36,358 nucleotides of DNA from Actinomycetota bacterium (GTDB lineage Bacteria > Actinomycetota > Actinomycetes > Streptosporangiales > Streptosporangiaceae), in the NCBI GenBank assembly GCA_003168295.1, contig PMST01000693.1:37693-74050 (forward strand), written 5' to 3'. Positions 1 to 36,358 of this stretch are shown in pieces (the stretch's first letter is position 1; each line of letters begins with the position of its first letter). The position numbers and the translations under genes were made by a program. Below the pieces are notes generated by a model, which was not told where the DNA came from, did no database searches, and saw nothing but the letters and a program-made list of their open reading frames with translations.

Positions 1-2
1 GG

Positions 3-617
3 CAGAAGGCGGCCGGCGAGTTCTCCCGCGGCGGCTACGCGCTGCGCGCCCTGACGGGCGCGACCATCGGCGTCGTCGGCCTCGGCGGGATCGGCGCGGA
101 GGTCGCGCGCCTCGCCCGCGCGGCGGGAATGCAGGTGGTCGCGACGCGGCGTTCGGTGGCATCGCCGAAACGGGACGCCGAAGGCGTCGACCTGCTGCTG
201 CCAGCTGACCAGGTGGCCGAGCTGGCGGCGGCCAGCGATTTCGTCGCTGTCTGCGTAATGCTGACCCCGGCAACGGAGAAGATGATCGGCGCCGAGGTGT
301 TCGCCGCGATGAAGCCGCACGCCGTGCTGATCAACGTCGCGCGCGGAGAAGTCATCGACGAGGACGCGCTCATCGCAGCGCTCCAGACCGGCCGCATCGC
401 CGGCGCGGTACTCGACGTCTACGCAGGCGAGCTGGCCGGCCGGCCGCCGCGGCGTGAGCTCGTGGAGTTCCCGCAGGTCGTGCTGACACCGCACATCTCG
501 GGCCTGGGCGATCCGAGCGGCGATGAACCCGTCAAACGGCTGTTCGCCGAGAACCTCCGGCGGTACCTCGAAGGGCAGCCCCTGCTGAACCTCGTCGACC
601 GTTCCCGCGGGTACTGA
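3..617 (+). CDS. D-2-hydroxyacid dehydrogenase, C-terminal part (5' truncated by window)
   Basis: NAD(P)-dependent D-2-hydroxyacid dehydrogenase, which interconverts 2-oxo acids and D-2-hydroxy acids in the cytosol. The reading frame is open from base 3, so the N-terminal catalytic half is missing; 204 residues remain. The Rossmann glycine motif VVGLGGIGAEVAR lies near the start. The family's catalytic Arg (NVARGEV), Glu (DVYAGEL) and His (LTPHISG) follow in the usual order. An internal ATG at 129 is not the start, because the Rossmann motif lies upstream of it. The physiological substrate cannot be told. The gene is convergent with the depolymerase downstream and is separated from it by a strong hairpin. 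Confidence 0.9.
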   Translation, partial: QKAAGEFSRGGYALRALTGATIGVVGLGGIGAEVARLARAAGMQVVATRRSVASPKRDAEGVDLLLPADQVAELAAASDFVAVCVMLTPATEKMIGAEVFAAMKPHAVLINVARGEVIDEDALIAALQTGRIAGAVLDVYAGELAGRPPRRELVEFPQVVLTPHISGLGDPSGDEPVKRLFAENLRRYLEGQPLLNLVDRSRGY

Positions 618-630
618 TCTCCGGCGTGCC

Positions 631-681
631 ATGATCGTGGCCAGTTCTGGGCAAATAGCGCCCGAAACTGGCCACGATCAT
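631..681. terminator. Bidirectional hairpin terminator
   Basis: A perfect 16-bp inverted repeat (631-646 with 666-681, arm atgatcgtggccagtt) encloses a second short stem, gggc at 649-652 with gccc at 660-663. It sits between two convergent genes ending at 617 and 705, so it probably stops transcription from both sides. There is no clear U-tract, as is common in actinomycetes. An arm this regular could also belong to a dispersed genomic repeat family. Confidence 0.7.
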
Positions 682-704
682 ACGACTCTCGACCCGATTG
701 ACAG

Positions 705-1934
705 CTATTTGCTGCGGGCGGGGTGCTCGTCGAAGAAGCGGATCAGCTCGGCGCTGGCGTCTGGCCCGCGGGGGTCGGTGTAGGAGCCGTGCGCCACGCC
801 GCCGGACCAGGTGTGCCCGGCCTGGTGGATGATCCAGCGTTCGGCCAGGGCCACGCCCGCGGGGTCCTGGTAGCGGGTCAGGGTGTAGGCATGCCCGCCG
901 GGCACCTGCCCTGTGGTCACCACGGCAGGCGGGGTGCCCGGGCGGCCGTCCGGGGTGGCCGCGGCCAGAACGTCGCCGATGAGGCCGGAGGCGTTCGCGG
1001 GAGCCACCGTGGTATCCCGGTCACCATGGAAGACGATCAGCGGTACCGGCCGGCCCATGGACCCGGCCGGGCGTGACGAGCCCTGCTTCATCGCCGCGAA
1101 CGCGGAGGCCATATCGCCGGCGGCGGCATAAGGCACCCCGGAGTGCACGCCGACCGCGGCGTAGAGATCGGGATAGACCGCGGCCATCACCGCGGCCATC
1201 GCTCCCCCGGCGGAAAACCCGGCCACGTACACCCGGGCGGGATCTGCCCCGTAGCGTTCGATGACCTGGCGGGTGATCCCGGCGATCAGCGACGGCTCGC
1301 CGTCATCGCGGTGCTGATGACCAGGAACAAACCAGTTCCAGTACTTGCCCGGATTCGCCGAGGATGGCTGCTCGGGATAGGCGACCAGGAATCCCTGCCG
1401 CTCGGCGAGGTCGTTCATGCCGGTGGCGGCGGCGAAGGTCGCCGCGTCTTGGGTGCCGCCGTGCAACATCACGACCAGGGGCACGGGGTCGCCGGTGTGG
1501 CCGGAGGGGACGTAGAGCCGGTAGGCCCGGGTGCCGGCGGCACTGGCGTAGGAGAAGGCCTCAAACCGGCCAGCTGACCGGTCCACGGTCGGCCGGTCCA
1601 CGACCGGCCGGTCCACGACCGGGGCCGCAGGCCGGTATGGCCGGCGCAGATCCTGGGCGTCTCGGCCAGGGAGAGTGCGGCGGCGGGTCAGCCAGCCGGG
1701 AAGAGCGCGCCTAAGTTTGGTGCCCTGGCCGGCGCTCAGCGCTGGCGGGGGACCATCGGGGTAGCGGCCAGGCGTGCTGCCGGTCTCCTCCCCGGCGGAT
1801 GGCGCGTCCGGCATCCGCCAGGGTACCGCCGGGCTGGCCAGTGTCTGCTGGATCAGCGCGGTGGCCTCGGCGAGACGGCCTTCGCGGGTTAGGCGGGTGG
1901 CCTCGGTCATCGCCTTCATCTGGGAGGCGTCCAT
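705..1934 (-). CDS. PHB depolymerase-family esterase (alpha/beta-hydrolase)
   Basis: Serine esterase of the extracellular-type short-chain polyhydroxyalkanoate depolymerase/feruloyl esterase group, 409 residues. Visible elements are oxyanion HGG (158-160), nucleophile motif GFSAGG with Ser241, catalytic Asp305 in HGDRD, and catalytic His374 in the family signature GHTWSGG. There is no signal peptide. Instead the first ~35 residues form a helical segment (EATRLTREGRLAEATALIQ), then a Pro/Arg-rich linker with three VDRP/VDRS repeats (about 107-120). Without a secretion signal it may act inside the cell, for example on storage polymer or aromatic esters; that is inference. It lies 89 bp downstream of a ribbon-helix-helix gene on the same strand, probably co-transcribed with it. 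A weak aaggga ribosome site precedes the ATG. Confidence 0.88.
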   Translation of the reverse strand: MDASQMKAMTEATRLTREGRLAEATALIQQTLASPAVPWRMPDAPSAGEETGSTPGRYPDGPPPALSAGQGTKLRRALPGWLTRRRTLPGRDAQDLRRPYRPAAPVVDRPVVDRPTVDRSAGRFEAFSYASAAGTRAYRLYVPSGHTGDPVPLVVMLHGGTQDAATFAAATGMNDLAERQGFLVAYPEQPSSANPGKYWNWFVPGHQHRDDGEPSLIAGITRQVIERYGADPARVYVAGFSAGGAMAAVMAAVYPDLYAAVGVHSGVPYAAAGDMASAFAAMKQGSSRPAGSMGRPVPLIVFHGDRDTTVAPANASGLIGDVLAAATPDGRPGTPPAVVTTGQVPGGHAYTLTRYQDPAGVALAERWIIHQAGHTWSGGVAHGSYTDPRGPDASAELIRFFDEHPARSK

Positions 1935-2023
1935 GGGGGTGTCCCTTCGTGGTTTCGTGATAGCACAGCCTTGTGCGCTGAGGGGGTCGGCCGTTCGGCC
2001 GTTGTGATTACGGTTACGGAGGC

Positions 2024-2425
2024 TCAGGCGGTGCGAGGTGCCAGCGCGGCCTTCACTGCTGTGGGGGCGCGGAAGGCGCCGAGTACCTCTACTGAGGCAA
2101 TAGTGGCCAGGGCCAGCTGGGGGGAGACATCGTCGGCGATGCTCGCCAGTCCGAGTACCCGGATGTGGATCATCTGCCCGGCGTCGCGGAGCTCCTCCAG
2201 GTCGCGACGGGTGTAGTAAGAGCTGCCCAGGGTGAGGGTGCGCCGGGCCGCTGTCTGGTCGAGGGTCTCGCTCCGGGTGGCGAGCTGATTACGGATGGCC
2301 GTGCGAATGAAATCGGTGCGGTTCGCGTAGAAGCCTTCCTGGACCAGGAGATCGATCTGCCCAAGATCCACCAGCCCCAGGTTGATAGTGATCTTCTCGG
2401 TCTTTTCGATCTCACCCTTGGCCAT
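2024..2425 (-). CDS. Ribbon-helix-helix (CopG/Arc-type) transcriptional regulator
   Basis: Small DNA-binding protein of 133 residues. Residues about 9-50 (from EKITINLGLVDLGQIDLLV on) fit a ribbon-helix-helix fold: a short beta strand, then two helices ending in TDFIRTAIRNQL. The C-terminal ~80 residues are a second conserved region with an SYYTRRDLEELR stretch, possibly for oligomerisation or ligand sensing. It lies directly upstream of the depolymerase gene on the same strand, so control of that gene and of itself is likely. Tandem and inverted repeats overlapping its own ribosome site (2432-2460) fit autorepression. The ligand or signal is unknown. Confidence 0.85.
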   Translation of the reverse strand: MAKGEIEKTEKITINLGLVDLGQIDLLVQEGFYANRTDFIRTAIRNQLATRSETLDQTAARRTLTLGSSYYTRRDLEELRDAGQMIHIRVLGLASIADDVSPQLALATIASVEVLGAFRAPTAVKAALAPRTA

Positions 2426-2431
2426 CCGGTC

Positions 2432-2460
2432 ACCATCTCCCTACCATCTCCTTGGATGGT
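2432..2460 (-). promoter_or_regulatory. Tandem repeat/palindrome over the RBS of the RHH gene (candidate autoregulatory operator)
   Basis: An 11-bp near-identical tandem repeat (accatctccct at 2432-2442, accatctcctt at 2443-2453) runs into an inverted copy, giving accatc (2443-2448) paired with gatggt (2455-2460). Read on the minus strand the repeats contain the purine-rich ribosome sites ggagatgg upstream of the start at 2425. Ribbon-helix-helix proteins usually bind short tandem or inverted repeats near their own promoters, so this is a plausible operator. No footprint evidence exists here. Confidence 0.45.
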
Positions 2461-2535
2461 ATCAGGTCAGCAAGATGGCCGCCACCGCGAACCGGATTAC
2501 CGGTCAGGACATGCTGTGCTGCGGCTGGTCAGCAG

Positions 2536-4512
2536 CTAAGGACGGGTTCGGGTAGATGGCGTGGTCCGCTGCGCGTCCAGTACCGCCGAGGTCAGGGCCG
2601 CGGTCGCGGCCGCGGTGAACGGCTGCCCGGGCAGCGCCGGGATGGCCGTACCGGGCGGTCGGGCCTCGGTGATGGCCGACGCCAGCTCGTCTAGATAATG
2701 CCGCAATTCCGCGGCCTGCGCGGGCTCAGGCCGCGGCCGGTAACCCGGCCACGACAAGGCCAGGCGCGCGAGCTCCTCGATTCCGGCCGAGACCGGCCAC
2801 GCGGTGTCCGTGCTCCAAGACGCCAGGCCAGTGTCGGCCGCCGCATCGGCGTCTATGGCGCGGAGCACGGCCAGGGCCCCCTGCAGGGCCCGGCGCCGGT
2901 CAGCGAGCAACCGCGGGTCCGGCTGCTGGGCCCAGGCCTGCGCCAGTACCCGGCTCGTCGCCTGCAGCGTCAGTGCCTGCGCACTCGGCAGCCGGCGCAG
3001 CGTCGCCCCCGGCCACAGCAGCCGCCGGAGCACCAGGGCCAGGGCCGCTCCGATCACGGTGTCTAGCAGGCGGGAGCCGATGGTGGTCGTAATCGCCTCC
3101 TGCGCCGGGGCGGCGACGTGGAACAGGAGCAGGGCCAGGACGGTGATACCGGTGACGGCCACCCCGTAGTTGGTGGCGATCGCCAGCTCGACCAGCGCCT
3201 GGAAGATGGCAACCGCGATCACGACCAGCCAGATCGGCGGGTGCCAGCCGAGGACGGCGAACGCCAGGCCCACTCCGATGACCGTCCCGGTGAGACGATG
3301 GACCACCCGTCGCCGGGTGATCATCAGGTTGCTGGCCTGCAGCACCGCGGCTGCGGTGAGGCCTATCCAGTAGGCGTGTCCCAGGCCCAGCGCCCGGCCG
3401 GTCGCCACCCCGAGCCCAACCGCTATCCCGATCCGGGCGGCCGACGGCAGGACGACCGAATGCCTGCGCAGGGCCGCCGCGATTTGCGCCACGATGGCGG
3501 GCCGCCCGCCTAGAGCGTCTCTCTCGGTGAGGACGGGCTCATGACCACTGAGATCCGCGTGCGCGTCCTCGATCGCCTGCAGGAGCGGGACCGCGGCGGG
3601 CAGAGTCGCGGCGGGCAGAGTCGCGGCGGGCGGGACCGCAGTGGGCGGTGTGCCGGGGCTGCGGAGCGGCTTAGCGGGGTCACAGAGGGGCGTAGCGGGG
3701 ATCTGACCGCCCGTCACCGCGGGGATCAGGGCGCGGACGGCGATACCCCAGTCCGGGCGCAGCCGCCCCGGTGCCTCCACTTCGAGGTGCAGGGCAGCTT
3801 CTAGGAGCGCCTCGGCTGCGATCACGGCCCGCGCCAGCGGATTTCCGGGTGGCACGTCGCCCTGGGCTACGGTCGTGCGGGCTCTCCGCACGCTCTCGAC
3901 GGCCGTATGACGAGCCGCGGGTGCCTGGTCCGTTCCGACGGTGTCTAGGAGCCCGGCGACGGCGGCGAGCGCGGCGACTACGGCCCGCCGTTCAGGAAGA
4001 CGGCGGCGGCTTCGGCTGAGTGCTGGAGACATCGTCACCAGCCACGCGAATGCGGCCCCGGCGGCGGCCAGCCCGGCGCGCTGAGCGGCCCCGGCCAGCC
4101 CGGCAGGAACGGCGGTCGCCGCGAGCAGGGCCATGATCAGCATCAGTTCTCGCGGTGGCGGCAGCTCCGCGGCCTGACAGACGAACGAGGCGATTCCGGC
4201 CACCAGGCCGGCGACCACTGCGGTCACCCAGGTCAGGCTGCCCGCCAGCGCGCCGATCAGGACCGCGATCGCCAAGCCTGCTCCCACCGCGGCTACGACT
4301 CGCGCGCGGAAACGATAAGGCGACTGCGGCACATACAGGCTCGCCAGGCCGCCGAATGACGCGGCCGCGCCCGATTGCGGGTGCCCGGCGGCAACCCCGA
4401 TCGCCAGCGGCAGCGCCACGCAGGTCATGGTCCGCACCGCGATGCCGGCCCGCTGCGGAGCGGCGCGCCGCAGCGCCAGGACGGTAGCCCTAGCCTCGTC
4501 GGCGAGAGTCAT
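2536..4512 (-). CDS. FUSC-family membrane protein (aromatic acid exporter-like)
   Basis: Integral membrane protein of 658 residues with the two-module architecture of the FUSC/aromatic acid exporter (YccS, AaeB-like) family. A first hydrophobic block (~20-165) with several helices is followed by a soluble Ala/Arg-rich region (~170-350). A second block (~365-500) contains the typical RRRVVHRLTGTVIGVGLAFA segment, and a helical cytosolic tail follows. Proteins of this family are proposed to efflux aromatic carboxylic acids, which suits a window rich in aromatic catabolism, but the substrate is not shown. Pro/Ala-rich inserts near 265-300 are low complexity. It is downstream of the shikimate-dehydrogenase-like gene on the same strand, 72 bp away. 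Confidence 0.8.
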   Translation of the reverse strand: MTLADEARATVLALRRAAPQRAGIAVRTMTCVALPLAIGVAAGHPQSGAAASFGGLASLYVPQSPYRFRARVVAAVGAGLAIAVLIGALAGSLTWVTAVVAGLVAGIASFVCQAAELPPPRELMLIMALLAATAVPAGLAGAAQRAGLAAAGAAFAWLVTMSPALSRSRRRLPERRAVVAALAAVAGLLDTVGTDQAPAARHTAVESVRRARTTVAQGDVPPGNPLARAVIAAEALLEAALHLEVEAPGRLRPDWGIAVRALIPAVTGGQIPATPLCDPAKPLRSPGTPPTAVPPAATLPAATLPAAVPLLQAIEDAHADLSGHEPVLTERDALGGRPAIVAQIAAALRRHSVVLPSAARIGIAVGLGVATGRALGLGHAYWIGLTAAAVLQASNLMITRRRVVHRLTGTVIGVGLAFAVLGWHPPIWLVVIAVAIFQALVELAIATNYGVAVTGITVLALLLFHVAAPAQEAITTTIGSRLLDTVIGAALALVLRRLLWPGATLRRLPSAQALTLQATSRVLAQAWAQQPDPRLLADRRRALQGALAVLRAIDADAAADTGLASWSTDTAWPVSAGIEELARLALSWPGYRPRPEPAQAAELRHYLDELASAITEARPPGTAIPALPGQPFTAAATAALTSAVLDAQRTTPSTRTRP

Positions 4513-4513
4513 A

Positions 4514-4569
4514 CTGGTCGCTCATCGCGGCTGGAGTCCTCACTCGGCCGGGGGGTCTTCAGCGACCAG
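4514..4569. repeat. Inverted repeat upstream of FUSC gene
   Basis: A perfect 9-bp inverted repeat, ctggtcgct (4514-4522) and agcgaccag (4561-4569), is separated by 38 bases. It fills the short gap between the shikimate-dehydrogenase-like gene and the FUSC gene. It could be a weak attenuator or a regulator half-site pair; the long loop argues against a simple terminator. Confidence 0.3.
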
Positions 4570-4584
4570 CGGTTTGCCCTCCCG

Positions 4585-5418
4585 TCAGCTCTTGAGCTGC
4601 GCGACGGCGCGCAGTTCCTCTGGTGTCGTGGTACCGAATCCGAAGAACTCGAGGTAGGCCGGGATCTGCTCGAAGAGCATGTCCGAACCGACCTGGACCC
4701 GGCAGCCTTTATCGATGGCGGCCTGCAGGAACGGCGTGATCTGCTGCTTCATCACGACTTCGCCGACGAACGTGTCCGGTGAGATCCGGTCGACGTCCAT
4801 CGGCAGCGGGTCGCCGTCGTTCATGCCAAGTGGCGTGGCGTTGACGACGATGTCATAGCCCTCCGGGTCGCTGGAGCCCGTGTCGATCTGGATCTCCGGG
4901 TAGTGCTCGTCGATTCTGGCGGCGAGCGCCTCGGACGACTCCTTATAGGGATCGAACAGGCCGAGGGCCGCGACGCCCGCGGCGGCGATCGACGCGGCGA
5001 TGGCCGATCCGACTCCGCCGTTGCCGACCACGAGCGCTCGCTTGCCGGCCAGCGGGAAGCCCTTGCGTTCGACTCCGCGGACAAACCCGGCCCCGTCGAA
5101 CTGGTCGCCGAGCAGCGTCCCGTCCTCGCGCAGCAGCACCGCATTAGCGGCACCGGCGATCTGCACGGTGGGTGTTACCTCATCGACAAGCCGGATGGTG
5201 GTGACCTTATGCGGCATGGTGATCAGGGCACCCCGGATGTTGGTCATCTTGAACAGGTACTTGAAGAATTCCGGGTACTCCTCCGCTTTGACGCCCATCG
5301 GTACGACGACAGCGTCGATGCCGTTCTTCTCGAACCATGGGTTGTAGATAAGCGGCGACTTGAAGCTATGGGTCGGATAGCCCACGTGCGCGATCAAGGT
5401 GGTCGTCCCGCTGATCAT
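4585..5418 (-). CDS. Shikimate/quinate dehydrogenase-like protein, NAD-type signature
   Basis: Member of the shikimate dehydrogenase family, 277 residues. Substrate-site motifs are divergent but present: GYPTHSFKSP (AroE GxPxxHSxSP), catalytic Lys71 in LITMPHK, catalytic Asp108 in GDQFDG, and NATPLGM. The Rossmann loop is GNGGVGSA (~132-139). After the second beta strand the usual NADP-binding NRT is replaced by LFDPYKE with an Asp at 156. Acid residues here favour NAD+ in catabolic quinate/shikimate dehydrogenases. A catabolic role is therefore inferred rather than aromatic amino acid biosynthesis, and a canonical aroE-like gene exists at 34029. The start has an aaggag site overlapping the stop of the decarboxylase, 9 bp upstream, so the two are translationally linked. 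Confidence 0.8.
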   Translation of the reverse strand: MISGTTTLIAHVGYPTHSFKSPLIYNPWFEKNGIDAVVVPMGVKAEEYPEFFKYLFKMTNIRGALITMPHKVTTIRLVDEVTPTVQIAGAANAVLLREDGTLLGDQFDGAGFVRGVERKGFPLAGKRALVVGNGGVGSAIAASIAAAGVAALGLFDPYKESSEALAARIDEHYPEIQIDTGSSDPEGYDIVVNATPLGMNDGDPLPMDVDRISPDTFVGEVVMKQQITPFLQAAIDKGCRVQVGSDMLFEQIPAYLEFFGFGTTTPEELRAVAQLKS

Positions 5419-5427
5419 TTCTGCTCC

Positions 5428-8274
5428 TTACGAATTTGGCGCTCGATTGCCCTTGGGTTTGCTGCCCGATGAACCCTTGCTCCCGCTGCGGGCCGGGCCG
5501 GCCTGCGGCTGAGGGGGTTGCTCGCCGGCGACGGCGATCTCCATGGCGGTGGCGGCGGCGGCGATCTCCAGGGCCTTGTCGATGTAGACGCGGTAGCCCA
5601 GATCGGGCCGGTAACCGTGCACCTCGGGGGTGTCCAGGCTCCGCATGAACGACAGGATCTCCTGGCTGAACACCTGGCCAGGCACCAGCACCGGGTAGCC
5701 AGGCGGATAAGGCGTGACGAAGTTCGCGGACACGACTTGCTGGCCGTTCTCCACCCGCTGCTCCACCTCGTCCGGCATGAGGTACTCGCAGTAAGCGTCG
5801 TTGTAGGACAGGTAGAAGGCCCGTCGCACATCCCCTTCCGGGGTGGGCAGCCCGCGGGCGCCGGTGAAGCTGGGGTGAAAGCCGCTGAAGTCGGGCAGCG
5901 GCGCCGACGGCGCGGTCAGCCGCAGCACCGCGCGCTCATGCGCGGCGCGCTCAGTCATGCTCATGTCGATAATCTGATGGTCGAGATCCCGGGCGATGCT
6001 CACAAGCACCTCGACCAGGTAGGCCACCGAACTGCGGGAGGTGCCGATCGTGGTCATGAACAGTACGGTGTTCCTGGAGGTCTTGTTGATCTGCACGCCG
6101 TACCGGTCCATCAGGTGACTGCGCTTGAACACATCCCCGTCGATGCCGGTGGCGCCGATATGGATCGTGATCCGGGACGGATCAAGCACGAACTCATCGG
6201 TGTCCCACGCCTTGATCATGTTCTTCAGCCCTGATTGCAGCGGCTGGCTGATCCCTGAGGTACGGTACTCGGCCGGGATCAGGTCCACGGTTCTCAGGCA
6301 GCGCATGTACTTGCTCAGTAGCGGGTGATTGTCGACCGCGTCGCGGAGCCGCATCGCGTTCTCGATCTGCTTTTGCACCAGCTCGAAACCCTCCAGCGCC
6401 GCCTGCCGCCGGCCCAGGTCCAAAGACGCCAGGATCTGGTAGTTGGGCGAGGTCGAGGTGTGCGTCATGTACGCCTCGTGGAAGTTCTCCTCCGCCTTCT
6501 GGCTGAAGTCCTGGTCGGTGACGTGGATCATCGACCCCTGCCGCAGCGAGGTCAGCGTCTTATGCGTCGACTGAGTCGAATACACCCGGACCCGGGCCCG
6601 CGCCGGATCCGGCAGCAGCCGCCGCTCAAGCAGCACCTCGTCGTCCGCGGCGTCGATCGCGCCGACCTCATCGGCGAACTTGTCGTACTGGGCCCGGTAC
6701 TCCGGCAGGCGGAGCCGTTCGATCAGGGTGCGGGCGGCCCGCATGGCGGTGCGCGGCCGGTAGACCGGGTGGAACCTGGCGAAGGCGAACCAGGCCTCGT
6801 CCCACAAGAAGACCAGGTCGGGCTTGATGGCCAGGCACTCCTCCATCACCCGCCCGGGGTTATAGACGACGCCGTCGAAGGTGCAGTTGGTCAGCAGCAG
6901 CATCTTGACCCGGTCCAGCTTGCCGGCCTGGCGCAGCGCCAGCAGCTGGCGCTTGATCTCCCGCAGCGGCACCGCGCCGTACATCGAGTACTGATGCAGC
7001 GGGTAGGCCTCCAGGTAGCTCACCATCGCCCCGGCCAGCATCAGGCCGTAGTGATGCGACTGATGGCAGTTCCGGTCCACCAGCACGATGTCGCCCGGCT
7101 GGACCAGTGCCTGCGCCACGATCTTGTTCGCCGTCGAGGTCCCGTTGGTGACGAAGTAGGTCTGGCGCGACCCGAACGTATGAGCCGCCAGCTGCTGCGC
7201 CTCGCGCAGCGGCCCGGTCGGCTCCAGCAGCGAATCCAGCCCGCCACAGGTCGCCGAGGTCTCGGCCATGAAGATGTTCAGGCCGTAGAAATCGACCATG
7301 TCCCGGATCCAGTGCGAGTTTACGATGGACTTGCCACGCGAGATCGGCAGTGCGTGGAACACTCCGGTCGGCCGGTGGCTGTAGCTGCGCAGCGCGCTGA
7401 AGAACGGCGTCCGGTACCGGGCTTCCACCCCGTCCAGGATGGAAAGATGCAGCTCCAGCGCCCCTTCCCGGGAATGGAAAATCCGCCGGAAATGATGGCT
7501 GAGCCGGCCGGCCAGATCCTCGACCGAGCTCTCGGTCATCAGGTACAGGTCCAGTTCTGGCCGGACCCTGGCCAGCGCCCGGGCCAGCTCCTGGGCGCGG
7601 TCATCCGGCGAGCGCTCCATCAGGTCATCGGGTCTGGCGCTTTCTACCAGCTGTGCGAGGAAGGACGAGTCATGCCGGGACTTGTGCACGAACCGGCGGC
7701 AGACTACGCACGCCTGCAACGCGAAGTTCAGCCGAGCGGCCATGATCGCTTCGTCGAAACTGGGCACGACCACGATCTCGAAGACGAACTGGTCGTCCGG
7801 ACGGCGCGCCCGCCGCAACTCCTCGCGCAACGCGCGCTCCTGCTGCTCGTTCATGTCCTCGACGACCAGGACCTCGAAATAGGGCCGGTTCCCCCCGGTC
7901 TGCTCGCCCGGATGGGTGTCGCGATCGGATGCCTGGTCCACGCGGCCCAGGTTCCGCACCTGGCCGGTACGGAAGGAGTCAGTGACGAAGGCCCGGTTGA
8001 TCTCCCCCACCATGGCGGCGAACTGGTCATACTTCCCGGCGGCGAACATCCGCCGGACCTTGGAGAATTCCTGGGGGCCCGGATACGCATAGAGCCGCTC
8101 GATCGGCCCCAGGACATCCAGCAGTTCAGTGGCGGTCTCGACCGCCCGCTCAAGGGACCGCTTCCCCGCGCTCGCGACGCTCAGCTCTACGGCCGCATCT
8201 TCCAGCGAAGACCAAGCGTCGGCTTTGAACTGCCAGAGACTGTTGTATGCCTTGGCATTCGCAACAGGGAGCAC
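5428..8274 (-). CDS. PLP-dependent Orn/Lys/Arg-type decarboxylase, unusually long
   Basis: Fold-type I PLP decarboxylase of the ornithine/lysine/arginine (OKR) family, 948 residues against about 710-760 for the enterobacterial enzymes. The PLP site is clear: the cofactor-stacking His404 region in DRNCHQSHHYG, Asp492 in LWDEAW, and Schiff-base Lys572 in STQSTHKTLTSL. Residues ~130-270 resemble the flavodoxin/receiver-like N-terminal wing domain. The first ~130 residues and the Pro/Gly/Ser-rich tail (~925-948) are extra. The amino acid substrate cannot be read from sequence. GTG start with a strong ggaggt site. It heads an operon with the shikimate-dehydrogenase-like and perhaps FUSC genes, an unusual partnership for an OKR decarboxylase. 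Confidence 0.88.
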   Translation of the reverse strand: MLPVANAKAYNSLWQFKADAWSSLEDAAVELSVASAGKRSLERAVETATELLDVLGPIERLYAYPGPQEFSKVRRMFAAGKYDQFAAMVGEINRAFVTDSFRTGQVRNLGRVDQASDRDTHPGEQTGGNRPYFEVLVVEDMNEQQERALREELRRARRPDDQFVFEIVVVPSFDEAIMAARLNFALQACVVCRRFVHKSRHDSSFLAQLVESARPDDLMERSPDDRAQELARALARVRPELDLYLMTESSVEDLAGRLSHHFRRIFHSREGALELHLSILDGVEARYRTPFFSALRSYSHRPTGVFHALPISRGKSIVNSHWIRDMVDFYGLNIFMAETSATCGGLDSLLEPTGPLREAQQLAAHTFGSRQTYFVTNGTSTANKIVAQALVQPGDIVLVDRNCHQSHHYGLMLAGAMVSYLEAYPLHQYSMYGAVPLREIKRQLLALRQAGKLDRVKMLLLTNCTFDGVVYNPGRVMEECLAIKPDLVFLWDEAWFAFARFHPVYRPRTAMRAARTLIERLRLPEYRAQYDKFADEVGAIDAADDEVLLERRLLPDPARARVRVYSTQSTHKTLTSLRQGSMIHVTDQDFSQKAEENFHEAYMTHTSTSPNYQILASLDLGRRQAALEGFELVQKQIENAMRLRDAVDNHPLLSKYMRCLRTVDLIPAEYRTSGISQPLQSGLKNMIKAWDTDEFVLDPSRITIHIGATGIDGDVFKRSHLMDRYGVQINKTSRNTVLFMTTIGTSRSSVAYLVEVLVSIARDLDHQIIDMSMTERAAHERAVLRLTAPSAPLPDFSGFHPSFTGARGLPTPEGDVRRAFYLSYNDAYCEYLMPDEVEQRVENGQQVVSANFVTPYPPGYPVLVPGQVFSQEILSFMRSLDTPEVHGYRPDLGYRVYIDKALEIAAAATAMEIAVAGEQPPQPQAGPARSGSKGSSGSKPKGNRAPNS

Positions 8275-8413
8275 AGTGATACCTCCGTAGACTGCCGCTC
8301 AACGCCGCCTTCAGCAGTGTGGCACTCGGGCGAGCCCGGCCGATCAGGCTCTTCCGCTCAGTGACCACCGGCCCGTCCCGCGGCGTTAGGCCGCCCGCGG
8401 GCAAGAGGGCATC

Positions 8414-8445
8414 CCATCAACAAGATGGCATTCCATCAAGTGGAA
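8414..8445 (+). promoter_or_regulatory. Two adjacent palindromes upstream of the ring-cleavage operon (candidate IclR operator)
   Basis: Two palindromes lie 17 bp apart, centre to centre: CCATC-N5-GATGG (8414-8428) and TTCCATCAAGTGGAA (8431-8445). The second matches 13 of 15 positions of TTCCATCCTGTGGAA at 13342-13356, upstream of the IclR gene at 13543. Size and symmetry fit IclR-family operators. If the downstream gene is leaderless (start 8488), this box lies about 43-57 bp upstream of transcription start, a usual place for an activator. Confidence 0.6.
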
Positions 8446-8475
8446 GGCCTGATCGTCTGCGTAACCGGGCGGTCA

Positions 8476-8487
8476 TACGCTCGCTGC
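8476..8487 (+). promoter_or_regulatory. Possible -10 element of a leaderless promoter
   Basis: TACGCT at 8476-8481 fits the actinobacterial TANNNT -10 consensus and ends 6 bases before the ATG at 8488. No Shine-Dalgarno sequence precedes that ATG, consistent with a leaderless transcript. No convincing -35 is seen, which fits activator-dependent transcription from the palindromes upstream. This is inferred only from spacing. Confidence 0.3.
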
Positions 8488-8793
8488 ATGCTCTATGCGC
8501 GTGCGGAAGTCGCCACCGCGACACCAGACCGCTATATCAGACAGCTCGTCAGCCACCTCAGCCACAAGGCCACCACGGAACTGCGACCTGACGGGACAGG
8601 TGTGATCGCTGTCCATGACGGCCAGTGCAAGCTGACCGGTGAGGGCGCGTTGCTCGTGCTCGAAGCGACCGCGGAAAACGTCCAGGGCCTGGCGCACATC
8701 CAGGACGTAGCAGGCCGTCACCTCGAACGCTTCGGCGCGCGGGCGGCCCTGCGGGTGGAGTGGAGGTCTGATGGGCCAGCCATCCCAGCGTGA
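8488..8793 (+). CDS. DUF2218 domain protein
   Basis: Small protein of 101 residues that matches the DUF2218 family across its length: ARAEVATATPDRYIRQLVSHL, a conserved HK after it, and the GEGALLVLEATAENVQGLAH core. The function of the family is unknown. An in-frame ATG at 8425 would add 21 residues, but the candidate operator would then lie inside the coding sequence and the family normally begins near here, so 8488 is preferred. The 3' end overlaps the start of the decarboxylase gene by 23 bp, so it is the first gene of the ring-cleavage operon and may serve it. Confidence 0.75.
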   Translation: MLYARAEVATATPDRYIRQLVSHLSHKATTELRPDGTGVIAVHDGQCKLTGEGALLVLEATAENVQGLAHIQDVAGRHLERFGARAALRVEWRSDGPAIPA

Positions 8794-9784
8794 TCCGGTC
8801 GTCGACGTGCACGCGCACGCGATGCCGATGCCGCTGCTCTCCTGGCTTGCCGACCTGGGCCTGGCGGACGTCTCTGGCGCGGCCGACGAGGTGATCCGCC
8901 TCGACTCGCGGGTCAGCGGCGTCGGCGACCGGGTCCCGCTGCCGCTGGCACGCTCGCAGCATGACGTGGGCGTGCGGCTGGCCGAGATGGACGACGTCGG
9001 GGTCAGCCATCACGCCGTCTCGATGCCGCCGTTCCTGTTCTGCTCCACCGCTGACGACGGCGGGCTGGTCAGGGACGTAGTCGCTCGCGGCAACACCGAG
9101 CTCGCCGCCTACGTGGCCGGCGGGCAGGGCAGGCTGGTCGCCCTCGGCTCGGTCCCGCTCGGCTGGCCCGGAGCGGCCAAGGAGGCCCGGCGCTGCCTGG
9201 ACGAGCTGGGTATGGCGGGCATCGCGATCGGCAGCCGCGGGGCCGGGCTTGATCTTGATGATCCGGTGAACGAAGAGCTGTGGGAGTTGCTGGCGGAGCG
9301 TCGCACCTTCGTCTTCTTGCACCCGAGCGGCGTCCCTGACGCTTACCGTCAGCGGGACTTCTACCTGGCCCAGCTGGTGGGCTACCCGATGGAAACCGCG
9401 CTGGCCGTCGCGCGGCTGGTTTTCGGCCGCGTCCTTGAGCGGTTTGACCTGACCTTGTGCCTGGCCCACGGCGGTGGCTGCCTGCCGGCCATCCGCGGCC
9501 GGATGGACATGGGCTGGCGCAACAAGGACGTCGCCCACACCACGGCCAAGCCGCCCAGTTTCTATACCGGACGCCTCTATTACGACACCGCGGTGTTCAC
9601 CCCGGTCCTGCTGCGGCGGCTGGTCGAAGACGTCGGCGCGGGCCACGTCCTGCTTGGCACCGATCACCCGTTCGAGCTGCGCGACGCCGAGCCGCTGGCC
9701 AGCATCGCGGCCGCGGACCTGCCCTCGGCGCAGGCCCGCGCGATCTTGTGGGACAACGCGGCCGGGCTGCTCGGCCTGACCTGA
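8771..9784 (+). CDS. ACMSD-type amidohydrolase superfamily decarboxylase
   Basis: Metal-dependent TIM-barrel decarboxylase/hydrolase of 337 residues. The metal and catalytic set lines up with 2-amino-3-carboxymuconate-6-semialdehyde decarboxylase in order and spacing: His14 and His16 (VDVHAH), His184 (FLHP), His233 in HGGG, Asp298 in GTDHPF, and an Arg (R244) 11 residues after the HGGG His. In that family the enzyme decarboxylates a ring-cleavage product nonoxidatively. Relatives act on aromatic acids (gamma-resorcylate, 5-carboxyvanillate), so it could act before or after ring opening. It has a clear ggagg site inside the DUF2218 gene. A LigB-type dioxygenase follows 110 bp downstream, supporting a role in processing its substrate or product. 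Confidence 0.85.
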   Translation: MGQPSQRDPVVDVHAHAMPMPLLSWLADLGLADVSGAADEVIRLDSRVSGVGDRVPLPLARSQHDVGVRLAEMDDVGVSHHAVSMPPFLFCSTADDGGLVRDVVARGNTELAAYVAGGQGRLVALGSVPLGWPGAAKEARRCLDELGMAGIAIGSRGAGLDLDDPVNEELWELLAERRTFVFLHPSGVPDAYRQRDFYLAQLVGYPMETALAVARLVFGRVLERFDLTLCLAHGGGCLPAIRGRMDMGWRNKDVAHTTAKPPSFYTGRLYYDTAVFTPVLLRRLVEDVGAGHVLLGTDHPFELRDAEPLASIAAADLPSAQARAILWDNAAGLLGLT

Positions 9785-9894
9785 ACGGCGGCGACGCGGG
9801 ACCCGGTAATCACTGGACGGAAGAGGGCTGGCCGGGCGGGGCGGCCCGAGTGCAACACTGCAGGTGGACAGCGTTCGGCGGCAGGGAGAGGTCC

Positions 9895-10722
9895 ATGACC
9901 GAGATCAGCATTGCCTATTGCTCGTCACACGCGCCGATGATGGCCGCGGCCCGTGATTCGGCGGAAGAGCAGCAGCGGAACCGGTTTTTCGGGGCGCTGG
10001 AGATCATTCGCGATGATGCCCGCCGGGCTGGCGTGCAGGCGTGCGTGGTGCTGTCCAACGAGCATTTCACCAACTTCTTCCTGGAGAACTTCCCGCAGAT
10101 CTGCGTCGGCGTGGGCGAGCGCAACTGGGGCCCGACCGAGGCTTGGCTGCCGATCAGCAAGGCGTGGATCCCCGGGCATCCGGGCCTGGCCAACCACATC
10201 ACCCGGAGCCTGCTGAACACGGGGTTCGACCCCGCGTTCTCCCACCAGCTGGAGCTGGATCACGGGGTGATGACCGTGTACCACGAGCTCGACCCGCAGC
10301 TGCAGCTGCCGCTGATACCGATCGTGCAGAACTGCGCGGTGTACCCGATGATGCCGCTGCGGCGCTGGTACGCGTTCGGCGTCGCGCTGGGCGAGGCTAT
10401 CCGTTCCTACGTCGGGCTGGACCGGGTCGCGCTGGTCGGGGCGGGCGGTTTGTCGCACTTCATCGGCGTGCCCCGGGTGGGGGACATCGACGAGGAGTTC
10501 GACCGGTGGTTCCTCGACGTGCTGGAGCGAGGCGACATAGACGCGGTGCTGGATCTGTCCGATGAGGAACTCGAGCTGGCCGGCAACGGGGCGCATGAGA
10601 TCCGCAGCTGGCTCGCGGTCGCCGGGGCTGTCGCACCGGCCCGCGGTCAGACCATGGCCTATGAGCCGATCTACCCGTGGATCACAGGCATGGGGGTCTC
10701 CCGCTTCGAGCCCATCTCCTAA
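9895..10722 (+). CDS. Class III extradiol ring-cleavage dioxygenase, LigB-type catalytic subunit
   Basis: Non-haem Fe(II) dioxygenase that opens a catechol-like or aminophenol-like ring next to the hydroxyl pair, 275 residues. All LigB active-site positions are present: iron ligands His12 (CSSHAP), His57 (SNEHF) and Glu235 (NGAHEI), catalytic His188 (GAGGLSHF), and His123 (ELDHG). The ATG at 9895 follows ggagagg; an upstream in-frame extension to 9457 would run through the decarboxylase gene and is rejected. The small-subunit gene follows. Substrates of this group include protocatechuate, gallate, 2-aminophenols and 2,3-dihydroxyphenylpropionate. Which one applies is not readable, but the decarboxylase upstream suggests a carboxylated ring. 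Confidence 0.9.
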   Translation: MTEISIAYCSSHAPMMAAARDSAEEQQRNRFFGALEIIRDDARRAGVQACVVLSNEHFTNFFLENFPQICVGVGERNWGPTEAWLPISKAWIPGHPGLANHITRSLLNTGFDPAFSHQLELDHGVMTVYHELDPQLQLPLIPIVQNCAVYPMMPLRRWYAFGVALGEAIRSYVGLDRVALVGAGGLSHFIGVPRVGDIDEEFDRWFLDVLERGDIDAVLDLSDEELELAGNGAHEIRSWLAVAGAVAPARGQTMAYEPIYPWITGMGVSRFEPIS

Positions 10723-10885
10723 CCCATGACCCACCCGGGATGCGTCGCCGGAGCTCGACCCTCGGGCCTTGGCCCGCGTCTCCTGCTGAGCAGAAGGAGA
10801 GCGGTGCCCCGTTCGCGAGAATGGCAGACTGCGAAGACGCCGGAGCCGGGCAAGCCCCGAAGGCCATTGCGGAAGATGAGGTGCC

Positions 10886-11176
10886 ATGAGCCTGTATCAG
10901 CTGCACAGGTGCGTATTCGATTTCCTGAGGGCCGGTGAGGTCAGCAGCGGTGCGGCACCGAACTTCGACCCCGGCAGCTACGATCTCACCGACGAAGAGC
11001 GCAAGGCCTTCGACTCGAAGGACATCGCGGCTTTTTACCGGATGGGCTTCCACCCGGTACTGCTCAACGGCTATTGCCGGGCGATCGGGTACGAGCGGAG
11101 CGATTACCGCGCGATACTCGCCTCCCAGGCGCTGCCAGAGACCAGGACCGGACGATGGCATACCGAGCTACCCTGA
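10886..11176 (+). CDS. LigA-type small subunit of extradiol dioxygenase
   Basis: Protein of 96 residues resembling the alpha (LigA) subunit of protocatechuate 4,5-dioxygenase: N-terminal helix (YQLHRCVFDFL), then LTDEERKAFDSKDIAAFYRMG, and the family hallmark NGYCRAIGYERSDYRAIL at the end. LigA caps the active site of LigB. Here the small subunit follows the large one and is separated by 163 bp, whereas ligA normally precedes ligB closely. A gaggtgcc ribosome site precedes the ATG. In the 163-bp gap I see no gene and no strong hairpin. Confidence 0.82.
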   Translation: MSLYQLHRCVFDFLRAGEVSSGAAPNFDPGSYDLTDEERKAFDSKDIAAFYRMGFHPVLLNGYCRAIGYERSDYRAILASQALPETRTGRWHTELP

Positions 11177-11213
11177 CTGTCCCATAAGTGTGCTCACCTG
11201 GATGGAGCAGAGC

Positions 11214-12041
11214 ATGGCAACTGGCGAGAACCCGGAGATCGGCGCGACCGCGGACGCCAATGGCATCAAGACCAATTATCTTGAGGCGGGCAAAGGCGAT
11301 CCGGTGGTCCTGATCCATGGATCAGGACCTGGAGTCACCTCCTATGCCAACTGGCGCCTCGTGCTGCCTGCCCTCGCGGAGAACTTCCGGGTGGTGGCGC
11401 CGGATATGGTCGGCTTCGGCTTCTCAGAACGGCCGGCGAACGTCGAATACGGCGTACAGACCTGGGCTGACCAGGTGGTTGGCCTGATGGATACGCTAGA
11501 ATTGCCGAAGGCTCACCTGGTCGGCAACAGCTTCGGCGGCGCGATCGCGCTGCGCATCGCGACCCAGCATCCCGATCGGGTCGGCAAGCTGGTGCTGATG
11601 GGGAGCATGGGCGTCCCATTCCCCATCACCGAGGGCCTGGAACGCGTCTGGGGTTACGAGCCGTCATTCGAGAACATGCGCAAGGTACTCGACGTATTCG
11701 CTTACTCCAGGGAGCTCGTGAACGACGAACTCGCGGAGGTGCGGTACCGCGGCAGCATCCAGCCCGGCTTCCAGGAGTCCTTCGCCGCGATGTTCCCCGC
11801 CCCGCGGCAGCGCTGGGTGGAGGCTATGTGCACTCCCGAGGACGACATCCGCCGGCTCCCGCACCGGACGTTGATCGTCCATGGCCGGGAGGACCAGGTC
11901 ATCCCGGTGCAGACCTCCCTGCGGCTCGAGGAGCTGATCGACAACGCCGACCTCAACGTGTTCTCCCACTGCGGACACTGGTCAATGATCGAGCGCACTG
12001 CGGACTTTAACCGGGCCGTGACCGAGTTCTTCAGCGACTGA
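11214..12041 (+). CDS. Meta-cleavage product (C-C) hydrolase, alpha/beta-hydrolase fold
   Basis: Hydrolase of 275 residues resembling DmpD/TodF/MhpC-type enzymes, which split the C-C bond of vinylogous 1,5-diketone or semialdehyde ring-cleavage products to give a 2-hydroxydienoate. The motif HGSGPG (35-40) is typical of this subgroup. The triad is Ser106 (GNSFGGA), Asp227 (GREDQVIP) and His255 (HCGHWSM). ATG 11214 is chosen because GGAG lies at a good distance; ATG 11202 is in frame but lacks a site. It is the last gene of the operon, before a terminator hairpin. The matching hydratase for its product is at 22943, in a separate operon. Confidence 0.87.
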   Translation: MATGENPEIGATADANGIKTNYLEAGKGDPVVLIHGSGPGVTSYANWRLVLPALAENFRVVAPDMVGFGFSERPANVEYGVQTWADQVVGLMDTLELPKAHLVGNSFGGAIALRIATQHPDRVGKLVLMGSMGVPFPITEGLERVWGYEPSFENMRKVLDVFAYSRELVNDELAEVRYRGSIQPGFQESFAAMFPAPRQRWVEAMCTPEDDIRRLPHRTLIVHGREDQVIPVQTSLRLEELIDNADLNVFSHCGHWSMIERTADFNRAVTEFFSD

Positions 12042-12064
12042 ATACGGAGCGCCTGTCAGTACAG

Positions 12065-12106
12065 GGCTCCGGCGCGTTCCGTGAATGTCCGGAACACGCC
12101 GGAGCC
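12065..12106. terminator. Hairpin terminator between convergent genes
   Basis: A 17-bp stem with a single mismatch (12065-12081 with 12090-12106) closes an 8-base loop, between the ring-cleavage operon and the convergent IclR gene. A direct repeat ctgtcagtaca flanks it at 12053-12063 and 12111-12121, the second overlapping the IclR stop codon. It probably terminates both strands. Confidence 0.75.
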
Positions 12107-12113
12107 TTGGCTG

Positions 12114-12905
12114 TCAGTACAAGTCCTCGGGCAACTTACCGCTGATTCGCTGGGTGATCTTGGCCGCGGTGCGGCGCACAATTGGCGCTCGCTGCACCGG
12201 CCGAAGCCGCAGGGGTGGCCCGCTGACGGAAACCGCTGCGACAAGCTGGCCAGCAGCGTCGAAGATCGGTGCGGCCACGCAGGCGTTTCCCAGAACGGCC
12301 TCCTGGCTTTCGATCGCGGTCCCGACCCGGCGGACGATGGCCAGCTCCCGCTTCAGCCGCTGCGGGTCAATGATCGTGTATGGCGTCAGCGGCTTCAGGG
12401 CCGCCGACGGCAGGATTTGCAGCGGATCCGCGGGCCCGAAGGCCATCAGCGCCTTGCCCAGCGCGCTCGCGTAGACCGGCCACCGCCCGCCGGTTCGCGT
12501 CGGCAGCGCAAACGCCTTATATCCGACGATCTTGACGAAGTACAGCACTTCGTTTCCATCGAGCACGCCGAGATGAATGGTCTCGTGCGTGAGCTCGAAC
12601 AGTTCCTCAAGGAACGGCAGGGAAGCGTCGCGGAGGTCGCGCATTTCACCCACGAGCTCCCCCAGCTCGAACAGGCGGATGCCCAAGCAGAACCCGGCGT
12701 CAGTCCGCTTCAGGAGCCTCTGTTCGACCAGTACCTTGGCGAGCCGGTGGACCGTCGACTTCGGGATCGCTGTCCGCGACGCCAGCTCCGCCAGCGTCAG
12801 CTCCGGCTCCTCGGCGCTGAAGCAGTCCAGTATCGCGAAGACACGTTCCAGGACAGACGTAGGACCGACCTGGTGCTGCGCTGCACCCACCGTGTCCGCC
12901 GCCAT
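12114..12905 (-). CDS. IclR-family transcriptional regulator 1
   Basis: Regulator of 263 residues. The N-terminal winged helix-turn-helix is at ~18-80 (VLERVFAILDCFS, LTLAELASRTAIPKSTVHRLAKVLV). The C-terminal IclR effector domain (~85-255) includes the typical GRWPVYASALGKALMAF and AAVSVSGPPLRL segments. IclR proteins usually sense aromatic or small organic acids. It is convergent with the ring-cleavage operon and divergent from IclR 2, so its target could be either or itself. The start lies 11 bp from an aggag site. A palindrome like the one at 8431 and 13342 is not seen immediately upstream of this gene. Confidence 0.9.
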   Translation of the reverse strand: MAADTVGAAQHQVGPTSVLERVFAILDCFSAEEPELTLAELASRTAIPKSTVHRLAKVLVEQRLLKRTDAGFCLGIRLFELGELVGEMRDLRDASLPFLEELFELTHETIHLGVLDGNEVLYFVKIVGYKAFALPTRTGGRWPVYASALGKALMAFGPADPLQILPSAALKPLTPYTIIDPQRLKRELAIVRRVGTAIESQEAVLGNACVAAPIFDAAGQLVAAVSVSGPPLRLRPVQRAPIVRRTAAKITQRISGKLPEDLY

Positions 12906-13287
12906 ACGTCCGCTGTCTCCTGTCCGATTGCTTCAGACTAGTGTGATCTTACCCCAGACTATTCCGATCAGCACCCCCCTGGCCATACAACGGCCAGCGT
13001 AAATACCGTCCCCGCCAGACGGCGGTCCGAGACTGCCCCTGACCGCCGGGAGAGCCTGGCGCCGCAGGCGATCCCATTCAGGAAATAAAGGAGTCAAGAA
13101 AGCGAATAGATCAAGAAACGGAGCAGTCCTGACCGAGAGCCGGGAGGCGCGTTGGGTCCGCGTCCGCGGCGTCCTGCAGCGCGAGTAGCCCGTCGATGGC
13201 CTGCTGCGCCGCAGGTCACGTCCCGATCCGTCCCTTTCCGCCTGGGTTCGTCTGGGCCCTGCGGTGACCGTGATCAGCCAGTTGCGG

Positions 13288-13324
13288 CAAGCTTAAGGGC
13301 CCGGCATCTGACAAGTTTAAGGGC
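13288..13324 (+). repeat. Direct repeat caag(c/t)ttaagggc, 24-bp period
   Basis: Two 13-mers, caagcttaagggc (13288-13300) and caagtttaagggc (13312-13324), differ at one base and are spaced 24 bp start to start. They lie just upstream of the IclR-type palindrome. They may be regulator half-sites or the edge of an old insertion. Confidence 0.4.
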
Positions 13325-13341
13325 ATCTTGAGTTCCCCGCA

Positions 13342-13356
13342 TTCCATCCTGTGGAA
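13342..13356 (+). promoter_or_regulatory. 15-bp palindrome TTCCATCCTGTGGAA (candidate IclR operator)
   Basis: TTCCA-N5-TGGAA lies 186 bp upstream of the IclR 2 start and is 13/15 identical to the box at 8431-8445 before the ring-cleavage operon. The shared sequence supports a common regulator, most simply IclR 2 acting on itself and on that operon. Confidence 0.6.
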
Positions 13357-13397
13357 CGAAACGCTTGCTACCCATTTGTCCTTATTAGAGAATCACA

Positions 13398-13423
13398 CCA
13401 GGGTGGCAAGGCTTCCACCCTGG
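13398..13423 (+). other. Leader hairpin before IclR 2
   Basis: Perfect 9-bp stem ccagggtgg (13398-13406) / ccaccctgg (13415-13423) with an 8-base loop, between the palindrome and the IclR 2 start. It could be a 5' leader structure or a weak attenuator. No known riboswitch is recognised. Confidence 0.35.
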
Positions 13424-13542
13424 GTGTCCCCGGGACAAGCCGCTGCCATGTCAACTCCGAGATGAGGCACGCCTTTTCGCAGACAGACTCATCCGCATTT
13501 CGTGCTAATGCTCGAAAGCTACTGCTAGGAAAGGGAGACCCA

Positions 13543-14400
13543 ATGGCGGGCAACTCAGCGGAGCCTGGCCGCTCGGTGACCAGCAAGATCGTGGCGATCT
13601 TGCTCACATTCCACGACGGCAACGAGCACTCGCTCACCGAAATCGCCCGGCTGACCTGCCTGCCCGTCTCCACGGCCCACCGCCTGGTCACCGAGCTCGC
13701 CGGATGGGGCGTGCTGGAACGCACCAACGAGTCCATGTTCCGGATCGGCCTGCCCATCAAGGCCATCAGCAGCCAAAGGTCCTACACCCCGGCCATCTTG
13801 GAATCAGCCCGGCGGGTCCTGGAAGACCTCGTCACCGCCGCCCGGGCCGGCGCCCGGCTCGGCGTCCTGACCGGCACCGACGTCGCCTACATCGAAAAAC
13901 GCTGCGACCACAGCCCGGTCACCACCTTCGCCCAGACCTCCCGGCTGCCCGCCCACGCCACCGCCCTGGGCAAGGCACTGCTGGCGTTCTCCTCCGCCGA
14001 CATCCTCAACCACATCATCGGCGGCGGCCTGAAATGCTACACCCCGAACACCGTCACCGACCCGGACCGGCTCCGCCAGGCCCTGGCCAGCATCAGGCTC
14101 ACCCGCGTCGCGGTATCACGATGGGAATACAAGGCCGGCGTCTCCGAAGTCGCCGTGCCGGTCTTCGGATCCGGCGGCATCGCCGTCGCCGCCCTCGAGC
14201 TCACCGTCCCCAACCTCCGCACCGACCTGCAGATGGCAAGCTCCGTCCTGACCATAGCCGCCCGCGGCCTGTCCAGAGAACTCGCCGCCAGCAACCACTC
14301 CGGCTGCTTCGCAACGATCACCGAGCAGTATGCGTCGAACCGGACTGTACACCAGGCACCTGATCGGGAGCTTTCGGTGTCCATGAGCGCTGGAGGATAA
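13543..14400 (+). CDS. IclR-family transcriptional regulator 2
   Basis: Regulator of 285 residues starting MAGNSAEPGRSV, with an aaagggaga site 8 bp before the ATG. An upstream in-frame ATG at 13351 lies inside the palindrome and is rejected. The winged helix is at ~12-75 (SVTSKIVAILLTF, LTEIARLTCLPVSTAHRLVTEL). The effector-binding domain follows (~80-250) with RLPAHATALGKALLAF and an AALELTVPN strand. A ~30-residue unstructured tail ends the protein. From its position beside one of two matched palindromes, I infer that it controls itself and the operon beginning at 8488. Confidence 0.9.
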   Translation: MAGNSAEPGRSVTSKIVAILLTFHDGNEHSLTEIARLTCLPVSTAHRLVTELAGWGVLERTNESMFRIGLPIKAISSQRSYTPAILESARRVLEDLVTAARAGARLGVLTGTDVAYIEKRCDHSPVTTFAQTSRLPAHATALGKALLAFSSADILNHIIGGGLKCYTPNTVTDPDRLRQALASIRLTRVAVSRWEYKAGVSEVAVPVFGSGGIAVAALELTVPNLRTDLQMASSVLTIAARGLSRELAASNHSGCFATITEQYASNRTVHQAPDRELSVSMSAGG

Positions 14401-14422
14401 TTCAGCGGACCGCGTAGATTAC

Positions 14423-14483
14423 CGACGAAGCTCCGGTAGGAACAGGGATCCTCGCACAGATCCCAGCCACCGGAGCTTCGTCG
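14423..14483. terminator. Two-tier hairpin terminator between convergent genes
   Basis: Perfect 15-bp inverted repeat (14423-14437, cgacgaagctccggt, with 14469-14483). Inside its loop is a second stem, gggatc (14445-14450) / gatccc (14459-14464). It lies after IclR 2 and facing the phasin-like gene, so it is probably a bidirectional terminator. The rest of 14484-14567 shows nothing. Confidence 0.72.
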
Positions 14484-14567
14484 TGGGTCAGTCTGCCATC
14501 AGTTCGCCGGGTTAGCGGGTTGGACGGAATGCCCGCAGCGGCGCCGCCACGCCGCTGCGGGCAAGCA

Positions 14568-14837
14568 CTATTTCAATTGATCGCGAACGGTCTGGAAGTA
14601 CACTGCTGACATTTCGCGCATGAAGTCGGCATTAGTCGCTGCTAGCGTGTTTATCCACTCGATCTGCGTGGCGGCGGCGGCGCGCTGCTGCAGCTCCAGC
14701 ATCCTGGTCAGGCTCTTCTCATAGGCCTCCAGCCAGCCTACGCCGTTCTTCTTCGTTAGCTCGATCAGCCGATCGCTGAGCTCCTTAACTCGCTTGACGG
14801 CCTCATCGGTGTCTTGCGGCAAGCTGGGTGTCGACAT
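14568..14837 (-). CDS. Small phasin-like helical protein
   Basis: Protein of 89 residues, almost wholly amphipathic helix and charge-rich: EAVKRVKELSDRLIELTK, WLEAYEKSLTRMLELQQ, then WINTLAATNADFMREM. This pattern resembles short actinobacterial phasin-like proteins that coat polyhydroxyalkanoate granules. There is no enzyme motif, signal peptide or membrane segment. It lies downstream of the dehydrogenase-complex operon on the same strand, 127 bp from the hydrolase gene. A role at storage granules is inferred from fold pattern and from the other PHA-type genes in the window. It could equally be a helical scaffold of unknown use. Confidence 0.6.
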   Translation of the reverse strand: MSTPSLPQDTDEAVKRVKELSDRLIELTKKNGVGWLEAYEKSLTRMLELQQRAAAATQIEWINTLAATNADFMREMSAVYFQTVRDQLK

Positions 14838-14883
14838 ATCTGGTCCTCTCTTGGGCGGAACCGGCTAAGTTTTACGCGGTGGC

Positions 14884-14907
14884 GCCAGAGGAGATCTCTC
14901 CTCCGGC
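14884..14907. promoter_or_regulatory. Palindrome upstream of the phasin-like gene
   Basis: gaggaga (14888-14894) and tctcctc (14897-14903) are perfectly inverted with a 2-base centre, extended by gcc/ggc across one mismatch. The tiny centre suits a protein-binding operator more than an RNA terminator. It lies ~50 bp upstream of the phasin-like start. Confidence 0.35.
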
Positions 14908-14964
14908 TACGCCTGCTGCTTCTATCTCACGCCGCAGCCTGCGCAGGTACAAAGATGTCTCCCG

Positions 14965-15816
14965 CTAGATGGGATCGTGGCCGTTCAGCGGTTTTTCCGC
15001 CGGGGCTTGCAGGAAGGATGTAACGGCTTTAGCGAATTGAGCCGGCTTCTCCCAGAAGAACAGATGGCCAAGGCCGGGAAAGACTACTACCTGCGAGCTG
15101 GGGATGCGGCTGGCTAGGAGCTTGCTGTTACGTGGGTCCACCACCTCATCGGCGTCACCGTACATAATCAGGGTCGGCGCTTGGATAAGTGACTGCCGCG
15201 TCCCGCCGGAATAGGTGGCGCCGGCGTTGGCCAGTGCCTTCCACGAAGCCGGATCGCCGGATTTGGCTTTCTGTTTGCGGACGATACGCTCGACCAGTTC
15301 GGGATGGGTTTCGAGGGTGTCTGCCGCCAGCGCGTTCTCCACCAGGCTGCGCTGCGCCACCTCGACCGGCAGGCTGGCCGCCTCGGTCATCCGCCGCACC
15401 GAGGCGCGCGGCATGGGATAGCCATACGGCCAGCCGGGTGTCGTGCAGGCCAGGACCAGGCGATCCACGCGCTGCGGAAACCTGATGGCTAGTTCCTGGG
15501 CCACCATTCCGCCCAGGCTGGCGCCGAGCACGTGGGCGCGCGTAATCCGGCTTCTGTCGAGCACGGCCGTCACGTCCATCGCCATGTCGGCCACGGTGAA
15601 CTTCCGGTCCGCGGTCGTGCTGCGGCCGCTGCCCCGGTTGTCGATCAGGACCAGGCGGAATCGTCGTCTGAGCGCGGAGATGACAGGCGCCCAGCCGGAA
15701 CGGTCGAACCCGAGGCCCTGGATGAGGACGAGCCAGGGTGCGCGGCGCCCGACATGACCGTACAGCTCATAGGCGATCCGCGACGATCCGTTGTCGGCGA
15801 ACCGGTTACTGGGCAA
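14965..15816 (-). CDS. Alpha/beta-fold hydrolase
   Basis: Hydrolase of 283 residues. LIQGLGFDRSGW (~31-42) gives the oxyanion region with Gln in place of the usual His, Ser100 sits in GASLGGM, an acidic residue lies in MYGDADEVVDP, and His in GLGHLFFWEKP. It resembles 3-oxoadipate enol-lactonase-type and related carboxylic ester hydrolases, but the substrate is unknown. The start appears to be TTG at 15816, with a weak ribosome site, 11 bp after the E2 gene; the exact start is uncertain. It probably belongs to the E1-E3-E2 operon. Confidence 0.8.
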   Translation of the reverse strand: MPSNRFADNGSSRIAYELYGHVGRRAPWLVLIQGLGFDRSGWAPVISALRRRFRLVLIDNRGSGRSTTADRKFTVADMAMDVTAVLDRSRITRAHVLGASLGGMVAQELAIRFPQRVDRLVLACTTPGWPYGYPMPRASVRRMTEAASLPVEVAQRSLVENALAADTLETHPELVERIVRKQKAKSGDPASWKALANAGATYSGGTRQSLIQAPTLIMYGDADEVVDPRNSKLLASRIPSSQVVVFPGLGHLFFWEKPAQFAKAVTSFLQAPAEKPLNGHDPI

Positions 15817-15827
15817 CCCGGCTCGCG

Positions 15828-17183
15828 TCAGGACAGCTCGGCGTCCCAGCCACGGTCCTGGATGGCATCGCGAATATACCGGAGGAACAGGGACGCGGTC
15901 GAGCCGTCGAAGGCGCGGTGGTCATAAGAGAAGCCCAGGATGCTCATGTGGTGAATGGCTATAGCGTCCCCCACCGCGACCGGGCGCCGGGCGATCCCGT
16001 CGGTGGACAGGATCGCCACGTTCGGCTGATTGATCACCGGCGCGGAGGCGTAGCTGGCGAACGGGCCAGGATTGGTGATCGTGAACGTCGAGCCGCTCAT
16101 GTCGGCGGCCGCGAGTGTCCGGGCGCGTGCCCCCGCGGCGACCGCGGTGATATTGCGGGCCAGGCCGCGGATATTGAGCGAATCAGCGTTCTTCACTACC
16201 GGGGCCACCAGGCCCTGCTCGCTGAGATCGACCGCGATACCAAGGTTCACGTAATGGTGCATGGTCATCGTCTGGTTCTCGATGTCGATCGAGGCGTTCA
16301 CCGCGGGAAACTCGCGCAGCGCGTCGCACACGGCCCGGGCGATGAAGGGAAGGTAGGTCAGCGACATGCCTTCGCTCTTCTTGAACTGTTCCCGGTGGCG
16401 CTGCCTGACCTGCTCGACGTGCTCGAAGTCCACCTCGACCGAGGTCCAGACGTGCGCCGAGGTCCTCAGCGACTTGACCATCAGGTCCGCGGTGATCAAC
16501 CGCATCCGGGACAGCTTGACGACCTCGTCGCCCGGGGACACGCTCGCGGCCGGCTTCTGGGCGGCCACGGGAGCCGGCGTCGCGGCGGGCGCCGCGACGG
16601 TGGCCGGCGCGGCAGCGGCTACGGCCGACGGAGCCCCCGCGGCGGGTGGCGTCGCGATCGCACGCTCTACGTCCTCGCGACGGATCCGCCCGCCCGCGCC
16701 AGAACCGGATATCGCGGCCAGGTCGATGCCCTTCTCGGCCGCTAGCCGCCGTACGACGGGGGACAGCGCCACTCCGGAGTGGCCGTTGCCCGCCGACGCG
16801 GCGGGTCCGGTGACGGGCTCGTTCGTTTCCGACACCCCGGCCGCGGGTGCCGCCGCAGTGGGCGTCGCCGCCGCGGCTGGCACTGCCGTGGCCGTGCCGG
16901 CGGGCGCCGGGGTCGCGGCCGACGCTGAGGCCGCACCGGGCTCGCCGATCCGGGCGATAGGGGTTCCGATGGGGACCGTGTCACCGGCGGGGACCAGGAT
17001 TTCGAGCAGGACGCCGTCATACGGGCTCGGTACTTCCGAATCCACCTTGTCGGTCGACACCTCGAAGAGCGGGTCGTCGAAGGCAACGGTGTCGCCGACC
17101 TGCTTCAGCCACTGGGAGACGACACCCTCTGTCACGGTCTCGCCCAGCTTCGGCATCGTGACCTCGTAAACGTCACCGCTCAT
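15828..17183 (-). CDS. Dihydrolipoamide acyltransferase (E2) of a 2-oxoacid dehydrogenase-type complex
   Basis: E2 core of 451 residues that carries acyl groups from E1 to CoA. It has a single lipoyl domain (1-80) with lipoyl-Lys46 in STDKVDSE. An Ala/Pro linker, a peripheral-subunit-binding domain (~148-185, ending GAGGRIRREDVERAI) and a second Ala/Pro linker follow. The catalytic domain carries the active site DHRAFDG (421-427). The ATG at 17183 has a clear aggag site; an in-frame extension to 17555 runs through the E3 gene and is wrong. It lies 17 bp after the E3 gene. The substrate class (pyruvate, branched-chain or acetoin) cannot be settled by sequence reading. Confidence 0.9.
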   Translation of the reverse strand: MSGDVYEVTMPKLGETVTEGVVSQWLKQVGDTVAFDDPLFEVSTDKVDSEVPSPYDGVLLEILVPAGDTVPIGTPIARIGEPGAASASAATPAPAGTATAVPAAAATPTAAAPAAGVSETNEPVTGPAASAGNGHSGVALSPVVRRLAAEKGIDLAAISGSGAGGRIRREDVERAIATPPAAGAPSAVAAAAPATVAAPAATPAPVAAQKPAASVSPGDEVVKLSRMRLITADLMVKSLRTSAHVWTSVEVDFEHVEQVRQRHREQFKKSEGMSLTYLPFIARAVCDALREFPAVNASIDIENQTMTMHHYVNLGIAVDLSEQGLVAPVVKNADSLNIRGLARNITAVAAGARARTLAAADMSGSTFTITNPGPFASYASAPVINQPNVAILSTDGIARRPVAVGDAIAIHHMSILGFSYDHRAFDGSTASLFLRYIRDAIQDRGWDAELS

Positions 17184-17200
17184 TACATATCTCCTAGGGC

Positions 17201-18601
17201 TCAGCCGTGCAGCGATCGGCCGGTAAAGGTGATCATCGTCTCGCCAATGGCCTCGGACAGGCTGGGATGCGGATGGATGAAGGCGCCGACCTCCGACGGC
17301 AGGGCCTCCCAGTTGACCGCGAGGTACGTCTCGGCCAGAAGCTCGCTCGCCCACGGCCCGACCAGGTGGACACCCAGGATCGGGCCGCCTTTCTCCGCCA
17401 CCACCTTGACCATGCCATCGGTGTCGCCGATGATCATCGCCCGGCCGTTGCCCGCGAACATGTGCTTGTGTACTTCGATGTCCCGGCCCGCCGCCCGGGC
17501 CTCGGCCTCGGTCAGGCCGCTCCACGCGACCTCGGGGTGGGTGTAGACGACCCATGGCACCCGGTCGTAGTCGACGGGCACCGCGCGCTCGCCCAGGATC
17601 GTGTGGATGGCGACGATCGCCTCGGCGTAGGCGACGTGGGCCAGTCCAGGGGTGCTGACGCAGTCACCTATCGCGTAGACGTTCTCCCGCGTGGTGGCCA
17701 TGGTGGCCGGATTAACGTCGATGAAGCCGCGGTCGGAGACCGCCACGCCGGCCGCTTCGGCCCCGATGTCCTCGGTGACCGGCCGGCGGCCGATGGCCAC
17801 CAGAACCTGATCGACTTCGATCTTCTCGGCGCCCTTCGCGGTCTCGAAGGAAACCAGGAGCCCGCTATTGGTCCGCTCGAGCGGGCTGACCCTGGCCCCG
17901 CCGTAGATCTTGGTGCCCCGGCGGGCGAGCGCCTTGGCCAGCACGTTAGCGACATCACGGTCGGGCCCGATGGGCAGGACGGCCTCGGGCAGGGCTTCGA
18001 GCAAGGTCGTCTGGGTGCCCAGATCGGTGAACACGGACGCGAACTCAGAACCGATGACGCCCCCGCCCACGACGGCGATGCGTTCCGGCAGGGACGCGTC
18101 GGCGCTGTTGGTGGCCTCATCGGAGCTGATGACCCGGTCGCCGTCGAGGTCCAGGCCCGGGATGGAGCGGGGCGCGGAGCCCGTGCACACGATGACGGCC
18201 CGCGCGTTCGTGGTCTGGCCGTCAACCTCCACGGCACCGTCCGCCGTCAGCCGGCCGTGCCCTTCGATGATCGTGACCTTGCGTCTGCGCAGGAGTCCGC
18301 TCAGGCCCGTGTGCAGCTGGTTGACGATACCGCTCTTCCTCGCGTTGAGGGCGGGCCAGTCGGTCACGGCCGTGGCACCTTCTGGCAGCCGGAAGCCGAA
18401 GGTGTCGGCATGGCCGATCGTCCGGTACACCTCGGCGGCCTGCAGCAGGGCCTTCGCGGGGATGCACCCGCGGTGCAGGCAGGTGCCGCCGACCTTCCTC
18501 TCCTCAACCAGGGCCATCTTGAGCCCGGCGGAGGCGCCGTACAGCGCGGCCGCGTAGCCCCCCGGGCCGCCGCCGAGCACGATCACGTCATAGTCGGTCA
18601 T
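17201..18601 (-). CDS. Dihydrolipoyl dehydrogenase (E3)
   Basis: Flavoprotein of 466 residues that reoxidises dihydrolipoamide with NAD+. It has the N-terminal FAD motif VIVLGGGPGGYAAAL, the redox-active disulfide Cys41/Cys46 in GGTCLHRGCIPAK, a second Rossmann motif VVGGGVIGSEFASVF for NAD, FAD-contact AIGDC, and the C-terminal HPHPSLSE with the catalytic His-Glu pair. The start overlaps the E1beta stop by 4 bp, so the two genes are translationally coupled. It is placed between E1beta and E2 rather than at the operon end. Confidence 0.93.
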   Translation of the reverse strand: MTDYDVIVLGGGPGGYAAALYGASAGLKMALVEERKVGGTCLHRGCIPAKALLQAAEVYRTIGHADTFGFRLPEGATAVTDWPALNARKSGIVNQLHTGLSGLLRRRKVTIIEGHGRLTADGAVEVDGQTTNARAVIVCTGSAPRSIPGLDLDGDRVISSDEATNSADASLPERIAVVGGGVIGSEFASVFTDLGTQTTLLEALPEAVLPIGPDRDVANVLAKALARRGTKIYGGARVSPLERTNSGLLVSFETAKGAEKIEVDQVLVAIGRRPVTEDIGAEAAGVAVSDRGFIDVNPATMATTRENVYAIGDCVSTPGLAHVAYAEAIVAIHTILGERAVPVDYDRVPWVVYTHPEVAWSGLTEAEARAAGRDIEVHKHMFAGNGRAMIIGDTDGMVKVVAEKGGPILGVHLVGPWASELLAETYLAVNWEALPSEVGAFIHPHPSLSEAIGETMITFTGRSLHG

Positions 18602-19584
18602 GCCGTTGCCACCTTCCGCACGGTCTCGGCGATCTGGGCGGCCTGAGGCACGACCGCGTCCTCAAGCGGCGGGCTGGTCGGCGTGGGGGTGTTCAAGGCG
18701 GCCACCCGTAGGACCGGCTGGTCGAGCCACCAGAAACACTCCTCCTGGATGGTCGCGGCGATCTCGGCGCCGTAACCGAGCCGTCGTGCCGCCTCGTGCA
18801 CGACGACGGCGCGCGAGGTTTTCCGTACCGATGACACGATGGTCTCCACGTCGAGCGGGACCAGTGTCCGCACATCGACAACCTCGGCCGAGATGCCCTC
18901 CTTGTCCAGCTCGGCCGCGACGGCCAGGCACTCGGACACATAGGCCCCGTAGGTGATGACGCTGACCTGGCTGCCTTCGCGGACCACCTTGGCCTGCCCG
19001 AGCGGCACGGGTTCCAGCGACAACGGGCCTTGAGTCCGCAGCCGGCGATAGAGGTACTTGCTCTCCAGGAACAGGACCGGGTTATTGTCCCTGATCGAGC
19101 TGATCAGCAGGCCGGCGGCGTCCTCCGGGGTGCCGGGAACCACGATCTTCAGGCCGGGCACATGAGCGAAATACGACTCGACACTCTGGGAATGGGTGGG
19201 GCCGGCGCGCAGGCGCGCGCCGAACGGCGCCCGCATCGTCACCGGCATCGGGTCACCCGTCCGGTAATGATGCCGGGCCATAACGTTGATGATCTGGTCG
19301 AACGCGGCCGAGATGAAGTCGGCGAACTGATACTCCACCACCGGACGCAGTCCCACCAGCGCCGCACCCGCCGCCAGGCCCGTGAACCCGGACTCCGCCA
19401 TGGGCGGGTCCACCACGCGGCGGGGCCCGAACTTCTCCAGGAATCCCTTGGTGACCTTGAAGGCACCGCCGAACTGGCCCACGTCCTCACCGATGATGAA
19501 AACGTCCGGATCGGCCTCCATCTCGCTCATCAGGGCCTGGGAGATGGCATCGAGGTAGGTCACCTGACCGTTGTCAGTCTGCAT
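18598..19584 (-). CDS. 2-oxoacid dehydrogenase E1 component, beta subunit
   Basis: Transketolase-type beta subunit of 328 residues (VTYLDAISQALMSEM, IGEDVGQFGGAFKVTKGF, PMAESGFTGLAAGAAL, PTHSQSVESYFAH), the partner of the alpha subunit in binding thiamine diphosphate. ATG 19584 is chosen because family homology starts there; the gene then overlaps the E1alpha 3' end by 11 bp. Sequences of this type occur in pyruvate, branched-chain and acetoin dehydrogenases. Confidence 0.92.
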   Translation of the reverse strand: MQTDNGQVTYLDAISQALMSEMEADPDVFIIGEDVGQFGGAFKVTKGFLEKFGPRRVVDPPMAESGFTGLAAGAALVGLRPVVEYQFADFISAAFDQIINVMARHHYRTGDPMPVTMRAPFGARLRAGPTHSQSVESYFAHVPGLKIVVPGTPEDAAGLLISSIRDNNPVLFLESKYLYRRLRTQGPLSLEPVPLGQAKVVREGSQVSVITYGAYVSECLAVAAELDKEGISAEVVDVRTLVPLDVETIVSSVRKTSRAVVVHEAARRLGYGAEIAATIQEECFWWLDQPVLRVAALNTPTPTSPPLEDAVVPQAAQIAETVRKVATA

Positions 19585-20587
19585 ATACACCCTGCTCCAC
19601 GGTCGCCGGGTCGGGAAGGGGATCCGCGAGCGCCTTCTTGCGCGCCTCGATAGCTTTCTGGCGCGCGGCCGCGCGCGTTTTACCTGCTGTTTCCTCGTCA
19701 ATAATGCCGTGTTCGAGCAGGACGTTCTCGAACAGCGCCACCGGGTCGCGTTTCTGCCATTCCTCCAGCAACTCCCGCGGCACGTAGTCGGCCGGGTCGT
19801 GCTCCGCATGGCCGTGCATCCGCATGGTCACGCCCTCGATGAGCGAGGGACCCTCGCCCGCCCGGGCCCGCGCCACCGCCTCGCTCGTGGCGTCATAAAC
19901 CGCCAGCACATCGGTGCCGTCGACGGTGACGCCCGGCATTCCGTAGGCTTGCGCCTTTACGGAGTAATCCTTAACCGCGGACTGCATGCGCACCGGCGTG
20001 GAATAGGCATACTGATTGTTCTCGACGACAAAGATGGCCGGCAGCTTCATGGCGGCGGCGATATTGAGCGACTCATGGAAGTTGCCCTCCGAGGTCGACC
20101 CGTCGCCGCAGTAGGCCAGCGACACACCGTCCTGGTCCCGGTACTGGAACGCGAAGGCGAACCCGAGGGCCACCGGGTAGTTGTCCGGGATGTGACTCGG
20201 CAGGTTGTAGATGTTCAGGTCGAGCCGCCCGTAGTGCAGCGTGCCGTCGCGCCCGCCGGTGGGCGAGGTGGCCTTGCCCATGAAGCTGGCCATGATCTGC
20301 GCCGGGTCCATGCCGCGCCACAGGTGAGCCCCGAGATCACGGTGGATCGGGGCGAGGAAGTCATCCTGGCGGAGCGCGGAAGCGGTGCCGACCGAGATGG
20401 CTTCATGCCAGTGCCCGGTGTACAGGGAGCCCAGCAGATCGCCGGACCGGTACATGCTTACCATCCGGTCCTCGACGGCGCGCGTCATCACCATCGTCTC
20501 GAAGATCCGCAGCAGCAGCTGCTTGTCGCGGCTCTCTACCGGCTCGCTTTTACTGCCCGTTTTCCGTCTGGCGCGGGTGGGTGGCAT
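19574..20587 (-). CDS. 2-oxoacid dehydrogenase E1 component, alpha subunit
   Basis: Thiamine-diphosphate-dependent alpha subunit of 337 residues. The cofactor motif runs from GDGSTSEGNFHESLNIAA to the downstream ENNQYAYSTP. HRDLGAHLWRG and GKATSPTGGRDGTLHYG are typical of the active-site loops. A good aggag site precedes the ATG. It starts 44 bp after the MaoC gene, which suggests a CoA-thioester pathway. There is no aldehyde dehydrogenase nearby, so the complex may consume a 2-oxo acid from ring degradation; that is inference. Confidence 0.92.
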   Translation of the reverse strand: MPPTRARRKTGSKSEPVESRDKQLLLRIFETMVMTRAVEDRMVSMYRSGDLLGSLYTGHWHEAISVGTASALRQDDFLAPIHRDLGAHLWRGMDPAQIMASFMGKATSPTGGRDGTLHYGRLDLNIYNLPSHIPDNYPVALGFAFAFQYRDQDGVSLAYCGDGSTSEGNFHESLNIAAAMKLPAIFVVENNQYAYSTPVRMQSAVKDYSVKAQAYGMPGVTVDGTDVLAVYDATSEAVARARAGEGPSLIEGVTMRMHGHAEHDPADYVPRELLEEWQKRDPVALFENVLLEHGIIDEETAGKTRAAARQKAIEARKKALADPLPDPATVEQGVYAD

Positions 20588-20631
20588 GACCGACTCTCCT
20601 AAGGTCCCGGGGAAGTAGCGCTAGTCACGGG

Positions 20632-21120
20632 CTAGGTGTAATAACGGAAGACGAGATCGGCCACGCAGGGGGGCTTTTCCTTGCCCTCGATCTCATACTC
20701 GAGGTGATAGACGACCTGGATCCCGTCGGCTATCTCGGTCACTTCGGCCAGAGATACGTGCACGCGGATGCGCGAGCCTACGGGCATGGGCGCGGGAAAC
20801 CGGACCCGGTTAAGCCCGTAATTGAGGATCATGCCGACGTCTTCGACGGTGCAAATGTCCCAGAGCAGGCCAGTCGACAGGCCCAGGGTAAAGAACCCGT
20901 GCGCGACTGTCGCCCCGAATGGTCCCTCCTTGGCCCGCTCCGGGTCGACATGAATCCATTGCGTGTCACCGGTGAGGTCGGCAAATGTGGTCACCATCTC
21001 CTGGTCCACGGTGATCCACCTGCTCGTCCCGAGCGATGAGCCTGCGCGCTCCCGCAGTCCGGTCACCCCGTGAATCACGTAGGGGCTTACCGGCTGGTCA
21101 GACAGGGTGTCCGTATTCAT
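20632..21120 (-). CDS. MaoC-like (R)-specific enoyl-CoA hydratase/dehydratase
   Basis: Hot-dog-fold hydratase of 162 residues with the hydratase-2 motif FADLTGDTQWIHVDPERA (Asp/His dyad) followed by GPFGATVAHGFFTLGL. It hydrates trans-2-enoyl-CoA to (R)-3-hydroxyacyl-CoA, the monomer type used for polyhydroxyalkanoates. The ATG at 21120 follows aaaggcgga; the longer in-frame start at 21228 lies over the regulatory region. It is the first gene of the minus-strand operon running to the E2 and hydrolase genes. The exact substrate is unknown. Confidence 0.85.
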   Translation of the reverse strand: MNTDTLSDQPVSPYVIHGVTGLRERAGSSLGTSRWITVDQEMVTTFADLTGDTQWIHVDPERAKEGPFGATVAHGFFTLGLSTGLLWDICTVEDVGMILNYGLNRVRFPAPMPVGSRIRVHVSLAEVTEIADGIQVVYHLEYEIEGKEKPPCVADLVFRYYT

Positions 21121-21226
21121 CGTTCCGCCTTTCACGCTGCCGTCGCAGGCGTACCTGAACGGTCGCGCACGCACCCGGTCCGTGTCTGCGGCCTTCTTGC
21201 TCAGTGGGACGGCGCGCACGCGCACC

Positions 21227-21314
21227 ACCGTTCGTTCGGTCGGTAAAAATCTTTAGGTTCCTGGCGACGGAACCGGATGCCGGCTTTCCGCTGTGATCCG
21301 CCCGCTCAGCGGAA
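21227..21314. promoter_or_regulatory. Divergent control region with three stacked palindromes
   Basis: Between the MaoC and MBL genes lie three elements: a TetR-like imperfect palindrome beginning and ending ACCG/CGGT (21227-21244) followed by an A-rich patch; GGTTCC-N7-GGAACC (21256-21274); and TTCCGCTG (21286-21293) with CAGCGGAA (21307-21314). The last repeats the theme TCCGCT/AGCGGA found at 30011-30023 upstream of the MFS gene. At least two regulators may act here. No regulator gene is adjacent. Confidence 0.45.
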
Positions 21315-21356
21315 GACCGTTTGCCAAAACCCGCGCCATTGGCGAGGTTCGGCTTC

Positions 21357-22367
21357 ATGACGCCAGTCGAGGTTGCTGAGGGGGTCTTCCTTCTCGCGCT
21401 CCCTCTCGGTATTCACCGGATTCCGAGCATTAACGCCTACCTGTTCACCGACCCGGGCGGCGACACGCTCATCGACTGCGGCATCTACGCTGACGGGCCG
21501 CTGCGACCGGGCGACGTCGACGACGGGACGGCGGCGGTCGGCGACGCACTGGCCAAATGCGGCCGCACGTTCGACGACCTCGACCGGCTGATCATCACGC
21601 ACGCGCACATCGATCACTACGGGATCGCCGGCGAGGTGGTCCGCCGCAGCGGGGCGGACCTGTGGATGCACGCCCAGACCGACCTGGACCGGGCCAAGTA
21701 CAACCATCCCGACAGCGCGGTTGACCGCCGGAGCCTCATGCTCGCTGATCACGGCCTCTTCGGAGACACGCTGGCCGCGGCGGCGACGGGCCTGCGCGAC
21801 TGGATACCCGTCATGCCGTCTATCGGACAGCCGACGACACGGGTACACGGCGGCGAGAAATTCGACGCGGGCGGCCGAACCTGGGAGATCCTGCACACCC
21901 CAGGCCACTCCCCCGGTCACATCTGTATCTGGTCAGCCGAGGACAGCCTGCTGTGCTCGGGCGATCACCTGCTGAAGTCGATTTCACCGCCGGTTACCTT
22001 CGAACGCGGCTTCGAACGTGATCCCATGGGCTCTTATCTCGAGTCACTGCGGCTGGTCGAGCTGCTCGAGCCGGCGCTCGTGCTGCCCGGGCACGGCGAA
22101 ACCTTCACCGACGGCGCGGCGCGCGCCGCGAGCATCGCCGAGGGCAAGCGCCGCCGTCTGGGGCGGGTGCTGGCCTCGATCGAGTCCGGGCCCCGCACGG
22201 TGACCGAGCTGGCGACTGAGCTGTACCCGAAGCCGCTCAAGGGCGCGCAGCTGCACTTCGTCATGGCCGAGATCCTCGCCTACCTCGCCTATCTGGAAGC
22301 ACGCGGCCAAGCCGAGCGGGTGCGGACGTCCGAAGGGGTCTTCGTCTGGCGTCCGGTCCAGGATTGA
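21357..22367 (+). CDS. Metallo-beta-lactamase-fold hydrolase
   Basis: Zinc hydrolase of the glyoxalase II/MBL fold, 336 residues from ATG 21357. Visible motifs are THAHIDHYG (HxHxDH), HTPGHSPGHIC, CSGDHLL and LPGHGE, giving the complete two-metal site, followed by a ~75-residue C-terminal winged-helix-like region (PRTVTELATELYPK). TTG at 21321 is in frame with a ggaag upstream and would add 12 residues. It is not chosen because it directly abuts the palindrome and the family core starts at PVEVAEGV. The substrate is unknown; thioesters and lactones are common in this fold. It is followed at 29 bp by the PhaC N-domain gene. Confidence 0.85.
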   Translation: MTPVEVAEGVFLLALPLGIHRIPSINAYLFTDPGGDTLIDCGIYADGPLRPGDVDDGTAAVGDALAKCGRTFDDLDRLIITHAHIDHYGIAGEVVRRSGADLWMHAQTDLDRAKYNHPDSAVDRRSLMLADHGLFGDTLAAAATGLRDWIPVMPSIGQPTTRVHGGEKFDAGGRTWEILHTPGHSPGHICIWSAEDSLLCSGDHLLKSISPPVTFERGFERDPMGSYLESLRLVELLEPALVLPGHGETFTDGAARAASIAEGKRRRLGRVLASIESGPRTVTELATELYPKPLKGAQLHFVMAEILAYLAYLEARGQAERVRTSEGVFVWRPVQD

Positions 22368-22396
22368 GCGACCCGGGTACTCAGGACAGGAGTGGC

Positions 22397-22852
22397 ATGA
22401 CGACCGACACACCGGGAGAGTCACCGGAGCATGCCGCCTCAGCGCTGGCCCGCGAAATCGAATTCCTGGCTGACCCTGATGTCGCCGGGCTGGGCCGGTC
22501 ACTCGCTGCGGTACTCCGCGGAGCGGTGGACAACCCGACCGCCGTGAGCCAGGCGTGGCTCCGCTACGCGCAGCGCCTCGCGGCAATACCCCAGGTTGTC
22601 CTGTCGAACCGGATGGGGACCGCGGCTACGCCGCCCATGCCGCTCAACTCTAAGGATCGCCGCTTCGCCGACCGCGCCTGGTCCGAGAACCCTGCTTTCT
22701 ACGCGCTGCGGATGTACCACCAGGCGTTCGCCGAGTTCGTGGCCGAGCTGGTCACCGCGGCCGGGCTCGAGCGAATCCAGGAGACGAAGGCGCGCCTGCT
22801 GACCGCGCTGATGATGGACGCACTCGCCCCGGCCAATTTCCTGCCTGCGTAA
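22397..22852 (+). CDS. Stand-alone PhaC N-terminal domain protein (no catalytic domain)
   Basis: Protein of 151 residues matching only the N-terminal domain of class I polyhydroxyalkanoate synthase: DRRFADRAWSENPAFYAL (~87-104) and ending in the PhaC-like ALAPANFL (~142-149), where a full synthase would continue for some 400 residues with the lipase-box Cys. The stop follows cleanly, a hairpin follows that, and no remainder of phaC is visible downstream. It may be a regulatory or granule-binding protein, or the relic of a gene loss. An aggag site precedes ATG 22397; a TTG at 22364 overlaps the MBL stop but is less likely. Confidence 0.78.
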   Translation: MTTDTPGESPEHAASALAREIEFLADPDVAGLGRSLAAVLRGAVDNPTAVSQAWLRYAQRLAAIPQVVLSNRMGTAATPPMPLNSKDRRFADRAWSENPAFYALRMYHQAFAEFVAELVTAAGLERIQETKARLLTALMMDALAPANFLPA

Positions 22853-22884
22853 TTTTTACGTGTAAACCGCCGCCCGGCCGTTTT

Positions 22885-22903
22885 GGTTCCGCACGGCGGA
22901 ACC
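22885..22903 (+). terminator. Short hairpin after PhaC N-domain gene
   Basis: ggttccg (22885-22891) and cggaacc (22897-22903) form a 7-bp stem with a 5-base loop, preceded by tttt and followed by ttcgtt. It lies 32 bp after the stop and 40 bp before the hydratase start. It could be a terminator, or an operator for the hydratase operon, because GGTTCC/GGAACC recurs at 21256. Confidence 0.5.
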
Positions 22904-22942
22904 TTCGTTGTGACGCTGGCCCGCGCATGACAGGTATATGGG

Positions 22943-23746
22943 GTGCAAAGCGAACAAGTTCTCTCCGAACTGGCCGATGACCTGTGGCAGGCGGAACACA
23001 CCGGGGTGCCGGCTGAGCCGCTGACCAAGCGTCATCCCGGCCTCGTCATCGACGACGCGTACGCCATTCAGTCACTGAACATCGACCGGCATATCGCGGA
23101 TGGGGCCCGGATCTGCGGCCGCAAGGTGGGCCTGACCTCGCTCCCCATGCAGGAGCTTCTGGGCGTTAAAGAGCCCGACTACGGAGTTCTGCTCGACCAC
23201 ATGTTCGTGGAGGACGGCGATGAGGTGGCCCTTGATCGCCTGCTGCAGCCGCGGGTAGAAGCGGAACTGGCCTTTGTCATGGAGGAGGACCTGGCCGGTC
23301 CCGGTGTCACCGCGGCCCGCGCCCTGACGGCCATCGCCGGTGCGCTTCCCGCGGTGGAAATCGTGGACAGCAGGGTGGCGGACTGGCAGATCAAGCTGGT
23401 GGACACCGTCGCCGACAACGCGTCCTCCGGCCTGCTGGTCGTGGGGGGCAACCTGCGCAAGGTGACCGACATTGACCTGCGGCTCGTCGGGGTGATGGTG
23501 ACCAGGCACGGCGAGCTGGTCGATACCGGCGCGGGCGCGGCCGTCCTCGGCAACCCGGCCCGGTGCGTCGCCTGGCTGGCGAACAAGCTCGCGACCTTCG
23601 GCGCATCGCTGCACGCCGGTGACATCGTCCTGCCAGGAGCGGTCCACCGGATGATCGGCGTGAAGCCCGGCGATGTATTCCGCGCTGAATTCGCCTACCT
23701 CGGCACCGTGACAGCACGGTTCTCCGGCGGAGGGAGTCTGACGTGA
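22943..23746 (+). CDS. 2-oxopent-4-enoate hydratase-family enzyme (MhpD/DmpE-type)
   Basis: Protein of 267 residues of the 2-keto-4-pentenoate hydratase/2-oxohepta-3-ene-1,7-dioate hydratase family. These enzymes add water to 2-hydroxydienoates formed by meta-cleavage, giving a 4-hydroxy-2-oxo acid. The metal-binding acidic residues are seen in PRVEAELAFVMEED and AVEIVDSR; GRKVGLTS is another family signature. GTG start with a weak site. The last bases overlap the next gene (GTGA), so both are co-translated. It presumably acts on the product of the C-C hydrolase encoded at 11214. Confidence 0.87.
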   Translation: MQSEQVLSELADDLWQAEHTGVPAEPLTKRHPGLVIDDAYAIQSLNIDRHIADGARICGRKVGLTSLPMQELLGVKEPDYGVLLDHMFVEDGDEVALDRLLQPRVEAELAFVMEEDLAGPGVTAARALTAIAGALPAVEIVDSRVADWQIKLVDTVADNASSGLLVVGGNLRKVTDIDLRLVGVMVTRHGELVDTGAGAAVLGNPARCVAWLANKLATFGASLHAGDIVLPGAVHRMIGVKPGDVFRAEFAYLGTVTARFSGGGSLT

Positions 23747-24519
23747 TCGAGGCCAAGGACATGGCGTCCCAGCTCATTGCGGCCGAGGAAGCGCGCACGG
23801 CGATCTCGCCGTTCTCCGACAGCCATTCCGACATCGACATCGAGGTGGCCTATGCGGCGCAGTGGGAGTTCGTGCAGTCCAAGCTGGACGCGGGCGAGCA
23901 GCTGACCGGGGCCAAGCTCGGCCTGACCAGCCGGGCCAAGCAAGAAGCCATGAACGTGGCCGAGCCGCTCTACGGCTGGATAACCAGCGGCATGATCGTC
24001 GATTACGGCGGGCCGGTGGACCGGAGCAGCCTGATCCATCCTCGGGCGGAGCCGGAAATCGCGTTCCTGCTCGGCCGCGACGTGACCGCACCCGCCACGG
24101 TGACCAGCGTGCTGGCCGCTACCGAAGCCGTCTTCGCCGCGGTGGACATACTCGACTCCAGGTACGACGACTTCCGCTTCACCCTGCCCGATGTCATTGC
24201 CGACAACGCCAGCGGCGGGCGGATCGTACTCGGCCCGCAGGCTCGGCGCCCCGATGAGCTAGTTGATCTCCGCTTGCTTGGCTGCGTGCTGCGAGCCGGC
24301 GGTGAGGTCGTGGCCACGGCCGCCGGGGCCGCGGTCTCGGGTCACCCGGCGGCCGCGGTGGCCTGGCTGGCCAATCGGCTCGGCGCCCAGGGCAAGAGCC
24401 TGCGCGCCGGGATGCTCGTACTGTCCGGAGGCCTCACCGCGCCGGTTCCGCTCGAGCCTGGCACCGCCATCGCGGCCGAGTTCGACGGCCTGGGCTCGGT
24501 AGAGGTCTACTGCCGCTAG
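23743..24519 (+). CDS. 4-oxalocrotonate decarboxylase-type enzyme (DmpH-like)
   Basis: Paralogue of the preceding hydratase, 258 residues; the two subfamilies share one fold and act as a complex in catechol meta pathways. GAKLGLTSRAKQEAMNV, PRAEPEIAFLLGRDV and AVDILDSRYDDFRF match the 2-oxo-3-hexenedioate/4-oxalocrotonate decarboxylase branch. GTG start overlapping the hydratase stop by 4 bp. Hydratase versus decarboxylase is judged from sequence feel and gene order, so it could instead be a second hydratase. Confidence 0.8.
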   Translation: MIEAKDMASQLIAAEEARTAISPFSDSHSDIDIEVAYAAQWEFVQSKLDAGEQLTGAKLGLTSRAKQEAMNVAEPLYGWITSGMIVDYGGPVDRSSLIHPRAEPEIAFLLGRDVTAPATVTSVLAATEAVFAAVDILDSRYDDFRFTLPDVIADNASGGRIVLGPQARRPDELVDLRLLGCVLRAGGEVVATAAGAAVSGHPAAAVAWLANRLGAQGKSLRAGMLVLSGGLTAPVPLEPGTAIAAEFDGLGSVEVYCR

Positions 24520-24528
24520 GGGGAGCAA

Positions 24529-25218
24529 ATGGCTGACGCCGAGACCGGGCTGATAACCCTGCCGCCGCATCTCGATCACGAGGCACTAGCCCACGCCCAG
24601 CAGGAAACGCTGAACACCCCGCGACGGCCGTACGGAATCCCCGCCAGGGTGCTGTTCGCGCTGCTCGACGTCCTCTACCGGCGCAAGCGGACGCTGTCCA
24701 AGTTCAAGGTCCTCGAACTGGTCGCGCGGGTTCCCTACCAGAGCTGGGAGCAGGTCGCCTACATCGCCATCACCCATGTCGCGCTGCGCCCGGGGCTGGC
24801 CCGCCGCATCCACGACCGGGTGGCGCAGGCCCGGGTCCAGCAGGACAACGAGCAATGGCACCTGCTGATCCTGGAGGAGCTCGTGGCCAGCACGGGCAAA
24901 AAAGAGTCCCGCTTGCTTTACTACTGGATCCCGCAGGCCATCGCGTTCGTCTACTACCAGGTGTCCTGGCTTCTGTACGTGCTTCACCCGGCCTGGTCCT
25001 ATCAGCTCAACGCCGACTTCGAAGATCATGCCGAGCACGAGTACATGACGCTGGTCACCGAGCACCCGGAATGGGAAAAGGAGCCGTTTACCTCGGCGTT
25101 CGAGGCCGACTACGGCAGCTTCGAGTCGCTGGCCGACCTGTTCAGGCAGATCGGCCACGACGAGCGAGTGCACAAGCAGGAAAGCCTGGAGCAGATGCGC
25201 CAGCCCCATTTCCGCTGA
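24529..25218 (+). CDS. Alternative oxidase (AOX)-family di-iron protein
   Basis: Membrane-associated di-iron carboxylate protein of 229 residues. All six metal ligands of alternative oxidases align: Glu63 in LELVARVP (AOX LETVAAVP), Glu108 and His111 in NEQWH (AOX NERMH), Glu165 in FEDHAEHEY (AOX LEEEAxHxY, with the redox Tyr at 172), and Glu212 and His215 in DERVH (AOX DEAHH). A hydrophobic, aromatic-rich segment (~129-158) fits monotopic membrane binding. AOX oxidises quinol with O2 without proton pumping. Sitting 9 bp after the decarboxylase gene with a gggggag site, it may instead oxidise or hydroxylate a quinol-like pathway intermediate. Confidence 0.82.
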   Translation: MADAETGLITLPPHLDHEALAHAQQETLNTPRRPYGIPARVLFALLDVLYRRKRTLSKFKVLELVARVPYQSWEQVAYIAITHVALRPGLARRIHDRVAQARVQQDNEQWHLLILEELVASTGKKESRLLYYWIPQAIAFVYYQVSWLLYVLHPAWSYQLNADFEDHAEHEYMTLVTEHPEWEKEPFTSAFEADYGSFESLADLFRQIGHDERVHKQESLEQMRQPHFR

Positions 25219-25227
25219 GCCCCGTTT

Positions 25228-25241
25228 CCGTCCAGGGACGG
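25228..25241. terminator. Weak hairpin between convergent genes
   Basis: ccgtc (25228-25232) pairs with gacgg (25237-25241) around a 4-base loop in the 47-bp gap between the AOX-like and GNAT genes. The stem is short, so terminator function is tentative. Confidence 0.3.
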
Positions 25242-25265
25242 CGCGCTTGCTTTCCTGCTGGTGCG

Positions 25266-25859
25266 TCAGGACGTGAGTCCGGCGCGGAGGGCGGCCGCCT
25301 CGGCCACATGGGCGGCGGCGACGCGTGATCTGTCCGCGGGCAGCTCGAGCCCGGCCAGCTGCAACCTCAGCTCGATGCTGCCGGAGTCCCGGGCGGAGGT
25401 CGACGGGACGTTCAGGGCCTGGAGCAGGTGGAGCATCGGCCTGTTCGAGGCCAGCACCACGGCCGTCAGCGATGCCATGCCGCTCACCACCGCGACGTCC
25501 ACCAGCCGCTGCAACAGCCGGGTGCCCAGCCCTAGGTGGTGCAGCGCGTCGTCGACGATCAAGGCGATCTCCGCGTCGGTGCGCCCGGCCTGGCCTTCGT
25601 ACCTGGCGACCCCGGCCAGCTCCCCGGTGTTCCTGACACCGACCAAGGCGAACCGCCACTCCTCGGAGATGCCGGTGAACCGCAGGATCTCGGCCGGGGT
25701 CAGCACGGGCTTGAAACCGAAATAACGCCGGTAGACGCTGTCCGGCGACAGCCGCGCGTGCAGCCCCGCGAGCTGGTCGCCGTCGGCGAGCCGGATCGGA
25801 CGGACACCGATCCGCTCGCCGTCACGTAGCTCGAGTTCGTCGATGATCCGGATAGCCAC
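25266..25859 (-). CDS. GNAT-family N-acetyltransferase
   Basis: Acetyltransferase of 197 residues with the GNAT core: EIALIVDDALHHLGLGTRLL (~97-116, acetyl-CoA pyrophosphate loop) and ASNRPMLHLLQALN (~137-150). The N-terminal region (RPIRLADGDQLAGLHARLSP, YRRYFG) is like that of GNAT domains attached to acyl-CoA-ligase-type lysine acetyltransferases in actinomycetes. Free-standing here; the substrate is unknown. GTG start, weak ribosome site. No clear link to the catabolic operons on either side. Confidence 0.82.
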   Translation of the reverse strand: MAIRIIDELELRDGERIGVRPIRLADGDQLAGLHARLSPDSVYRRYFGFKPVLTPAEILRFTGISEEWRFALVGVRNTGELAGVARYEGQAGRTDAEIALIVDDALHHLGLGTRLLQRLVDVAVVSGMASLTAVVLASNRPMLHLLQALNVPSTSARDSGSIELRLQLAGLELPADRSRVAAAHVAEAAALRAGLTS

Positions 25860-25898
25860 GAAAACACGATCGGCGTCCGCGCGTCGGGGGTCAAGGCC

Positions 25899-25916
25899 GT
25901 TCCCGGCGTGCGGAAC
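25899..25916. promoter_or_regulatory. Palindrome GTTCC-N8-GGAAC
   Basis: gttcc (25899-25903) and ggaac (25912-25916) lie in the 185-bp divergent region between the GNAT gene and the flavin reductase-GntR fusion. This is a candidate operator for the GntR module of the fusion or for an IclR protein. The rest of 25860-26044 shows no gene. Confidence 0.3.
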
Positions 25917-26044
25917 ACGGCACCGCGATCAGCCGCCGGCCTCGGCGAGGCTTATCGCTGAACGGAACGAGCCGGGGTCTGGCCAGGGAAGGATGCCAGA
26001 CTGAACCAGAGCGACACGAGATAGTCGATGACAGCGGAGCACCC

Positions 26045-27181
26045 TTGAGACCAGTCGATGAGCAGCCGCTGGATGCTGGAGCCTTCCGGCAGGTTATCGG
26101 CCGGTTCATGAGCGGCGTGGTGGTGATCACCGCGACGCACCAGGGCGAGCGCCGCGGGATGACGGTGAGCGCAGTCGCGTCCCTGTCGCTTGATCCTCCG
26201 ATGATCGTGACGTGCCTGAACGCGGCGAGCGCCACGCAGGAGGCGGTCCGCCAGGCCGGCGCGTTCGCGGTTAACATCCTGGCCGAGGACCAGGAACATC
26301 TGGCCGGGCTCTTCGCCCGGCCAGGCGCCGATCCGTTCCTTGATCTGCCCTGCGAGCCCGGGATCACCGGCGCGCCCATCCTGGCGGGCGCGCTCGCGGT
26401 GCTCGAATGCCAGGTTGTACAGGAGGTACGGGGCGGATCTCACCGCGTCCTGCTCGCCAGCGTCGTACGGGCCAGCGCTGGCGAGGGCTCGCCGCTGGCC
26501 TACTTCCGCGGCCGGTTCGGCCGGATCGAGCTGATCCAGGACGCCGAGGCGTACGGGCGGCTCAGGGACCTCATCTTGACGCGGCAGGTGAGCGCCGATG
26601 AGCGACTGGACGTGGAGCGACTGGCCGGCCAGCTGAAGAGTTCCCCTTCGGCCGTGCAGTACGCGCTGACCCGGCTGGTGACCGAGAACCTGGTGATCAG
26701 GGAGGACCGGGGCCACGTGGTCAAGCCGCTTGACGTCGCCACTTCCAACGAAGCTCATGACGCCAGGATGGCGATCGAACTCGGCGTAGCCGAGATGACG
26801 GTGGGGCACCTAAGCCAAGACCAGCTGTCCGGACTGCGGCGGCTGGCCCAGGCGACGGTCGACGTCCTGCGCCGGGATGATCCGGACGGCATAGCCTCCT
26901 ACGCGCTGGCCAACCAGGAGTTCCACCGCTACCTGGTGGCCACCGCCGGGGTGGATGCGCTGTCCGCCGTCTATGAGCAGCTCGCCATCGCCGACCTGAT
27001 CTCCCGGGCGCTGCGGACCCAGGACGAGATCGAGGGCATCCTGGCGCATGAGCACCTGGACCTCGTGCAGGCCTACGAACGAGCCGATCGTGACGCCGTA
27101 CGGGAGATCATCATCCGGCACACCGCGCACGCCAAGCAAACCCAGCAGCGTGGCATCGAAAGAGCCGGTGGTCAGCTGTAG
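26045..27181 (+). CDS. Flavin reductase fused to GntR/FCD-type regulator
   Basis: Fusion protein of 378 residues. Residues ~10-160 are a split-barrel flavin reductase (FRQVIGRFMSGVVVITA, GMTVSAVASLSLDPPMIV, LAYFRGRFGRI), the kind that supplies FADH2/FMNH2 to two-component monooxygenases. Residues ~165-235 form a GntR-type winged helix (DVERLAGQLKSSPSAVQYALTRL) and ~255-370 an FCD-like helical ligand domain (NQEFHRYLVATAG, HEHLDLVQAYERAD). TTG start at 26045 follows ggag at 5 bp, and no alternative start precedes the flavin domain. No monooxygenase partner is encoded in the window. It could tie gene control to flavin or aromatic ligand state; that is inference. Confidence 0.85.
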   Translation: MRPVDEQPLDAGAFRQVIGRFMSGVVVITATHQGERRGMTVSAVASLSLDPPMIVTCLNAASATQEAVRQAGAFAVNILAEDQEHLAGLFARPGADPFLDLPCEPGITGAPILAGALAVLECQVVQEVRGGSHRVLLASVVRASAGEGSPLAYFRGRFGRIELIQDAEAYGRLRDLILTRQVSADERLDVERLAGQLKSSPSAVQYALTRLVTENLVIREDRGHVVKPLDVATSNEAHDARMAIELGVAEMTVGHLSQDQLSGLRRLAQATVDVLRRDDPDGIASYALANQEFHRYLVATAGVDALSAVYEQLAIADLISRALRTQDEIEGILAHEHLDLVQAYERADRDAVREIIIRHTAHAKQTQQRGIERAGGQL

Positions 27182-27246
27182 GACCTGCCCCAAACGCGCC
27201 TGACCGGGCCTGACCCGGGAGATTCAATCGAGTAAAGGAGCATCGC

Positions 27247-27582
27247 ATGGCCGGTTACCAGTCGTTCTCGCTCGACGCCGTGGAGAAAGCACAGAGCTCT
27301 TCGGCCGCCGCCTACCGGGAGTTCCTGCGGCGACCCGGCTTCTCGATGGGCCTGTACCTGCTGCCCGCGGGCAGCCAGGATGCTCAGCACCCGCACAGCG
27401 CGGACGAGGTCTACACCATCCAGCACGGCCGGGCCCAGCTCGAAGTCGAAGGTGAGAGGTTCGGCGTCGGGCCGGGCGACGTTATCTCGGTGGACCGCGG
27501 CCGGGACCACCACTTCCTTAACATCACCGAGGACCTGACCGTCCTGGTCATCTTCGCTCCGCCGGACAACCCAGAAGCATAA
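27247..27582 (+). CDS. Small cupin-domain protein
   Basis: Single-domain cupin of 111 residues. The first cupin motif has His48, His50 and Glu54 (HPHSADEVYTIQHG) and the second has His88/His89 (GRDHHFLNI), giving a likely complete mononuclear metal site. Strong aaaggag site. It lies between the flavin reductase fusion and the RidA gene, 10 bp from the latter, in an apparent operon. It is too short and too divergent to call 3-hydroxyanthranilate dioxygenase, though a metal-dependent role in the pathway is possible. Confidence 0.8.
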   Translation: MAGYQSFSLDAVEKAQSSSAAAYREFLRRPGFSMGLYLLPAGSQDAQHPHSADEVYTIQHGRAQLEVEGERFGVGPGDVISVDRGRDHHFLNITEDLTVLVIFAPPDNPEA

Positions 27583-27592
27583 GACTGGTGTC

Positions 27593-27979
27593 GTGAAGGA
27601 AATCGAGACGGCGGACGCGCCCCTCCACACGGGGCCGGTGCCGCAGGCGGTGGAATCGGGCGGCTGGATCTTTGTCTCGGCGCTGTTCGGAAACGATCCG
27701 CAGACCGGCAAGCGGCCGGCGGGGGCAGGCGAGGAGGCGGACCAGCTCTTCACGAACCTGGCCGCCATCCTCGCCGCGGCCGGCGCGGGCCTGTCCGATG
27801 TCGTGCGGGTCGGCATCTTCATGCGGGACCTGCAGCGGGATCGGCCCGCTTTCAATGAGGCGTGGACCCGGCATTTCGGCGACCACCGGCCCGCCCGGTC
27901 CGCGGTCGAGGTGAAGGATTTCGGTCGGCCCGGCGAGGGCGTCCGCTACATGGTGGAGGCCCAAGCGCACCGAGGCTAA
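27593..27979 (+). CDS. RidA-family enamine/imine deaminase
   Basis: RidA/YjgF-fold protein of 128 residues with the conserved Arg102 (ARSAVEV) and C-terminal Glu122 (VEAQAHR) that hold the substrate in this family, plus SGGWIFVSALFGNDPQTG. The family hydrolyses reactive enamines, and 2-aminomuconate deaminases of aminophenol and anthranilate pathways belong to it. With an ACMSD-type decarboxylase and a 4-oxalocrotonate-type decarboxylase in the same window, a 2-aminomuconate-type substrate is a reasonable inference, not shown. GTG start with a weak site. Its last 30 bases are duplicated just downstream. Confidence 0.83.
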   Translation: MKEIETADAPLHTGPVPQAVESGGWIFVSALFGNDPQTGKRPAGAGEEADQLFTNLAAILAAAGAGLSDVVRVGIFMRDLQRDRPAFNEAWTRHFGDHRPARSAVEVKDFGRPGEGVRYMVEAQAHRG

Positions 27980-28074
27980 GCGTAAAGGTGGAGGCCCAGG
28001 CGCACCGGGGCTGACCGTCCGCCGCAGACGGTCAGCCCCGGTGCGCTCGCTGCAGGGGGTCAGCTCTGGTGCGC
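27952..28074. repeat. Cluster of short duplications at the 3' end of the RidA gene
   Basis: A 31-bp unit (27952-27982, end of the RidA gene) recurs with 4 mismatches at 27987-28017, a 35-bp period. A reverse-oriented copy forms the right arm of the hairpin at 28027-28046, and its core gtcagc(cc/tc)yggtgcgc appears again at 28059-28074. The terminator therefore seems to have been built from duplicated and inverted coding sequence. Confidence 0.7.
28000..28046. terminator. Strong 20-bp hairpin terminator
   Basis: Perfect 20-bp stem (28000-28019 with 28027-28046) and a 7-base loop, between the RidA gene and the convergent stress-protein-like gene. It is very GC-rich and has no U-tract. It probably acts on both strands. 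Confidence 0.8.
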
Positions 28075-28087
28075 AGCCGTACGGTGC

Positions 28088-28537
28088 TCAGACATACGGG
28101 CCGAACTCCCCGAGGTTCCGCAGGAAATCGGGCGAGGCCTCGACGTGCTTCACCGGGATCTTGTATTTATCCTCGACCCTGTCCGGGAACTTCTGCGCCA
28201 GCCAGCGGGAGCGCCGCGGCGCATAAGTGGAGACGAGGACTTCGTCGTAAGTCCGCTGCTTGAATTCCTCGTCGACCGCATCGAGCGGATCTGGCGGCCC
28301 GATGTGGTAATCAAGCGGAATGCCGGCGAGCTGGAAGCGCCGTACGGCTGCCTCGGCCATCCGGGTCGCCACTTCTTCGTCTTCCCCTTTGACCTCACCA
28401 AGATATTGCCGGACGTGCGTGGCCGGCACGAGGAGGGTGAACGTTGCATCCTTGTCCTGGGCCAGAATGGACTCGGCTTCTTGCACCACTTCCGGGTTGG
28501 CCGCCGTCTCGCCGCCGACGATGAGATACCGAGCCAC
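28088..28537 (-). CDS. Universal stress protein-like small protein
   Basis: Protein of 149 residues with an alternating beta/alpha pattern: RYLIVGG at the N-terminus, TFTLLVPATHV, then a MAEAAVRRFQLAGIPLDYHIG helix-strand and YDEVLVSTYAPRRSRWLAQKFPDRVE. This resembles the actinobacterial Usp-like group in which the second half carries the STYAPRRSRW motif. Nucleotide binding is uncertain, because the classic GxxGx(9)GS loop is not evident. GTG start with an aaaggag site. It lies 58 bp after the MFS gene on the same strand, so it is possibly co-transcribed with the importer. Confidence 0.65.
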   Translation of the reverse strand: MARYLIVGGETAANPEVVQEAESILAQDKDATFTLLVPATHVRQYLGEVKGEDEEVATRMAEAAVRRFQLAGIPLDYHIGPPDPLDAVDEEFKQRTYDEVLVSTYAPRRSRWLAQKFPDRVEDKYKIPVKHVEASPDFLRNLGEFGPYV

Positions 28538-28595
28538 CTTAACTCCTTTGCATTGCCGAGTGGTCGCGAAAGGCTAGTGCTCGCGAAGGATGAGG

Positions 28596-29927
28596 TCATT
28601 CTATGACGATGCGTTCTACGCGGTCGACCAGGAAGATGTACGACAGCGCCCCGACCCCCGCGAGGATCGCGATGTAGAGCAGGCCGTAGGCGAAGGATCC
28701 GGTCGCGCTGAGGATGATGCTGATCACGAACGGCGAGAGCGCCCCGCCCGCATTGGCGAAGAAGTTGAACAGGCCGCCGGTCAGCGCGATCATGTTGCCC
28801 GGAGCGATGTCGGACAGCAGGGTCCAGGCGGTGGCCGACGCCATCCCCTGGGCGAAGAAGGCGATCGAGAAGAACAAGATGACGAGCGCCGGCGCGGCCA
28901 CGTAGTTGTCGAGGATGATGATCATCGAGAGGATCAGCCCGGTGATGATGGGGGCCTTGCGAGCGATGCTCGTCGCCACGCCGCGGCGCAGCATCCAGTC
29001 CGACCCGGCACCGCCGACCATGGTGCCGATCAGCGCGCACAGGTACGGGATGATAGCCATGATGCCGGCCTTGAGCAGGGTGAAATGCTTCTGCTCGACC
29101 AGGTAGTCCGGGAACCAGGTCAGGAAGAAGAACAGCGTCGAGGTATTCGCGAACTGGCCGATCAGCGCTCCGAGCATGCGCTTCTTGCGGATGAGCTTGA
29201 AGATGTTAGAGAGCTTCGCGTGGCTGCGGGGTTGGCCTTCGACGTGTACCGCCGCTATGGCACCGCCCCCCCTTTCGATGTGCTCGAGCTCGGCCTCCGA
29301 TACCCGCTTGTCACTCTGGGGGCTGTCCCGGATCCAGCCGAGCCAGACGAACGCGAACGCGAGGCCGAGCCCGCCGGTCAGGTAGAACACCGAATGCCAC
29401 CCGTACTGCGTCGCCATCCAGGCCAGCAGGGGGGCGGCAATGGCTAGCCCGACATACTCACCCGCGGTATACGAGCCTGTGGCCGCGCCGCGCTCCCTGG
29501 TCGGGAACCACCTGCTGACCAGGGTGTTGTTGGCGGGAAAGGCAGGTGTCTCGGCCGCGCCCAGAGCGAGCCGCAGCCCGAGCAGGGAGCCGAATCCCCT
29601 GGCCAGGCTGATGCACCCGGTGACGATCGACCAGAAGATCAGGGCGACCCCGAAGGTTTTCCTCGGCCCGATCCGTTCGAGGACCCATCCGCCGGGGATC
29701 TGCAAGGCCGCGTAGGTCCACGAGAACCCGGAGAAGATCAGGCCCATCTCGACGTCGCTGATGTGCAGTTGCTTTTTGATAATCGGCGCAGCGATCGAGA
29801 GATTCGCGCGGTCCAGGTAGTTGATTGCGGTGGCGATAACGATGATCGCCAGAATCCAGTAGCGGACACGAGTGGTAGAAGCCCTTGAGGGCCTTTCGAT
29901 ATCTTGAACCTGTGTTCTCGTGGCCAT
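28596..29927 (-). CDS. MFS transporter, anion:cation symporter (ACS) type
   Basis: Twelve-helix major facilitator of 443 residues. NYLDRANLSIAAPIIKK in helix 1 and GGWVLERIGPRKTFG (loop 2-3 motif) mark the ACS family, which imports organic anions such as hexuronates, glucarate, phthalate and aromatic or alicyclic acids by H+ symport. ANNTLVSRWFPTRERG in the helix 4-5 region is also typical. ATG 29927 has a taggag site; an upstream ATG at 29948 is less likely. It lies next to the TIM-barrel/KstD-like/AroE block, so uptake of the substrate for that block is the likely role. Confidence 0.87.
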   Translation of the reverse strand: MATRTQVQDIERPSRASTTRVRYWILAIIVIATAINYLDRANLSIAAPIIKKQLHISDVEMGLIFSGFSWTYAALQIPGGWVLERIGPRKTFGVALIFWSIVTGCISLARGFGSLLGLRLALGAAETPAFPANNTLVSRWFPTRERGAATGSYTAGEYVGLAIAAPLLAWMATQYGWHSVFYLTGGLGLAFAFVWLGWIRDSPQSDKRVSEAELEHIERGGGAIAAVHVEGQPRSHAKLSNIFKLIRKKRMLGALIGQFANTSTLFFFLTWFPDYLVEQKHFTLLKAGIMAIIPYLCALIGTMVGGAGSDWMLRRGVATSIARKAPIITGLILSMIIILDNYVAAPALVILFFSIAFFAQGMASATAWTLLSDIAPGNMIALTGGLFNFFANAGGALSPFVISIILSATGSFAYGLLYIAILAGVGALSYIFLVDRVERIVIE

Positions 29928-30010
29928 ATCGCTCCTAAGTACGGGCATGAGCTGCCAAAGAAGGTGCTAACGGCAAGATAACTCCTGGTAAAAGACGTGC
30001 CACCGTTCTT

Positions 30011-30023
30011 TCCGCTGAGCGGA
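30011..30023. promoter_or_regulatory. Palindrome TCCGCTGAGCGGA upstream of MFS gene
   Basis: A perfect 6+1+6 palindrome lies 84 bp upstream of the MFS start, in a 273-bp region without genes. It shares TTCCGCT/AGCGGA with the arms at 21286-21314 before the MBL gene, suggesting one regulator for both promoters. The rest of 29928-30200 shows nothing further that I can support. Confidence 0.45.
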
Positions 30024-30200
30024 TTCGGGGTCCTCCAGCGCGCAAGGCGGGCGCACCTCTCGCGATAGAGCGATTCCCGGCTGGCGGAAACGGGACGGGC
30101 CGCGCCGCGACCTAGCTCTAATATCAGACTGGCAGTGCCGCCGGTCCCAGGGAGCGAGGACACCGCATTCGGGACCTAGCCGGAACGGCGGCCGCGGATG

Positions 30201-31073
30201 CTAGGGCGCTATTGTGGCGCCATCCGTGGGGGCGGCCACCTGCAGGAGACGGGCCACGGACTGCCGGGCGCGGCGGGCGAACTCGATCGGGCCGAGTGAT
30301 TCAAGCAGGGCAACGTTAGGTGTCTCTACGCTGAACGCCAGGCCTGCGGGCAGCGCCGCGATGATCTCGGCCAGGGGAAGTTCACCGTCGCCTGGCAGCA
30401 GGCGCACCGCGCGGGCTTCCAGGGCCAGGTCCGTGATCCCCTCGACGGATTGCCCGCGGGGAAGTTCCCGCGGCCGCGGCAGGTTATGCGGGGCGGCCAG
30501 CGGCGCGTCACAGAGCTGGCAGTAGGCGATCAGCTTGGGATCAAGCGCACCCACGTTGCCTGGTGTGCCGCCGCTGCGCTGCAGGTGGAGCGGATCGATG
30601 ATGATCCCGCCGCCGGACTCGCCGACCAGCACGGCCGCGTCGGCGAGGGTCTTCACCTGCATGTAGGGGATGGCTTCTATCGCCGGGCGCAGGCCGTAGG
30701 GGCGTGCGGCCTCCGCCAGCGCCGCGAAGGTGTCCCGAGCCCTGTGCAGGTCAGGATCGTCGCCCATGACGTTGATGAAACTGGCGCCAAGAGCGGCCGC
30801 CGTATCGAACAAATGCTCGTATTTCGCGATGACTGTATGCGGGTCGATACGGATGATCTCCGCGTCGAGCACTCGCACGCCGGTGTCAGCCATCCGGCGG
30901 AGCGTCTCGGCGAGCATCGGCGAGCCGACCCTCATCGGCCATTCTTCTTCGGTGGGACCGATGGGCGCCACCCGGATACCGACCGCGTCGAAGCCGGCGT
31001 CATGGGCCAGCGACACCCAGTCTGGCGGTGCGGTATCGAGCATGGTCAGGTGACCAATGCCGACCAGCGGCAT
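30201..31073 (-). CDS. TIM-barrel sugar-phosphate isomerase/epimerase-family protein 1
   Basis: AP-endonuclease-2-type TIM barrel of 290 residues. Likely metal ligands are Glu133 (PAIEAIP), Asp160 and His163 in DPLHLQRSGGTP, Gln186 (YCQLCDAP), and a Glu in FSVETPN. The fold includes xylose isomerase-like enzymes, inosose dehydratase and 3-dehydroshikimate dehydratase, which turns dehydroshikimate into protocatechuate. ATG 31073 with gaggcc upstream is preferred; a longer in-frame start near 31274 lacks homology. It is a clear paralogue of the protein at 33025. Divergently transcribed from the KstD-like gene; the 194-bp gap shows no clear operator. Confidence 0.82.
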   Translation of the reverse strand: MPLVGIGHLTMLDTAPPDWVSLAHDAGFDAVGIRVAPIGPTEEEWPMRVGSPMLAETLRRMADTGVRVLDAEIIRIDPHTVIAKYEHLFDTAAALGASFINVMGDDPDLHRARDTFAALAEAARPYGLRPAIEAIPYMQVKTLADAAVLVGESGGGIIIDPLHLQRSGGTPGNVGALDPKLIAYCQLCDAPLAAPHNLPRPRELPRGQSVEGITDLALEARAVRLLPGDGELPLAEIIAALPAGLAFSVETPNVALLESLGPIEFARRARQSVARLLQVAAPTDGATIAP

Positions 31074-31267
31074 ATCGGCCTCCTCAGTGTCCTCATCAAT
31101 GCTGCGACGGTCCCAACTCTCAGGACGCTGCCTGGCCGGCGTCGCGGACGCAACGCACATCCCGTCCAGTGGCAGGAACCGCCTCCCCATGCTGGGGCAC
31201 CGGCTGGCCGTTCCGGTCAGCGGGATCAAGAGCCCCGTGCGCGTGACCCCGGTGGCACATTGACAGC

Positions 31268-33022
31268 GTGCCACAGGATTCCCGCGCCAGACAGATCGAA
31301 TGCGACCTGCTGGTCGTCGGGTCGGGGGCGGGCGGGCTATCGGCCGCGACCACGGCGGCCTGGCACGGGCTGCGCGTCGTGGTGGTGGAAAAGGACCAGG
31401 TGTTCGGCGGAGCGACCGCGTGGTCGGGCGGCTGGGCGTGGGTTCCGCTGAACCCGCTGTCGCAGGCGGACGGGATCGTGGAAGACCTGGACGGCCCCCG
31501 CACCTACCTCAAGCACGTGCTTGGTGAGAATTACGACGCAGCCAGGGTGGACGCCTTGCTCGATGCCGGGCGGCACATGGTGGCGTTCTTCGAGCAGAAC
31601 ACCGCGCTGCAGTTCGTCAGCGGCAGCTGGATCGCGGACATCCAGGGGCATGTGCCCGGGGCCGGCACCGGAGGCCGCTCGGTTGGGCCAAAGCCAGTCA
31701 ACGGCCGCGCACTCGGCGGGCACCTGCTCGATAAGCTGCGACCGCAGCTGTACGAGACCTCGTTCCTGGGCCTGGGCATCATGGCGGGGCCTGACCTGCA
31801 GGCGTTCCTGCACGCTACCCGCTCACCGAGGGCATTCGCCCACGCTGGCTGGCGGGTCGGGTTCCATGCCTTTGACCTGGCCACTCGCAGGCAGGGGATG
31901 CAGATGGTCAACGGCCTGGCCCTGATCGCCCGGCTGCTGAAGTCGGCCGACGACCTCGGCGTGGAGCTGCTGGTCTCCGCGTCGGCGAAGCGCCTGCTGA
32001 TCGACGATGGCGCAGTACAGGGTGCGGTGGTCGATACGCCGGACGGCGAGCTGACGATCCGGGCCAGCAGCGGGACCATACTGGCGGCGGGCGGTTTTCC
32101 TGCCGACGTCGGCCGCCGCCGCGAGCTGTTTCCGCGCACGCCGACCGGCCGGGAACACTGGACGCTGGCTCCGGACTCGTGCTCAGGAGACGGGATCAGC
32201 CTGGGGCAGTCAGCCGGCGGCCAGCTCGAGACACGTCTGGCCTCGCCGGTGGCGTGGTGCCCGGTTTCGCTGGTGCCCTACCGCAGCGGGCGAGTCGGCG
32301 TATACCCGCACATCGTCGACCGGGGCAAGCCCGGGCTGATCGCGGTGCTGGCCGACGGCCGCCGCTTCGTCAACGAGGCGGACGGCTACTACGACTTCGT
32401 CGCGGCGATGGTGCGGGCCGTTCCTGAGGGCCAAGAGGTCGCCGCCTGGCTGATCTGCGACCACACGTTCCAGCGTCGCTACCCGTTCGGCATGTCCAAG
32501 CCGTTCCCTGTCCCGGTGTGGCCGTACCTGCGCTCGGGCTACCTGAAGCGGGCGCGCACGCTGGATGAGCTGGCACGCGAGTGCGGCATCGACCCGACCG
32601 GGCTGAAACGCACCATCGGACAGTTCAACCGTCACGCCCGCAACGGGGAGGATCCGGAATTCGGCCGCGGCAGCACCCCGTTCAACCGCGGCTCCGGCGA
32701 TCCTGACCACCAGCCGAATCCCTCGCTCGCGCCGATCGCCAAGCCGCCGTTCTACGCGATCAAGGTGCTGCCCGGCAGCTTCGGCACGTTCGCCGGGCTC
32801 AGGACCGACGTCCACGCCCGAGTGCTCAACGCCGCCGGCGACCCGGTTCCGCGCCTGTACGCGGTCGGCTGCGACCAGGCCAGCGTGATGGGCGGCCACT
32901 ACCCGTCCGGCGGTATCAACATCGGCCCCGCCCTGACCTTCGGCTACATCGCCGGGCGGCACTGCGCCGGAGTCACCGACTACGAGAACCCCGTGACCGT
33001 TCCGCAGAACGATGGAGTGTGA
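31268..33022 (+). CDS. KstD-like FAD-dependent dehydrogenase
   Basis: Flavoprotein of 584 residues of the fumarate reductase/3-ketosteroid-delta1-dehydrogenase family. The FAD motif is VVGSGAGGLSAA near residue 17. The C-terminal GGHYPSGGINIGPALTFGYI (542-561) matches KstD, including the catalytic Tyr545 and the Gly-Gly that polarises the ketone. KstD enzymes remove trans-axial hydrogens next to a ring ketone. No other steroid gene is present. Flanked by TIM-barrel paralogues and near shikimate dehydrogenase genes, it may dehydrogenate an alicyclic keto acid toward an aromatic. GTG start; it overlaps or abuts the downstream TIM-barrel gene. Confidence 0.85.
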   Translation: MPQDSRARQIECDLLVVGSGAGGLSAATTAAWHGLRVVVVEKDQVFGGATAWSGGWAWVPLNPLSQADGIVEDLDGPRTYLKHVLGENYDAARVDALLDAGRHMVAFFEQNTALQFVSGSWIADIQGHVPGAGTGGRSVGPKPVNGRALGGHLLDKLRPQLYETSFLGLGIMAGPDLQAFLHATRSPRAFAHAGWRVGFHAFDLATRRQGMQMVNGLALIARLLKSADDLGVELLVSASAKRLLIDDGAVQGAVVDTPDGELTIRASSGTILAAGGFPADVGRRRELFPRTPTGREHWTLAPDSCSGDGISLGQSAGGQLETRLASPVAWCPVSLVPYRSGRVGVYPHIVDRGKPGLIAVLADGRRFVNEADGYYDFVAAMVRAVPEGQEVAAWLICDHTFQRRYPFGMSKPFPVPVWPYLRSGYLKRARTLDELARECGIDPTGLKRTIGQFNRHARNGEDPEFGRGSTPFNRGSGDPDHQPNPSLAPIAKPPFYAIKVLPGSFGTFAGLRTDVHARVLNAAGDPVPRLYAVGCDQASVMGGHYPSGGINIGPALTFGYIAGRHCAGVTDYENPVTVPQNDGV

Positions 33023-33024
33023 CG

Positions 33025-33888
33025 ATGCCACCCGCCGACGTCAGCCGCCCGGATCCCCGGCTGCTATCGATCTCCCACCTCACCGTGCTCGACGCGGCGC
33101 CGCCAGAACTGGTGACCGCCGCAGCCGACGCGGGATTCGACGCGGTCGGGATCCGGGTCTGGCCCGCCGCGGACGAGCCCGCGTACCCCATGCTGGGTGA
33201 CACCCCCATGATGGGAGAAACCATCGCCCGGCTCGCGGACACCGGGATGTATGTCCTGGACGTTGAGGTGCTCCGACTCCGGCCTGACAGCCAGATGGAC
33301 GACGCGCTGCGGATCCTCGATGCGGGCGCGCGGCTGCGGGCCCGGGGGGTGCTAGTCATCTGCAACGACCCAGAGGAGGACCGGCTGGTGGAGCGCTTCG
33401 CGGTGGTGTGCGAGGCGGCCGGGGCACGAGGGCTGCGGGCCTGCCTGGAGTTCATGATCTTCAGCTCGGTCAAGACGCTCGCCGACGCGCAGCGCGTGCT
33501 GAACCGGGCGGGCCACCCGGCGGGCGCCATCCTGGTCGATGCGCTGCACCTGCAGCGGTCCGGAGGCACGCCCGCCGATGTCAGCGCCGTGGCACCGGAG
33601 CGGCTGCCCTATGCGCAATTGTGTGACGGCCCGTTCCAGCCGATCCTCCCGGACAGCGCGGTGGCTCTTACCGAGGCACGGACCGGGCGGCTGTTTCCCG
33701 GCGACGGTGAACTTCCGTTGGCTGAGCTTCTCGGTGCGCTGCCGGCCGGGGCGTCGCTGGCCGTCGAGGCGCCGGTCGCGGATCTGGCCGGAAGGACGGT
33801 CGGCGAGCGGACCCGGCTGGCCTATGCGGCCCTCACCGGGTTGCTGGCCAAGGCGGACCAGGCTAACAATCAGGCCGATGCGAGGTAG
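33025..33888 (+). CDS. TIM-barrel sugar-phosphate isomerase/epimerase-family protein 2
   Basis: Paralogue of the protein at 30201 (shared HLT(M/V)LD(T/A)APP, DAGFDAVGIRV, LHLQRSGGTP, QLCD, FPGDGELPLAE-like segment), 287 residues from ATG 33025. The metal-binding positions are kept: a Glu in ACLEFMI, Asp and His in VDALHLQRSGG, Gln in YAQLCDG, and Glu in AVEAPV. The start at 33025 is set by ggag at 33014-33017; GTG 33019 overlapping the previous stop is possible and adds two residues. It is tightly coupled to the KstD-like gene, so the two likely act in sequence, for example dehydrogenation then dehydration or isomerisation of a ring acid. Confidence 0.82.
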   Translation: MPPADVSRPDPRLLSISHLTVLDAAPPELVTAAADAGFDAVGIRVWPAADEPAYPMLGDTPMMGETIARLADTGMYVLDVEVLRLRPDSQMDDALRILDAGARLRARGVLVICNDPEEDRLVERFAVVCEAAGARGLRACLEFMIFSSVKTLADAQRVLNRAGHPAGAILVDALHLQRSGGTPADVSAVAPERLPYAQLCDGPFQPILPDSAVALTEARTGRLFPGDGELPLAELLGALPAGASLAVEAPVADLAGRTVGERTRLAYAALTGLLAKADQANNQADAR

Positions 33889-34028
33889 CGAGACAAGGCC
33901 GGCGGATTTGGCGTCTTGGGTACTGTCTGCCCTAACCTGCTACAGACTCACGCCAGGACGCGGCACGGGCCTCTGGCCGACCAGAAGGCCGGGCACACTG
34001 GCGTCCAGGCGGACCTCGAGATAGGTAA

Positions 34029-34889
34029 ATGAACGTGGACGTGACCACCACCTCGGTTGACCAGGCGGTGCGGCGGGCCGCCGTACTTGGGTCCCCGATC
34101 CAGCATTCGCTTTCCCCCGTCCTGCACGGGGCGGCCTACCGGGCACTTGACCTGCATGGCTGGCACTACGACAAGATCGAGTGCGACGAGCCGGGCCTGC
34201 CACGGCTGGTGGACAGCATGGGTCCCGAGTGGGCGGGCCTGTCGCTGACAATGCCGCTCAAGCGAGTGGTCATGACCGTCGCCGACGAGGTATCGCCGCT
34301 GGCCGAGGCGGTCGGGGCCGCGAACACACTGGTGTTCTCTCCGGGCGGGGGCACACGGGCGGACAACACCGATGTGGCCGGCATGGTCTCGGCGCTGCGG
34401 GAGGCCGGACTGACCCGGGTCGAGCAGTCGGTCATTCTCGGCGCAGGCGGCACGGCCCAAAGTGCCCTCGCCGCGGTGCGCGAGCTGGGCCACCAGTCGC
34501 CGATCATCCTGGTGCGCAACCTGGCCCGTACCAGCGAGCTGCGTGAGACCGCCGAGCGACTCGGGATGCGGCCGACGATCTCCGACGGCCTGTTCACCGA
34601 GCCGCTGCCCGCCGCCGACCTGGTCATCTCCACGCTGCCCGGCGGCGCAGCCGATCCGCTAAGTGCTACCCGCTGGAAACCAGACACCATGGTGCTTGAC
34701 GTGGTGTACGCGCCGTGGCCGACCTCCTTCGCCGGGTCAGCCCTGGCCGCCGGGTGCCCGGTGGTCAGCGGTCTGACCGTGCTGCTTTACCAGGCGGTCG
34801 CGCAGGTCGAGCTGATGACCGGTCATCCCGGCCCGGTGGAGGCAATGCGAACCGCCCTGGTCGCCGCGGTCGCGGCCCGGCAAGGCTGA
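34029..34889 (+). CDS. aroE: Shikimate dehydrogenase (canonical NADP-type)
   Basis: Shikimate dehydrogenase of 286 residues with the canonical motif set: GSPIQHSLSPVLHGAAY substrate site, LSLTMPLKR with catalytic Lys78, ADNTDVAG with Asp115, Rossmann LGAGGTAQSA, and VRNLARTSEL whose Arg residues suit NADP(H). It reduces 3-dehydroshikimate to shikimate, or runs in reverse in catabolism. No other aromatic biosynthesis gene is adjacent, and actinobacterial aroE is usually elsewhere. Whether it is the housekeeping copy or a catabolic one is open. The 140 bp before it (33889-34028) show no gene and only a weak ribosome site. Confidence 0.82.
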   Translation: MNVDVTTTSVDQAVRRAAVLGSPIQHSLSPVLHGAAYRALDLHGWHYDKIECDEPGLPRLVDSMGPEWAGLSLTMPLKRVVMTVADEVSPLAEAVGAANTLVFSPGGGTRADNTDVAGMVSALREAGLTRVEQSVILGAGGTAQSALAAVRELGHQSPIILVRNLARTSELRETAERLGMRPTISDGLFTEPLPAADLVISTLPGGAADPLSATRWKPDTMVLDVVYAPWPTSFAGSALAAGCPVVSGLTVLLYQAVAQVELMTGHPGPVEAMRTALVAAVAARQG

Positions 34890-34916
34890 GCCGGCCGGCG
34901 CCGGGGGCGGCCGGCG

Positions 34917-36358
34917 GTGATTGACGCGAGACAGCGGCGGACCGGATTCCTGGTCGCCGGCTGCATGTTCATGGAGTTGCTCGACGGGACGATCGTGTCG
35001 ACGGCGGCGCCGCGGATCGGCGCGGCGCTGCACGTGCCCGCGGCCGCGATCGGGCTGGTGATCACCGCCTACCTGGTTACCCTGGCCGTGCTGATCCCGC
35101 TCAGCGGGTGGATGGTGTCCCGGTTCGGTACCCGCAAGGTATTCCTGACCGCGATCGTGATCTTCACTGTCGCGTCGCTGCTGTGCGCGACCAGCAGCAG
35201 CCTCGGCGAGCTCGTCGCCTGGCGTATCGTCCAGGGCGCCGGCGGCGCGATGATGGTGCCGGTCGGGAGGCTCGCCGTGCTGGGCACGACGGCGAAGTCA
35301 GACCTGATGCGGATGATCTCCTACATCGTCTGGCCCGCGCTGATCGCGCCGGTCATCGCTCCGCTCGCCGGCGGGTTCATCACCACCTACGCCAGCTGGC
35401 ACTGGCTTTTCCTGATCAACCTCCCGCTCGGAGTGATCGCCTTCGCGGTCGCGGTCCGGCTGGTGCCGTCGCTGCCGCTGGGGAGGCTTCCCACGCTGGA
35501 CTGGGCCGGAGTTCTGCTGACCTGTCTCGGTCTCGGTGGCCTGACCTATGCCGCCAGCCTCCTTTCCCGGGCCGCCCCCTCGTGGGCCACCGTCGTCGCG
35601 GTCGGCCTTCCCGCGGCAGGCCTGCTCGCCGCGGCGATACGGCATCTACTCCGGGCTCCCGATCCGCTCATCGATCTGCACACCTTGCGGATCCCCACGT
35701 TCCGTGTCGCGGTCACCAGCGGGGCACTGTCGTACATGGCGATCGGCGCGGTGCCGTTCCTGCTGCCACTGCTGTTCGAGAACGTCTTCGGCTGGTCGCC
35801 GATCAAGTCCGGTGCCGTCGTGCTGTTCGTGTTCGCGGGGAACATCGGGATCAAGCCGGCCACCTCCTACCTGCTCAACCGGTTCGGGTTCCGGACGATC
35901 CTGCTCGCCGCCAGTCTCACCCTGGCCGCCTCCGTGGCCGCCGCCGGTCTGGTCACCAGCCGGACCCCGGTCCTGGTGATCATCGTGATTGCGGCGGTCA
36001 GCGGAGTGGGCCGATCGGTCGGGGGGACCTCATACAACACGCTCAGCTTCTGCGACGTCCCCGAAACGCAGATGCCGCACGCCAACAGCCTCGCCGCGAC
36101 CGCTCAGCAGCTTTCCATCGGCCTCGGAGTCGCCGCCGCGACCATCGCCCTGCGCCTCGGCGACCCCATCGGGCGGCTCCTCCCCGGCGGGGCAACCGCC
36201 AAGACGGCCTACACCGTCGCGTTCGTCCTCATCGCGCTGCTGCCGCTGGGCGCGGCCCTCGGTGTCGCCCGCCTGCACCGCGACGCCGGCAGTGCCGCAC
36301 GGACCGCGCCCTCCGTCACCGAGGCGCCAGCCGTGCGCGAGCAGTTCAGGCAGTTAAC
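34917..36358 (+). CDS. DHA2-type MFS transporter (3' truncated by window)
   Basis: Drug:H+ antiporter-type major facilitator, open to the window edge; 480 residues are visible and no stop is reached. MFMELLDGTIVSTAAPRI in helix 1 is the DHA signature; WRIVQGAGGAMMVPVG in helix 4 and GTRKVFL in loop 2-3 also fit. At least 12-13 hydrophobic segments can be counted, suggesting the 14-helix DHA2 group. GTG start at 34917, 27 bp after aroE and on the same strand, so possibly co-transcribed. Likely export of toxic aromatics or drugs; the substrate is unknown. Confidence 0.87.
   Translation, partial: MIDARQRRTGFLVAGCMFMELLDGTIVSTAAPRIGAALHVPAAAIGLVITAYLVTLAVLIPLSGWMVSRFGTRKVFLTAIVIFTVASLLCATSSSLGELVAWRIVQGAGGAMMVPVGRLAVLGTTAKSDLMRMISYIVWPALIAPVIAPLAGGFITTYASWHWLFLINLPLGVIAFAVAVRLVPSLPLGRLPTLDWAGVLLTCLGLGGLTYAASLLSRAAPSWATVVAVGLPAAGLLAAAIRHLLRAPDPLIDLHTLRIPTFRVAVTSGALSYMAIGAVPFLLPLLFENVFGWSPIKSGAVVLFVFAGNIGIKPATSYLLNRFGFRTILLAASLTLAASVAAAGLVTSRTPVLVIIVIAAVSGVGRSVGGTSYNTLSFCDVPETQMPHANSLAATAQQLSIGLGVAAATIALRLGDPIGRLLPGGATAKTAYTVAFVLIALLPLGAALGVARLHRDAGSAARTAPSVTEAPAVREQFRQL

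Follow-up and report, generated by a model that had tools for sequence, protein, structure and literature searches.

A separate third branch of the alternative oxidase superfamily, represented by a gene probably co-transcribed with a hydratase/decarboxylase pair in an actinobacterial genome

The gene found at positions 24529-25218 (+) of the window, the whole stretch of 36,358 nucleotides analysed here, encodes a genuine member of the alternative oxidase (AOX) superfamily, and its product, P0001, belongs to a separate third branch, outside both the AOX and the PTOX reference sets. The members of this branch present a conserved di-iron core, together with a quinol pocket that is altered in a near-uniform manner, and the AOX fold is predicted for P0001. 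On balance, P0001 would be a third type of alternative oxidase, that is, a haem-free and non-pumping di-iron quinol oxidase, whose donor would most likely be menaquinol. The gene lies among the following features, given with coordinates and strand:

21256-21274, +: second copy of the palindrome GGTTCC-N7-GGAACC, in the divergent gap between a MaoC-like gene (-) and a metallo-hydrolase gene (+)
21321-22367, +: metallo-beta-lactamase-fold hydrolase (Pfam), opening the co-directional unit that lies upstream
22364-22852, +: short ORF of 162 aa, matching the start of PhaC_N only (Pfam)
22885-22903, +: palindrome GGTTCC-N7-GGAACC, ending 39 bp before the hydratase start
22943-23746, +: 2-oxopent-4-enoate hydratase-like gene (FAA_hydrolase; DmpE/MhpD/HpaH type), below NCBIfam cut-offs
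23743-24519, +: 4-oxalocrotonate / 2-oxo-3-hexenedioate decarboxylase-like gene (DmpH/NahK type), below NCBIfam cut-offs
24519-24525, +: GGGGGAG, a ribosome-binding-like stretch read directly, 3 bases before the ATG of the AOX-family gene
24529-25218, +: AOX-superfamily di-iron protein of 229 aa, P0001 (Pfam, alignment and predicted fold)

The placement of P0001 in the AOX superfamily, proposed in the first-pass annotation, was borne out by profile, fold and tree. The ORF was present in the sequence, and the residues that had been claimed as iron ligands (E63, E108, H111, E165, E212 and H215) and as the redox Tyr (Y172) were all located where they had been assigned. In the alignment, the six ligand columns and the redox Tyr column held an identical residue across 204 branch, 126 PTOX-type and 121 AOX-type sequences, except for one or two gaps per column in branch rows and one Cys in the Tyr column of an AOX row. 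P0001 reached 32.7 bits against the Pfam AOX profile (PF01786; curated cut-off of 22.7), and AOX was its sole match in Pfam at E 0.01. The AOX profile was also matched at E 0.001 by 83/83 members of alignment A4, which comprised 74 branch rows and 9 AOX/PTOX references; the COQ7 profile gave weak matches to 2/83 of these members and was not the best match for P0001. The structure predicted for P0001 corresponded to the AOX fold; a single-sequence prediction (pLDDT 45.1) was left unused. Moreover, helices 1 and 4 were hydrophobic and of the membrane-surface type, with a composition resembling that of AOX and PTOX; P0001 is a putative membrane-bound protein. A PDB sequence search with P0001 revealed no relative, and one chance match.

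A phylogeny had also been proposed, to see whether the protein nests inside AOX. Such nesting within the AOX reference set was rejected, since the branch and the AOX rows were each found on one side of a branch with support of 100/100, in trees whose AOX rows were only 9, derived from one proteobacterial query and from plasmids. The reference sets were narrow, being composed mostly of the best 120 hits for a single Nostoc query and for a single Azospirillum query, plus a few records, and held neither plant nor mitochondrial rows. Of 200 bootstrap trees, 46% set the 15 PTOX rows apart on one side of a branch, a split with a support of 89 in the quick tree, and the trees admit either placement, with the P0001 branch as sister to PTOX or arising near the PTOX base. 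In sampled pairs, the mean identity of the branch was 29.7% to PTOX and 20.7% to AOX. The segment between Y172 and D211 spanned 39 residues in P0001 and 43 in AOX, compared with 60-61 in 120/126 PTOX-type rows, while in the remaining PTOX-type rows the spacing from Tyr to the D211 equivalent was 63, or 19 in 3 rows. P0001 was devoid of the long Tyr-to-DE..H segment, the Arg118 and the Thr219 by which PTOX is recognised. Regarding plasmid-borne genes, it was observed that a Nostoc plasmid (L089) carries a PTOX-type gene 3' of the gene for a hexameric tyrosine-coordinated haem protein, and an Azospirillum plasmid (L092) carries an AOX gene 5' of a group III truncated haemoglobin gene.

The numbering of the trypanosome AOX (TAO) was transferred to P0001 through the alignment, and it was verified that R96, R118 and T/S219, which are reported to be critical for activity or ligand binding in AOX proper, were not kept in P0001, in which these sites are occupied by the branch-specific F43, K58 and E171, respectively. 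Phe at the R96 site was found in 203/204 branch rows (one gap), Lys at the R118 site in 204/204, and Glu at the T219 site in 202/204 (one Thr, in L087, and one gap). With few exceptions, the same sites presented Val/Ile, Arg and Thr in PTOX references and Arg, Arg and Ser in AOX references. The patterns used in the locus scan (NADFEDH and D[LV]FRQIGH) touch D166 and H167, and not F43, K58 or E171. At position 171, a remote homologue with 34% identity, in L088, harbored Val where the branch has Glu. The conservation of the ligand and Tyr columns, together with the near-fixed F43, K58 and E171, indicates that the oxygen-handling core was kept and that the donor pocket was rebuilt in a fixed way. 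According to the accessible part of a previous study, the changes R118A, R118Q and T219V in the trypanosome AOX, and R96A in other species, sharply lowered activity (PMC6213860), and the Lys, Glu and Phe of the branch may therefore mean a non-quinol substrate. However, the same part reports that cereal AOX isoforms carry naturally occurring replacements at these three sites, R118, T219 and R96 (PMC6213860), so that quinol oxidation need not be excluded by such changes. As far as the available text of another study goes, R118 and T219 hydrogen-bond to inhibitors in docking (PMC7904559).

The respiratory setting of the branch was evaluated in 30 gene-carrying genomes, picked from the 80 loci described below, and in 14 control genomes. 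A marker of the menaquinone pathway was found in 25/30 host genomes, corresponding to MenD over the cut-off in 16 and to MqnA/D in 9 others. These markers are not fully specific, and PF02621 was also matched in Sulfolobus. Only over-cut-off MenD was counted because, below the cut-off, the model also matches other enzymes: at E 0.001 it matched 28/30 hosts (12 below cut-off) and 14/14 controls, 7 of them over cut-off. Neither menaquinone marker exceeded its cut-off in five of the 30 genomes, those of L037, L053, L070, L071 and L073, and the L071 record is titled as a complete genome. UbiG was detected in 0/30 host genomes, and of the 14 controls, E. coli and Caulobacter were matched by the same model. 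COX1 was present in 30/30 and cytochrome bd in 11/30 host genomes. COX1 is common in Actinomycetota, and its presence in all hosts consequently says little for this phylum. Among 184 Omnitrophota genomes, COX1 was found in 9/16 with any homologue versus 30/168 without one (p 0.0014), and in 9/12 with a close homologue versus 30/172 of the rest (p 5e-5), in statistics that ignore kinship and genome completeness. No COX1 was found in 7/16 homologue-bearing Omnitrophota genomes, including all four with only 31-40% identity (G1303, G1309, G1368 and G1378), which form a remoter homologue group lacking COX1 in 4/4 cases. COX1 was encoded near the oxidase gene in the flank of 1/92 loci (L035), and also in two Omnitrophota regions that had been chosen for having COX1. 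Altogether, the marker and COX1 data point to a probable function in menaquinol-based aerobic respiration.

Relatives of P0001 amounted to 4823 proteins at E up to 0.001, and among the best 120 of them, which were inspected, names such as 'alternative oxidase' and 'ubiquinol oxidase' were already in use in databases. When species genomes were scanned, 124 stretches were confirmed, and 80 of these, with 53-74% identity, were kept as loci. By their record titles, the hosts of these loci include Mycolicibacter, Pseudonocardiales, Acidimicrobiia, Myxococcota, Omnitrophota, Elusimicrobiota, Rokubacteria, Methylomirabilis, Chlorobiales and others, in which single taxon assignments may be wrong since most branch-bearing genomes are MAGs. 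The gene was patchy around its closest relative among the 80 loci (L001, 74% identity), with 4/397 genomes in the order, 5/396 in the phylum and 1/351 in the family, and it was found in 20/297 genomes in the family of L004 (Pseudonocardia asaccharolytica), each count taking in the centre genome itself. It was further noticed that the oxidase gene of a Pseudonocardiales MAG (L005, the same gene as L082) contains an in-frame TAG, and that the Acidimicrobiia MAG G008 carries two oxidase copies (L028 and L035), the second placed ~4.3 kb from COX1.

Within the window, the decarboxylase-type ORF ends at 24519, which confirms the distance of 9 bp that had been noted between the hydratase/decarboxylase pair and the oxidase gene; the hydratase-like and decarboxylase-like genes overlap by 4 bp. 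This spacing fits the operon of three genes (22943-23746, 23743-24519 and 24529-25218) that had been proposed, and spacing is also the ground on which the oxidase gene is considered to be probably co-transcribed with the pair. The best solved relative of the hydratase-like protein was 8ih6_A (4e-67), the decarboxylase-like protein matched NahK (5d2i) at 5.9e-51, and the pair resembles the two subunit types of 8ih6 and NahK. The term ring-cleavage, applied to the operon in the first-pass annotation, is a looser label, as both proteins fall below the NCBIfam cut-offs (DmpE, 287.2 against 408.8; DmpH, 238.3 against 350.55). No extradiol or intradiol ring-cleavage dioxygenase family was detected by Pfam among the 30 window ORFs scanned, which corresponded to 28 of the 35 called genes and two others.

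The palindrome at 22885-22903 may be an operator; alternatively, it may be a terminator-like hairpin belonging to the unit that lies upstream. Its strict pattern occurred in two exact copies in the window and in 0 of 100 shuffles, but it was picked after a looser search, whose two matches were reached by 18/100 shuffles and were not beyond chance; the strict palindrome was present in 1/130 loci compared. Since the strict pattern was chosen post hoc and the 22885 copy is hairpin-like, a shared control of the units is offered as a suggestion. No sigma-70-like promoter was found in 21200-26100. Other features of the window were also observed. The ORF at 22364-22852, which overlaps the metallo-hydrolase gene by 4 bp and covers the first 65 of 173 PhaC_N positions, looks like a stand-alone N-terminal piece of a PHA synthase. 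At 15828-20587 (-), genes of a 2-oxoacid dehydrogenase complex (E2 and E1-beta assigned by Pfam, the E3 and E1-alpha genes by visual reading) and a MaoC-like gene lie divergent from the catabolic unit, with a palindrome adjoining, and at 26045-27181 (+) a single ORF joins a Flavin reductase domain to a GntR/FCD regulator, an unusual, sensor-like arrangement. Two shikimate dehydrogenase-like genes are found at 4585-5418 (-) and 34029-34889 (+), the latter in a neighbourhood that recalls quinate/shikimate catabolism, with MFS transporters, an FAD_binding_2 dehydrogenase and two TIM-barrel genes of the sugar-isomerase type.

A placement of homologues beside DmpH/MhpD genes, which the first-pass annotation had put up for survey, was not sustained in the family at large. 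A relative of the hydratase or decarboxylase was present in the flanks of only 2/92 oxidase loci, and adjacent in one, with flanks of up to ~10 kb, many of them shorter, and with loci that leave out relatives above 80% identity; a family-wide link with ring cleavage was accordingly rejected. In the two linked loci, these relatives were 6-7 kb away (L061) and ~0.5 kb away in divergent orientation (L001). Of 56 likely co-transcribed neighbours, the 20 that were scanned were mixed, encoding a helicase, a dihydropteroate-synthase-like protein, BrkB, Fic, a thiolase, a mutase, a transporter and others. Among the 45 listed in a clustering of neighbours, no family adjoined at more than two loci; this clustering was not relied on, as the oxidase ORF had escaped the simple gene caller in 16/89 sources. 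A scatter of homologues without a link to ring-cleavage genes, which the first-pass annotation had set against its own proposal, was thus largely found family-wide, but not fully near the window: next to L001 there is a 4-oxalocrotonate-decarboxylase-like gene, which does not reach the DmpH cut-off, as well as a 2-hydroxymuconic semialdehyde dehydrogenase, and ~4 kb away a LigB-type (4,5-DOPA-extradiol-type) dioxygenase, the latter two each exceeding their own cut-offs. Coupling to aromatic-ring degradation thereby seems local and not a family trait, and it is possible that the link is confined to the window's own sub-branch.

These observations bear on what P0001 oxidises. The most serious competitor of a quinol oxidase, though an unlikely one, is an AOX-fold di-iron oxidase with a non-quinol donor, in which the K58/E171 pocket would serve another lipid or a protein. 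The near-invariance of both residues, compared with Arg and Ser/Thr in both reference sets, and the reported importance of positions 118 and 219, within the parts of those sources available (PMC6213860, PMC7904559), point in that direction, but the remaining core, the hydrophobic helices and the co-occurrence with aerobic respiratory oxidases fit a quinol oxidase, and among the 45 listed no neighbour family adjoined at more than two loci. Rather improbable is the oxidation or hydroxylation by P0001 of a small intermediate (a phenolic or a hydroquinone) in the pathway encoded next to it, an option raised in the first-pass annotation. The 9-bp distance from the decarboxylase-like gene, the palindrome before the unit, the altered quinol-pocket residues and the meta-cleavage-type genes adjoining L001 are all compatible with it, and the rarity of the pair in oxidase flanks, the mixed neighbours elsewhere and the branch members in Omnitrophota and Elusimicrobiota count against it. 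In addition, the hydratase and decarboxylase steps of the meta-cleavage pathway come after ring opening, when the aromatic intermediate is gone. Hydroxylation is made less likely by adjacent enzymes that act on opened rings and by a gene mostly found without them.

It is very improbable that P0001 is an ordinary cyanobacterial-type PTOX, recently transferred. Y70 and H167 are common to PTOX and the identity is higher to PTOX than to AOX, but the branch stands on its own at 100/100, and the shorter Y172-D211 spacing and the residues K58, E171 and F43 differ. Hardly any credence is left for a protein of another di-iron family, COQ7 or ferritin-like, misread as AOX; this identity was rejected, as the sole Pfam match to AOX, the predicted fold and the profile matches of alignment A4 speak strongly against it.

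The quinol oxidase reading agrees best with the remaining proposal of the first-pass annotation, that the protein burns reducing power made by the pathway, with the quinol pool, and not a pathway intermediate, as the likely donor. P0001 would sit on the membrane surface and transfer electrons to O2, without proton pumping, from a reduced quinone that would most likely be menaquinol, so that excess electrons of the menaquinone pool could be drained as through an overflow valve. Given the probable co-transcription with the pair, whose type is that of the lower meta-cleavage steps, production of the valve would coincide with the loading of the quinone pool by aromatic catabolism, in what may represent a local recruitment. 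A broader proposition, about which we are evenly divided, is that the Lys/Glu-pocket class comprises the di-iron menaquinol oxidases of non-photosynthetic menaquinone users, wired into aromatic catabolism in some actinobacteria. If true, a non-pumping terminal oxidase of menaquinone chains has been overlooked by current surveys. If menaquinol is oxidised, the hosts of the branch own a haem-free bypass, presumably cyanide-resistant, and the fixed Lys/Glu swap would offer a direct handle on quinol choice by AOX enzymes.

In the accessible part of a 2025 survey, prokaryotic AOX is assigned only to Pseudomonadota and PTOX only to Cyanobacteriota (PMC7618691). A literature search of titles and abstracts, with subscription papers mostly outside, retrieved no description of a separate branch, and in the available portion of PMC4919992 alternative oxidase appears only in the reference list. 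Compared with known systems, the branch shares with cyanobacterial and cyanophage PTOX the same superfamily, the six ligands, the redox Tyr, an FxVLExxARxPY-type motif and a His at the TAO E215 position; Y70 and H167 are also found in PTOX, although the locus-scan patterns themselves favour H167. It differs from PTOX in having ~21 fewer residues from Y172 to D211 than most PTOX rows, Lys for Arg118, Glu for Thr219 and Phe for Val/Ile at the TAO R96 site, and no cyanobacterium was found among the record titles of the 80 branch loci. In relation to mitochondrial and proteobacterial AOX, the branch carries Tyr for Gly at position 70, His for Glu215, Lys for Arg118, Glu for Ser/Thr219 and Phe for Arg96, and its hosts carry menaquinone and not ubiquinone markers. 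With COQ7, the demethoxyubiquinone hydroxylase, P0001 has in common the di-iron four-helix core.
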